NCBI GenBank assembly: GCA_017554385.1
Contig: JAFZIL010000094.1
Span: 1-47,645, forward strand
Length of the DNA: 47,645 nucleotides
DNA from: Prevotella sp.
GTDB taxonomy: Bacteria > Bacteroidota > Bacteroidia > Bacteroidales > Bacteroidaceae
Direction: 5' to 3'
In this document: in pieces, positions 1 through 47,645 of the stretch
Numbering within the stretch: the first letter of the stretch is position 1
How the letters are laid out: each line of letters begins with the position of its first letter
Notes under the pieces: model-generated
Databases searched by the model: none
The model's input: only the letters and a program-made list of their open reading frames with translations
What the model was told of the DNA's origin: nothing
Translations under genes and position numbers: made by a program

Positions 1-189
1 CTCGTCGATGGTAATCTCACCTTCGATGTTCCTGCGGGCCGTCTCTTGCAGATAGCCCGAAACCTTCAGTCCATCTACAGCCTGAAGTCCAATGGCCGCC
101 TGCCAGTAACCAGCCTTTTTCCGTTGTGCCGGTTCCCCCTGACGAATATACTCGTCAAAGTTTAAATACAATTCCTTGTTCTCGCTCAT
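1..189 (-). CDS. Fic-associated VbhA-like antitoxin domain protein, 5' part only
   Basis: Only the first 63 codons lie in the window; the gene runs off the left edge. The start ATG is at 187-189 on the minus strand. The peptide begins MSENKELYLNFDEYIRQGEP and continues with AIGLQAVDGLKVS and NIEGEITIDE. This layout (a helix with a (E/D)G turn, then a 'GEIT-DE' segment) is what I recall for the small VbhA-like antitoxin domain that precedes or neighbours Fic AMP-transferases in Bacteroidetes, where it blocks the Fic active site. The Fic domain (HPFxxGNG motif) would lie outside the window, so it is not known whether this is a stand-alone antitoxin or an antitoxin-Fic fusion. Its position beside the restriction island fits a defence context. 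Confidence 0.6.
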   Translation of the reverse strand, partial: MSENKELYLNFDEYIRQGEPAQRKKAGYWQAAIGLQAVDGLKVSGYLQETARRNIEGEITIDE

Positions 190-240
190 ATCTTGTCTCA
201 CTTTTTTTCTATAACTTTTTTATTCTTCGCTTTATTATCA

Positions 241-268
241 CATCAGCCATCATACCTCAGCCATCAGC
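241..268. repeat. 7-bp-period repeat upstream of the Fic-type gene
   Basis: Four heptamers of the CATCAGC type stand in tandem (CATCAGC, CATCATA, CCTCAGC, CATCAGC) in the gap between the antitoxin-like start and the Nudix stop. It is one of about a dozen arrays with this period in the window. The rest of the 190-341 gap holds only a small hairpin (CTTCGC, 3-nt loop, GCGAAG, near 303-317). Confidence 0.6.
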
Positions 269-341
269 CTTCTATATTATAGTATGGAAAACTCGAAAAG
301 TTCTTCGCAGAGCGAAGCGTCTCCTCCGTCGCCGAGCGACA

Positions 342-809
342 TCATTCATCAAAGATTTTTTTTAATGCTTTGATAACTACCAAATCTGCTGGCAACCACT
401 TCACGCTGTCCAGCTCATCCTTCGCGAGCCACTTCGCAGCTTCATGCTCATTCAGATGCAGCGCCTCCGTCAGTAGCGAGCAGAGATAGCAATGCATGGT
501 GAGATGGAACTTAGGATAATCATACTCTACTGTACAAAGGAACTCGTTTACATTAATCTCAGTCGACAGCTCCTCGCGAATCTCGCGCTTCAGCGCCTCT
601 TCTGGCGTTTCCCCTGCCTCCATCTTTCCACCTGGGAATTCCCACCCAGCCTTGCCTTCCAGGCGAGCCTGCTCCCACTCGGCAGAGCTCAAACAAGTTT
701 GGCTATGCTCTCGTTTACCCGCAGCCTTGTCATTCGCCAATCCTCGCTGAGTGGCGAATATCTTATCTCCTTTGCGAATAATCGCTGCTACTACTTCTAT
801 CTGTTTCAT
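342..809 (-). CDS. Nudix hydrolase, MutT-like (deoxy)nucleoside triphosphate pyrophosphohydrolase
   Basis: This is a 155-residue Nudix protein that probably hydrolyses oxidised or non-canonical (d)NTPs to the monophosphate and pyrophosphate. The Nudix box (G-x5-E-x7-REUxEE) is intact at about residues 61-81: GGKMEAGETPEEALKREIRE. The N-terminus (IEVVAAII, then FATQRG) and WEFPGGK match MutT-type enzymes, in which FATQRG is normally followed by about 10 residues before WEFPGGK. Here about 30 extra residues lie in between, including SSAEWEQARLEG; they are encoded by a palindrome-cored repeat (678-712). The ATG overlaps the vsr stop by 4 bp, so the two genes are probably translationally coupled and share the promoter near 1387. 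Pairing with Vsr suggests a mutation-avoidance operon. The exact substrate cannot be read from the sequence. Confidence 0.88.
   Translation of the reverse strand: MKQIEVVAAIIRKGDKIFATQRGLANDKAAGKREHSQTCLSSAEWEQARLEGKAGWEFPGGKMEAGETPEEALKREIREELSTEINVNEFLCTVEYDYPKFHLTMHCYLCSLLTEALHLNEHEAAKWLAKDELDSVKWLPADLVVIKALKKIFDE
678..712. repeat. In-frame palindrome-cored repeat inside the Nudix gene
   Basis: CTCGGCAGAGC, a 12-nt palindromic core (CAAACAAGTTTG) and a flank ending TGCTCTC form a unit that has a second copy at 7720-7755. The two flanks match while the palindromic core differs (GGAGCAAGCTCC in the other copy). In the Nudix gene the unit is read through in frame and lengthens the loop before the Nudix box. 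Confidence 0.6.
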
Positions 810-1366
810 ATCTCTTTTTCCGCTGCCATTGGCATTTGCATATTTTCTTCATCCAGTTTTGGATATGGGACTGCTTTTGCCCCATGATCCCGTAGCCATA
901 TGTGGTTCAGTGTGAACGCTATCGACTCCAGCGTCTCTTCCCGTTTCTTGGGTGTCAGCTCGCATTCCCACACCGTGATGCAGTGCCAGCCCATTGCAGC
1001 TAGTTTCTTCTGCTCCTCCTTGTCCCGTTCCTTATTCCTGCGAATCTTCGCCACCCAGAACTCCCGATTAGTCTTAGGAATCTTACAACACTCACTACTT
1101 TCCAAGTCCATTCTCCCCTCGCCCTTTGGAGAGGGGCTGGGGGTGAGGCTGCACTTGTGCCCATGCCAGAAACAACCATTCACAAAAATGCAGGTTCGGT
1201 ACTTCCTCAGGACCAAGTCCGGATGTCCAGGCAGTCGCTTATGGTTCAACCTATATCTGAATCCTCTCTGCCACAGACCACGACGCACAATCATTTCTGG
1301 CTTCGTGTCCTTCGAGTGGATTGCTGCCATGTTCTTATGGCGTTGTTGTGCGGAGAGTTTATCCAT
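806..1366 (-). CDS. vsr: Very short patch repair (Vsr) DNA mismatch endonuclease
   Basis: Vsr nicks DNA 5' of the T in T:G mismatches left when 5-methylcytosine deaminates, and so offsets the mutagenic effect of a C5-cytosine methyltransferase. The 186-residue protein shows the family landmarks: a start like 'LSAQQRHKNMAAIHSKDTKPE', then GFRYRLNHKRLPGHPDLVL with the catalytic Asp, IFVNGCFWHGHKC, and PKTNREFWVAKIRRN. Between HGHKC and CCKIPKTN lies an extra stretch with SLTPSPSPKGEG, encoded by a GC-rich palindromic repeat (1113-1147) inserted without breaking the frame; other Vsr proteins have only a few residues there. The likely partner methylase is the C5-MTase at 6004-7119. The start at 1366 lies about 20 bp after a good -7 box. 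Confidence 0.9.
   Translation of the reverse strand: MDKLSAQQRHKNMAAIHSKDTKPEMIVRRGLWQRGFRYRLNHKRLPGHPDLVLRKYRTCIFVNGCFWHGHKCSLTPSPSPKGEGRMDLESSECCKIPKTNREFWVAKIRRNKERDKEEQKKLAAMGWHCITVWECELTPKKREETLESIAFTLNHIWLRDHGAKAVPYPKLDEENMQMPMAAEKEI
1113..1147. repeat. GC-rich palindromic repeat, in-frame copy in vsr
   Basis: The element is a C-rich/G-rich imperfect palindrome (CTCCCCTCGCCC, TTTGGAGAGGGGC, then TGGGGGTGAG). Read on the minus strand it encodes LTPSPSPKGEG. It is nearly identical in DNA to the copy in the superoxide dismutase gene (14463-14498), although the host genes are unrelated. Confidence 0.8.
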
Positions 1367-1386
1367 TTAGCTATTGTTTCTACGAT

Positions 1387-1395
1387 GCAAAGTTA
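1387..1395 (-). promoter_or_regulatory. -7 box for the vsr-Nudix operon
   Basis: TAACTTTGC on the minus strand matches the Bacteroidetes -7 consensus TAnnTTTGC and ends about 20 bp before the vsr ATG. The -33 element is not obvious. Confidence 0.55.
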
Positions 1396-1447
1396 CAAAT
1401 TTTATGCGAAAAAGTACAGACTATTTCGTTTTTTCCTCATTTTTACT

Positions 1448-1456
1448 TACCTTTGC
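1448..1456 (+). promoter_or_regulatory. -7 box for the orphan gene at 1478
   Basis: TACCTTTGC on the plus strand matches the Bacteroidetes -7 consensus and ends about 21 bp before the ATG at 1478. It is divergent from the vsr promoter. Confidence 0.55.
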
Positions 1457-1477
1457 AAGATAAATCCATAGTATGAG

Positions 1478-2062
1478 ATGGAACACGACAAAGTCTCATT
1501 CGAGTTCAAGCACGTTCGTGAGAAGAACTACGACTCTTCTCATCCTCTTTACGACGCAATGAAGACCCTTTGCAACCCAGAGGGTGAGAATTGTGGTCAT
1601 ACTGCTGAATACAAAGGTCAGACCTTCCAACTCTATATGTGCAAAGACACCTATTACGATGAGTATGGCATTCCACAACGCGAAGTTTCCGTTTTAGGAC
1701 TTGACCAACAAGAAGACAGATGGAGTGTTTATCGGTATAATGCTGAGGAACTGGCTGAAAGAGCTAAGAAAATGGAACAACAGGAGTTCACCCCCCATAC
1801 CGTAGACTACGACTACAAAGACGGCAAACTCTCTTGGATATTTCGTCGCGACTACAACGATCGAAGAGAACTGGTACATATGGAAGATGCATTCTATGGT
1901 GACGGGTTGTTCGATGAATTCCAAGACACTCCTTACTATACACTGATTTCTGACCTAACCTACGAATATGACGAATATGGTAATTGGGTGCTCTGTTACC
2001 TTCATTGCGTTGATGGCCTGCAACCCGATGAACTCACGATTCGGGAGATAGAGTATTGGTGA
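1478..2062 (+). CDS. Uncharacterised protein with a YDEYGNW motif
   Basis: I do not recognise a named family for this 194-residue acidic, aromatic-rich protein. It has no signal peptide or membrane segment, so it is probably cytoplasmic. The C-terminal part (LTYEYDEYGNWVLCYLH, then REIEYW) resembles the 'YDxxGNW ... REIxY' units seen in many Bacteroidetes proteins related to YD repeats; two shorter YD-like stretches (YYDEYGIPQREV, VDYDYKDGKLSWIFRRDY) precede it. It has its own -7 box at 1448-1456. Its last 61 bp overlap the 3' end of the convergent nuclease gene, so the two transcripts are complementary there. It sits between vsr and the restriction genes, and a defence role is possible but unproven. 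Confidence 0.75.
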   Translation: MEHDKVSFEFKHVREKNYDSSHPLYDAMKTLCNPEGENCGHTAEYKGQTFQLYMCKDTYYDEYGIPQREVSVLGLDQQEDRWSVYRYNAEELAERAKKMEQQEFTPHTVDYDYKDGKLSWIFRRDYNDRRELVHMEDAFYGDGLFDEFQDTPYYTLISDLTYEYDEYGNWVLCYLHCVDGLQPDELTIREIEYW

Positions 2063-4230
2063 ACTGCTTGTTCTTTACAATGTGCAAAGAACTCGTCGCG
2101 AGTCTTACAGAATCCACGATATGCTGCTCTCGCCATTCCAAATCTTGCGGGATGCTCTAACTTTGTCCAGTCTGTGACGTTGAACATGATGCGAATAGGA
2201 TATTCGGCATCTGCGACCCTCTTCAGATTTGCTTTTGTCACTTTGTAATAGCCCTCAATATGTCCGCCAGGAATGATGGGAGCAATATATCGAACAGACT
2301 GGATGTCCTTTGCTTCTTCCATACCTTTCTTACCCATCACTATGCACGATGCTAATCCATTGATAACACTTTGTATATCCTCATTCACCTCTTTATCTAT
2401 AGTCAAAATCATATATACAGCATCCTTCGGCTCCTCCGATGTATAGTACAATCCCTTTTGTGGAATACTGTCGTTCAAAATCTCTGTTGAAGCCTTACCT
2501 ATTAGTTCTTCTATAAAGTGCTCCAACAACTTTCTGTTTTTCACATCATTGGGCCTCAATGGGAAAGCTCCGATGTTCACTTCATCAAGTGATTGTTGGA
2601 ACTTGGCTTTAGCCACCTCTATCGGGTCGCCATTACCTGGGAACAAGATGTAGCCGCCTATCACTTCCTTCTTCAACAAACTGTCACCCTCCTTGTTGTC
2701 CTTGTAGTAGATGGCATCACGATAGCGGTGCATCTGGTTGATGGCATCGTCAGGTGGGGTATCTACGCCAGCTTCAGTTCTGTCGTTGATACGGTATTTG
2801 GCATCAAAAAGGTAGGTCATCTTCATGCCCTTTTCGATGTCGTCCTTCGTCAGTTGTAGTACAATGTCAGGCTTTTGAGGAACAGTGTGACTCTCCACGT
2901 TTTCTATACCAACACCGTCGTTATCCTTTTCTGTGTGTTTCGGATTATAGACAAGCTCTGCCAATTCTACGCCATCTTTGCGGAACAAGATTCGTGAGTG
3001 TTCACCTTTCCCTAATTCCCACGTGAACACACCATTCATCTCCATGCGATTACGATGGTCCACATCCACATCGAGTCCTAATTGCTCCTTCACGATATGA
3101 CTCACCTCAATGAAGCACCAAATCTCGTAAAGGGTGGCTATGTCCTTCGACTGAAGCCTATACATACCATCGTTCAGCAAATAGGCACGCCTCAGCAGAT
3201 TCCACGTTCTATATATCTGACTATAGCCGGTAGCCCTTTGCAGTACTAGGCTCTCTTGATTCAAGCCTTTGAAACGTCCAACAGTTCTGAAGAATGGATT
3301 CCGCTGCAAGTACGTCAACGTTTTTTCCACGTCATTCATCTCCCGTTTCAGGGATTCCGAGGTATTCTTGATGGCCTCGATGCGCTTCTTCAGCATTTCG
3401 TATTTTGCAGCTATCTGTCCCAGCGCATATTTCAGGAAACGGTTCTCCTGTGTGTCGTTCGACTGCACGTGCTCCTCTACACAATAAAGGTGAGCCTGTT
3501 CCTTTCGATGTTCAGCCAACTCGTTCTCAATATTGGTGGGAACCCGTTTCAGTTTGTCAGCCCTCAAATACACCTCATAGCCACGAAGTCTGCGCCTTGG
3601 CCTTTCTATGATGCTGCGACAAGCCTTTATGAACTTCTCCTGCTCACCAGCAAAGATGCTCCACCAAATCAACTCTGGCGTATCACCTTTCGTGTCAGGC
3701 GAGAAACCATGAAACGTGCGCTTCATGTAGTCGAGTGCCAACATGCGGTATTCTGCTTCGATGTCCTCGACTATCTTCTTCCAATGTTCGTGGTAGTTCA
3801 GCTTGGTGCTCAGCACCTCATAACCAAGCTTGAAGTGCCGTTGCTCTTTACCTATATTATATACTATCTGCAGTTCGCTCCTGCCAATCTCGTTGCCATA
3901 GTTGATAAAACCTGCTAAAGTATGTCCTCTAAAGCTGAAGCGGTCGTTGTCTGCCTGAAGCATCGAGCCGAACTGGGCCTTGCTGACGTGACTGCCAAAC
4001 TCCACCCAGATAGGATATTCAGCATTATCGAAGAAAACAGCCTTAGCCTGTTCACCGTTTTCTATGGGTTCATCATTGATCGTTGCTGACTTCACACCAT
4101 CCGTCCAAGTGTAAGTAGTAAGCAGATTCTCTCTGCCCACATTCCTTACAGCCTTCCACCAGATGGCCTCATACTTCGAGCACTCCACATACATCGTGAA
4201 GTCCTCATGTTGTATCGTCAGCAGCTCCAT
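2002..4230 (-). CDS. DUF2357 / PD-(D/E)XK nuclease, McrC-like partner of the McrB-like motor
   Basis: This is the likely DNA-cleaving subunit of a McrBC-like restriction system. The 742-residue protein has a long N-terminal region with beta-rich and coiled-coil character (helical stretch around residues 270-310 with many K/E), then a nuclease core: PDIVLQL at about 457 and YLFDAKYRI at about 473-479, which fits the PD...(D/E)xK signature. This layout is that of the DUF2357 family usually encoded next to an AAA McrB-like protein. It starts 2 bp after the McrB-like stop, so the two are in one operon and probably form a complex. A role in cleaving DNA with the wrong methylation state is inferred from the neighbouring C5-methyltransferase, not from this protein itself. 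Confidence 0.8.
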   Translation of the reverse strand: MELLTIQHEDFTMYVECSKYEAIWWKAVRNVGRENLLTTYTWTDGVKSATINDEPIENGEQAKAVFFDNAEYPIWVEFGSHVSKAQFGSMLQADNDRFSFRGHTLAGFINYGNEIGRSELQIVYNIGKEQRHFKLGYEVLSTKLNYHEHWKKIVEDIEAEYRMLALDYMKRTFHGFSPDTKGDTPELIWWSIFAGEQEKFIKACRSIIERPRRRLRGYEVYLRADKLKRVPTNIENELAEHRKEQAHLYCVEEHVQSNDTQENRFLKYALGQIAAKYEMLKKRIEAIKNTSESLKREMNDVEKTLTYLQRNPFFRTVGRFKGLNQESLVLQRATGYSQIYRTWNLLRRAYLLNDGMYRLQSKDIATLYEIWCFIEVSHIVKEQLGLDVDVDHRNRMEMNGVFTWELGKGEHSRILFRKDGVELAELVYNPKHTEKDNDGVGIENVESHTVPQKPDIVLQLTKDDIEKGMKMTYLFDAKYRINDRTEAGVDTPPDDAINQMHRYRDAIYYKDNKEGDSLLKKEVIGGYILFPGNGDPIEVAKAKFQQSLDEVNIGAFPLRPNDVKNRKLLEHFIEELIGKASTEILNDSIPQKGLYYTSEEPKDAVYMILTIDKEVNEDIQSVINGLASCIVMGKKGMEEAKDIQSVRYIAPIIPGGHIEGYYKVTKANLKRVADAEYPIRIMFNVTDWTKLEHPARFGMARAAYRGFCKTRDEFFAHCKEQAVHQYSISRIVSSSGCRPSTQ

Positions 4231-4232
4231 AT

Positions 4233-6002
4233 TTAGCTCCAGAAACTTGTGTAACCGCTCTTTAGCCTATTCTCCATTTCAGCAAGTTTCTTTAGAGAAA
4301 TAGAATTGTCTTCTGAAAAGCTTTCACCCAAGAGTTCCTTAATAACCTTTATTAGACGTTCTAAGAGATTACCAATTCTGTCGGCATCTCCTTCTATTCG
4401 TGACAAGATCTTCATACTGATTATCTCGTCGAGAGCACGTTTTATTACATAATCATCTGTTTCGCCCTCTGTCTTGTATGGAAGATTGTTAACAACATAA
4501 AGCAGGAATTCGTTTCTGGTGCGATAAGCAATTTTGAATGGTGTGCCATTCAGTTCCTTATTAATAGTGTCGAGGTCTTCAATTACTTTATCACATACGG
4601 TATGATATGTCTTGTACACATCAACGCCCTCAACAGCACTACCAATCAGTTCTGCCTCCCCAAGCTTGCCTATCTGTTCGTAACGTTCCGTCAGTCCTCC
4701 CTTTAAATTGACTTCGTTCATCTCAATGGTCATTGCCCTGTCGAGCACTTTGCGCGAGAATGAGAATGTGGTTTCATCCATATTGACTGTTCCCACAACG
4801 ATAAGGTTCTGAGGGATGCTTACCCCTTCATCGCGGAATTGCTCTCTTAATTCCTCTTCAGAGGTTAATTCTCTACAGAGATTCCAATACCATTCAGAAC
4901 TGACGCTTTTCAATAATGGGTCTGTCGAAATATTACCCTCCTCATCAGCCTTCCTGCTTTCAACTACACTTAGGTATTCAGCGAAGTATTGCTCTACAGG
5001 AGCCAAGTTCATTTCATCAAGACAAAGGAAATAGGGAACATTAGGTTCTTCCCATGCTTTTGCCACGAATTTCAAGAAATCACCAGCCACATAGACAGGT
5101 TCTCCACTGACACGACTTACATAGCCAATCAGTTCACTCGAATCATGCCAGTTTGGCTTTACCTGCACCATCTCGAAGTTTCTTGGTTTCTGTGAATTGA
5201 ACTCTTCAGAATCTGCGTCCCAACAAGCACGAGCCAACTCACGAACAATACGAGATTTGCCAGTACCAGAGATACCTGCAAGCAGGAGGAATGGTTTTGA
5301 CTTGATGGCAGTGATATAGGGGCGATAGGTCTGATTGACTCTGGGGCAACTATATGTTCTTGCAGAAGGAGTACCTTGCTTGTAAAAGACATTCCAGCCA
5401 TCGGATTTGTGGAGCAATTCCAAGCAATCCAATCTTTCAGACAAAGCCTTGGCCAAAGTTCCAATAAGACTACTTGACGCATTGATGGAATTTGCTATGT
5501 TTAGTACTGGTGATTCCGCAAAATCGTTGGCTCTTTTTATATTCTTACCTCCTCCCCAACTGTCATAGTCCCATAAGAATCTTATCAGATAATCCTTGTC
5601 ACTGCCAGAGTAGGTCGCAAGATACTGCTTCGCTTTTGCTTCCCTTGCTTCTTTTGTTCTTTCTTCTTCAGGTATTCTTCTATTATCTGCACTTGGATGA
5701 CATGCTTCAAACATATCATCTGTTATCCCAAGTGAGATAAGCTTATCTCTATATGCGAACAGTTCACGGTTATATTCGCAACACATGGCTGCTATAAAAA
5801 TCCATTGGTTGGGAACTATACAGACAGACTTCTGTGACGATATTTTCAATGTGTACTGATAATACTCTTCTATTCGGTAATTGCCGAATTCAGTAAATCT
5901 TTCCTTGAACGCTTGCGGTAAGGCACAGTCTTCCATGTTGGCTTCTTTTATCTTTTGAGCCAGTTGCGTTCGCTTTATTTTTAAATCCACAAGTTCTGCC
6001 AT
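4233..6002 (-). CDS. McrB-like AAA+ NTPase (restriction motor subunit)
   Basis: The AAA+ core carries a Walker A GISGTGKS at residues 243-250, a Walker B CLDEMNLAPVEQYF at about 327-340 with the 'DEMNLA.VE.YF' form typical of McrB-type ATPases (AAA_5), and a sensor segment GTVNMDETTFSFSRKVLDRA at about 404-423. The first ~230 residues lack the methyl-DNA-binding domain of E. coli McrB and are unlike anything I can name; they may provide target recognition. GTP rather than ATP use is usual for McrB but cannot be decided here. The gene lies 1 bp after the methyltransferase stop and 2 bp before the nuclease start, so methylase, motor and nuclease form one operon, as in LlaJI/BsuMI-like systems. 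Confidence 0.88.
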   Translation of the reverse strand: MAELVDLKIKRTQLAQKIKEANMEDCALPQAFKERFTEFGNYRIEEYYQYTLKISSQKSVCIVPNQWIFIAAMCCEYNRELFAYRDKLISLGITDDMFEACHPSADNRRIPEEERTKEAREAKAKQYLATYSGSDKDYLIRFLWDYDSWGGGKNIKRANDFAESPVLNIANSINASSSLIGTLAKALSERLDCLELLHKSDGWNVFYKQGTPSARTYSCPRVNQTYRPYITAIKSKPFLLLAGISGTGKSRIVRELARACWDADSEEFNSQKPRNFEMVQVKPNWHDSSELIGYVSRVSGEPVYVAGDFLKFVAKAWEEPNVPYFLCLDEMNLAPVEQYFAEYLSVVESRKADEEGNISTDPLLKSVSSEWYWNLCRELTSEEELREQFRDEGVSIPQNLIVVGTVNMDETTFSFSRKVLDRAMTIEMNEVNLKGGLTERYEQIGKLGEAELIGSAVEGVDVYKTYHTVCDKVIEDLDTINKELNGTPFKIAYRTRNEFLLYVVNNLPYKTEGETDDYVIKRALDEIISMKILSRIEGDADRIGNLLERLIKVIKELLGESFSEDNSISLKKLAEMENRLKSGYTSFWS

Positions 6003-6003
6003 A

Positions 6004-7119
6004 TCACATTAATTGTTTTACAATTTCTTCTGCAAGCCTCTTAATGACAGGAATAGCTACACTGTTCCCAAACTGATGGTAAGCCTCTTTTTTCGAGACA
6101 ACAATTCTGAACTCTGGGTTAGAGTCGTTATAGTTCTGATTGTTGGCACACTCAGGATGTTCCCAGCCATTGCCAATAATCCTATATCCTTGTAATCTTC
6201 CAGCTTCAACAGGGGTTAGTGTTCGAGGGTTAAGCCCCTTGTCTGACTGGTCAATTAGTATCTCGCTGCCGTCCTTCCAATAACGGGCTGAGATGGTACT
6301 CGTATAAAGACTCTCTGCATTGAATAGCGAATATCCAAAGCCTTTACCATTCTGCTTGTTACGCTCTTTGCGGTTCTGATGCCCTATCCACATACGGTCT
6401 GAGATAGTGAACTTTTGGTCCATTGTCTCACTCGGTTCAAAGATATCGGACACCTTGGTTGGCATAGTACCCTCTTTCAGTTTTTCTTTGTCATAAATGG
6501 TCTTGCCGTCAGGAGCAATACCCCATGGGAAACGGAATCCATCTACATTAACCAGTTCTTTATACCATGCGATAATGAATAGACGTTCTCTATTCTGGGG
6601 AACACCAAAGTATTTGGCATTGAGGACTTCGTATGAGTAACCATACCCAAGTTCTTCAAGAGTAGCAAGAATGACCTTCAACGTATTCCCTTTGTCATGG
6701 TTCTTCAGACCTCTTACGTTCTCAAGGAATAACACCCTTGGTGGAACACCAGCATTAATCTTCTCCTTCACAATGTTTGCGATGTTGAAGAACAATGTGC
6801 CTCGCGTATCATCGAAGCCTCGTTTCAATCCTGCGACAGAGAACGGCTGACATGGAAATCCGCCACAGCATACATCAAAATCAGGTATCTCTGACGGAAC
6901 AGCATCGTTGATGTCTTCATTGAAATAGAGGTATCGTCCCTCTTTATCTTTAGCAAATAGTTTGGGTTCTATATCTTTGTAGTTTGCCTCGTATGATATT
7001 CTAGCGTTCTTGTCCCACTCACTTGCATACACGCACTTACCACCAACGCTGTGCATAGCAGTATGAAATCCGCCTATTCCTGCAAAGAGGTCTATAAAAC
7101 TGAATTTCTTCTTTGACAT
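6004..7119 (-). CDS. DNA (cytosine-5-)-methyltransferase
   Basis: This is a C5-cytosine methyltransferase of 371 residues that uses SAM. Motif I FIDLFAGIGGF is near the N-terminus, motif IV GGFPCQPFSVAGLKRGFDD with the catalytic Cys is at about 85-103, motif VI ENVRGL is near 132, motif VIII QNRERLFIIAW is near 175, and the C-terminal motif X region reads FGNSVAIPV. The frame is open upstream to 7239, but the extra 40 residues (TLIRAWTIRLLSDVG...) look non-coding and would be read from a structured leader; MSKKKFSFIDLFAG at 7119 is the natural start. No ribosome-binding site stands out, and a terminator-like hairpin ends just before the ATG. The target site is unknown. It probably protects the host from the co-transcribed McrB-like/nuclease pair. 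Confidence 0.92.
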   Translation of the reverse strand: MSKKKFSFIDLFAGIGGFHTAMHSVGGKCVYASEWDKNARISYEANYKDIEPKLFAKDKEGRYLYFNEDINDAVPSEIPDFDVCCGGFPCQPFSVAGLKRGFDDTRGTLFFNIANIVKEKINAGVPPRVLFLENVRGLKNHDKGNTLKVILATLEELGYGYSYEVLNAKYFGVPQNRERLFIIAWYKELVNVDGFRFPWGIAPDGKTIYDKEKLKEGTMPTKVSDIFEPSETMDQKFTISDRMWIGHQNRKERNKQNGKGFGYSLFNAESLYTSTISARYWKDGSEILIDQSDKGLNPRTLTPVEAGRLQGYRIIGNGWEHPECANNQNYNDSNPEFRIVVSKKEAYHQFGNSVAIPVIKRLAEEIVKQLM

Positions 7120-7120
7120 T

Positions 7121-7150
7121 AAAAAGCCCTCTCTTCGTTTTCGAAAAGGG
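7121..7150 (-). terminator. Intrinsic terminator directly upstream of the methyltransferase start
   Basis: On the minus strand CCCTTTTCG, a loop of AAAA and CGAAGAGAGGG form a hairpin followed by C and five T, ending 1 bp before the methyltransferase ATG. Its placement means that transcripts from upstream must read through it to express the methylase operon. Confidence 0.55.
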
Positions 7151-7300
7151 GGCGTGGAAGAAGATGTGTATAACCAAGGCTTAGGACAGCCCACATCAGA
7201 CAACAATCTAATAGTCCACGCCCGTATGAGCGTAAACATCCAATTGCTTGTCCGACTGATGTGTTTCCTGAGGTCCTAATTCTGGTTAATCAGTCAATCA
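7150..7300 (-). promoter_or_regulatory. Structured leader with competing pairings upstream of the methyltransferase
   Basis: Collinear complementary blocks form a long hairpin: TAACCA (7171-7176) with TGGTTA (7283-7288), TTAGGAC (7181-7187) with GTCCTAA (7273-7279), and CACATCAG (7192-7199) with CTGATGTG (7256-7263). A second, overlapping pairing joins GGGCGTGGA (7150-7158) with TCCACGCCC (7215-7223), one strand of which lies in the loop of the first hairpin and the other next to the terminator at 7121-7150. This is the geometry of an attenuator, but no ligand or riboswitch family is recognised. Confidence 0.5.
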
Positions 7301-7438
7301 AGGATGTCAAAGACGCTTTGTATTTCTTACTCTTTTCTTGTTCTATTTATAGTTGTCCGCAAACACCCTGTGCGAACGGGGTTAACAACTTTGGCTAACT
7401 ACAAATAAAAAAGCGCGGGTGCTTACATCTGCCCGTTC

Positions 7439-7640
7439 GATATTCGAGGTCTTAGGAAACCTATAGCTGTAAACAGACAGAGAAACACCCACGTTGAGGT
7501 ATATAAACACCCGTAAAGTGTGCTTGTGAGGACATGGTTAGCCCTCGCAGCACACTACGGAGAGTATATACTACACCCCGTGGAGTTACCCCTGCATTTG
7601 TTTCGGACAGCTATTCGGAAGTTCCTAAGTTTCGAATATC
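7439..7640. repeat. 202-nt imperfect inverted repeat (long hairpin)
   Basis: Paired blocks in order are GATATTCGA/TCGAATATC (7439-7447, 7632-7640), CTTAGGAA/TTCCTAAG (7451-7458, 7622-7629), ATAGCTGT/ACAGCTAT (7463-7470, 7607-7614), GTATATA/TATATAC (7499-7505, 7565-7571), CCGT/ACGG, AGTGTGCT/AGCACACT (7517-7524, 7549-7556) and GAGG/CCTC, with a terminal loop near 7532-7542. All blocks are perfect and collinear. Confidence 0.85.
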
Positions 7641-7719
7641 CAAAAACAAAGCGTCAGTAACGCCTTTCAATATGTAGTGCTCCACCCATCGGTTGACCTT
7701 CGGTCTTCTTCTCAAGCGA

Positions 7720-7755
7720 CTCGGCAAAGCAGGAGCAAGCTCCCGCTCTGCTCTC
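7720..7755. repeat. Second copy of the palindrome-cored repeat found in the Nudix gene
   Basis: CTCGGCAAAGC, a palindromic core GGAGCAAGCTCC and a flank ending TGCTCTC match the flanks of the 678-712 copy, while the core differs. On the minus strand it forms one of the hairpins of the candidate RNA. Confidence 0.6.
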
Positions 7756-7816
7756 GCTGCACGGTCAGTTCCGTCATCCTCAGAGGACATCGCTGCCGCA
7801 ACGGGCAGATGCATTT

Positions 7817-7825
7817 GCAAAAGTA
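7817..7825 (-). promoter_or_regulatory. -7 box for the candidate structured RNA
   Basis: TACTTTTGC on the minus strand fits TAnnTTTGC. The 5' strand of the RNA closing helix begins about 6 nt downstream, where a transcription start is expected. No clear -33 TTTG is seen. Confidence 0.5.
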
Positions 7826-8005
7826 CGAAATAATATCGAATTTGAATCATTCCTAACACTTTTTTACACATCTTTTAAGATTGTAGTATTCCTTTGAGCC
7901 TACTACTTGGCTCGTATCAGTCCGTAAGGAGCAAACTCTTGGTCCGTAGGCAGCGGACTTGCAATCCGTAAAGACTGACTGGGAGACATATGGGCTGAGC
8001 ATTTA

Positions 8006-8086
8006 TTCCCACACTGGGAACAAAATATTCCCACACTGGGAACAAAATATTCCCACGCTGGGAATGAACTGTTCCCACGGTGGGAA
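8006..8086. repeat. Four-unit palindrome array with exact 22-bp period
   Basis: Four 15-bp palindromes of the form TTCCCAnnnTGGGAA start at 8006, 8028, 8050 and 8072, exactly 22 bp apart. The 7-bp spacers are AT-rich (CAAAATA type). A second array of the same design is at 14104-14184. The spacing of two helical turns suggests binding sites for a dimeric protein on one face of the DNA. Confidence 0.85.
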
Positions 8087-8283
8087 TATATAACGAGGTT
8101 CTTGCGTCCTTTTAGTAGCAAGCGAGAAGAGCTCGAGCGACGGCTCGTTGGTAGTGAGCCGTAACGTCGTTGGCAACGAGCAGTAATATCGTGAACTGAG
8201 AGACTGCGTTTCTCTGATAGCGAGAGACCGTTTCTCAATAGGCATGCAGTATTTTCTCTTAGGCCTACCAGGAAAAAGGAATG

Positions 8284-8381
8284 ACTCCTAACCAAATGGA
8301 GTGGAAAGCCCTTATAGCAAGGTGCTCTGATGGGTTAGGAGTGGCTGTGACTCCTCACCAACTGGTAACCAACTCCTAACC
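8284..8381. repeat. ACTCCTAACC decamers upstream of the VapE-type gene
   Basis: The decamer occurs at 8284-8293 (+), 8333-8342 (-) and 8372-8381 (+), with a related ACTCCTCACC at 8350-8359. Matching copies lie downstream of the gene at 9865-9874 and 9914-9923. CTGGTAACCAA (8362-8372) is the exact inverse of 9846-9856. Confidence 0.7.
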
Positions 8382-8462
8382 CATCATCTAACCCATACCC
8401 TACCCCGTCAGAAGCAACTCGTTTAACATTTGGAAAAAACTGCCCAAAATATAAAGGAAAGA

Positions 8463-8495
8463 TTTGGATAGTAACAGAATTTTTTGTAACTTTGC
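8463..8495 (+). promoter_or_regulatory. Promoter of the VapE-type gene
   Basis: TTTG (8463-8466), 20 bp, then TAACTTTGC (8487-8495) matches both the -33 and the -7 elements of the Bacteroidetes sigma-ABfr consensus. The ATG at 8553 leaves a leader of about 50 nt. Confidence 0.7.
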
Positions 8496-8552
8496 ATCAT
8501 ATTAAGGAAGAAGCCTTAAGGAATAGGACTAATATCTAAGAAAAACATTTTT

Positions 8553-9782
8553 ATGGAAAAAGTACTGGAAAAACAAGCTGAGGCCGTTCTGGCCTCAAAC
8601 GGAGGATTGCTCGCTGTGGAGCAGTTCCTTCAGAACCATTATCTCTTCCGCCGCAATGTGCTGAGTGGAAAGATAGAGTTTGCAACGCTGCCCGCTGAGG
8701 ATGAGCCTGAGTATCGTGAGCTGACGCCTGAGGCCGAGATGAGCATCATCATCCGAGCCCGCAAGGAGTTGGCAGACGAGAAGTGCAATCCTAAGTCGGA
8801 CATTCAGGACCTGCTACGTTCAGAAGAGGTTCGTGCGTATGATCCTATCCGCGAGTTCCTCAACGGTCTGCCCCAATGGGACGGACAAAACCACGTGGCT
8901 CGTCTCTTCTCTCGCTTGCCAGGACTCTCAACGGAGCAACATCACTTCTTGGCTGTATGGCTGCGTTCGGCTGTGGCCCACTGGCTACAGATGGACATGC
9001 TGCACGGCAATGAGTGTGTGCCTACGCTGATTGGTGCTCAAGGTTGTGGCAAGACTTCTTTTGTACGTCGTCTGCTACCTCAGCAACTGCGCCAGTACTA
9101 TCTGGATCATCTGAACCTCTCGAACAAGTTTGACAAGGAGATGGCGCTGACGAACAATCTCTTCGTGAACCTCGATGAGCTTGATGCCATCCGGCCCTCC
9201 CAGCACCCTGCGCTGAAGCAGACACTCTCGAAGAGTAAGGTGAATGGGCGTCCTATCTTCGGACGAGCCCAGGCTGACCGTCCTCGTTATGCCTCGTTTG
9301 TTGCTACGACGAACAATCCTCATCCGCTGACGGATTTCACAGGAAGTCGTCGCTACATCTGCCTTACCATCCCTGACGGGCAGCTGATAGACAATACGGG
9401 TGATATTGACTATCAGCAACTATATGCGCAGGTGCTGTATGAACTGCGTGAGCTGAAGGCGCCGTATTGGTTTAACAACGATGAGGTGACCCGTATTCAG
9501 GAGTTGAACCTCGACTACATGGCCAAAAAGGATATGACGGAGATGATTGAATCCTGTTTCCTGAAACCTCAGGAGAGTGAGACGGGCCAGATGATGAGCA
9601 ACACGGAGGTTCTCAGCATCCTGACCAAGGCGTTCCCTTCGCTGAAGATGATGGCAGGACTAAGCATCAAGTTAGGGTTGGCGATGAAGAAGCTGGGCTT
9701 CGAGCAGACACATCCCCACAATGTTGCTCACTACAGGGTTATTCCCAAAATGAAGACAATGATGATTCAAGAGGCCGCCTGA
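8553..9782 (+). CDS. VapE/VirE-family ATPase with DUF3874-type C-terminus
   Basis: This 409-residue protein has a P-loop ATPase core of the VapE/VirE type: Walker A GAQGCGKTSFVRR at about 160-172, a LFVNLDELDAI Walker B-like strand at about 204-214, and VATTNNPHPLTDFTGSRRY, the arginine-containing segment typical of the family. The C-terminal ~90 residues (NTEVLSILTKAF... LGLAMKKLGFEQTHP... YRVI) resemble the DUF3874 winged-helix domain that follows VapE in Bacteroidales. There is no N-terminal primase-like domain, which longer relatives have. VapE proteins are typical of phages, satellites and plasmids, where they act in replication, but stand-alone chromosomal copies are common in Bacteroidetes. 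Repeats on both sides suggest a former mobile unit. Confidence 0.85.
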   Translation: MEKVLEKQAEAVLASNGGLLAVEQFLQNHYLFRRNVLSGKIEFATLPAEDEPEYRELTPEAEMSIIIRARKELADEKCNPKSDIQDLLRSEEVRAYDPIREFLNGLPQWDGQNHVARLFSRLPGLSTEQHHFLAVWLRSAVAHWLQMDMLHGNECVPTLIGAQGCGKTSFVRRLLPQQLRQYYLDHLNLSNKFDKEMALTNNLFVNLDELDAIRPSQHPALKQTLSKSKVNGRPIFGRAQADRPRYASFVATTNNPHPLTDFTGSRRYICLTIPDGQLIDNTGDIDYQQLYAQVLYELRELKAPYWFNNDEVTRIQELNLDYMAKKDMTEMIESCFLKPQESETGQMMSNTEVLSILTKAFPSLKMMAGLSIKLGLAMKKLGFEQTHPHNVAHYRVIPKMKTMMIQEAA

Positions 9783-9830
9783 TGACAAGATGGGTTCTTG
9801 CTAAGGCAAGCGTCCCTACGGGCCGAGCGA

Positions 9831-9924
9831 GGAGTTGGTGAGGACTTGGTTACCAGTTCTGCCAACTCCTAACCTACCAAAAAAACTTTGTATAAGGCAA
9901 ATTCAAAGGATTCGGTTAGGAGTT
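9831..9924. repeat. ACTCCTAACC decamers downstream of the VapE-type gene
   Basis: Copies at 9865-9874 (+) and 9914-9923 (-) mirror those upstream of the gene. AGTTGGTGAGG (9833-9843) and TTGGTTACCAG (9846-9856) are inverse copies of parts of 8353-8372, so the gene is bracketed by shuffled inverted repeats. Confidence 0.65.
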
Positions 9925-9969
9925 AAGACATATTTTACAACCTTTCTTACCACAGACCTGCACGAGTCA

Positions 9970-10093
9970 GGGGAAAAGGTATTGTAAAAATGGGGAAAAG
10001 GTACTGCTACGCCTATGCTATACCAACGATAGCCCTAGGATATAGGAGTATTATAGGAACACTAAAGGACCACCAAAGGAGCACTAAAGTAGG
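9970..10093. repeat. Direct repeats with 22- and 11-bp periods in a gene-free stretch
   Basis: GGGGAAAAGGTA occurs at 9970-9981 and again 22 bp later at 9992-10003. From 10041 to 10093 there are five consecutive 11-bp units (TATAGGAGTAT, TATAGGAACAC, ACTAAAGGACC type). A 73-codon open frame covers part of this, but it is repeat-built and is not considered a gene. Nothing else is seen between 9783 and 10171. Confidence 0.6.
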
Positions 10094-10171
10094 AATAAAC
10101 CGGGTCGAGGAGTATGAATTTTACATAAATGATGCATACTGGATGAAGATTTCTTCCTTTATTGGATGTTT

Positions 10172-10218
10172 TTCGCAGGAAAATGCCTATCTTCGCAGCG
10201 GAATAACTTAAAACCTAT
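10172..10218 (+). promoter_or_regulatory. 47-bp conserved promoter/leader, copy A (FMN reductase)
   Basis: The segment begins TTCGCAGGAAAATG, contains a -7-like TATCTTCGC, and ends AATAACTTAAAACCTAT just before the ATG at 10224. It matches 43 of 47 positions without gaps in the segment before the superoxide dismutase gene (14258-14304). Such identity between unrelated genes points to co-regulation. Confidence 0.8.
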
Positions 10219-10223
10219 GTGAT

Positions 10224-10766
10224 ATGAAGAAAATTCTGTTTGTTATCGGTTCGTTGAGGACAAAGAGCTTTAACCGTCAGGTCGCCAATGTGGCCAAGGA
10301 GATGATTGGCAGTAGTGCTGAGGTACAGGAACTGGATTATAGTGACCTGCCGTTACTGAATCAGGACATTGAACAGCCGGAACCTGAGGTTGTGGCTCGA
10401 ATCAGAAAGGCTATTGCTGAGGCTGATGGGCTGTGGATTTTTACGCCAGAGTATAACATGAGTTATCCTGGGCATCTGAAGAATCTGCTGGATTGGATGT
10501 CGCGTCCTGTGAAGTTTATGGACTATGGTACGCCTACGTGTATCAATGGCAAGCGGGTGGCTATCAGTGGGGCTGGTGGTAAGGCCGCTACTGCTGATTG
10601 TAGGAAGAAACTTACAGAACTGCTTACGTTCATGAAGGCTGAGGTGCTGCCCGAACAGGTGGGTATTGCTGTTCCTGCTGAGGCCTGGAGCACGGATGTG
10701 CTTGTGCTTACTGATGAGCAGAAAGCAGAATTGAAGGCGCTGGCAGACAAGCTGATTGTGGGCTGA
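10224..10766 (+). CDS. NAD(P)H-dependent FMN reductase
   Basis: This is a flavodoxin-like NAD(P)H:FMN or quinone reductase of 180 residues, of the chromate reductase/azoreductase-like group. The N-terminal FMN phosphate loop reads VIGSLRTKSFNRQ (residues 7-19), and the flavin-facing loop TPEYNMSYPGHLKNLLDWMSR (about 74-94) is the hallmark 'PEYN.S.P..LKN..DW' of the family. A glycine-rich loop ISGAGGKAAT follows at about 113. It is cytoplasmic and probably dimeric. It probably reduces quinones or flavins by two electrons and so limits redox cycling. The shared 47-bp leader with the superoxide dismutase gene supports an oxidative-stress role. The MGMT-like and AlkD-like genes follow on the same strand. 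Confidence 0.9.
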   Translation: MKKILFVIGSLRTKSFNRQVANVAKEMIGSSAEVQELDYSDLPLLNQDIEQPEPEVVARIRKAIAEADGLWIFTPEYNMSYPGHLKNLLDWMSRPVKFMDYGTPTCINGKRVAISGAGGKAATADCRKKLTELLTFMKAEVLPEQVGIAVPAEAWSTDVLVLTDEQKAELKALADKLIVG

Positions 10767-10788
10767 TGTCTGAGGGCTGAAGTCTGAG
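10761..10788 (+). repeat. 7-bp-period repeat at the FMN reductase stop
   Basis: GGCTGAT, GTCTGAG, GGCTGAA and GTCTGAG stand in tandem. The stop codon TGA (10764-10766) lies inside the first unit. Confidence 0.65.
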
Positions 10789-10797
10789 TTAAATGGT

Positions 10798-11142
10798 ATG
10801 AAGGACTATCCCGACAGGATGACGGCAGAGCAGGCGAGGGCGTTTGGTGAGGATGTGCTGAACATCGTTAGTCAGATACCTCGTGGGAAGGTGACAACCT
10901 ACGGAATGATTGCCGCCTTGGCCGGATGGCCCAGTCATGCCAGGATGGTGGGGCGGACACTACGCTATACGCCTGGAGCGGAAAAGTTGCCCTGTCATAG
11001 GGTGGTAAACAAAGAAGGACGTACGGCTCCTGGGTGGAGCAGGCAGCGGACGTTGTTAGAAGATGAGGGCGTCTGTTTTAAAGCCAATGGGCATGTGGAT
11101 ATGGAAAAGTACTTGTGGGAGCCTGAATTAAGTAAAGAATGA
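10798..11142 (+). CDS. MGMT-family DNA-binding domain protein with intact PCHRV
   Basis: This 114-residue protein corresponds to the C-terminal domain of O6-alkylguanine-DNA alkyltransferases only. IPRGKVTTYGMIAALAGWP (28-45) is the helix-turn-helix entry, ARMVGRTL (48-55) carries the region of the arginine that flips the base, and LPCHRVVN (64-71) retains the acceptor Cys (C66). Stand-alone proteins of this size are often called alkyltransferase-like (ATL), but ATLs usually have Trp or Ala in place of the Cys; here the Cys remains, so direct dealkylation is possible. The next gene encodes an AlkD-like glycosylase 10 bp downstream, giving a small alkylation-repair operon. Confidence 0.85.
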   Translation: MKDYPDRMTAEQARAFGEDVLNIVSQIPRGKVTTYGMIAALAGWPSHARMVGRTLRYTPGAEKLPCHRVVNKEGRTAPGWSRQRTLLEDEGVCFKANGHVDMEKYLWEPELSKE

Positions 11143-11154
11143 GGAGTGTAGAAT
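11134..11154 (+). repeat. 7-bp-period repeat spanning a stop and a start codon
   Basis: AAAGAAT, GAGGAGT and GTAGAAT contain the MGMT-like stop (11140-11142) and the first bases of the AlkD-like ATG (11153). The whole junction between the two genes is built from heptamers. Confidence 0.5.
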
Positions 11155-11959
11155 GACGAGAGCGAAGGAGATCATCGAATACATGGAGTCGCTGCGCAAT
11201 GAGGAGCAGCGGCAGATACTCATGGGGTTCTTTAAGACGGGACCTGGTGAGTATGGCTATGGCGATGAGTTCTTGGGGCTGAAGGTGCCTCAGACAAGGG
11301 AGGTGGTTAAAATGGCTGGTCTGGATTTTCCTCTGGAGGAGGTGCCGGAACTGCTGATGAACCGTTGGCATGAGGTGAGGCTCTGTGGATTCTTGATTCT
11401 TGTAGCGAAGTTTGAAAAACTTGCGACTAAGCGGTTGGAAAATAATGCAGAGGCTGTCAAGAAGCGCGATGAGATTGTAACGATGTATCTGCAGTATGCA
11501 GAGCAGGCGAATAATTGGGACTTGGTAGACCTCTCCGTACATAAGATACTGGGGCACTGGCTGTTGTTGCCTTCGAACCTAAGCCCCCATCCCGACCTTC
11601 CCCCCATAGGGGAAGGAGATTCCCTTCAAATGGCTTATAAACGGCAGGTGTTGGATGAACTGGCGCATAGCAACAATCTCTGGAAGCAGCGCATGAGTAT
11701 CGTTTGTTCATGGAAGACTTCGCAGATGGGTGACCCGTCGTGGTGCTTGCGTTATGCCGAGATTCATTTGCACCATCCGCACGACCTGATGCATAAGGCG
11801 GTTGGGTGGATGTTGCGCGAGATGGGTAAGCGGGTGTCGATGGACCTGCTTCGGGACTTCCTTCGCCAGCATGCCCACGAGATGCCCCGCACCATGCTCC
11901 GCTATGCCATCGAAAAGATGCCGGAACGGGAGCGTAAGGAGTGGATGAGCATCAGATAA
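11153..11959 (+). CDS. AlkD-like DNA alkylation repair protein (HEAT-repeat glycosylase)
   Basis: The 268-residue protein is an all-helical HEAT-like repeat DNA glycosylase of the AlkC/AlkD group, expected to excise alkylated (3-methyl or 7-methyl) purines. Family segments are FKTGPGEYGYGDEFLGLKVPQ near the N-terminus (the 'F.K..GEY..GD.FLGI.VP' start), NRWHEVRLCGFLIL, NNWDLVDLSVHKILG at about 118-132, LWKQRMSIVCSW at about 175, and a C-terminal AVGWMLREMGK...MPRTMLRYAIEK. Relatives have about 230 residues; about 20 of the extra residues (SPHPDLPPIGEGDSL) come from a palindromic repeat at 11582-11622 that sits after the HKILG segment in what should be a loop. Confidence 0.9.
   Translation: MTRAKEIIEYMESLRNEEQRQILMGFFKTGPGEYGYGDEFLGLKVPQTREVVKMAGLDFPLEEVPELLMNRWHEVRLCGFLILVAKFEKLATKRLENNAEAVKKRDEIVTMYLQYAEQANNWDLVDLSVHKILGHWLLLPSNLSPHPDLPPIGEGDSLQMAYKRQVLDELAHSNNLWKQRMSIVCSWKTSQMGDPSWCLRYAEIHLHHPHDLMHKAVGWMLREMGKRVSMDLLRDFLRQHAHEMPRTMLRYAIEKMPERERKEWMSIR
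11582..11622. repeat. GC-rich palindromic repeat, in-frame copy in the AlkD-like gene
   Basis: The core CCTTCCCCCC, AT, AGGGGAAGG forms a palindrome and is read as SPHPDLPPIGEGDS. It is a more diverged member of the family seen in vsr and sodB, ending in the same GEG peptide. Confidence 0.7.
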
Positions 11960-12037
11960 AACGCACATTTTTTGCAATGAGGGGTATTTGATTTTGCCTT
12001 TCGATGGTCTTATAGACAGAAAGAGACCCAATAGACA

Positions 12038-12532
12038 ATGATGGATTACAGTAAACAGAGATTCGAACGCTTGTTCAAAGACAGCTACCCGCACATGTAT
12101 CGCATGGCATTCTCGATGGTAGAGGATGCCGATGATGCGAAGGATGCCGTCAATCAGGTGTTCACTCAAATGTGGAAAGGCAAACCCAAAGTGAGCGAGG
12201 ATAGCGTCAGAGGCTATCTGCTGGCTGCTACCCGAAACCAGTGCCTTCATATCCTGCGGCAGCGACAGTTGCAGCGGCAGATGGAGGAGGAGCTTCTGCG
12301 AGCTACAGAAGCAAGCAACAACGAAGAACGTGAGGAGCTGTTGAGAGAACTGCAGCAGGTGATTGATGACAACCTGACGGAACAAGACCGTCGCGTGCTG
12401 CAATTACACTATGATGAGGAGATGACTTATCAAGAGACTGCTACGGTACTGGGTATCAGTACGGCAGCAGTAAACAAGCACATCACGCGCTCGCTGGCAA
12501 AGATTCGTGAAACCCTCAAAATTGCAAAGTAA
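12038..12532 (+). CDS. ECF-type RNA polymerase sigma-70 factor
   Basis: This is a 164-residue sigma factor with only regions 2 and 4. Region 2 reads FKDSYPHMYRMAFSMVEDADDAKDAVNQVFTQMW (about 13-46), and region 4 (about 113-160) reads LTEQDRRVLQLHYDEEMTYQETATVLGIS followed by the recognition helix TAAVNKHITRSLAKI. It directs RNA polymerase core to its own set of promoters and is normally held by a membrane anti-sigma factor. The next gene starts 1 bp after its stop and encodes a single-pass membrane protein, which is the natural candidate for its partner. Related sigma factors in Bacteroidales often regulate surface or TonB-linked functions. No self-recognised promoter is evident upstream. Confidence 0.92.
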   Translation: MMDYSKQRFERLFKDSYPHMYRMAFSMVEDADDAKDAVNQVFTQMWKGKPKVSEDSVRGYLLAATRNQCLHILRQRQLQRQMEEELLRATEASNNEEREELLRELQQVIDDNLTEQDRRVLQLHYDEEMTYQETATVLGISTAAVNKHITRSLAKIRETLKIAK

Positions 12533-12533
12533 C

Positions 12534-14075
12534 ATGAAAACAGATGATATTGACAAGAAGATAGGGATGCCCGATGTGGATGAGGAATGGGCAAAGTTCG
12601 AACGCGAGGTTATCGGACAGCCAACAGCTTCGAGAAAATCGCTCTATTGGGGCATCGGCATTGCTGCCTCCATTGCCCTGTTAGCAGGTATCTTCCTCTT
12701 TGGCAACGATACAGAGGAGATGTTGGCAGAAAAAACGGTGGCAGAGCAGATGGCGCAGTATGAAGAATTACAGACCCCACCCCTAACCCCTCCCCTTGAA
12801 GGGAGGGGAGTATCTGCGCAGAATAATATTACCGCCCCCCTTGAAGGGAGGAGAGCGGCTGCGCAGAATAACACTAAGTCCGACCTGCTTGCCCAGGCCG
12901 CACCTCTAACTACGGAAAAAACAGTCTACGATTGTGGGGAAGTCATGCCACAATATCCTGGCGGCGACCGTGCCCTAAAGGAGTTTATCAAGACGAATCT
13001 GAAATACCCTGACCTGGCGATGGAATACGGAGCGAGAGGCCGCGTCATCATGAACTTCTTGGTAGACTCTGCTGGCTATGTATCGAACATTAAGCCTCTC
13101 AAATATCTGCTTAAATACGACACCCTATGCATAAACCGTCTGCCCGCAGAACGGCAGGTGGCGCTGAAGGAGCAGATAAAAACGCTCGTGGGTGAAGAGG
13201 GCATCCGCATCCTCAGCCTGATGACGCAGAGATGGACGCCGGGTAGTCTGTTCGGTAAGAATAGGTCAATGAGATACAGCGTACCCATCATCTTCAATGC
13301 TACCGATGCCGAGCGCCAGACCTATCTCGCACAGCGAGACGAAGCCCTGCAAGACCGTATCGCAGGACTAAATATCGTACCCACATCGGCAGACTTAGGG
13401 CCAAACGCCATACGGCTTACAGGAGTCAGAATTGCAGGAAGAGACTCCGTTCGGATATGGGGTCAAAAAACCGGTGATTTTCTTGTCGTGGTCAACGGGC
13501 AACCGCTGTCAGAAACGGAACAAAAGCGAATGCTGTCATCAGACTTGTGTGTGTACTTTTTCAATCGTCAGCAGCGTGCCAATAGCATCTGTGTGTACAA
13601 GGACGAGGACAACAAGCGTCCCTATATAGAGCAATATGGTGAGCGTGCAAAAAATGCCATTATGGTCATCACTACCATACCCGACACACTTTGTGATGCC
13701 TACGTGCAACAGCATCCGGAACTGAAGAAAGAGCGTCACCACATTGAGGGTTATGTCTATGACGAGAACAATAAACCACTGGCCGACACCTGGGTGCAGG
13801 TCAAAGACAAAGGCATGGGTGCCGCCACTGATTCTGTAGGCTATTTCTCTATCTGGCTGCCCCAAACGGATGTTGAACTGAAGGCCAGTCATATCGGCTA
13901 TGTTACCTGTGTAGTTAAGACCATTAAGCCGATGCTTACCATCCAGCTGAGGTCAGCAACAACGCTTAGAGAGGTCAAGGTGCGTGGTAAGCGCAACAGA
14001 GACTCTCTTGGGGCGAAAGCCATACCCATAAAGGAAATCAACATAAAGGATTACAAAGGGATTTACGACGAATAG
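12534..14075 (+). CDS. Membrane protein with TonB C-terminal and carboxypeptidase-regulatory-like domains, putative anti-sigma partner
   Basis: The 513-residue protein starts at ATG 12534, 1 bp after the sigma factor stop; a start at 12507 inside the sigma gene is less likely. Order of parts: an acidic cytoplasmic N-terminus (1-33), one membrane segment (SLYWGIGIAASIALLAGIF, about 36-55), a linker with two copies of a repeat (PPLEGRGVSAQNN, APLEGRRAAAQNN), a TonB_C-like domain (GEVMPQYPGGDRALKEFI...YPDLAMEYGARGRVIMNFLVD, about 132-185), a middle region of unknown type, and a C-terminal CarboxypepD_reg-like domain (IEGYVYDENNKPLADTWV, about 405-480). The short cytoplasmic tail, single membrane pass and coupling fit an anti-sigma factor whose periplasmic part senses TonB-linked events. 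That role is inferred. Confidence 0.75.
   Translation: MKTDDIDKKIGMPDVDEEWAKFEREVIGQPTASRKSLYWGIGIAASIALLAGIFLFGNDTEEMLAEKTVAEQMAQYEELQTPPLTPPLEGRGVSAQNNITAPLEGRRAAAQNNTKSDLLAQAAPLTTEKTVYDCGEVMPQYPGGDRALKEFIKTNLKYPDLAMEYGARGRVIMNFLVDSAGYVSNIKPLKYLLKYDTLCINRLPAERQVALKEQIKTLVGEEGIRILSLMTQRWTPGSLFGKNRSMRYSVPIIFNATDAERQTYLAQRDEALQDRIAGLNIVPTSADLGPNAIRLTGVRIAGRDSVRIWGQKTGDFLVVVNGQPLSETEQKRMLSSDLCVYFFNRQQRANSICVYKDEDNKRPYIEQYGERAKNAIMVITTIPDTLCDAYVQQHPELKKERHHIEGYVYDENNKPLADTWVQVKDKGMGAATDSVGYFSIWLPQTDVELKASHIGYVTCVVKTIKPMLTIQLRSATTLREVKVRGKRNRDSLGAKAIPIKEINIKDYKGIYDE
12776..12880. repeat. GC-rich palindromic repeat, tandemly duplicated in-frame
   Basis: Two units, each with CCCCTTGAAGGGAGG and then CTGCGCAGAATAA, lie about 45 bp apart and are translated as PLEGRGVSAQNN and PLEGRRAAAQNN. 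The first is preceded by a CCCCTAACCCCT stretch as in the sodB copy. Both lie in the linker after the membrane segment. Confidence 0.8.
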
Positions 14076-14103
14076 TTATTCTCTGCTTAGGGTTTAGCGC
14101 GCA

Positions 14104-14184
14104 TTCCCAACTTGGGAACAAAACGTTCCCAGCGTGGGAATAAGACGTTCCCAGCGTGGGAATAAGACGTTCCCAGTGTGGGAA
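14104..14184. repeat. Second four-unit palindrome array with exact 22-bp period
   Basis: TTCCCAnnnTGGGAA-type palindromes (first unit TTCCCAACTTGGGAA) start at 14104, 14126, 14148 and 14170, exactly 22 bp apart, with 7-bp spacers (TAAGACG type). The number of units, unit length and period are the same as at 8006-8086, although spacer sequence differs. It lies 74 bp upstream of the sodB promoter segment. Confidence 0.85.
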
Positions 14185-14257
14185 TAATGCTTAGTCTTGG
14201 CAGTTATTCCATAAATGTGGCATGCAGATTGAAAAAATCCTTCATTTTTGAAAGATA

Positions 14258-14304
14258 TTCGCAGGAAAATGACTATCTTTACCGCGGAATAACTTAAAAC
14301 CTAT
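14258..14304 (+). promoter_or_regulatory. 47-bp conserved promoter/leader, copy B (superoxide dismutase)
   Basis: It begins TTCGCAGGAAAATG, holds a -7-like TATCTTTAC (14274-14282), and ends AATAACTTAAAACCTAT, 27 bp before the sodB ATG. Only 4 of 47 positions differ from 10172-10218. A TTTG (14247-14250) upstream may be the -33 element. Confidence 0.8.
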
Positions 14305-14331
14305 TGTCGTTGTAATTTTAGAAAAGAAAAT

Positions 14332-14946
14332 ATGGGAAAGTTTACATTGATGGCATTGCCATACGCACCGGATGCTTTGGAGCCGGTGATTAGTAAGGAG
14401 ACTATTGCTTTTCATCACGGAAAGCATTTGGCTGGGTATGTGAATAACCTGAATGGGCTAGCCTCACCCCCTAACCCCTCTCCAAAGGGCGAGGGGAGTC
14501 TTGGAGAGCTGGAGGCGCTGAAAGAGATGGTTCTTCATAGTGAGGGTGCTATTTTGAACAATGCGGGGCAGATATTGAATCATGAGTTGTACTTTGGGCA
14601 GTTTACGGGTGAGTCGACGCAATCGACTCCTAAAGGACGGATCAATGATGCGATTGTGAGGGATTTTGGATCGTTCGAGGCCTTTAAGGAGGAGTTCGTG
14701 AAGAAGGGGGCTACGCTGTTTGGCTCAGGCTGGGTATGGCTGTCGGCTGATAAGGACGGGAAACTGGTGATAACTCAGGAGCCTAATGCTGCCAATCCTA
14801 TCCAGAAGGGCCTGAAACCATTGCTGACCTTCGATGTTTGGGAGCATGCGTACTATCTGGACTACCAGAACCGACGTCCTGATCATTTGGCTGCGTTGTG
14901 GCAGATTATTGATTGGGAGGTCATCGAAAGCAGGCTTTCGAAGTGA
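14332..14946 (+). CDS. sodB: Fe/Mn-family superoxide dismutase
   Basis: The enzyme converts superoxide to oxygen and hydrogen peroxide in the cytoplasm. Landmarks are LPYAPDALEPVISKETIAFHHGKHLAGYVNNLN with the first metal His, ILNHELYFGQF with the second, GSGWVWLS, and the FDVWEHAYYLDYQNRRPDHL block with the Asp and His ligands. Length is 204 residues, and a stretch LASPPNPSPKGEGSLGEL (about 43-60) after NNLNG is extra compared with ordinary family members; it is encoded by a GC-rich palindromic repeat. The insertion is at the known helix-to-helix turn of the N-terminal domain, where it may be tolerated. Iron versus manganese use cannot be settled by eye. The leader is shared with the FMN reductase gene. 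Confidence 0.93.
   Translation: MGKFTLMALPYAPDALEPVISKETIAFHHGKHLAGYVNNLNGLASPPNPSPKGEGSLGELEALKEMVLHSEGAILNNAGQILNHELYFGQFTGESTQSTPKGRINDAIVRDFGSFEAFKEEFVKKGATLFGSGWVWLSADKDGKLVITQEPNAANPIQKGLKPLLTFDVWEHAYYLDYQNRRPDHLAALWQIIDWEVIESRLSK
14463..14498. repeat. GC-rich palindromic repeat, in-frame copy in sodB
   Basis: CTCACCCCCTAACCCCTC, TCCAAAGGGC and GAGGGGAG form an imperfect palindrome that matches the vsr copy almost base for base, and is likewise translated as SPKGEG. Confidence 0.85.
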
Positions 14947-14968
14947 AGAGTGAAGGATGAAGGATGAC
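14941..14968 (+). repeat. 7-bp-period repeat at the sodB stop
   Basis: AAGTGAA, GAGTGAA, GGATGAA and GGATGAC stand in tandem; the sodB stop (14944-14946) lies inside the first unit. Confidence 0.6.
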
Positions 14969-14991
14969 GATAGTCAACCAGTAGTATGTGA

Positions 14992-16893
14992 ATGAGGTGT
15001 ATGAGTAGAACGGATTCTAAGGAACAAAATACAGAACTGCGCACGGCCTGGGACTTCGTGGAGCATACGGGACGCAGCATTTTCCTGACGGGAAAGGCCG
15101 GAACGGGAAAGACGACATTCCTGAAGACGGTGGTGGAGCGCAGCAGCAAGCGCAGCATTGTGGTGGCACCGACGGGTGTGGCGGCAATCAATGCGGGCGG
15201 CATGACAATCCACTCGTTCTTCCAGCTGCCGTTTTCTCCCTTTGTGCCCAATGCCCAGATTAAGAGCAAGTTCGACTTCGGTAAAGAGAAACGCAAGATT
15301 ATCTCGTCGCTCGACCTGCTTATTATCGATGAGATTTCAATGGTTCGCAGCGACCTGCTCGATGCCATCGATAGCGTGTTGCGCCGTTTCCGCGACCACT
15401 ACGAGCCCTTCGGCGGTGTGCAGCTGCTGATGATCGGTGACCTGCAACAGCTTACACCCGTGGTGACACCCGAAGACGAACGGATGCTGAAGCAATATTA
15501 CGACACACCCTACTTCTTCGGCTCGAAGGCTCTGGCGCAGATTGACTACGTAACCATCCAACTGGAGAAGGTGTATCGACAACAGGACGACACCTTCCTC
15601 ACCCTACTGAACCACATCCGCGAAGGACAGCCTACATCGGACGACCTCTCGCTGCTGAACGCTCGCTACCAGCCTGTGTTCATTCCCAAGCCCGAAGAAG
15701 GCTACATCCGCCTGACCACCCACAACCAGATAGCCAACAGCTACAACGAGTCGGAGCTACAGAAACTACCCGGGCGTGCCTTTACTTATCGTGCAAAGAT
15801 TGAGGGGACGTTTCCAGAATACTCCTACCCCACCGCTGAGACGCTGATACTGAAAGTGGGCGCACAGGTGATGTTCGTAAAAAACGACCCGTCAGGCGAG
15901 CACCGCTATTATAATGGACGCATCGGACACGTGACCCTCGCAGAGGCAAACCGCCTGCTGGTCTACTGTCCCGGCGATGACGAAGCCATTGAGGTGGAGC
16001 CGTTGGAGTGGGAGAACGCACGCTACACGCTGAACGACGAGACGCGAGAAATAGAAACAGAGGTATTAGGCAAGTTTGCCCAGCTGCCGCTGCGCCTGGC
16101 GTGGGCCATTACCATCCATAAGAGTCAGGGACTTACCTTTGAGCGTGCCATCATCGATGCCAGCCTGTCGTTCGCTCCCGGTCAGGTTTACGTTGCCCTG
16201 AGCCGCTGTAAGACGCTCGAAGGTATGGTGCTTGCCTCGCGCATTCCGCTGCAGGCCATCATCAACGACGAACGCGTTGACGACTACATCTCACATCAGG
16301 AAGAAGCCGCCCAGCGAAGCATCGAACAGCTCCCCACGCTGAAGGACGAATACTACCGCTACCTGCTGATGGAACTCTTCGACTTCAAGGACATCCTTTA
16401 TCGCGAAGAATATCTGGGACGGCTCATCAACGAGTTCTTCTACCGCAGCTATACCGACATTGCCGAACTGCACAAGCGGGCGCTGGAGGACTACAAGCAA
16501 CAGGTTATTGCCGTAGCCGACAAATGGCGAGCCATGATGCAGCAGATGACCATCACCACATTGCACGAAGAGGCTTTCCTGGAGCGTGTGAAGCGCAGCG
16601 CGACCTATTTCGAGCAGACATTAAACGAACTATTGGCAAAGCCCTTGGCCTTAGTGCCCGATATCAAGTCGCAGAACAAGCTTGCTATGAAGCGACTCAC
16701 GGAAAACTACGGCGACCTGCGGCAGGCCTGGCTCTCACGCCGATACTTGCTACAGAAGTTGTCAGAACAGACCTTCACCATTGCCTACTATCTGCGCCAG
16801 AAGCAACACTCGCTGCTTGACGCTATGGACGAACAGACACTTCATCAGAAGACAACGAAGGCTTCTGGCAAGGGAAAGAAGAAAAAGAAATAA
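14992..16893 (+). CDS. PIF1/RecD-like ATP-dependent DNA helicase
   Basis: This is a superfamily 1B helicase. Walker A FLTGKAGTGKTTFLKT is near residues 30-45, then VVAPTGVAAINAGGMTIHSFF (motif Ia), LLIIDEISMV (Walker B, about 107), MIGDLQQLTPV (motif III), and near 380 the pair AITIHKSQGLTFERAIID and VYVALSRCKTLEGM (motifs V-VI). The last ~200 residues are helical and end in a lysine-rich tail (KGKKKKK). PIF1-type enzymes unwind 5'-3' and resolve structured DNA such as G-quadruplexes or stalled forks. Two in-frame ATGs (14992 and 15001) are possible starts; neither has a clear ribosome-binding site. It follows sodB by 45 bp and precedes bcp by 17 bp. Confidence 0.9.
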   Translation: MRCMSRTDSKEQNTELRTAWDFVEHTGRSIFLTGKAGTGKTTFLKTVVERSSKRSIVVAPTGVAAINAGGMTIHSFFQLPFSPFVPNAQIKSKFDFGKEKRKIISSLDLLIIDEISMVRSDLLDAIDSVLRRFRDHYEPFGGVQLLMIGDLQQLTPVVTPEDERMLKQYYDTPYFFGSKALAQIDYVTIQLEKVYRQQDDTFLTLLNHIREGQPTSDDLSLLNARYQPVFIPKPEEGYIRLTTHNQIANSYNESELQKLPGRAFTYRAKIEGTFPEYSYPTAETLILKVGAQVMFVKNDPSGEHRYYNGRIGHVTLAEANRLLVYCPGDDEAIEVEPLEWENARYTLNDETREIETEVLGKFAQLPLRLAWAITIHKSQGLTFERAIIDASLSFAPGQVYVALSRCKTLEGMVLASRIPLQAIINDERVDDYISHQEEAAQRSIEQLPTLKDEYYRYLLMELFDFKDILYREEYLGRLINEFFYRSYTDIAELHKRALEDYKQQVIAVADKWRAMMQQMTITTLHEEAFLERVKRSATYFEQTLNELLAKPLALVPDIKSQNKLAMKRLTENYGDLRQAWLSRRYLLQKLSEQTFTIAYYLRQKQHSLLDAMDEQTLHQKTTKASGKGKKKKK

Positions 16894-16910
16894 TTCTAAA
16901 CTATTTTGAT

Positions 16911-17363
16911 ATGAACATTGGAGACAAGGCGCCCGAGATTCTGGGCAAGGACGAACAGGGACGAGACATCCGTCTGAGTGATTACAAAGGCCGCAAGCTG
17001 GTGTTGTACTTCTATCCGAAGGACAACACGAGTGGCTGTACGGCTGAGGCTTGCAGTCTGCGCGACCATTATGGTGAGCTACAGGGAAAGGGCTACGAAG
17101 TGGTTGGCGTGAGCAAGGACTCGGCCGCTTCGCATGTGAAGTTCAAGGAGAAATACGAGTTACCGTTCCCACTAATCGCTGATGTGAACCATGAACTCTT
17201 AGAGGCGATGGGCGCTTGGGGCGAGAAGTCGATGTACGGCAAGAAGACGATGGGTACCATCCGTACCACCTTCGTCATCAACGAGGAGGGCGTCATCGAG
17301 CAGATCTTCGCTGGCAAGCAGGTGAAGACCAAGGAGCATGCCGAGCAGATTCTGATGCTGTAG
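16911..17363 (+). CDS. bcp: Thioredoxin-dependent thiol peroxidase (Bcp/PrxQ)
   Basis: This 150-residue peroxiredoxin reduces hydrogen peroxide and organic peroxides with thioredoxin as donor. It has the thioredoxin fold start (IGDKAPEILGKDEQG), the active loop YPKDNTSGCTAEACSLRD with peroxidatic C43 and resolving C48 (the CxxxxC spacing of the PrxQ/Bcp class), and the conserved MYGKKTMGTIRTTFVIN segment. It is complete and cytoplasmic. It lies in a run with sodB and the FMN reductase gene, which strengthens the oxidative-stress theme of this region. The 17-bp gap to the helicase stop suggests co-transcription. Confidence 0.94.
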   Translation: MNIGDKAPEILGKDEQGRDIRLSDYKGRKLVLYFYPKDNTSGCTAEACSLRDHYGELQGKGYEVVGVSKDSAASHVKFKEKYELPFPLIADVNHELLEAMGAWGEKSMYGKKTMGTIRTTFVINEEGVIEQIFAGKQVKTKEHAEQILML

Positions 17364-17389
17364 ATGAAATACGACGAACTCCGTAGGCT

Positions 17390-17414
17390 CTCCCCTCCCT
17401 TGTAGGGGAGGGGC
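17390..17414. repeat. GC-rich palindromic repeat between convergent genes
   Basis: CTCCCCTCCC, TTGTA and GGGGAGGGG form a near-perfect hairpin in the gap between bcp and the GH43 gene. It is the only copy of this repeat family in the window that lies outside a gene. It may act as a transcription barrier for both genes, but it lacks a T-run. Confidence 0.7.
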
Positions 17415-17424
17415 AGGACTTGAA

Positions 17425-20313
17425 TTACTGGTAAATCACAAAGTCACGAAGTTTCACCCACGAGGTCGTGGTGGTATAAGTGGTCTGATAGGCACCGATG
17501 CTTAGCTTGGGAACGGTCACCTCTATGGGCGAGCCGGGCATGTTGCTCCAGGAAAGGCCGTCACTGCTGGTTCGGGCGAAGAGCTGATTGCCACGACGTT
17601 CGAACTGCAAGTAGGGGTCAAAATCGTAGCCTTTGTAGTTGGGCCACTGCGGACGGCCGTGTGGACTAAGGACAGTCAACATGTTGCCACAGTTGTAGAG
17701 CGGGAAAGCGCCAAGCTGGATGAATTGAGAATTGAGAATCGAGAATTGAGAATTGGAGATGAGGATGCCACCTTCGTTGTAGCCTTTCACGCTGTGAGTC
17801 GAAAGACCTTCCATATCGGCTACACGGGCCATCACTACAAAATCGCCCTCCACCTCTTTATATATGACACCCCCATGCTGCAGCGGGTCGTCGTTGAACG
17901 CGGCAGTGGTAGCCGACAGCATGAACTCATCCTTTTGCTCGTAGACGGGCCTCATCTGGGGCGAGAGCACGAACTTGCTGTCAGGATCTATCTCCTCGAA
18001 GTCGTCGTCGCCGAGGGAGGGATGGTTTTCCGTACCTGTCGTTTTGTAGAGGAATTCCACCACCTCAGCTGACATAGACTGCGGATAAATGCCCAGGTAG
18101 TTGATATAGCCCATGAACTTGTTCGAGCCTGTGCCGTCGGCACCGATGGTGACATGGCCTTCGGGACGAAGCATGAGGAAGTTGTTCTGTTCCTGTAGCA
18201 GCTTTCCGTTCAGATAGACGCGTTCCATCCATCCGTCGAAGGTGATGGTCCAGAACTGCCACCTTCCCTCGCCTGCCTTGATGGAATCAGGAGCACCGCT
18301 GCTCTCGAACGAGCCGTTATGGTTAAGGAGTCCTGCCTGTGGGTCGGTGCCCAGACGGAACTCGGTAGTTGCGAGGTCGGCACGCGAGGTGGAGAGCGAA
18401 GCCACCGTAGAGACAGGTCCCACCTTGGTGCTCAACACCCAGGCAGCGATAGTGTAAGGTGCGTTGTAGCGGTAACACTGTGGCAAGGGTTTTTCGCTGA
18501 CGAGTTGCTGCGTACCATTGAAGAAGAGTCCCCACCGGCCATCCTTCACACGGACACGGATGGGTTTGTTGGCCTTGAAGATCATGGAGGGGTAGCCTTC
18601 GCCACCGCAAGCCACTTCAGTCACGTCGAAGGGTTTTTCGGCACTCTTGAGACCGAGCATCTCGGCATTGAGCGTGATGACAGACGAGGGGATGTCTCTT
18701 TCGTCGGCCTCGACATCTTTCTTGTGCAGAGACTCATCCCCTACCCCACCCTGTGACTGAGGAGAGAGAGAGGGCAGTTCGGGTGCCTTCTGCCACACCT
18801 TGACGTTCCAGATGGCAGGCATGTGACCGTTCTTCTGGGTATCGGTGATAGTGATGCGCAGGAAGCGGGTAGTCTGTGGAGAGGGAGCTCGGTCAATCAT
18901 TGGTGAGCCGGGCATGGTGTTCTGTGTGCGATCGGCATACATCGTCCAGGAGTTGCCGTCGAGCGAGGTCTCAATCTTATACTGGTAGAAGAAGGTGGCA
19001 TACTCGAACTGCGTCCATACCTCAGTAAACATCATGGGTTTGCCAAGGTCTATCTGCAGCCACTCCTCGTGCAGCGTGCAGGGTCTGTCGCTGTCCCAGT
19101 TGCAACGACGTGCCTTCCACAGCGTGGCGTTGTTGTCATCAACGGCATAGTCAGGCTTGAACCATTCATCATAGTAGCTGGAGGCAGTCACCTTGGCTCC
19201 GAAAGCGAGGTTCTTGGGAAGGGAAGAGTGTAGAGTGAAGAGTGAAGAATTGGCTACCGCTACTCCTTTGGCGCTGTGGGTCGGCTTGATGGGATTGATG
19301 TTGCCGTCGGCATCGAAGGTCATCTCGTCGATGCATACCTGACGGTTGAAACCATGAACCGAGCGAGGCAGATTGTGGCGGTGGTAGACGATGTAGTAGC
19401 GACCATCCTCCATGAAGATGCTGTGGTGGCCTGGGCCGTGTACGGTCTGGTCGGCATTGGTCTCAAGGATGCAGCCCTTGTATTCGAACGGTCCCATTGG
19501 TCCTACAGTCGACGTGGCATACTGCACGCGATAGGTGTGGTCATGACAGGATCCGGAGGAATAGGTGAAGTAGTAGATGCCGTTACGTTTGAACACAAAG
19601 GGAGCCTCAAAGATATCCTTCAGCTCGGTGTTCGGAATGAGCCGTTTCTCAGAGAAGAACGTGTCGGCGGCAATGGGGAAAGGATTGTCTTCGCGCCAGA
19701 AGCGGGCTTCTTTGAATTCTTGTCTGGCAAGAAATTTTTCACTTTTTACTTTTCCATTTTCCCTTAGTTTCGCCACACCACATCCGAAGCCTTTATAGAT
19801 GCCCCAGGTGGTGAAGTAGAGATATTCCGAACCATCATCGTCGCGGAAAAGTTGCGGGTCGAGAGTAATGACGTTATGAACATAACGGTCGGGAACCAAC
19901 ACGGCATCGTCTTTTCCGAGAATATTCTTCCAAGGGCCTATGGGCGAGTTGCTCTCACCAACAATGATATTGCAGGGCTCACAATAGAAGTAGCGAAAGC
20001 GGCCATCGGGCAGCTGTACCACGTCAGGAGCCCATACCACCTCGGTCGTGGGCCAGTTCATGACGATGTTCTGCCAGTTGACGAAGTCGTTGCTCACCCA
20101 CACCTGTGCCGGACCGTAGCCGTTGCCTGTGCCGTCGGTAGTAGCGTAGAGGTAATAGGTATCGCCAAACTTCCGAATGGTGGGGTCGGCAAAGTAGCCG
20201 GGGACAAACGGGTTGCCCGCTCCGGGTGAGTTCCAACTGACTTTGTCGTCCTGTGCATGGACAGCAATGAAGGGAAGAGTGAATAGTAAGAAGGGAAAAA
20301 ATCTTCGAAACAT
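17425..20313 (-). CDS. Secreted GH43-family glycosidase with discoidin-like, LamG-like and C-terminal beta-sandwich domains
   Basis: This 962-residue exported enzyme has a signal peptide (MFRRFFPFLLFTLPFIAVHAQ). The five-bladed GH43 catalytic domain (about 30-345) shows the expected acids: D43 in GYFADPTIR, D152 in ITLDPQLF and E236 in DIFEAPFVF. An F5/8 type C (discoidin) domain follows (NLAFGAKVTASSYYDE..., about 370-515), then a LamG-like domain (APYTIAAWVLSTKVG ... NKFMGYINYLGIYPQS) and a C-terminal beta-sandwich (GGVIYKEVEGDFVVMARV...). GH43 enzymes act on arabinosyl, xylosyl or galactosyl linkages; the neighbours favour arabinose. Four separate repeat-encoded segments (17722-17756, 18738-18775, 19223-19250, 19733-19765) are read in frame, all in linkers or loops. 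It is the last gene of the minus-strand operon, 7 bp after the HExxH gene. Confidence 0.9.
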   Translation of the reverse strand: MFRRFFPFLLFTLPFIAVHAQDDKVSWNSPGAGNPFVPGYFADPTIRKFGDTYYLYATTDGTGNGYGPAQVWVSNDFVNWQNIVMNWPTTEVVWAPDVVQLPDGRFRYFYCEPCNIIVGESNSPIGPWKNILGKDDAVLVPDRYVHNVITLDPQLFRDDDGSEYLYFTTWGIYKGFGCGVAKLRENGKVKSEKFLARQEFKEARFWREDNPFPIAADTFFSEKRLIPNTELKDIFEAPFVFKRNGIYYFTYSSGSCHDHTYRVQYATSTVGPMGPFEYKGCILETNADQTVHGPGHHSIFMEDGRYYIVYHRHNLPRSVHGFNRQVCIDEMTFDADGNINPIKPTHSAKGVAVANSSLFTLHSSLPKNLAFGAKVTASSYYDEWFKPDYAVDDNNATLWKARRCNWDSDRPCTLHEEWLQIDLGKPMMFTEVWTQFEYATFFYQYKIETSLDGNSWTMYADRTQNTMPGSPMIDRAPSPQTTRFLRITITDTQKNGHMPAIWNVKVWQKAPELPSLSPQSQGGVGDESLHKKDVEADERDIPSSVITLNAEMLGLKSAEKPFDVTEVACGGEGYPSMIFKANKPIRVRVKDGRWGLFFNGTQQLVSEKPLPQCYRYNAPYTIAAWVLSTKVGPVSTVASLSTSRADLATTEFRLGTDPQAGLLNHNGSFESSGAPDSIKAGEGRWQFWTITFDGWMERVYLNGKLLQEQNNFLMLRPEGHVTIGADGTGSNKFMGYINYLGIYPQSMSAEVVEFLYKTTGTENHPSLGDDDFEEIDPDSKFVLSPQMRPVYEQKDEFMLSATTAAFNDDPLQHGGVIYKEVEGDFVVMARVADMEGLSTHSVKGYNEGGILISNSQFSILNSQFIQLGAFPLYNCGNMLTVLSPHGRPQWPNYKGYDFDPYLQFERRGNQLFARTSSDGLSWSNMPGSPIEVTVPKLSIGAYQTTYTTTTSWVKLRDFVIYQ
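17722..17756. repeat. 7-bp-period AATTGAG-type array, in-frame in the GH43 gene
   Basis: Five heptamers related to AATTGAG/AATTCTC are read on the minus strand as SNSQFSILNSQF. In this orientation no stop codon arises in any frame, because 21 bp encode a seven-residue cycle. Confidence 0.75.
18738..18775. repeat. Diverged GC-rich palindromic repeat, in-frame in the GH43 gene
   Basis: The stretch TCCCCTACCCCACCCTG with a GA-rich partner encodes LSLSPQSQGGVGDES in the linker after the discoidin-like domain. It is the most diverged copy of the family. Confidence 0.45.
19223..19250. repeat. 7-bp-period GAGTGAA-type array, in-frame in the GH43 gene
   Basis: GAGTGTA, GAGTGAA, GAGTGAA are read on the minus strand as NSSLFTLHSSLP at the junction between catalytic and discoidin-like domains. 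Confidence 0.7.
19733..19765. repeat. 7-bp-period A/G-rich array, in-frame in the GH43 gene
   Basis: On the minus strand GGAAAAT, GGAAAAG, TAAAAAG and TGAAAAA follow each other and are read as ENGKVKSEKF, inside the catalytic domain in a blade-connecting loop. Confidence 0.55.
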
Positions 20314-20320
20314 ATAGATG

Positions 20321-22522
20321 CTACTTTACAATCATCTTGCGACCGCCAACGATGTTGATGCCTTTCTGCGGTGCTTTCAGTCGGCGTCCCTGAAGGTCGA
20401 AGACGGGAAGGGAATCGGCTGTCGACCCTACCCTATCAACCAGTAGCCCTTCACTTATGCCATCGGTATCAGGATTGGTATAGTCGATGCTACGCAAGCT
20501 AACCATCTCGCCTTCGCCGAGGGTGATGTTGAAGACAAAGGTGGCATTGGCATACTCGCGCGGGTTCTTACGGTAGCGCAATGCCTGCCGGATGATATAG
20601 GTCTTACCATTAGTGCAGCGACTTGGGTATTGTCCAAGGACGAAGGTCATCAGCGAGGGCAGGAACTCAGAGTAGAGATAGCCGTTGTCGTAGGGACAGA
20701 CATTGCCCGAAGCATTGAACCAGTGGCCGTAGCCGTTGGCTGTACTGGCACTCTGAGCCAGCGAGCCGTCGGGATTGACGGCATAAAGCATGATGCGGCC
20801 GTTGGCGGGGCCTTGAGCCGACCATGTCTGCAGCTTCGAGGAGATGTTCGAAGGCTCCATCTGGAAGGCAGTGCCAAGAGAGGCGGCAGCCAGTCCGCTG
20901 ATGGTAAGAACCGTTCCTTCATAGCTCGTAGTGCTGCGTGGGAAGGTGACATCGTAGGTGAAGGTGACATCACCGATGGTGCGTCCATCAAGCGTGGGCT
21001 GGGCATAAACCAGTGCCGTGCCTCCGATGTCGGTACCTTCGAGACTGAACTGATAGGGCCACATATCGTCCTTTTCAATCGTTTCGTCCCACTTATGGGT
21101 AATGTAGGTCTTCAGTGCAGGCGATACAACGAGCCAAAGCTGTTTGACGTTCTCGGGAACGGTAAAGGAGTAATCCTCGGTCTTCACACCGGTACCCTGA
21201 CAGTAGACGCTGTCTTCAGAGAAATACTGTCGCGTGCCATCCTGCATCAATGCCACATAGCCCATACGGAAGCCGCGCGAGGCACGTGCGCCACCGTTGA
21301 CATAGTGGCGGTTGTCGATTTTCGTATATTTGGAATCACCGTCAAAATACTCGCCAGGATCGGCATCGAGAAGGGCTGAGCCAACGTTGAGTCCCGTCAG
21401 ATGGGTGGTCACCTGGGTACCGGGTTGCGGCACCTGCAAGGGGATGACATTGAAGCCCGTTCCCTGCGGACAGCTGGCCAAGGCCACCTGATAGGTGTTT
21501 GGGGAGTTGGTCGTTTCTTGCATCCCGTTCTCATCATCGTCTACCAGGACACAACGATACTCGAAGTCGCCGATGAACGCCTGACGATAGGGCACGCACA
21601 CGTCGTAGTCCCACGTGGCACAACGGCAGGCATAATCGAAGTAGAGCCGGAACAGATCGCGTACGGAGAGCCCCTTCAGGGCCATCAGCGCCTGGTTGAA
21701 GTCGGAGGCGTTACCCCTGGTCTGTCCGGTCATGGGCTGGTTCCATACCTGGGCAACGGTGGTGATGTCGTTGTAGTGCTGGTTGATGAAATAGTGGAAC
21801 CAGTAGCTCTGATAGCGTTGCCACTCATGGCTATAGGCATAGTTATAGGTATATCGGAAGGTGGGGTAGCTCTGCGAGAACATATACTCAGGGTATGACT
21901 GGTTGGCCTGCCACTGTGCGGTCTGCTCCCAGATGGCCTGGCCGTTGCCGCAAGCGAGGTGGAATCCGGTATTGTCGGTAGCAGACTCCTGATGTCCGCT
22001 GTGCTCGGCGTAGCACATATAGTGGAACGAGTGGCCCACCTCATGGGCTACGCTGTGACCCACGGGCTTACAGGTAGCCGGATTAAGCCAGAGGGCGCTG
22101 ATCTGATAGTCATAGCCACCACCATAGCAGGTCCAGGTAGTGGTGTGGTTCATCAGCACCATCACCTTGTACTTGGAGAGGTTGGATGTCTGGGGATTGA
22201 CGAAGCCCAGCTGGTTAATCTCAAGGTCGTAGAAGGCCTCACACTTCTGCAGCAGGTCGTCGATGTCGACATAATAGAAGTCGCTCTTCGACAGTTGCTT
22301 CGGGTTCTTCGTATAGTACTTGTCCCAGAAGATGATGACATTGTCGCTCTCGACAGAACGTGTCTTGGACCATGTGTACTTGCCGTCTGGGTCGCTTTCC
22401 TTATAAAGCAGGGTGTCGGTGCGCTGCTGACGCCATTCATAGGGGATATACACCGTCTTCTGTGCAAGCATGCAGGCTGTGAAAGCACAGACAAGAGTTG
22501 CTAAGGTTAAGAATCGTTTCAT
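20321..22522 (-). CDS. Secreted HExxH protein, DUF6055-like, with C-terminal sorting-type tail
   Basis: This is a 733-residue exported protein with signal peptide (MKRFLTLATLVCAFTACMLAQ). A zinc-protease-like site VAHEVGHSFHYM (about 159-170) is followed about 35 residues later by AIWEQTAQW, which offers a Glu as third ligand, the pattern of gluzincin peptidases. The N-terminal half resembles the DUF6055 family as I recall it. The C-terminal half is beta-rich, and the last residues (VFDLQGRRLKAPQKGINIVGGRKMIVK region) match the short C-terminal tail typical of Prevotella exported proteins. A peptidase activity is inferred from the motif alone. It lies between the CotH-like gene (44 bp upstream) and GH43 (7 bp downstream). 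It may act on glycoproteins such as plant arabinogalactan or extensin proteins. Confidence 0.7.
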   Translation of the reverse strand: MKRFLTLATLVCAFTACMLAQKTVYIPYEWRQQRTDTLLYKESDPDGKYTWSKTRSVESDNVIIFWDKYYTKNPKQLSKSDFYYVDIDDLLQKCEAFYDLEINQLGFVNPQTSNLSKYKVMVLMNHTTTWTCYGGGYDYQISALWLNPATCKPVGHSVAHEVGHSFHYMCYAEHSGHQESATDNTGFHLACGNGQAIWEQTAQWQANQSYPEYMFSQSYPTFRYTYNYAYSHEWQRYQSYWFHYFINQHYNDITTVAQVWNQPMTGQTRGNASDFNQALMALKGLSVRDLFRLYFDYACRCATWDYDVCVPYRQAFIGDFEYRCVLVDDDENGMQETTNSPNTYQVALASCPQGTGFNVIPLQVPQPGTQVTTHLTGLNVGSALLDADPGEYFDGDSKYTKIDNRHYVNGGARASRGFRMGYVALMQDGTRQYFSEDSVYCQGTGVKTEDYSFTVPENVKQLWLVVSPALKTYITHKWDETIEKDDMWPYQFSLEGTDIGGTALVYAQPTLDGRTIGDVTFTYDVTFPRSTTSYEGTVLTISGLAAASLGTAFQMEPSNISSKLQTWSAQGPANGRIMLYAVNPDGSLAQSASTANGYGHWFNASGNVCPYDNGYLYSEFLPSLMTFVLGQYPSRCTNGKTYIIRQALRYRKNPREYANATFVFNITLGEGEMVSLRSIDYTNPDTDGISEGLLVDRVGSTADSLPVFDLQGRRLKAPQKGINIVGGRKMIVK

Positions 22523-22566
22523 ACTGTAATTATAGTTTAGATTTTACATTCGTGACTATTTGCGGC

Positions 22567-24459
22567 CTACCACCAGCTATTGTTAATAGTGAAATTCACT
22601 TTGACATTGACTTTCAGGAGGGTGCCGTCATGCGGATACTGATACTGCATGGCGACAGTATGGGCATCGTCCCAGCAGTTTTCCTTATAGAGGCCGCAGT
22701 TCCAGTTCCACAGATCTTGGAACACCTCGATATAGACATGACCGTCGGGATAGTAGCCGGGATTGTCTTCGCCATTGAACCAGCCCCCGAAGACGCCGTT
22801 GGTGTGGTTCTCGCCCTCGCTGCCATCGGTGTTCAGCGGCACGATGGTGATGTTGGGCTCTTGCAGGTCGCTCTCGCTGATGCCCATCAGCTGCAGCACT
22901 TTCTGCTTGCTCACCTTCACCTTATTGCTCTGGTTGTAGCCCTTGCTCCAGTCCATCGTGACGTTGACGGTAACGGTTCCGCAGACTTTGTCATTGGTGA
23001 CGGGCGTCTCGTCGGGTTCGGGAATGGCAGCAATGAGATAAGACATGTGGACGAGGCGGTTTTGCAACCAGTTATGCATCTTCTGGAGTTCGGTTTCAAA
23101 ACTTTTGCCTTTGATGGGCCAACGCTTGAACTCTCGGTCAATTGCTCCTGACAGCCTCATCTCGTCGACATACTTCATGCACTCGTCCCAAGCATGTGTG
23201 AGGATGGAGTCCTTGACGGCAGCCCATTGTTCCTTATAAGCCATAACGAACTCGCGGCAGGCGAAGAGGTCGGTGAAGAACTGCGGCACGTAGCTGTAGT
23301 TGCCGTTGCGCTTCAAAGGGTTGGTACCCATCACGGTTTCACGGAAGTCGGCAAAGAAGTCATGACCGGTGTACATGTTGCCCCAGTCGAAGTCATAGCC
23401 GGCATCGAAGTCCCATAGCGGTCCCATCACCCACGGCCCGTCGCCGTCCTTATGCATGAAGACGGAGCGGGGTGCCGAGAGCTCTACATTATAGACAAAC
23501 TCTTGTATCTGCAGGTACTTGATGAAGGAGGGGATGTCGAGTAGCTGCTTCGCCTGTTCGTAATCCTTGCTTTTGATGGCCTGTTCGAGCTCGGCCAGGA
23601 CTAAACGTACACTGTCTACGGTATTGTCGGTGAAAGCCTCGTCGGAGGGATATTTCACGCAGACGGGCATGTGATAGACATCGCTCCAGAAGTTGTCGGT
23701 AGCATGGGGCTGCTCGGCAGGACCGTCATCGACATCGAGCGAGATCAGTATGCCGCGCTCGTCGCTCACGTTTACGCGGTTCTTGTTCTGCTGAATCTGT
23801 TCGGTAAGCTGATACAGACCCTTATAGTCACCGTTGAGAAACAACTCTAAATAGCGGGCATGGTTGGTATAGGGCAGACCGAGCCACTCGCCCATCTCAA
23901 ACACAAAGGTGTTCATTATGTCGGTCACATCGCGGTAGTTAGCCAGCAGCACCCAGCTTCTGGCCTTGTCCAACCCTAACATCTTATGCTTCTGGTCGAG
24001 CCTGAAGCGATAGGGCTTCTTATCGTACCAGAGGAACGTAGAGTTGCCACGTCCACGAATGCCAGCGTTGGCCGAGAAATTGCTGAAGGAGCCCTGGGCG
24101 TTCAGGGCGATATGACAGTCAATATAGGTATCGCGCGAGGTCACGTCGCTACCGTCGATAGTATTGATAAAGAGCTGAAAGACCTTGTAGCGGTCTTTAC
24201 TCTCGAAAGCAGGCTCATTCTCGAAAGTCAGGCTGTCGATGTAGTCAATGCTGAAGGGAACGGTCATGCCACCCGTGACGTTGAACAGCAAGTCCTTCAG
24301 GTCGCTGCTCACGGTGATGTCGACAATACTGTCGGTTACCACAGGAATGTTCCATTGTCCTCCTTGCTGGTTCATGTAGACATGAGCACGCCGCTGGGCA
24401 TAGGATGACACGCAGACAATGGCCGACAATAGAATAGCTATAGTAAGTAGTCGTTTCAT
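22567..24459 (-). CDS. Secreted CotH-kinase-family protein
   Basis: The 630-residue protein has a signal peptide (MKRLLTIAILLSAIVCVSSYAQ). The CotH fold is recognisable from IRGRGNSTFLWYDKKPYRFRLD, SWVLLANYRDVTDIMNTF, LELFLNGDYKGLYQLTEQI and GPLWDFDAGYDFDWGN. CotH proteins are atypical kinases; in spore-forming bacteria CotH phosphorylates coat proteins, while the many secreted Bacteroidetes members have no assigned substrate. The chosen start at 24459 gives a normal signal peptide; longer starts would place the promoter inside the gene. A -7 box TACTTTTG ends 4 nt before the ATG, so the mRNA may be nearly leaderless. It is the first gene of the minus-strand operon with the HExxH protein and GH43. 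Confidence 0.88.
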   Translation of the reverse strand: MKRLLTIAILLSAIVCVSSYAQRRAHVYMNQQGGQWNIPVVTDSIVDITVSSDLKDLLFNVTGGMTVPFSIDYIDSLTFENEPAFESKDRYKVFQLFINTIDGSDVTSRDTYIDCHIALNAQGSFSNFSANAGIRGRGNSTFLWYDKKPYRFRLDQKHKMLGLDKARSWVLLANYRDVTDIMNTFVFEMGEWLGLPYTNHARYLELFLNGDYKGLYQLTEQIQQNKNRVNVSDERGILISLDVDDGPAEQPHATDNFWSDVYHMPVCVKYPSDEAFTDNTVDSVRLVLAELEQAIKSKDYEQAKQLLDIPSFIKYLQIQEFVYNVELSAPRSVFMHKDGDGPWVMGPLWDFDAGYDFDWGNMYTGHDFFADFRETVMGTNPLKRNGNYSYVPQFFTDLFACREFVMAYKEQWAAVKDSILTHAWDECMKYVDEMRLSGAIDREFKRWPIKGKSFETELQKMHNWLQNRLVHMSYLIAAIPEPDETPVTNDKVCGTVTVNVTMDWSKGYNQSNKVKVSKQKVLQLMGISESDLQEPNITIVPLNTDGSEGENHTNGVFGGWFNGEDNPGYYPDGHVYIEVFQDLWNWNCGLYKENCWDDAHTVAMQYQYPHDGTLLKVNVKVNFTINNSWW

Positions 24460-24463
24460 GTTG

Positions 24464-24471
24464 CAAAAGTA
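24464..24471 (-). promoter_or_regulatory. -7 box of the CotH-HExxH-GH43 operon
   Basis: TACTTTTG on the minus strand matches TAnnTTTG and ends 4 nt before the ATG at 24459. The expected start point, 5-7 nt downstream, falls on the ATG. Confidence 0.6.
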
Positions 24472-24490
24472 CATATTTTTTTTATAACCA

Positions 24491-24511
24491 ATGAGAAATA
24501 TCGTCCAAAAA
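24491..24511 (-). promoter_or_regulatory. Candidate operator, minus-strand copy
   Basis: TTTGGACGATATTTCTCAT (minus strand) closely matches the plus-strand element at 24540-24556. It ends 19 bp before the -7 box of the CotH operon, an activator-like position. Confidence 0.55.
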
Positions 24512-24539
24512 TCGCCGAAAAAAGTGTTACTAATGGTCA

Positions 24540-24556
24540 TTTGGACGATTTTTCAT
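24540..24556 (+). promoter_or_regulatory. Candidate operator, plus-strand copy
   Basis: TTTGGACGATTTTTCAT mirrors the element at 24491-24511. It lies 42 bp upstream of the -7 box of the plus-strand glycosidase operon. One regulator could control both divergent operons. Confidence 0.55.
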
Positions 24557-24598
24557 ATTCTTTAGACAATATTATCATGGAATGAAGGAAAAATAATG

Positions 24599-24606
24599 TA
24601 CCTTTG
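24599..24606 (+). promoter_or_regulatory. -7 box of the DUF1680-GH97-GH127 operon
   Basis: TACCTTTG matches the Bacteroidetes -7 consensus and lies 23 bp upstream of the ATG at 24630. Confidence 0.6.
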
Positions 24607-24629
24607 TAGCACTAAAACTAAGCGTTATC

Positions 24630-27569
24630 ATGAACAATATGAAAAAAATGGTGGTAGCAGTCATCATGGCTCTACTGGTGCATGCCAATGCGTCGGCTAT
24701 TAACTATCGCAGTATTGTCAATGTAGAGGAGCAAAAGGTGGAGGTGCCCGTAGGCAATGCTCCCCGACTGCCCTACCAGCTTTGGGTGACGTATGCCGAC
24801 GGTAAGGGCGAGTATCGTCAGGTAAGGTGGATGAACTCGTCGGAGGCCACGGAACAGGCCGAGGCCAACCCTGCCATCAATCCTGTGGGTACTGTCTATA
24901 AGGTACGCGGCTTTATCATAGGCGATAACACAACACCCAACGGCTATCCAGTATGGGCAGAGGTAAAGGTGATCGAAGGTGGATATATGATTCCTTCGAA
25001 CGTTCCCGTGGCAGAGACGTTACCCTTAGATGCGGTGAGCATTGACGGGGAGAACCGGTTGACATGGAACCGCGACCTCGACATTGACCAGCTCATCAGC
25101 CTGCCCGTGAAACAGCAGCTCTATAACTACCGCGACACCTATGGTCTCTCTACGGAGGGCTATCCAGAGTCCGACGGATGGGACTCGCCCACGACCAAGT
25201 TGAAGGGTCACGGCTCGGGTCACTATATGTCAGCCCTGGCCTTCGCCTTTGCCAGCTGTCAGGATGCTGCCAAGAAGGAAATACTCCGTAACAACATCAT
25301 AACAATGGTCGACGAACTGCGCAGGTGTCAGGAGCTGACGTTTGTATGGAACGAACAACTGGGACGCTATTGGGAAGCCCGCGACTTCGCCCCAGAGGAG
25401 GAGCTGAAGGAGATGAAAGGCACCTGGGCCGACTTCGACCGCTACAAGCAGGAATGCCGGAAATACGGCTACGGCTATCTGAACGCCATTCCTGCCCAAC
25501 ATTGTGTTCTTATTGAGAAGTACGCACCTTATAACAACGAAAGTGGAGTATGGGCACCCTATTACTCCGTACACAAACAGCTGGCTGGTCTTATCGACAT
25601 CGCCACCTACATCGACGACAAGGCAACGGCAGAGAAGGCCATGCTCATCGCCAAGGACATGGGTCTCTGGGTTTGGAACCGTCTGCGCTACCGCACCTAT
25701 GTGAAGAGCAACGGCCGTCAGGACGAGCGACGTGCCAAGCCCGGTAACCGCTACGAGATGTGGAACATGTACATTGCCGGTGAGGTAGGCGGCATGGCCG
25801 AGTCGTTGGCACGCCTGTCAGAGATGACGGGAACAGCCGAGGAGAGAGCCCATCTACTGGAGGCCGCCAACTTTTTTGACAGCCCCGCCTTCTTCGACCC
25901 GCTGGCCAAGAACGTGGATGCCATCCGTACACGTCACGCCAACCAGCACATACCGATGGTGACAGGTGCCCTGCGCTCGTTCCGTGGCAACAACAACCCC
26001 TACTACTACAACCTGGCACAGAACTTCTGGACGATGATTCAGGGTCGTTATCGCTATGCCATGGGCGGCGTAGGCAATGGCGAGATGTTCCGCCAGCCTT
26101 ACTCGCAGATTACTTCCATGTGTACCAACGTCACCAGCTGGGGAGGACGCGAGCTGCATCCGGAGCCTACCATCAACGAGACCTGCTGTGCCTATAACCT
26201 GGCCAAGCTCACCAAGGACCTGAACTGCTTCAATCCCGACGATGCGAAATACATGGACTACTACGAGCGGGTGCTCTATAACCAGATTGTAGGCTCAGTA
26301 AATCCCCGCCAATATCAGACTACCTACCAGTACGCCGTAGGCCTCGATGCCTCGAAGCCCTGGGGCAACGAGACACCACAGGCCACATGCTGTGGAGGTA
26401 CAGGTGTGGAGAACCATGTGAAATACCAGGAGGCGGCCTATTTCGTCAACGACAATACCTTGTGGATAGGACTTTATATTCCTACTACCGCTCATTGGGA
26501 GAAAAAAGGTGTGATGCTGAAGCAGGAATGCCAATGGCCAGCAGAGCGTTCGGTCATCCGCATCGCCAAAGGGAAGGGTCAATTCGCCATGAAGTTGCGC
26601 GTGCCTTATTGGGCTACTGAAGGCTTCGACGTGAAGCTTAATGGCAAAAGCATTTCAAAGACCTACCAGCCATCGAGCTACGTGGAAATTCCTGCCCGCC
26701 AGTGGACAAAGAAAGACGTGGTCGAGGTGGTGATGCCCTTCACCAAGCACCTTGACTTCGGCCCAGATAAGATGAACACCGCACCTGCTAACAAGAAAGA
26801 TGGCAAGACGGAATATGCCCCAATGTGGGCTGGCACGTTCATGTATGGTCCGCTTGTCATGGCCGCCACGGGCATCAAGAGCTGGGACGAGGCCACCGTC
26901 GACGTCGCCCCTGACCTGAGCGACATCACCACCGTCCCCATCTCCGATTACCTCCAAAGTATGAATGCTACTGCGGTAGAAAGCTTTAAACTCTACACTC
27001 TAAACTCTACACTCAACTTCATTCCCGACTACGACGGCGACAAGCACCTCACGCATTATTTCCGCATCAACATCCCTGCAGACCCCAGCATCGCCACTAA
27101 CAGTGTGGTCGACGGTTCTGCCGTCGACAAGTCCGAACTCCGCGAACTTATCCTCATCGCCAAGAGCCGCAGCGAGGAGCAACAGGTATGGAACACCCTG
27201 ACGGTGAAAGTGCCGGAGTATGCGCCCTGGGCCGCCCACGGCTTCGCCCGTATGAAGCAGCAATATGCCGAGGCACTGCCATTCATGGATGCTCCCGCTG
27301 ACCGCTATACACAGGAGGAGATAGACCATGTGGCCTCTGCCCTGAACGCCGTCATCAATACCATGCGGCCCGGCAACCTTCCAGAGCTGGAAGACTTGGA
27401 CCAGCTGCAACTGTTGCTTGAAAAGGCCAAGCTGCTTCCCGATGATGACGATAAGGCCAACCGCGCCATCAGCTATGCCGGCATGGTCATCCGCTACGTC
27501 AGCGACGGCAGCGGCACCAAGGACATGATAGAACGTGCCACCCGACAGTTAAAGGAAGTGCTTGAGTAA
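24630..27569 (+). CDS. Secreted DUF1680-family (GH127/GH146-like) beta-L-arabinofuranosidase
   Basis: This 979-residue exported enzyme has a signal peptide (MKKMVVAVIMALLVHANASA; ATG at 24630 or 24639). A short N-terminal beta domain (about 30-125) is followed by the (alpha/alpha)6 catalytic domain beginning DLDIDQLISLPVKQQLYNYRD. The metal/nucleophile residues known from GH127 appear as INETCCAYN (Glu and Cys) and ATCCGGTGVENH (the Cys pair). The FDP/GH146 style 'GYPESDGWDSPTTKLKGHGSGHYMSA' suggests GH146 rather than GH127. It should release L-arabinofuranose from beta-linked chains of pectin or plant glycoproteins. A heptamer array (26987-27016) adds LYTLNSTLNF in a C-terminal linker. It heads a three-gene operon. 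Confidence 0.88.
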   Translation: MNNMKKMVVAVIMALLVHANASAINYRSIVNVEEQKVEVPVGNAPRLPYQLWVTYADGKGEYRQVRWMNSSEATEQAEANPAINPVGTVYKVRGFIIGDNTTPNGYPVWAEVKVIEGGYMIPSNVPVAETLPLDAVSIDGENRLTWNRDLDIDQLISLPVKQQLYNYRDTYGLSTEGYPESDGWDSPTTKLKGHGSGHYMSALAFAFASCQDAAKKEILRNNIITMVDELRRCQELTFVWNEQLGRYWEARDFAPEEELKEMKGTWADFDRYKQECRKYGYGYLNAIPAQHCVLIEKYAPYNNESGVWAPYYSVHKQLAGLIDIATYIDDKATAEKAMLIAKDMGLWVWNRLRYRTYVKSNGRQDERRAKPGNRYEMWNMYIAGEVGGMAESLARLSEMTGTAEERAHLLEAANFFDSPAFFDPLAKNVDAIRTRHANQHIPMVTGALRSFRGNNNPYYYNLAQNFWTMIQGRYRYAMGGVGNGEMFRQPYSQITSMCTNVTSWGGRELHPEPTINETCCAYNLAKLTKDLNCFNPDDAKYMDYYERVLYNQIVGSVNPRQYQTTYQYAVGLDASKPWGNETPQATCCGGTGVENHVKYQEAAYFVNDNTLWIGLYIPTTAHWEKKGVMLKQECQWPAERSVIRIAKGKGQFAMKLRVPYWATEGFDVKLNGKSISKTYQPSSYVEIPARQWTKKDVVEVVMPFTKHLDFGPDKMNTAPANKKDGKTEYAPMWAGTFMYGPLVMAATGIKSWDEATVDVAPDLSDITTVPISDYLQSMNATAVESFKLYTLNSTLNFIPDYDGDKHLTHYFRINIPADPSIATNSVVDGSAVDKSELRELILIAKSRSEEQQVWNTLTVKVPEYAPWAAHGFARMKQQYAEALPFMDAPADRYTQEEIDHVASALNAVINTMRPGNLPELEDLDQLQLLLEKAKLLPDDDDKANRAISYAGMVIRYVSDGSGTKDMIERATRQLKEVLE
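26987..27016. repeat. 7-bp-period ACTCTAC-type array, in-frame
   Basis: ACTCTAC, ACTCTAA, ACTCTAC and ACTCAAC are read as KLYTLNSTLNF in the DUF1680-family gene. Confidence 0.7.
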
Positions 27570-27585
27570 CGAAAAGAACGAGAAG

Positions 27586-29538
27586 ATGAGATACGCACAA
27601 TACATACTAGCAGGCCTGCTGCTCATGGCAACTGCCAGCACCAAGGCAAAGGAATACAAGACCACCTCGCCAAACGGCAGGATTACGGTCACTGTGGGCG
27701 AAGATGTCGAGATGTGGCTTGACATGAAACTGGACGGGAAGACCGTTGTAGAGGTGCCACAGTTAGACATGGCCAACAAGACCTATGGCATCCGTTCGGT
27801 CAAGAAGTCAGAGCTTCACGAAGATATCATCGCCCCATTCTACCGTCAGCCACGTTTCAAGGCTGAAGCCCGCCAGCTCGACCTGAAACTGAAGAACGGC
27901 TTCGGCCTGCAGGTACGAGCCTACAACGAGGGCGTGGCCTACCGTTTCTATACGACCAACAAGGGCGAAACCGTTATCGACAACGAGATAGCCGTCTTCC
28001 AGTTCCGTAACCATCAGAAAGCGTGGCTCAGCTATTCCACCAACAACGAAAAGCCTTTCGCAATGGCTTTCCAGAACGTCTATCATGAGACGAAACTGAG
28101 TGAAGCTGAGCAAAAAATGGCATTCCTGCCAGCGACGGTACAGGTGGACAACGTAAAAGTGACCATCCTTGAGAGCGACCTGCGCAGCTATCCCGGCATG
28201 TTTCTCAAGGCCGACGGAGACATGCTCTGCGCCTATCATGCGCCCTACCCCAAGAGAATGGACTACTATCGTTGGCGCAGCATGAGCCACGTGGTTGAAA
28301 CGGAGGATTTCATTGCAAAATCAACAGGACCGCGAACCTACCCCTGGCGCATCATGGCCATCACTGAAAATGACTGTGATATGCCCGTCAACAACCTTGT
28401 CTATGCCCTCGCCACCCCTAACCAGATTGGCAACACCTCATGGATACACCCCGGTAAGGTGGCGTGGGACTGGTGGAACGACTGGAACCTGCGGAGCGTC
28501 AGCTTCGAGGCAGGCATCAACACAGACACCTATTTATATTATATAGACTTTGCGGCAAAGAACAACATTCCCTACGTGGTGCTCGACGAGGGATGGTACG
28601 ACTCTAACAAAGGCGACCTCATGAACACCATTGCCGCTATCGACCTGCCCAAACTCATCGCTTACGGACAGGAAAAGGGCGTCGGCATCGTACTATGGAC
28701 AGTCTTCAACGTGCTCGACGAACATCTGTCAGAGGCCTGCGAGAAATACGCCACTATGGGCGTGAAGGGATTCAAGGTCGACTTCTTGGACCGCAACGAC
28801 CAGACAGCGGTCGAGATGGCCGAGCGCATCGCAAAGACCTGTGCCCAGCACAAGCTCTTCCTTGACTATCACGGCTTCTATGCCCCGACAGGCATGAGCC
28901 GCACCTACCCGAACATTCTAAACTACGAGGGTGTCTTCGGTATGGAGGAGTGCCGTTGGGCAAAGAAGACTACCGACATGCCACGCTACGACGTCACCTT
29001 CCCCTTCATCCGAATGATGGCCGGACAGGTAGACTTCACACCAGGTGCGATGCGCAACGGAACGAAGGAGAACTGGGTGGAGTGCTACCAGAACCCCGTA
29101 TCGATGGGCACGCGCTGCCATCAGGCCGCCTGCTACGTCATCCACGACTCGCCCTTCACGATGCTCTGCGATGCACCCACGAATTACGAACGCGAGCCTG
29201 AATATACGAAATTCATTGCTTCTATCCCCGATGAATGGGACGAGACCCGTGTGCTACAGGGCGAGATAGGAAAATATATCGTCACCGCCCGCCGCAAGGG
29301 CAACATCTGGTATGTGGGTGGACAGACCAACTGGGACTCACGCACCATACAACTGCCGCTTCATTTCCTTGGTGAAGGCTCCTACATCACCAAAATGCTT
29401 ACAGACGGTATCAATGCCAACCACAATGCCGAGGATTATCTCTTAGACACGCAATTCCACCACAACAGAGAGACGCTGACCATCAAGATGGCCAGTGGAG
29501 GAGGTTTCGTATTTAAAATTGAAGAATTGAAAAATTAA
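27586..29538 (+). CDS. Secreted GH97-family glycosidase (alpha-galactosidase/alpha-glucosidase type)
   Basis: The 650-residue enzyme has a signal peptide (MRYAQYILAGLLLMATASTKA). A TTG at 27562 extends the frame but ATG 27586 gives the proper signal peptide. The N-terminal beta-sandwich (TTSPNGRITVTVGEDVEM...) precedes the barrel with HPGKVAWDWWNDWN, YVVLDEGWY, GVKGFKVDFLDRNDQ (D399) and LDYHGFYAPTGMSRTYPN. In GH97 the Asp of the VDFxxR strand is the nucleophile of retaining alpha-galactosidase-like members, so retaining activity is inferred; the inverting SusB type needs two other Glu residues. Calcium ligands would be the Glu residues near NYEGVFGMEE. It lies 16 bp after the DUF1680-family stop and 12 bp before GH127. 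Confidence 0.9.
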   Translation: MRYAQYILAGLLLMATASTKAKEYKTTSPNGRITVTVGEDVEMWLDMKLDGKTVVEVPQLDMANKTYGIRSVKKSELHEDIIAPFYRQPRFKAEARQLDLKLKNGFGLQVRAYNEGVAYRFYTTNKGETVIDNEIAVFQFRNHQKAWLSYSTNNEKPFAMAFQNVYHETKLSEAEQKMAFLPATVQVDNVKVTILESDLRSYPGMFLKADGDMLCAYHAPYPKRMDYYRWRSMSHVVETEDFIAKSTGPRTYPWRIMAITENDCDMPVNNLVYALATPNQIGNTSWIHPGKVAWDWWNDWNLRSVSFEAGINTDTYLYYIDFAAKNNIPYVVLDEGWYDSNKGDLMNTIAAIDLPKLIAYGQEKGVGIVLWTVFNVLDEHLSEACEKYATMGVKGFKVDFLDRNDQTAVEMAERIAKTCAQHKLFLDYHGFYAPTGMSRTYPNILNYEGVFGMEECRWAKKTTDMPRYDVTFPFIRMMAGQVDFTPGAMRNGTKENWVECYQNPVSMGTRCHQAACYVIHDSPFTMLCDAPTNYEREPEYTKFIASIPDEWDETRVLQGEIGKYIVTARRKGNIWYVGGQTNWDSRTIQLPLHFLGEGSYITKMLTDGINANHNAEDYLLDTQFHHNRETLTIKMASGGGFVFKIEELKN

Positions 29539-29546
29539 AAAATTAC
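29518..29546 (+). repeat. 7-bp-period A/T-rich repeat at the GH97 stop
   Basis: ATTGAAG, AATTGAA, AAATTAA and AAAATTA carry the GH97 stop codon (29536-29538) and fill the gap to the next ATG. Confidence 0.5.
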
Positions 29547-29550
29547 CAAT

Positions 29551-32013
29551 ATGAAAAAGCTGTTATTATCATTCTTTATTGTGCATTGTGCATTATGCAT
29601 TGTGCATTGTGAACAAGCTGTAGCGCAAAAGGGCTACCCCATCAGCCCCGTGCCCTTCACCGCAGTAAAAGTAACTCCCGGCACGTTCTGGGGACAGCGT
29701 CTGCAGGCCAGCCGCGAGGTGACCATCCCCCTCGCCTTCTCGAAGTGCGAGAGCGAGGGCCGATACAAGAACTTCGACAACGCTGCTGCCCATCTGAAGG
29801 ACCCGTCGAAAGTGTTCAAGGTGAACGGCGTGGGCTACTCCTTCGACGACACCGACCCCTACAAGACCCTTGAGGGTGCCGCCTATATCCTGCAGACCTA
29901 TCCTGACAAGAAACTCGAGGCCTACTGCGACTCCGTCATCGACATCATCGGTAGTGCACAGGAGCCCGACGGCTACCTCTACACCGCCCGTACGCAGAAC
30001 CCCAACGACCCACACCACTGGGCTGGCAATCGTCGATGGGTGAAGGAGGAAGACCTCTCGCACGAGCTCTACAACCTCGGCCACATGGTAGAGGGTGCAG
30101 TGGCCTACTGGCAGGCTACCGGCAAGCGGAAGTTCCTCGACATCGCATGCCGCTATGCCGACGTGGCCTGCAAGGAGGTAGGTCCCACCCCTGGTCAGAT
30201 GTGTGTGGTGCCCGGTCACCAAATTGCTGAGATGGCCATGGCCCGTCTCTACCTGGCTACCGGACAGCAGCGCTATCTTGACTTTGCCAAGTTCCTGCTC
30301 GACTATCGCGGAAAGACCGAGATCAAGAACGATTATAGCCAAAGCCACAAACCCGTCATAGAGCAGGACGAGGCCGTAGGCCATGCCGTCCGCGCCGCCT
30401 ATATGTATGCAGGTATGGCTGACGTAGCTGCGCTGACTGGCGACGAGAGTTACATCAAGGCCATCGACAACATCTGGGACAACATCGTCACGAAGAAGCT
30501 GTACGTCACAGGAGGCATTGGAGCCACAGCTTCAGGTGAGGCCTTCGGTAAGAATTATGAGTTACCCAACATGAGCGCCTACTGTGAGACCTGTGCCGCT
30601 ATCGGCAATGTATACGTCAACTACCGTCTGTTCCTGCTCCACGGTGAGTCTAAGTACTACGACGTGCTGGAGCGCACACTCTACAACGGTCTGATCTCTG
30701 GCGTCTCACTCCAAGGTAACGGATTCTTCTACCCCAACCCATTGGAGTCTATGGGCCAGCACCAGCGTCAGGCTTGGTTCGGCTGCGCCTGCTGCCCTTC
30801 GAACATCTGCCGCTTCATCCCCTCACTGCCCGGCTACGTCTATGCTGTGGATGAGGGAGTGAAAGGGAGTGAAAGAGACAATACTCCTGCTGTTTATGTG
30901 AACCTTTTCCTCTCTAATAAGAGCACGCTGAAGGTTGGCAACAAGCAGGTTGGCCTGACCCAACAGACCAACTACCCATGGGATGGCGACATCCTGCTGA
31001 CCGTCGACAAAAACGCTGCCGGACAGTTCTCCCTGAAAATCCGCGTCCCCGGCTGGATCAAAGGTCACCCCGTTCCCTCCGACCTCTATACCTATACCGA
31101 CAACAAGCGCCTCGCTTACACCATCACCGTGAATGGCAGTGTGGTCGGCAATATTGTTGCCGACGGCTATTACACCATCAACCGCAAGTGGAAGAAAGGT
31201 GACAAGGTGCAGATCCACTTCGACATGGAGCCTCGTACCGTCCGTGCCAACAATAAGGTAGAGGCCGATCGTGGCATGGTTTCCATCGAGCGCGGACCGC
31301 TGGTTTACTGCGCCGAGCATCCCGACAACAACTTTGACATCATGAGTGCCCTGGTGAACCAGGAACCGCAGTTCTGCCTCGGCGACGGCCAGGTGGTTGG
31401 CACCCCCATCAAGACACTCACCACCGATGCCCAGACCCTGAACTTCAACAAGCAGGGTAAGCTCGAAACAAAAGACCAGACACTCACGTTGATTCCCTAT
31501 TATGCATGGTGTCATCGCGGCAGCGGCAAGATGCGCGTCTGGTTGCCACAGGATCTCAAAGCAACCAACCCCTCACAGCCCGCAACACTGGCATCGGAAA
31601 GCAAGGTGAGCGCCTCGATGGATCGTCTGCCTGCCCTCTCAGCCATCAACGACCGTTTGATACCGAAGGACGAGAACGACCGCTCTGTTCCCTACACCCA
31701 CTGGTGGCCGAAGAAGGCTGCCACTGAGTGGCTCGGCTACGAGTTCCTGAAGGAATGTACCGTTCAGAGCTGCACCGTCTACTGGTACGACGATGGACCT
31801 TGGGGTGGCTGCCGCGTACCAAAATCGTGGCGCATCCTCTATCAGGACGCTCAAGGACAATGGAAGCCCGTCAGCGGTGCCGACCGCTATCCTACCGACA
31901 AGGGAAGTGCCTGCACTGTCAACTTTGACCCAGTAAGCACTAAAGCATTACGACTGGAAGTTGAATTGCCCGTAGACAATTCAGCCGGTGTGTTTGAATG
32001 GATAGTAAGATGA
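29551..32013 (+). CDS. Secreted GH127-family beta-L-arabinofuranosidase
   Basis: This 820-residue enzyme belongs to the DUF1680/GH127 family. The N-terminus (PISPVPFTAVKVTPGTFWGQRL) and the (alpha/alpha)6 domain contain GHMVEGAVAYW, VVPGHQIAEMAMARLY, AYCETCAAIGN with the Glu and Cys zinc ligands, and FGCACCPSNICRF with the Cys pair, one of which is the nucleophile. This 'ETC ... CCPSN' set is the clearest evidence of true GH127 activity on beta-1,2-linked L-arabinofuranose. The C-terminal 170 residues form an extra beta domain (AATEWLGYEFLKECTVQSC...). The signal peptide is odd: its hydrophobic core IVHCALCIVHC is encoded by a 7-bp-period repeat (29576-29611). Ends convergently with the histidine kinase gene. 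Confidence 0.92.
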   Translation: MKKLLLSFFIVHCALCIVHCEQAVAQKGYPISPVPFTAVKVTPGTFWGQRLQASREVTIPLAFSKCESEGRYKNFDNAAAHLKDPSKVFKVNGVGYSFDDTDPYKTLEGAAYILQTYPDKKLEAYCDSVIDIIGSAQEPDGYLYTARTQNPNDPHHWAGNRRWVKEEDLSHELYNLGHMVEGAVAYWQATGKRKFLDIACRYADVACKEVGPTPGQMCVVPGHQIAEMAMARLYLATGQQRYLDFAKFLLDYRGKTEIKNDYSQSHKPVIEQDEAVGHAVRAAYMYAGMADVAALTGDESYIKAIDNIWDNIVTKKLYVTGGIGATASGEAFGKNYELPNMSAYCETCAAIGNVYVNYRLFLLHGESKYYDVLERTLYNGLISGVSLQGNGFFYPNPLESMGQHQRQAWFGCACCPSNICRFIPSLPGYVYAVDEGVKGSERDNTPAVYVNLFLSNKSTLKVGNKQVGLTQQTNYPWDGDILLTVDKNAAGQFSLKIRVPGWIKGHPVPSDLYTYTDNKRLAYTITVNGSVVGNIVADGYYTINRKWKKGDKVQIHFDMEPRTVRANNKVEADRGMVSIERGPLVYCAEHPDNNFDIMSALVNQEPQFCLGDGQVVGTPIKTLTTDAQTLNFNKQGKLETKDQTLTLIPYYAWCHRGSGKMRVWLPQDLKATNPSQPATLASESKVSASMDRLPALSAINDRLIPKDENDRSVPYTHWWPKKAATEWLGYEFLKECTVQSCTVYWYDDGPWGGCRVPKSWRILYQDAQGQWKPVSGADRYPTDKGSACTVNFDPVSTKALRLEVELPVDNSAGVFEWIVR
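29576..29611 (+). repeat. 7-bp-period GTGCATT array inside a signal-peptide region
   Basis: GTGCATT, GTGCATT, ATGCATT, GTGCATT and GTG follow in tandem and are translated as IVHCALCIVHC, which supplies the hydrophobic core of the GH127 signal peptide. Confidence 0.8.
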
Positions 32014-32051
32014 CCTAAAACATTTCAGGTCATTCATTAGGTAACAACCTT

Positions 32052-34121
32052 CTACCGTAAGGGCAGCGACATCACGAATCGCGCACCAGCAGTATAATCG
32101 GTGTCAAGCGTGATGTCGCCGTTCATATGACGGGCCATAGAACGGGCGATGGAAAGACCGATGCCGGTACCATCCGTATACTCGTCGAGCTGTACAAACT
32201 CAGTGAAAATATTCTCGGCCTGCTCGGGCGGGATGCCAATACCGGTATCCTCAACCACAAAGGCCACCTCATCATTATCCACATTGACGCTGAGAACAAC
32301 TTGCGCCTTCTCATGCTCGTCGTGATGGGTCTTGAAGGCCAAGGGGTGGGTGAACTTCATGGCATTGTCGAGTAACAGTGCCAAAGACTTGACGGCCGAC
32401 TTCCTATTGGTGACAAAGGATATAGACTCGGCTTCTGACGCTACTTGCAACTGGAACACAAGATGGTCGGCTTTCTGGATGCCACTCTTGTCGATGGCCT
32501 GGGTAGCCACCTCGGCAGGACTTACCTTATCGCAGCACTCGATGGCGGCATCACTGTTTACCAGGCTCAAGTCGAGCATCTTATCCACCAGCTTAGTAAT
32601 GCGCTCGCTATTCTCCACAATCTTATGGCTAATAGACTGCAACTCGTCGTAATCGATTTCGATACCAGGCGTAGTGAGCACCTGACTGAACCCTGAAAGC
32701 ACATTGAGCGGTGTGCGCACCTCGTGAGAAATCTGCCGGATAAACTTCGCCTTCATGCGTGACGACTCCTCGGCACGCTCATTGGCCAACTTGAGCTGAT
32801 GGTTCTTAGCGTTTAGCTTATTGTAAGCCTTCCGGCGCTGCCTGCTGTAGATATGGAAGAAGAAGATGATGATGACCATCACGATGACGACAGTGATTAG
32901 ACGCAGATGAGAGATCTTGGCACGCTGTTCAGCAATCTGACGTTCCTTGCCCTCGGTGTCGTAGATCGTCGACAGCAGGTCGGCATCGATGATCTTCTGA
33001 CGTACAAGTGCCGTATCGTAATATTCGGCCACCACATTGGCTATGTAGAGGGCTGTATCCCGGTGACCCGCCAGCAGGTTTGCCCGATATTTGGGTAACA
33101 TGTAGCGGCCAATGTTCTCAAGGTCGCACTTATAGCCGCTCTCAAGCAAGAAGCGGTCAAGCTGGGTGTAGTTTTGAGCAGCTTCTTCATAACGGTGCGA
33201 CTCCAACAGGTATTCACAACTGTTGATGATGCTTCCCAGATTCTTAGCCAATTGGGTGGACATGTATTCACCGAAAGCCCGCTCAGCATCGTCATTACGA
33301 CCCTGGGCATGAGCCAACAGCGCCTTGCTGTAGTTGATTTCAGCCTTCATCTCGTCTACGAACACAGAATCTCGGCGAGGATGATTGTCTGCCTCAACAT
33401 ACAATGAGTCTTGACGCTGTATCCATGGTGCGGCCTCGTCGTATCGACGGGTATGGATATAGGCTCTGGCGATGGCGTTCATCGTTTTCTGGCACTCCAA
33501 CAGATCCAATGGATCGTTATTGACAGACAGGCGGACCTTCATGCTCTGCAGCGACTTCTCGAAGCTCTTGGCAGCCGCAGCAGCCTGATCCAGATACAGC
33601 TGACTCTCGCCAATCATCTGGGCGATGTCGTGATGATCCACAAAAGCGCTGTAGCCGGCAGCCTTCAGCTTGCGGTCGGCACTATATGCCTCGTGCAGGG
33701 CACGGTCATAGCGTCTCATGTCACACAGCAGGCGCACATAGTCCTTTGACGAATAGATAAACGATTCGATGTCGGCCTGACAGGTGAGGTCTTTCGCATC
33801 GATATTGGCGAGCTTATAATATAAGTTCAGTGCACTACGATGCTGACCCATCAGGTTATAGGCCACCGTGCTATAGAAGATAGCTCTTACCTGCGATAGT
33901 TCACCATTGCGCTCAAGGCTATCTGTTACGGCGAGCAGCCGTGGGAAGTCGCGTGTGTCACCAATGACGGAGACAATGGAGTCTGCGCTGTTATAGCCGT
34001 CGTCATCTGCAGCTAAGGAGCGTTGATGCTTTGCACAACTGGCCACAACAATCACTGCCAACACCATGACAAGCAGCATCATCGCTGCCCTTGAAAACAA
34101 TCGTCTGATTGGTTTTTCCAT
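32052..34121 (-). CDS. Sensor histidine kinase with periplasmic TPR-like domain
   Basis: This 689-residue sensor kinase has an N-terminal membrane/lipoprotein-like segment (MMLLVMVLAVIVVASCAKH; the Cys could be lipidated), a helical TPR-like periplasmic region (about 45-400, e.g. YNLMGQHRSALNLYYKLANID, RRYDEAAPWIQRQDSLY), a membrane segment (ITVVIVMVIIIFFFHIY, about 411-427), then HisKA (FIRQISHEVRTPLNVLSGF, phospho-His about 465) and HATPase (VVEDTGIGIPPEQAENIF and GTGIGLSIARSMARHM). No receiver or DNA-binding domain is fused, and no response regulator gene lies nearby, so its partner is elsewhere. The signal is unknown. It is close to the glycosidase operons but on the opposite strand, with its own promoter. 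Confidence 0.9.
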   Translation of the reverse strand: MEKPIRRLFSRAAMMLLVMVLAVIVVASCAKHQRSLAADDDGYNSADSIVSVIGDTRDFPRLLAVTDSLERNGELSQVRAIFYSTVAYNLMGQHRSALNLYYKLANIDAKDLTCQADIESFIYSSKDYVRLLCDMRRYDRALHEAYSADRKLKAAGYSAFVDHHDIAQMIGESQLYLDQAAAAAKSFEKSLQSMKVRLSVNNDPLDLLECQKTMNAIARAYIHTRRYDEAAPWIQRQDSLYVEADNHPRRDSVFVDEMKAEINYSKALLAHAQGRNDDAERAFGEYMSTQLAKNLGSIINSCEYLLESHRYEEAAQNYTQLDRFLLESGYKCDLENIGRYMLPKYRANLLAGHRDTALYIANVVAEYYDTALVRQKIIDADLLSTIYDTEGKERQIAEQRAKISHLRLITVVIVMVIIIFFFHIYSRQRRKAYNKLNAKNHQLKLANERAEESSRMKAKFIRQISHEVRTPLNVLSGFSQVLTTPGIEIDYDELQSISHKIVENSERITKLVDKMLDLSLVNSDAAIECCDKVSPAEVATQAIDKSGIQKADHLVFQLQVASEAESISFVTNRKSAVKSLALLLDNAMKFTHPLAFKTHHDEHEKAQVVLSVNVDNDEVAFVVEDTGIGIPPEQAENIFTEFVQLDEYTDGTGIGLSIARSMARHMNGDITLDTDYTAGARFVMSLPLR

Positions 34122-34155
34122 TGTATCCTTGCAAGTTGGTTGATTAATTTCGTTT

Positions 34156-34164
34156 GCAAAGGTA
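34156..34164 (-). promoter_or_regulatory. -7 box of the histidine kinase gene
   Basis: TACCTTTGC on the minus strand matches the Bacteroidetes -7 consensus about 35 bp upstream of the ATG at 34121. Confidence 0.6.
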
Positions 34165-34246
34165 CAAAGAAATTAGATGATGGGTGATAACTCCCTATTA
34201 AACTGTGTTAAACATACACGGATTTAACACCCAAATCAAGAAAAAA

Positions 34247-34714
34247 TCATTTCTTCCAGAAACAGGAGGTGATGTCCTCGAACTCGCCCTGATTGTTCCG
34301 ACGGTAGAGGCGCTGGTTGGTGGTGGGCTGTTTCAGGGGGCCGAGATGCTTGATGAAGGGGCCGATCTTGATGTAGTCGAAGTCCTTCTTCACGATGCCG
34401 GAGGGCACACGTATGCGTCCGCTGTACCAGGCGACCTTCATCGCGGGATATTCCTCATGGATATACTGCGCCAGCAGGTTGACACCCCTCGGGTCGGCAT
34501 CGCCGCCCATGAAGGAGATGCAGGTGATCTCGGAGCCGTATTTTGCGACAAAGACATCAATAGCGTCATTATCTAGGGGAAGACCCACGTCTTCCCAAAG
34601 ATAACGGCTATGACAACCCGGACAGTGACACGGGCAATTACTGATGTTAATTGCCAGTGTCACCTCGTCGGGAATCTCCTGAAAAACAATACCTGTATTG
34701 ACGTACTTCAGCAT
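34247..34714 (-). CDS. nrdG: Anaerobic ribonucleotide reductase activating protein
   Basis: This is a radical SAM enzyme of 155 residues that makes the glycyl radical on NrdD. The cluster motif is CPCHCPGCH (residues 27-35), which gives Cx3Cx2C for the [4Fe-4S] centre. ISFMGGDADP and DYIKIGPFIKHLGPL are conserved family segments. The N-terminal MLKYVNTGIVFQEIPDE is normal, so the gene is complete. It follows nrdD by 81 bp; the gap contains a 7-bp-period array but no clear terminator, so the two are probably co-transcribed. Confidence 0.93.
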   Translation of the reverse strand: MLKYVNTGIVFQEIPDEVTLAINISNCPCHCPGCHSRYLWEDVGLPLDNDAIDVFVAKYGSEITCISFMGGDADPRGVNLLAQYIHEEYPAMKVAWYSGRIRVPSGIVKKDFDYIKIGPFIKHLGPLKQPTTNQRLYRRNNQGEFEDITSCFWKK

Positions 34715-34730
34715 AATTCCTAATCTAAAT

Positions 34731-34795
34731 GAGGAATGAGGAATTTCTCATTTTTCATTTTTCATTTCTCATTTCTCATTTCTCTTTTTGAGATA
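34731..34795 (-). repeat. 7-bp-period array between nrdD and nrdG
   Basis: GAGGAAT, GAGGAAT and then CATTTTT, CATTTTT, CATTTCT, CATTTCT, CATTTCT run through the intergenic gap. The GAGGAAT part is partly complementary to the TTTCTCAT part, so the transcript can fold. Confidence 0.7.
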
Positions 34796-36889
34796 TTACG
34801 CATGGGCGTAATATCTCCTGGCTGCCTCCTCCTGACGTGCCTGCGAGAAGTTGGAGACGCGCTTCAGGTAGCCGATGATGCGGGTCATATAGTCCACGTT
34901 CTTAGAATGGCAGTGCGGACACTCATGCAGATAGCGCTTGTCGATAGTTCCACACTCATTGCACACGGTGTTGGGGATATTGAACGTGAAGTAGTTACAG
35001 CCTTCCTGCGCTGCCACCTTCAGCAGCTGCAGGTACTGCTGCTTCGACAGGTGCTCTTCCAGGTTCATGTGCAGGGCCGAGCCGCCTGTCAGGTGCTCGA
35101 TATAGGGAGCACCGTGGAGCTTGAACTTGTCGATAACGGAGAGCGAGTCATCCTCGACAACATAGAAATAGGAGTTGTAGCAGTCGCGGGGCACGAAGTA
35201 GCCGTCCTCACGGTCCCACTTGGCATGCTTCACGCCGACGTTCTCAGCGGGAATCATCTCGCAGTTGAACATCACGTCCTTCGTGCGATACTGCCTGTTG
35301 TACTTCTCAATGAGACCCAGGATGCCCTGAACGAAGTGCAGGTAGTCGTCGTTGGGCGTAATCTTCAGGCCCATGAACTCGGCAGCCTCCACCAGTCCAT
35401 TGATGCCGATGGTTAGATACTGGCGACTGATGTTGATATAGCCGGCATCGAACAGCGGCAGCATACCGTGGCTCTGCAGTTCCTTCAGGTTCTCGTTGTA
35501 AGCCAGCTGCACCTTGTGGCAGAGGTCAATGACCTCGCCCAGATACTCCAGATAGTCAATTTTGTGGTTCACGGCATACTGTATGCAACGATTCAGGTTG
35601 ATAGTGAGCACCGACTTCGAACCTGTCGACACACCACCGGCACCAAGCGTGTAGCTAAAGCCGTTGTCGGTAATCTCGTTGCGCAGACGACAGCACGAGC
35701 TGAGTGAGTCGGCATTGTCGCTCATGTAGGTGAAGAACGAGTGACCCTCGGAGTACATCTCTGCGGTGAACTCGCCCCACTCCTTGTCCTTGCACTCGCC
35801 GTTCTCGTCGACAAGCAGGGCCATCGTCTCCACGGGGAAGGTGAGCAAGGTCTTCGTACGCTCATTGTTGAACCACTTCATAAAGCGCTTCTGCAGCCAG
35901 CTGAGACCTTCCCAGTCGGGCTTCGAGCCGTCGGGGAAGTAGAACTCGCCGAAGATGCTCTCGAAGTAGTAGCGGTCGTAGTAGGCCACGTTCCAGAACA
36001 CAGCCTGGTAGTTACGGGCACCTGTCGGCTGGTTGAGCGAATAGACAATCTGCTCGAAATAGTCGGTGATGACCTTGTCGAGCGTACGGTGCTTCAGCGA
36101 GAGGTCTACCACCTCGTCGGCACGCTGGTAGTAGTCCAGTCCGTACTCCTTACCGATGAAGTAGTTCATATACATCAGGAACTCGGGTGTGGCACAGGCA
36201 CCACTGAGCATCGAGCTGACCATGAACACCATGTTGACGAAGCCACCGCAGTAGCTGCGCAGGTTGGTGGGAGCCGTGGAGTTGCCACCGATAGAGGCCG
36301 TACCACCGATGAGCCACGGGTACATCGTGATGGATGCACAGTAGTTGGCCAGCGATGTCTCGTCGTTCTTATAGATAAAGTGGTGCGTCAACTTGTCGAT
36401 GTACTCGTCGGCCAGCTGCTTGCCGTACATCTTCTTGATACGGTCGGTGAGCAGACGACGGTTCAGACGGATGAAGTTCGACTTGGGCAGCTCACCGATG
36501 AGCGTGGCGATGTTCTTGTGCTCCACGTTGGCGTTGGCGTCGTACTTCGATCCGGTAGCGGCATTCACACTCTCCATGTACTCAGAAAGGAACACCATCT
36601 TCTCCAAGGTCTCACGATCCTCGGTGTGTTGCTGGCGATAGAGCATGAACGACTTGGCCACCTTGTAGAACCCCTCGCGCATCAGTGCCTCCTCAACCTG
36701 ATTTTGGATGTCCTCGACCTTGATATCGTCGTGCATGTCCAGATGGCTAAGGATCTTCGACAGCGTACCCAGGTCGGTTGGTTCGTCAACACTCTCGAAT
36801 GCCTTGACGATGGCATTCATGATTTTGTCTAACGAGAAACGGTCTTTCGAGCCGTCACGTTTGGTAATGGTAAAGTTCTTAATTTCCAT
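34796..36889 (-). CDS. nrdD: Anaerobic ribonucleoside-triphosphate reductase
   Basis: This 697-residue class III ribonucleotide reductase makes deoxynucleotides without oxygen. The N-terminal ATP-cone regulatory domain reads ITKRDGSKDRFSLDKIMNAIVKAF (about 8-31). The catalytic barrel includes STAPTNLRSYCGGFVN and SLSSCCRLRN, and near the C-terminus a zinc site CNECGTIDKRYLHECPHCHS (about 642-662) precedes the glycyl-radical loop MTRIIGYLKRVSNFS with its Gly. Length and domain order are typical. The upstream region (36925-37020) carries a -7 box about 120 bp before the ATG and dyads that would be transcribed as leader. Confidence 0.95.
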   Translation of the reverse strand: MEIKNFTITKRDGSKDRFSLDKIMNAIVKAFESVDEPTDLGTLSKILSHLDMHDDIKVEDIQNQVEEALMREGFYKVAKSFMLYRQQHTEDRETLEKMVFLSEYMESVNAATGSKYDANANVEHKNIATLIGELPKSNFIRLNRRLLTDRIKKMYGKQLADEYIDKLTHHFIYKNDETSLANYCASITMYPWLIGGTASIGGNSTAPTNLRSYCGGFVNMVFMVSSMLSGACATPEFLMYMNYFIGKEYGLDYYQRADEVVDLSLKHRTLDKVITDYFEQIVYSLNQPTGARNYQAVFWNVAYYDRYYFESIFGEFYFPDGSKPDWEGLSWLQKRFMKWFNNERTKTLLTFPVETMALLVDENGECKDKEWGEFTAEMYSEGHSFFTYMSDNADSLSSCCRLRNEITDNGFSYTLGAGGVSTGSKSVLTINLNRCIQYAVNHKIDYLEYLGEVIDLCHKVQLAYNENLKELQSHGMLPLFDAGYINISRQYLTIGINGLVEAAEFMGLKITPNDDYLHFVQGILGLIEKYNRQYRTKDVMFNCEMIPAENVGVKHAKWDREDGYFVPRDCYNSYFYVVEDDSLSVIDKFKLHGAPYIEHLTGGSALHMNLEEHLSKQQYLQLLKVAAQEGCNYFTFNIPNTVCNECGTIDKRYLHECPHCHSKNVDYMTRIIGYLKRVSNFSQARQEEAARRYYAHA

Positions 36890-36934
36890 TTTATAGTTCT
36901 GATTCTTAATCGTTTGCTTCTTCCTTTCTCATGT

Positions 36935-37000
36935 AAAAGTTTTCCATTTTGGAAAACTTTTTTCTTTTCGCCTTCCAAAAAGTTTCCCGTTTTGGATAAG
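36935..37000 (-). promoter_or_regulatory. Dyads in the nrdD leader
   Basis: AAAAGTTTTCC (36935-36945) and GGAAAACTTTT (36951-36961) form a perfect 11-bp dyad around ATTTT. A related half, AGTTTCCCGTTTTGGATAAG, follows at 36981-37000, and TTATCCGAAACG further upstream (37027-37038) is its near-inverse. They may be operator sites or an RNA hairpin in the leader. Confidence 0.5.
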
Positions 37001-37010
37001 CGAATCGGGT

Positions 37011-37019
37011 GCAAAGTTA
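37011..37019 (-). promoter_or_regulatory. -7 box of nrdD
   Basis: TAACTTTGC on the minus strand matches the Bacteroidetes -7 consensus. It implies a leader of about 115 nt that includes the dyads at 36935-37000. Confidence 0.6.
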
Positions 37020-37137
37020 CAAAAATTATCCGAAACGAGCATCATAATCGAGCAGAAATTTTCCATAAAACTTCACGGTCGTATCCGAGTTTAGCTTTTC
37101 TTAATGTTGAGGATGCAGGATTTCACAAATAATTTCG

Positions 37138-37146
37138 TACCTTTGC
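37138..37146 (+). promoter_or_regulatory. -7 box of the thioesterase-rlmD-ansA operon
   Basis: TACCTTTGC on the plus strand matches the -7 consensus and lies 34 bp upstream of the ATG at 37181. Confidence 0.6.
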
Positions 37147-37180
37147 AGCGAGTATTACGAAACACTGATAATTGAAGATA

Positions 37181-37921
37181 ATGGATAAAGTAGGAACATA
37201 CGAATTCCTGGCCGAGCCGTTCCACTGCGACTTCTCCGGTCGCCTGTTTATGGGTCATCTGGGCAACCACATGCTCAACGCAGCCGACTTCCACTCCACC
37301 GACCGCGGTTTCGGCATGCAGTACCTGATGAGCATACAGCGCTCATGGGTGCTCTCGCGACTGGCTATCGAGATGGAGCAGATGCCGCAACAGTACACGC
37401 GCTTCAATGTGGAGACATGGGTGGAGAATGCCATGCGCTTCTTCACCCAGCGCAACTTCCGCGTCGTAGGCAAGGACGGCCAGGTCTACGGCTACGGCCG
37501 CTCGGTATGGGCAATGATCGACACCGAGACACGTCAGCCCACCGACCTCTTCGCCATTGACAACGGCTCACTGCGCAACTGGATCGAGAACGAGAAGCCC
37601 TGCCCTATCGACAAGGGAGGTCGCGTGCGGATGACCGACGAGGCACAACTGGTGCACGCGATTGACACCTATTATAATGATGTGGACATCAACGGCCACA
37701 TCAACTCAGTGAAATACATCGAGCATGTGCTCGATCTCTGGCCCATCGACTGGTACCGCACGCACCGCATCCGCCGCATTGAGATTGCCTATGTGGCCGA
37801 AGCACATGCCGGTGACCGGCTGTCGTTCTATCGCGAACAGACAGCCGACGATGCCTACAGCGTACGCATCACCCGCAGCGACAACACCGAGGTGGCACGA
37901 TGCCACGTCGTTTTCATTTAA
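37181..37921 (+). CDS. Acyl-ACP thioesterase
   Basis: This 246-residue double hot-dog enzyme of the FatA/FatB-like bacterial group releases free fatty acids from acyl-ACP. The N-terminal domain has FLAEPFHCDFSGRLFMGHLGNHMLNAAD and RSWVLSRLAIEM; the second begins YYNDVDINGHINSVKYIEHVLDLWP, which carries the catalytic Asn-His pair (NGHINS), followed by RIEIAYVAEAHAGDRL. A TTG at 37172 is in frame, but ATG 37181 is preferred. It is first in an operon with rlmD (10 bp downstream) and ansA (3 bp further). The product is probably for lipid turnover or phospholipid acyl-chain control. Confidence 0.9.
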   Translation: MDKVGTYEFLAEPFHCDFSGRLFMGHLGNHMLNAADFHSTDRGFGMQYLMSIQRSWVLSRLAIEMEQMPQQYTRFNVETWVENAMRFFTQRNFRVVGKDGQVYGYGRSVWAMIDTETRQPTDLFAIDNGSLRNWIENEKPCPIDKGGRVRMTDEAQLVHAIDTYYNDVDINGHINSVKYIEHVLDLWPIDWYRTHRIRRIEIAYVAEAHAGDRLSFYREQTADDAYSVRITRSDNTEVARCHVVFI

Positions 37922-37931
37922 ATTTAAGATC

Positions 37932-39470
37932 ATGGCAAGAAAGAAGAAACCATTACCCATACTTGAGAATGTGACCATCGAGGCTGTAGCTGCCGAAGGA
38001 AAATGCCTGTTCCACTGGAACGAGCTGGTTGTCTTTGTACCTTTCTGCGTGCCCGGCGATATTGTCGACGTGCAGATACGTCGGAAGAAACATTCGTTTG
38101 CCGAGGGCGAAGTGGTGCGCTTCATAGAATATAGTAAGGTACGCGCGACTCCCTTCTGCCAGCACTTCGGCGTGTGCGGAGGCTGCAAGTGGCAGAACCT
38201 GCCCTACGAAGAACAGCTGAAGTTCAAGCAACAGCAGGTATTCGACCAGCTTCACCGCATAGGCAAGGTGAAACTGCCTGAGTTCCGCCCTATACTCGGG
38301 TCGGTAAGGACGCAGGAATACCGCAACAAACTGGACTTCGGATGCGCCAACAAGCGGTATCTGACAAAAGAACAGTTTGAAAATGAAGAACTTAAAGACG
38401 TGCCTGCCATCGGCTTCCACATCACGGGAGCCTTCGACAAGATCCTGCCCATAGAGAAATGCTGGCTGATGGACGACCTGCACAACCAGATACGCAACGA
38501 GGTGCGCGACTATGCCATCGCCAACGGCCTGTCGTTCTTCGACTTACGTGCACAGATAGGACTCCTCCGCGATGTCATCATCCGCAATAGCGCCAGTGGC
38601 GAGTGGATGGTCATCTTCCAGTTCCACTATGATGAGACAGGTGGCCAACAGGAAGCATTTGACTTGATGAAGCACATTGCCGACAAGTTCCCGCAGATCA
38701 CCTCACTTATGTACTTGGACAACCAGAAGTGCAACGACACCATTGGCGACCAGGAAATCCTTGTGTTCAAAGGCAAGGATCATATCTACGAACTCATGGA
38801 AGACCTGAAGTTCAAGGTAGGACCCAAGTCGTTCTACCAGACCAACACTGAGCAGGCCTACCACCTCTACTCGGTCGCAAGGGAGTTCGCATTCATGCCA
38901 ATTGAGAATGGAGAATTGAGAATTGAGAATTATGATTACCCCCAAGAACAACAGGCGAACCTGCTCCAGAAACAGGATTTGCATAGTAATCATAATTCTC
39001 AATTCTCAATTCTCAATTCTCCATTAATTTACGACCTCTACACCGGTACGGGCACCATTGCCAACTTCGTGGCACGTCAAGCGCGCCAGGTCATCGGTAT
39101 CGAGTACGTGCCCGAGGCTATCGAGGACGCCAAGATCAACTCCGAGATCAACGGTATCGACAACACGCTGTTCTACGCCGGCGATATGAAGGATATCCTG
39201 AACGACGACTTCATTGCCGAGCACGGACGACCAGACGTCATCATCACCGACCCGCCACGGGCGGGCATGCACCCCGACGTGGTGAAGACTATCCTACGGG
39301 CAGCTCCCGAGCGCATCGTCTATGTCAGCTGCAACCCGGCCACACAGGCACGAGACCTTCAGGCTTTCGACGAGCAGTACGAGGTAATCGCCGTACAGCC
39401 CGTAGACATGTTCCCCCACACACCACACGTAGAGAATGTAGTACTGCTCACTAAAAGACAAGAGAACTGA
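37932..39470 (+). CDS. rlmD: 23S rRNA (uracil-C5)-methyltransferase, RlmD type, with repeat-encoded insert
   Basis: This 512-residue TrmA/RlmCD-family enzyme makes m5U in 23S rRNA with SAM. After a TRAM-like N-terminus, the [4Fe-4S] cysteines appear as CQHFGVCGGC (C76, C82, C85) with C177 in IEKCWLMDD. The methylase part has SFYQTNTEQAYHLY, YDLYTGTGTIANF (SAM loop), ITDPPRAGMHP, and the catalytic Cys in IVYVSCNPATQARDL. About 40 extra residues (IENGELRIENYDY ... HNSQFSILNSPLI) separate REFA from YDLYTGTG; they are encoded by an inverted pair of 7-bp-period arrays (38907-39025) placed exactly in the loop before motif I. The frame is intact, so the protein is probably functional. Confidence 0.9.
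   Translation: MARKKKPLPILENVTIEAVAAEGKCLFHWNELVVFVPFCVPGDIVDVQIRRKKHSFAEGEVVRFIEYSKVRATPFCQHFGVCGGCKWQNLPYEEQLKFKQQQVFDQLHRIGKVKLPEFRPILGSVRTQEYRNKLDFGCANKRYLTKEQFENEELKDVPAIGFHITGAFDKILPIEKCWLMDDLHNQIRNEVRDYAIANGLSFFDLRAQIGLLRDVIIRNSASGEWMVIFQFHYDETGGQQEAFDLMKHIADKFPQITSLMYLDNQKCNDTIGDQEILVFKGKDHIYELMEDLKFKVGPKSFYQTNTEQAYHLYSVAREFAFMPIENGELRIENYDYPQEQQANLLQKQDLHSNHNSQFSILNSPLIYDLYTGTGTIANFVARQARQVIGIEYVPEAIEDAKINSEINGIDNTLFYAGDMKDILNDDFIAEHGRPDVIITDPPRAGMHPDVVKTILRAAPERIVYVSCNPATQARDLQAFDEQYEVIAVQPVDMFPHTPHVENVVLLTKRQEN
38907..39025. repeat. Inverted pair of AATTGAG-type heptamer arrays inside rlmD
   Basis: The left arm (38907-38939) holds three heptamers plus the flank TATGATTAC. The right arm (38986-39025) holds the reverse complement with four heptamers. 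The 46 bp between them is read as PQEQQANLLQKQDLHS. Apart from one extra heptamer on the right, the arms are exact complements, forming a stem of about 33 bp. Confidence 0.88.
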
Positions 39471-39473
39471 GAA

Positions 39474-40502
39474 ATGCAGAGTAAAGTACTACTGATATAT
39501 ACCGGCGGAACCATCGGCATGAACCGCAATCCGAAGACAGGAGCGCTGGAGCCTTTCGACTTCGAGCACCTGCTCAGTCGTGTACCAGAGTTAGAGCAGT
39601 TCCAGACGGAGATTGCCACCTACCAGTTCCAGCCCCCCATCGACTCAAGCGACATGTCGCCAGAGCTATGGTGCCAGCTGGCCCATATCATTGCCGACCG
39701 TTATGACGACTACGATGGCTTTGTCGTGCTTCATGGCACCGACACGATGGCCTATACAGCCTCTGCCCTGTCGTTCATGTTGCAGAACCTAACCAAGCCC
39801 GTCATCTTCACCGGCTCACAGCTGCCCATCGGACAGCTGCGCACCGACGGCAAGGAGAACCTTATCACCAGCATCGAGATGGCTGCTTCCAAGCATCAGG
39901 ACGGCACGGCGATGGTGCCGGAGGTGGGCATCTATTTCAACGGACACCTGCTTCGTGGCAACCGCACGACGAAGCAGAGTGCCGACGAGTTCAACGCCTT
40001 CGAGTCGTTCAACCATCCCCATCTGGCCGACGCAGGTGTCACCATCACCTACCACGAGGAGCTCATCCATCGTCCTGACTACCACAAACCGATGCTCCCC
40101 CACTTCAGGCTTGACCATAACGTCATTATCTTCTCCCTGTTCCCTGGCATCCGCGAAGACCTGATCCGTCACATCATCGCCACGCCCAACCTGCGCAGCA
40201 TCGTCATGCGCACCTTCGGTTCGGGCAATGCGCCCCAGAGCCCGTGGCTGCTCAGTGCCCTCAAGGAAGGCTATCGTCGCGGCAAGGTGGTGGTCAACAT
40301 CAGCCAGTGCCTGCAAGGACGAGTGGAGATGGGCCGCTACGACACCGGCTACCAGCTACAGGAGGCCGGCGTCATCAGCGGGCGTGACTCAACGGTCGAG
40401 GCCGCTGTCACCAAGCTGATGTTCCTCAATGCCAAATACGACAACCCCGACATGGTGCGCAAGCTGATGAACCAGAGCCTCTGCGGCGAAATTACGATTT
40501 AG
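39474..40502 (+). CDS. ansA: Type I L-asparaginase
   Basis: The enzyme hydrolyses L-asparagine to aspartate and ammonia. The first catalytic Thr motif is at the N-terminus (YTGGTIGM), and the second is VVLHGTDTMAYTASALSFM (about 83-101). PVIFTGSQLPIGQLRTDGKENL is the conserved connecting segment. No signal peptide is present and the length is 342 residues, so this is the cytoplasmic type I enzyme. The ATG is 3 bp after the rlmD stop, so translation is likely coupled. A strong hairpin follows at 40538-40573. Confidence 0.93.
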   Translation: MQSKVLLIYTGGTIGMNRNPKTGALEPFDFEHLLSRVPELEQFQTEIATYQFQPPIDSSDMSPELWCQLAHIIADRYDDYDGFVVLHGTDTMAYTASALSFMLQNLTKPVIFTGSQLPIGQLRTDGKENLITSIEMAASKHQDGTAMVPEVGIYFNGHLLRGNRTTKQSADEFNAFESFNHPHLADAGVTITYHEELIHRPDYHKPMLPHFRLDHNVIIFSLFPGIREDLIRHIIATPNLRSIVMRTFGSGNAPQSPWLLSALKEGYRRGKVVVNISQCLQGRVEMGRYDTGYQLQEAGVISGRDSTVEAAVTKLMFLNAKYDNPDMVRKLMNQSLCGEITI

Positions 40503-40537
40503 TCATCCATTTTTATACCACCTTTATTCTGCAAATA

Positions 40538-40573
40538 ATTAGGCGGCACCCTCGATTGAAGGTGCCGCCTAAT
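40538..40573. terminator. Strong bidirectional terminator-like hairpin
   Basis: ATTAGGCGGCACC (40538-40550) and GGTGCCGCCTAAT (40561-40573) form a perfect 13-bp stem with a 10-nt loop between the convergent ansA and lipoprotein genes. It likely ends both transcripts, though the T-runs are weak. Confidence 0.85.
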
Positions 40574-40596
40574 ATAAAATGTGTGATGGCAGAATA

Positions 40597-42381
40597 CTAA
40601 ATCTGACCCTTTTCCAATTTTGCGGTAGCGAAGCGCGAGCTCATCTTATGAGCCTTACTGCGTGAAGCACCCTTCTTCATACCACGGGCAGATGCAGGTG
40701 TTGCCTCAAGACCGTCATCAACGACAAAGGTCTCAATCACAGCACCGAACCAGTACTGTCCGAAGTGATAGGTTCCCCAGAACTCGAAGGTCTTTGTTTC
40801 GGGCTTATATGTGCTGGGATACTTGGCGTAGTTTTCATCGAAAGAAACCAGGTCGCTGAAGAGGATACGTCCGTAGTCCTCGCCCTCCTCGATGTAGTTC
40901 TCACCAGTGTCAACGGCATTAGCCTTAATGACGTTGGTCTCCTTGTTCCAGGTGAAAATCAGACCGTCACTGCTCCAGTGTGCCCAAGGAGCAATTCTGA
41001 AGCGTGTCTCGTCAAGTGAGCTCTGGTACAGGATACCTTCCTGCTTCCCCTCGTAGGCACTTTCACCACCTTCGGTAAGCGGTTCAACACCATAGCTGTA
41101 AAAACCGTGGGCAACTGCTGTCCATGTCTCGCCACCACCCATTTCGAAGAGGATGGTCTCGTAGTCGTAGGACTGAGCCTCACCTTGTGCAAAGCCAATT
41201 GCCATTAAGGTATATGTACCAGCTTTCTGCAGGGGGATGGAGATAGTGGTTGAGGCAGTTACGCTCTCAGTCTCAATGCTGCCGCTGAGGATGCCACCGA
41301 GGATAGTTTCAGCATCGTCACCGCTGACAAGAGCATACTTCACCTCTTCGAGGTCGGCACCTACGCCCAGCTCGAAGTTTGCACTATATACATTGTCGGG
41401 CGACACGTTCTTACCCATATAGGCAACTTCCAGGTCATAGTCCAGCGGATCGTTGCCGGGGAAGTATATCTCCACAACACCGTCATACTGTGTATAATTG
41501 AAACCGCCAACAGAGAACATATAGTAGCTTGGAGCCAACTGTAGCTTGGTCGGAGTAACGCCGTCGGCAGCATAGCTCAGTACATTGTTATGTTTCCATC
41601 CACTCTCATCATCTTTATAGCTCTTCAGGCCTGAGGGGTGCACGAAGTTGATGACATCGGAATAAGAGATGTTAAAGAAACCAGTATTGAAAACATCATA
41701 GTAGATGAGATCCTTCAGAGTGACAGTAACGTCTCCCACTTTATCTCCCGGCTGCAGGATGGTGAGCTCCAGATAGTCATCTGGTTCATTGGCCTTATCA
41801 TATCCTTCGAAACTATCGTTACCCTTGAAGTTGGCATACGGAGCCATGATACGGTAGACGTTAGGATTCTGCTCGCAGGCCAAGATAGTTACCTTGTCCT
41901 GGAACTCCAGCACATTGTCAACGATAGTGCCCTTGCCTAACGACTTCCATGTCAGGGGTACACCGGCCTTAAAGATCAACTCGCTGGTACCGTAAGGTGT
42001 AGCAAACTTTTCATCGATGGCAATAGAGGCCTCTTTGTAGTCGTTGAACTCAAACTTGGTCGGGTCATAGCTCACGGGAATGACGCTCATGCTGTCACCG
42101 ACGGCAAACGATATTTCCGCTGGAACGGTAAACACGCTGTTGGTGTCGGTGAGCTGGATAGGCACTGTGAGTGCGTCAGTAGTAACATATCGCTTAACAG
42201 GAATGTTGAACGATGTCTCACTGTTGCTGAGATCGAACTGTGTCGGTGTGTCCTTTGGGAAGAACACCTGCGGTCCCGACACCGTACCAGGCTGGTAGTT
42301 GTCATCGTCATCGGAGCAAGCCACGAAGCCCAACATGACGGCCAGCAGTATAAAACTATATCGCAATATATTCTTATTCAT
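40597..42381 (-). CDS. Surface-exposed lipoprotein of the SusC/D operon (SGBP-like)
   Basis: This 594-residue protein has a lipoprotein signal (LLAVMLGFVACSDDDDN); the acidic residues after the Cys match the export signal that sends Bacteroidetes lipoproteins to the cell surface. The N-terminal part (residues 38-125: PQVFFPKDTPTQFDLSNSE..., FTVPAEISFAVGDSMSVIPV) resembles Calx-beta/DUF-type beta sandwiches at the base of SusE/SGBP-like proteins. The remainder is beta-rich with many Trp and Tyr, as expected for a glycan-binding surface. It is third in the operon after susC and susD, the usual place of a surface glycan-binding protein. The bound glycan is unknown. The C-terminal tail (GMKKGASRSKAHKMSS) is unusually basic. 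Confidence 0.75.
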   Translation of the reverse strand: MNKNILRYSFILLAVMLGFVACSDDDDNYQPGTVSGPQVFFPKDTPTQFDLSNSETSFNIPVKRYVTTDALTVPIQLTDTNSVFTVPAEISFAVGDSMSVIPVSYDPTKFEFNDYKEASIAIDEKFATPYGTSELIFKAGVPLTWKSLGKGTIVDNVLEFQDKVTILACEQNPNVYRIMAPYANFKGNDSFEGYDKANEPDDYLELTILQPGDKVGDVTVTLKDLIYYDVFNTGFFNISYSDVINFVHPSGLKSYKDDESGWKHNNVLSYAADGVTPTKLQLAPSYYMFSVGGFNYTQYDGVVEIYFPGNDPLDYDLEVAYMGKNVSPDNVYSANFELGVGADLEEVKYALVSGDDAETILGGILSGSIETESVTASTTISIPLQKAGTYTLMAIGFAQGEAQSYDYETILFEMGGGETWTAVAHGFYSYGVEPLTEGGESAYEGKQEGILYQSSLDETRFRIAPWAHWSSDGLIFTWNKETNVIKANAVDTGENYIEEGEDYGRILFSDLVSFDENYAKYPSTYKPETKTFEFWGTYHFGQYWFGAVIETFVVDDGLEATPASARGMKKGASRSKAHKMSSRFATAKLEKGQI

Positions 42382-42410
42382 AATGCTTCTTTGTTTTTTG
42401 TGTTATTGGG

Positions 42411-42433
42411 GCTCGACGGAAAAACCGTCGAGC
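42411..42433 (-). other. Perfect hairpin between susD and the lipoprotein gene
   Basis: GCTCGACGG (42411-42419) and CCGTCGAGC (42425-42433) form a 9-bp perfect stem with a five-A (minus: five-U) loop. No T-run follows on the minus strand, so it is more likely a processing or stabilising structure that sets different levels of susD and lipoprotein mRNA than a terminator. Confidence 0.65.
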
Positions 42434-42445
42434 TCACTATATTAA

Positions 42446-44110
42446 TTAATCTGTTACACCGTCACGCAGGTTGGGGTTGTCGCCCTTGACAGGCTGTGTA
42501 CCACCACTATTGTCTATGATACCATGATTGTTGTTCATCTCGGTAGTTGGGAAACGCATGTTTAAGTATGCATTGTCTGCTGCCACATTAAACTGCCAGT
42601 CCTCAGGGAAATTGGTAGTGTCGGCACCATGGAAACGAACAATGGGCTTACCCAGACGCTTGGCATCACTCATAAAGAAGCCCTCACACCACAATTCTAC
42701 ACGACGCTGGAACCAAATCTCATCGGCCAAAGAGAGGCCACGTCCATTGCTGTCGTAGGCAGGATCGCGATAGGTGCGTACAAAGTTCTCAAGCACCTGA
42801 CGTCCCTGGGCCTCTTGTCCGCTCTTAGCCAAACCCTCGGCCTGGATGAGAATCATCTCCTCCACGCGCATCAGGGGCCAGTCGTTGTCATTGATGGTAG
42901 AACCGATACCGCTCTTCATACCGAACTTGATGTTTGTGTAGGGAACGAAAGCCACCTTTCCGCCATCGCTGGTCTCGAATGGGGCTATCTCGTCGCCAGT
43001 AGCCTTGACAGTATTGTCCTGCGGATCAACCCAAGTCAGGTTGGCCCAGTTGGGCGAATGGCAGTTGGCATCGAGCCACCAGCCCTTGCGCACGTCGGTG
43101 TTGGGAATTTTGTTGTAGAGCAGTGTGTTGATGTGGGGAACATTATCGGTGGCAGGACCGTAGCCATCGCCACAGAAGGCTGAGATCCACGACGAAGAGG
43201 TAGAATACTCCTTACCCTCGACGAGAGCCTTGCTCACGTTGATACCCCAGATCCAGTTCGACTCCTTTGACATGTCGCAGAAGGCAGGCTCGCTTACATC
43301 AGCCATGCTGGCGGGGGTGAAACCCTCGGCAGCCTTGGCGGCATCGGCAGCAGCCTCGGCATACTTGCCGATGGCCAGGTTAGCACGGGCACGGAGACCG
43401 TAGGCCACATGTTCATCAGTATAGGCACGGTTGGTGCGTACGATGCCGGCTTTCTCAAACTGTGCAATGGCCTCAGTAAGCTCCTGAATAACATACTCAT
43501 ACACATCTTTTACGGAAGCGCGGGGGTTGTCGGAGAAGTCGATACCGTCCTTCAGCAGAGGTACGCAGGGCTGGTCAGCAGCAGTGGCGTAACCAAACTG
43601 GAAGTAGGGTGCCAAGGCCAGGTAATCGAAGGCACGTACCACACGGCACTGAGCTATCTGATTAATAATTTCAGGCACATCAGAGTCAGCTGGCATAGAG
43701 GCAATGAACTCATTAGCCAAACCAATCTGGGTGTAAGGCACCTTGTAACGGATGAACGGGTTGGCGTAGTTAGGATTGCGGTTTGAATACTCGCTGGCCG
43801 TTGAGAACCAGTTGTAGTTGTTATTACCACCGAAGACGTCGGCACCTTCCAGGTCGAGCGACAAAGCAGCCATGACAAAGCCGAAGTCATCGGCACGGGA
43901 AGATGTAGGTATACCTGCGTAGGGCTTAGCCATGATGTTGAACACACCGGCAAAGCTGGCCTGCATACGTGCAGGTACTGCAAGGTTGGTCTCGGTCACT
44001 TGGTCGGCATGCAGATAGTGGCCCTCGGGCAGCTGCTCGTCAATGTCTTTACAGCCCACAGTAAGGAGGGCGACGCCGGCCAAAAGGAAAGAAATCTTAT
44101 ATAGTTTCAT
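42446..44110 (-). CDS. susD: SusD/RagB-family starch-binding-like outer-membrane lipoprotein
   Basis: This 554-residue lipoprotein has lipobox LTVGC in MKLYKISFLLAGVALLTVGC; the start at 44110 gives this signal peptide, while a start at 44137 adds nine unnatural residues. TPR-like helices typical of SusD are seen (ARANLAIGKYAEAAADAAKAA; QCRVVRAFDYLALAPYFQFGYA), and the C-terminal domain has WPLMRVEEMILIQAEGLAKSGQ, VLENFVRTYRDPAY and EIWFQRRVELWCEGFFMSDAKRLGKPI, the strongly conserved RagB/SusD ending. It works as the lid of the SusC channel in outer-membrane uptake. The substrate cannot be read from the sequence. It starts 50 bp after the susC stop. It lies about 8 kb from the glycosidases and may belong to a different locus. 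Confidence 0.92.
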   Translation of the reverse strand: MKLYKISFLLAGVALLTVGCKDIDEQLPEGHYLHADQVTETNLAVPARMQASFAGVFNIMAKPYAGIPTSSRADDFGFVMAALSLDLEGADVFGGNNNYNWFSTASEYSNRNPNYANPFIRYKVPYTQIGLANEFIASMPADSDVPEIINQIAQCRVVRAFDYLALAPYFQFGYATAADQPCVPLLKDGIDFSDNPRASVKDVYEYVIQELTEAIAQFEKAGIVRTNRAYTDEHVAYGLRARANLAIGKYAEAAADAAKAAEGFTPASMADVSEPAFCDMSKESNWIWGINVSKALVEGKEYSTSSSWISAFCGDGYGPATDNVPHINTLLYNKIPNTDVRKGWWLDANCHSPNWANLTWVDPQDNTVKATGDEIAPFETSDGGKVAFVPYTNIKFGMKSGIGSTINDNDWPLMRVEEMILIQAEGLAKSGQEAQGRQVLENFVRTYRDPAYDSNGRGLSLADEIWFQRRVELWCEGFFMSDAKRLGKPIVRFHGADTTNFPEDWQFNVAADNAYLNMRFPTTEMNNNHGIIDNSGGTQPVKGDNPNLRDGVTD

Positions 44111-44160
44111 ATTCTTTACTCGATTTAAATATTCCATTTTCTGTTTTCATTCTTCTCTCT

Positions 44161-47100
44161 TTAGAAAGTAATCGAGAGACCTCCGGTGATGGAGCGCATG
44201 GCAGAATAGCTGCCCGACTGCAGACCACTTCCAGCGGTCATCGAACCTACACCCAGTGAGTAACGGGGATCCATACCCTTGCGGGCAGTGAGCAGGAAGA
44301 GGTTCTCACCTGCCACATAAACACGGATGCTACGCAGCGACAGCGGAGTAACCCAGTTGGTAGGAAGTTTGTAGCCTATAGAGAGGTTGTTCATGCAGAG
44401 GTAGTCGCTGCTGGTGAGGAAACGGTCCTGCGGGGTCTGTGAACTCACACCGGGGTCGTCTACGGCAGCAGTACTCAAACGGGGGATGTCAGAGCCTTTG
44501 TTCGTCTCGCTCCAGGCATTAAGCAGGTCACGGTGCATAGCATGGCCGGTCTCCTGACCGTTGTGCATGAGCTGCTGGTAGCCGGCATCATAGAACTTAC
44601 CACCCAACTGGAAGGAGAACTGTGCCGAAATCTCTACACCATACACGTTGAGGTTGGTACCGAAGCCACCCTGAACCTTAGCCAGAATGTCGCCGCAGTC
44701 GTAACGGGTAGCCTTCGAAATGTCGGTCACAAGACCTTCCTCTACACCGTAGGGATAGTCGCTGTCCTTCTCACCATAGCTATTCACGCGGGTGTCGCCT
44801 GAATAAATGTCATACGAGCCGTCAGCATTCTTCTCCTGATTCACGCGCTGGCCATTCGCATCGAGCACGAACTGTGCACGATAGAGGGCCTGACCCTGCT
44901 CGTTCACACCTGCATACTGTACCATGTAGGCCTGAGCCGATGAACCGCCCTCACGGATGATGTCGCGCGAAGAGCGCTGGCCTGTGTCGGCAATACCCGG
45001 GTCAAGCTCAGTAAACTCATTGTGGTTGTGGGCTAGTGCAATGTTCACATTCCACTGGATGTCCTTGGTACGAAGGATGGTTCCGTCGAGAGCCACCTCA
45101 ATACCACTATTCTTCAACGTACCAATGTTGGTATAGTAGCTGTTCACGGTTTTACCCGATGAAAGCGGTAGGGTCTTCGGCCACAGCAGATCACTGGTGG
45201 TGCCACTATAGACATCGATGCTACCAGAGAGGCGGTTCTTGAAGAGGGCGAATTCCAGACCGGCATCCCACGACTTCTTTGTCTCCCAAGTCAGATCCTT
45301 GTTACCCATGCGCTGCATGGTGATACTGTACTCTTTGCTTGTGCTATTGTAAGAGGTGGTGAACTGGTCGGCATAAGCATAGTAGTTCATGCCCTGGTCG
45401 TTACCGTTCTCACCGTATGAAAGCCTGAGCTTCAACTGGTCAACCCATTTCACATCCTTCATGAAGGCTTCCTTATTAATCTGCCATGCGCCACCAACAC
45501 TCCAGAAAGTACCCCAGCGGTGACCGGGAGCGAACTTAGAGCTGGCATCTCGACGGAACGAACCGTTGATGTAATAGCGGTTGTCGAAGTCATAGCCCAA
45601 ACGGGTGAAATAGCCTTCTGTCATATAGTTGTCGGTATAGGAATTGAGCTGCTTCTGTTCGGTACCGTTGGCATTACCCAGCTCACCGATGAAGGGGTTG
45701 TAGAGGTGATCATTCTGGCCATTGAGCACCTGATCCTTCAGCTTGTACTGCTCGTAGCCCAGCAAAACGTTGACATTATGCTTGTCAGCGAAGGTGCGGG
45801 TGTAGTTAGCCAGATACTGCTGGTTGACAGCGAAAGTGCGGTCGTGCTCCACCTCAGCGATACCGTCTGTGGAACCGTAGCTGGCAAATGCGCTGTACAA
45901 GTAGCTGTAACGGTTGTTGATGCTGGTGGCACTGAGCTGGGCCGTCAGGTTAAGGCCCTCAATGGGGGTAAGGACAGCAGCCCACTGTCCGGTGAAGATG
46001 TCGCTGAACATCTTCTTGCGGTTGAAGTCGTTGTCGCGTGCAGCGTTGTTCTGGAAGCTGGGACGCGTCTGACTACTGTTGTTGTGGGTCATATAGAGTT
46101 TACGACCATTCTCCTCAATGATGTTGCCGTCCTTATCGCGCAGATAGAGCGGATAGATGGCACCCATCGAGTTGGCATAGTAGAAGAGGTTGCCGCTCGA
46201 ACCGTAGGTGTCACTCGTGTAGGCAGGGTTCTCGGTGTCGCGGTGGGTGAATGCCATGTTGGTGGTGAGCTTCAGCCACTTCTTGGCCTGATAATCCACG
46301 TTCAGACGACTGGTGTAGCGCTCGAAGTTCGAGTTGTCCACCATACCGCCATCATTCAGGTAACCGACACTGGCATAGTAAGCCATCTTGCCACTGTTAC
46401 CGCTTGCCGAGACATTGTACTCCTGACGGAACGAGTTGTGATAGAGCTCGTCATACCAGTCGTCAGCCTTGAAGAAATAAGTACCATCCCAGTAGCCCTC
46501 GGTGGCATTAGGATTCAACTTGAAGTTACGACCGATAAGGGTCTGTCCCTCGGGTACGGTGTAAACCTGCACACCCAGACCGTTATTGCTAGAGTTGAGC
46601 AGGTTGCGCTGAGCATACTCGTGGGCCTCGTTGTCGGTGGCACCATGATAATACTGGCTATTGTACAGGGCGCGGTATTGTGTCTCATAGTACTCAGCTG
46701 GGTTCTTAATGATGTCGTACTGAGGCACAAGGCGAGAGTTCGAGCCCCACTTGGCATCGAACTTTATTTCTGCGTCTTGGGCAGCACCCTTAGCTTTCTT
46801 AGTGGTGATAATGACCACACCATTGGCACCGCGGTTACCGTAGATGGCGCTAGCCGAGGCATCCTTCAGCACCGACATTGACTCAATGTCTTCAGGGTTA
46901 ATACTGTTTACTGCCTGCTCCATGGGCACACCATCTACAATATAAAGAGGTGTGTCGCTGGCAGCATAGGAACCAATACCACGGATACGGATAGTAGGAG
47001 CCGAGCCAGGGCCACCATTAGACTGTGTAGCAATGACACCGGCAACTTTACCTACCAAGGCACTGGTAGCACTCGAAGTAACGTGGTTCGTAATCTCCTG

Positions 47101-47475
47101 CGTATTAATTTCAGTAGCAGAACCGGTGAAGGCACTCTTCTTTGCTGTACCGTAGCCAATCACAATCACTTCGTCCAATGCACGACGGTCGCTGGTCAGC
47201 AGAATGCGCATGTTTGGTTTGGCACTCACCTCAATGGGCTCCATGCCCACATAAGAAATACGAAGAATGTTCTTGCCGGCAGGACAGGTCAGCGAGAACT
47301 GGCCGCTGGCGTTTGTTACTGTACCGACCTGTGTACCCACGACAAGCACAGACGCACCCACAACGGGCTGTCCGTCATCTTGAGACACTACGGTACCATT
47401 CACTTTAGTCTGCGCAAATGCCCCTGCCACTACGAGCAAGAGCATCGTCAACAAAGTAATGAGTCTTTTTTCCAT
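44161..47475 (-). CDS. susC: SusC/RagA-family TonB-linked outer-membrane transporter
   Basis: The 1104-residue protein has a signal peptide (MEKRLITLLTMLLLVVAGAFAQ). A CarboxypepD_reg-like domain (VNGTVVSQDDGQPVVGASVLVVGTQ..., about 24-105) precedes a TonB-box-like LDEVIVIGYGT and the plug (SALVGKVAGVIATQSNGGPGSAPTIRIRGIGS, then IVDGVPM). The rest is the 22-strand barrel with many alternating aromatic strands, ending in SITF, a normal outer-membrane C-terminus. The start at 47475 is preferred over 47520 because only it yields a clean signal peptide. It imports glycan fragments together with SusD, powered by TonB-ExbBD. No anti-sigma-interacting extension is present, so regulation by the ECF pair at 12038-14075 is not expected. 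Confidence 0.94.
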   Translation of the reverse strand: MEKRLITLLTMLLLVVAGAFAQTKVNGTVVSQDDGQPVVGASVLVVGTQVGTVTNASGQFSLTCPAGKNILRISYVGMEPIEVSAKPNMRILLTSDRRALDEVIVIGYGTAKKSAFTGSATEINTQEITNHVTSSATSALVGKVAGVIATQSNGGPGSAPTIRIRGIGSYAASDTPLYIVDGVPMEQAVNSINPEDIESMSVLKDASASAIYGNRGANGVVIITTKKAKGAAQDAEIKFDAKWGSNSRLVPQYDIIKNPAEYYETQYRALYNSQYYHGATDNEAHEYAQRNLLNSSNNGLGVQVYTVPEGQTLIGRNFKLNPNATEGYWDGTYFFKADDWYDELYHNSFRQEYNVSASGNSGKMAYYASVGYLNDGGMVDNSNFERYTSRLNVDYQAKKWLKLTTNMAFTHRDTENPAYTSDTYGSSGNLFYYANSMGAIYPLYLRDKDGNIIEENGRKLYMTHNNSSQTRPSFQNNAARDNDFNRKKMFSDIFTGQWAAVLTPIEGLNLTAQLSATSINNRYSYLYSAFASYGSTDGIAEVEHDRTFAVNQQYLANYTRTFADKHNVNVLLGYEQYKLKDQVLNGQNDHLYNPFIGELGNANGTEQKQLNSYTDNYMTEGYFTRLGYDFDNRYYINGSFRRDASSKFAPGHRWGTFWSVGGAWQINKEAFMKDVKWVDQLKLRLSYGENGNDQGMNYYAYADQFTTSYNSTSKEYSITMQRMGNKDLTWETKKSWDAGLEFALFKNRLSGSIDVYSGTTSDLLWPKTLPLSSGKTVNSYYTNIGTLKNSGIEVALDGTILRTKDIQWNVNIALAHNHNEFTELDPGIADTGQRSSRDIIREGGSSAQAYMVQYAGVNEQGQALYRAQFVLDANGQRVNQEKNADGSYDIYSGDTRVNSYGEKDSDYPYGVEEGLVTDISKATRYDCGDILAKVQGGFGTNLNVYGVEISAQFSFQLGGKFYDAGYQQLMHNGQETGHAMHRDLLNAWSETNKGSDIPRLSTAAVDDPGVSSQTPQDRFLTSSDYLCMNNLSIGYKLPTNWVTPLSLRSIRVYVAGENLFLLTARKGMDPRYSLGVGSMTAGSGLQSGSYSAMRSITGGLSITF

Positions 47476-47526
47476 AAATTCTCTCTCGTTTTTAAGATAT
47501 TTAAAATCACTAGTGTCCAAAGAAAT

Positions 47527-47645
47527 TTAGAATAGCCATCCCTGGCCATCATTCTCTGGCTCTAATTTAGAATTATCGATTCGATTAAATAACTCGGACA
47601 CGGGCATCTTCTCAAAGAGAACCAGCCCGATTGCTTGAGAGAAAA
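47527..47645 (-). CDS. Possible C-terminal end of an unidentified gene at the window edge
   Basis: On the minus strand a frame is open from the window edge for 38 codons to a stop at 47527-47529 (IGLVLFEKMPVSELFNRI, then ENDGQGWLF). Codon use looks natural, but the piece is too short to identify. If real, it would end 51 bp upstream of susC. The 47476-47526 gap contains TTTG and TATCTTAA that could be a weak susC promoter. Confidence 0.3.
   Translation of the reverse strand, partial: FSQAIGLVLFEKMPVSELFNRIDNSKLEPENDGQGWLF

Follow-up and report, generated by a model that had tools for sequence, protein, structure and literature searches.

Riboswitch and attenuator leaders are 5' leaders that lie before the first gene and combine an intrinsic terminator with a mutually exclusive long-range pairing. 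EAR, a family of Bacillales, has a role in antitermination, and its clients are surface polysaccharide operons. The put RNAs are, like EAR, processive antitermination RNAs, and we know of no conserved terminator that overlaps the epsC/EAR structure. The epsC motif (EAR) is described as a pseudoknotted leader RNA (PMC2864571). The leaders that depend on LoaP, UpxY, or RfaH comprise a leader element and a terminator before long accessory operons and rely on a NusG paralogue together with a small hairpin or a DNA site; UpxY is encoded by Bacteroidetes (PMC12691694).

We analyzed a 47,645-nt stretch of DNA from Prevotella sp. (referred to as the window, at its full length), in which an RNA locus on the minus strand shares the layout of riboswitch and attenuator leaders. 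It differs from them in three respects: it has no known ligand or aptamer core, its clients are restriction-modification and surface operons instead of one metabolic pathway, a mixture of genes that suggests no ligand, and it carries a covarying hairpin past the T-run that captures an arm of the terminator. The RNA resembles epsC/EAR in being a pseudoknotted leader, but EAR is another family; Rfam shows no match here, and only the position and the client genes fit EAR and put. With the LoaP, UpxY, and RfaH leaders it shares a terminator and a position before accessory operons, but the RNA is followed by a NusG-like first gene at just 3 of 123 loci. A SAM riboswitch, an idea that arose from the SAM-dependent methylases among the clients, was rejected because many clients are not such methylases. 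We consider it probable that the RNA is a bistable terminator/antiterminator 5' leader of a methyltransferase operon and belongs to a cis-acting Bacteroidales family unlisted in Rfam.

The operon lies on the minus strand. Its first gene encodes a C5 cytosine DNA methyltransferase (6004..7119; PF00145, E = 7.5e-82; MTase_II), which most likely starts at 7119, the longest ORF beginning at 7239. The second gene encodes an AAA_5 ATPase (4233..6002; PF07728, E = 7.8e-06) that we take to be McrB-like, and the third a protein with DUF2357 and a PD-(D/E)XK nuclease domain (2002..4230; PF09823 and PF04411), presumably McrC-like. A Vsr-type nicking endonuclease is encoded near the cytosine methylase operon (806-1366, minus strand). 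On the plus strand, divergent from the RNA, lies a gene for a VapE-like/DUF3874 protein (8553-9782); such proteins are typical of Bacteroidota mobile elements. Upstream of the RNA, at 8004-8091, tandem TTCCCACnnTGGGAA palindromes occur with 22-nt spacing, possibly as a repeat or a regulator site.

The first-pass annotation had proposed a structured RNA with its own promoter and terminator directly upstream of the methyltransferase operon, possibly a regulatory RNA. The features that it named (a -7 box, a T-run, a 12-nt complement, and several small hairpins besides a long one of 202 nt) were all found in the minus-strand sequence, and its placement of the RNA and the suggestion of a regulatory role are supported. 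The minimum free energy of the 421-nt stretch was -178.9 kcal/mol, compared with -127.0 kcal/mol (sd 5.3) in dinucleotide shuffles (z -9.8; 0/100 shuffles as low), a stability far beyond that of the shuffles. The promoter is predicted from a Bacteroidota -7 box, TACTTTTGC, at 7817..7825 (minus strand). The motif TAnnTTTG was found upstream of the RNA in 115 of 129 related loci, with a peak at one distance, compared with 95 of 1059 control windows. In the 32-row alignment described below, the -7 boxes were chosen by pattern and by eye, so their invariance there carries no weight as evidence. No family reached the gathering score in the window in Rfam 15, the database check that had been called for, and relaxed thresholds around the locus gave six weak matches, all with E of 0.18 or more. 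No tRNA or tmRNA was found. Together with the covariation of several helices described below, which holds in 98 independent copies, these results indicate that the structured RNA is genuine and matches no Rfam family. In the papers listed, PMC8040213 among them, titles and abstract openings describe no leader RNA of Bacteroidales restriction genes; the family could still be an unnamed entry in one of the large candidate-RNA lists.

When 201 genomes from the family of the window were searched at the DNA level, 114 gave matches at E 0.1 or better; many of these were a repeat alone or short pieces, and ~30 were true copies of query positions 134-426. Of 35 BLAST loci, L044, L064, L065, and L066 were omitted as partial or truncated, and the remaining 31 were aligned with the window copy between the -7 box and a point past the T-run, giving 32 aligned copies. 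Wider searches used R1, a covariance model built on the central arm that contains 9 base pairs only, is mostly a sequence model, and excludes L071 and L072. At E 1e-5, R1 gave 157 matches within the window's family, in 98 of the 399 genomes; a few of these were two-strand hits of one copy, and 40 genomes had more than one match. Across the order, 17 of 393 genomes were hit at E 1e-3, and five further families gave E below 1e-8; a class-wide draw of 345 genomes gave two, the window's own and one congener. The window's own genome contains a second, diverged copy (L150, G000:C81; E 4e-4), and an ORF in the same direction begins 66 nt beyond its terminator. A 24-base consensus matched 115 stretches in named genomes, and the 80 matches listed came from Prevotella and other Bacteroidales, many of them ruminant and including the cultured Prevotella communis E15-14.

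The independent set was assembled from 80 new loci, taken best scores first from ~150 places in the family-wide R1 list, and 20 order-wide hits, some of them weak (E up to 4e-4). Two short-flanked loci were omitted, and none of the remaining 98, which include a few near-duplicates (L137/L138 and L228/L229), had been used to derive the structure. In total, 132 copies from Bacteroidales genomes were compared.

Two alternative folds emerged from this comparison. In state A, a long arm of 202 nt (7439..7640, minus strand) is composed of helices A2 (the outermost, 7640-7633/7446-7439), A3 (7629-7622/7458-7451), A4 (7613-7607/7470-7464), A5b (7595-7590/7482-7477), and A6 (7583-7579/7493-7489), together with the central arm. 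Two-sided changes were observed at 28 of its 39 pairs, and its covariation score was 0.438 compared with 0.204 after shuffling (0/500 shuffles). In A3, for example, CTTAGGAA/TTCCTAAG is replaced by CTACCACA/TGTGGTAG. A structure-free covariation scan of the 32 copies also ranked the long arm highest: 10 of the 20 best column pairs fell within A2, A3, or A4, 7 were off-register between the same two loops, and 3 lay inside one loop. In state T, a terminator hairpin (7414..7493, minus strand) is formed by T1 (7493-7483/7424-7414) and T2 (7481-7471/7438-7428) with a GG..CC tip, and is followed by the T-run of a predicted intrinsic terminator (7407..7412). Here, 15 of 25 pairs had two-sided changes, and the score was 0.330 compared with 0.227 (0/500 shuffles). 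The best 6-nt window at the terminator contained at least five T in 130 of 132 loci, a count taken from the best window and without a background control. The covariation in homologues that the first-pass annotation had named as a check is thus strong for several helices, and the terminator it had predicted covaries across copies.

The numbers of two-sided pairs were equalled in 0/500 shuffles for the terminator, 1/500 for the long arm, and 4/500 for the set of pairs that crosses the T-run. These counts are not probabilities, since the copies are related and shuffling leaves their relatedness in place. A swap test was applied helix by helix, and A2 (z -16), A3 (z -8), A4 (z -18), T1 (z -7), and T2 (z -8.5) were supported, as was A5b (z -3.6, 0/300); helix S was weakly supported (z -2.4). 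A5a (z -0.7, 65/300) and A6 (z -1.5, 26/300; nearly invariant) failed the test, which gave no support to either as part of the state-A model. In the 98 independent loci, the pairing of loop I with loop II through A2-A4 gave z -42 and T1 and T2 gave about -11, while the two control pairings, included as negative controls, gave z 0.8 and 0.9.

At the 5' end, a hairpin, P1 (7679..7812, minus strand), pairs the 5' strand locally with the strand just before ACUACAUA, its base being UCUGCCC (7809-7803) with GGGUGGA (7687-7681). The energy of this pairing was -16.6 kcal/mol compared with -12.5 kcal/mol for swapped partners, and 0/300 swaps were as good. A conserved small hairpin, P2 (AAAGGCGUUACUGACGCUUU; 7648..7667, minus strand), follows in the alignment (1/300 swaps). 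In the window copy, the loop of P1 contains a palindromic dispersed repeat of ~80 nt (7692..7771, minus strand; query positions 55-134) with TGACC/GGTCA near its ends. DNA searches placed this repeat outside the RNA family: genomes related at the family level contain many solitary copies of it, it occurs in tandem in G050:C26, and it is missing from the related RNA copies printed. The window copy is therefore best described as an RNA of ~340 nt with an insertion of ~80 nt. The first-pass annotation had also proposed that a 12-nt pair closes the RNA. An exact complement (7800-7811/7426-7437) is present in the window copy, but across the family its own pairing was no better than that of swapped partners (29/200 and 29/300 swaps as good). 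As this pair is not conserved and the 5' strand pairs locally, it is an alternative private to the window copy, which it perhaps biases toward the read-through fold.

We next considered whether the two folds can coexist. The terminator loop has 35 nt, almost all of which are taken up by helices A2-A4, and no spare base remains as a linker to T2. On this geometry, A2-A4 and T2 should not both be complete at the same time; a kissing complex of full A2-A4 and the full terminator was rejected on these steric grounds. A5b and A6 use some of the same bases as T1 and T2. Given that A5a is unsupported and A6 near-invariant, direct competition at the terminator 5' arm would come mostly from A5b and from the sterics of A2-A4. 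The alignments show a conserved alternative pairing, whose incompatibility with the terminator is in part a steric argument. Constrained energies for the 32 copies, predicted by nearest-neighbour folding with pseudoknots ignored, were widely spread around balance: dG(T)-dG(A) had a mean of +0.7 kcal/mol and a range of -11.1 to +16.2, and was positive in 19 copies. For transcripts ending at the T-run, the antiterminator pairing was likelier than the terminator in 18 of the 32. We take this pattern to indicate a bistable switch, although single copies may be biased to one side. The window copy, at +16.2 kcal/mol, is predicted to be firmly in state A, probably aided by its private 12-nt pair, and may therefore be constitutive.

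Conserved pairings were also found across and beyond the T-run. A post-terminator hairpin, PS (GUUCGC/GCGGAC; 7355..7377, minus strand), presents the loop sequence GGGUGUUU (7368-7361), which forms a pseudoknot, helix P, with AAGCACCC in the terminator 3' arm (7424-7417). In helix P, 80% of cells were paired and 6 of 7 pairs had two-sided changes, as did 6 of 6 in PS. For the whole set crossing the T-run, 15 of 22 pairs had two-sided changes, and the covariation score was reached by 0/500 shuffles. Both helices passed the swap test (P, z -8.7; PS, z -7.6; 0/300 swaps), and helix P gave z -7.5 in the 98 independent loci. A perfect 8-bp P was present in 73 of 132 loci compared with 22% of swapped pairs; the P partner was lost in L048, L050, and L051. 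A third pairing, Q, in which the 5' strand ACUACAUA (7671..7678, minus strand) would reach across the T-run to 7405-7398 immediately behind it, had weaker support: 85% of cells were paired, 3 of 8 pairs had two-sided changes, and the swap test gave z -4.0 (0/300), but Q was not significant in the 98-locus set (11/200 swaps). These comparisons indicate that the RNA runs past the T-run. The free-standing gene of ~400 nt ending at the T-run, as first annotated, is thus replaced by a co-directional leader whose conserved pairings cross that point.

Between the first RNA and the methylase start at 7119 lies a second element (element 2; 7120..7310, minus strand), in which the alignment shows a long arm, a hairpin resembling a terminator, and the possibility of pairing GGGCGUGGA with UCCACGCCC instead. 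It has 82-93% identity with fifteen other loci over most of its length and weaker identity with L221; with L221 not counted, element 2 and the first RNA stand in tandem at 16 of 132 loci. A search of 201 genomes found element 2 in 13, eight of them at first-RNA loci. In its long arm, 14 of 30 pairs had two-sided changes (0/500 shuffles), and its tip is of the GGCUGUxxUAxGCC type, as in many copies of the first RNA. The GGGCGUGGA:UCCACGCCC pairing is conserved and almost invariant (62/500 shuffles), and the terminator-like hairpin ends beside the start codon in most rows. Element 2 is probably a second leader related to the first RNA and may also be a switch.

The genes behind the RNA were examined at the 132 loci. 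The next called ORF lay on the strand of the RNA in 123 of 127 cases, compared with 79 of 125 upstream neighbours (Fisher, 2e-12). Taking longest-ORF starts, 85 of the 123 downstream genes began within 100 nt past the terminator and 27 at 101-350 nt, with the median start 60 nt past the point just behind the terminator. Pfam assigned these first genes, with overlapping counts, to C5 cytosine methylases (34), ResIII (8), N6 methylases (7), SNF2 (7), PLD (5), D12 methylases (4), TdeIII (3), and MmeI (3); non-defence genes included acyltransferases (5), MBOAT (3), BspA-like repeats (3), and NusG (2). By sequence clusters, whose representatives were checked against Pfam/NCBIfam, 34 C5 methylases, 7 N6/HsdM, 7 SNF2-PLD helicases, 4 D12, and 3 TdeIII made up 55 of 123 first genes, the other 68 falling outside restriction or methylation assignments. 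These 68 include a cluster of six related first genes (L068, L169, L210, L212, L214, and L220), of which the three tested matched no family (two against Pfam and three against NCBIfam, L169 against NCBIfam only). The 125 upstream neighbours showed no bias toward methylases: no family exceeded 3 of 125 there, which leaves at most 1 C5 methylase, and some defence models also matched at 2-3 of 125 each, as expected in defence-rich regions. One genome (G767) contains five copies, before C5 methylases (L154 and L177), an HsdM (L178), an acyltransferase (L170), and a hexapeptide-like gene (L173, below cut-off).

At the level of sequence, then, the comparison establishes both folds, the capture hairpin, the co-directional gene, and the bias toward restriction-modification genes; we further infer that state T is OFF and state A is ON. 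In the proposed mechanism, transcription would start near 7811 at the predicted promoter. In state A, strands 7640-7607 and 7470-7439 would pair and hold the terminator strands apart, so that polymerase reads through; in state T, 7493-7414 would fold as an intrinsic terminator and transcription would stop at the T-run. In read-through RNA, the freed terminator 3' arm would be captured by the loop of the hairpin past the T-run, and this capture, perhaps with the ACUACAUA pairing across the T-run, would lock the ON fold near the first start codon in most copies. Candidates for the signal that tips the balance are a small molecule, a protein such as a NusG paralogue, the speed of transcription, and phage attack.

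The chief rival to this simple switch is a processive antitermination RNA, a reading that we regard as unlikely. The state-A fold and the post-terminator hairpin would then bind polymerase, alone or with a NusG paralogue (UpxY), so that polymerase would pass the leader terminator and later ones in long accessory operons. Its standing comes from the mixed defence, surface, and NusG-like clients, which resemble those of NusG paralogues (RfaH, UpxY, and LoaP) and of epsC/EAR, namely accessory operons, surface polysaccharide, and defence. The three NusG-like genes among the 123 first genes (L148 and L180 by Pfam, and L197, which matches the UpxY family at E 7e-20, below the model cut-off) lie directly behind the RNA and could tie the leader to NusG-paralogue antitermination. 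Furthermore, the conserved post-terminator pairings would fit best if the read-through RNA itself acts, and element 2 places another terminator-like hairpin farther downstream. Against this, a simple switch accounts for the two folds alone, and no antitermination RNA is matched in Rfam. A NusG domain was not found in the window's own assembly, which is 81% complete and in which even the housekeeping NusG is missing, so that this absence is uninformative.

It is considerably less probable that the RNA is an independent small RNA acting in trans, with the operons as mere neighbours. The predicted promoter and the conserved terminator would suit such an RNA, with a product of 340-400 nt released at the T-run. 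However, P and PS lie past the T-run and covary with the terminator arm, and P can matter only once polymerase has read through, which is evidence against an RNA that ends there and acts purely in trans; the nearly uniform co-direction of the downstream ORFs (123/127) and their short median distance (60 nt) point the same way.

Very improbable is a mobile RNA element or fossil repeat inserted upstream of genes by chance. The frequency of the RNA in its family (98/399 genomes, 40 with more than one match) and one broken-off copy (L066) would agree with mobility, whereas the covariation over deep divergence and the fixed orientation to the next gene would not. In addition, viral contigs contained no exact 24-mer match and plasmid and phage collections no blastn match, so a phage or plasmid element was rejected.

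The least credible reading is a retron msr-msd or other reverse-transcribed RNA. In the window copy, small hairpins followed by a long hairpin and framed by a complement do recall that layout, as the first-pass annotation had remarked. The reading was rejected because this leader has no reverse transcriptase at its locus (within the genome of the window, RVT_1 matches are confined to contigs C7 and C62, the window being C94, and RVT_1 is absent from the 25 families shown for the 123 downstream genes, hidden families having at most one member) and its flanking a1:a2 pair is not conserved.

Correct order and timing are essential when restriction-modification operons are activated; to our knowledge, RNA switches are not a recognized means of achieving this. 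On the preferred reading of a bistable leader, the RNA folds either as a stop signal or as a read-through form and probably decides whether these operons are switched on. The mechanism is directly testable in vitro, since every base is assigned in both folds, in the capture hairpin, and in the second leader. Unrelated operons of one genome can be preceded by diverged copies, as many as five, which suggests one common signal and an RNA-defined regulon; a large covarying leader common to unrelated defence and surface operons within genomes likewise points to a one-signal regulon. Unlikely, but worth stating, is the fuller proposal that the leaders of several restriction-modification and surface operons in a genome are all flipped by one signal, which might be a phage attacking transcription or translation, and that the flipped RNA remains with the polymerase as a processive antiterminator. 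If true, one RNA circuit of rumen and gut Bacteroidales would gate immunity and the surface coat together.
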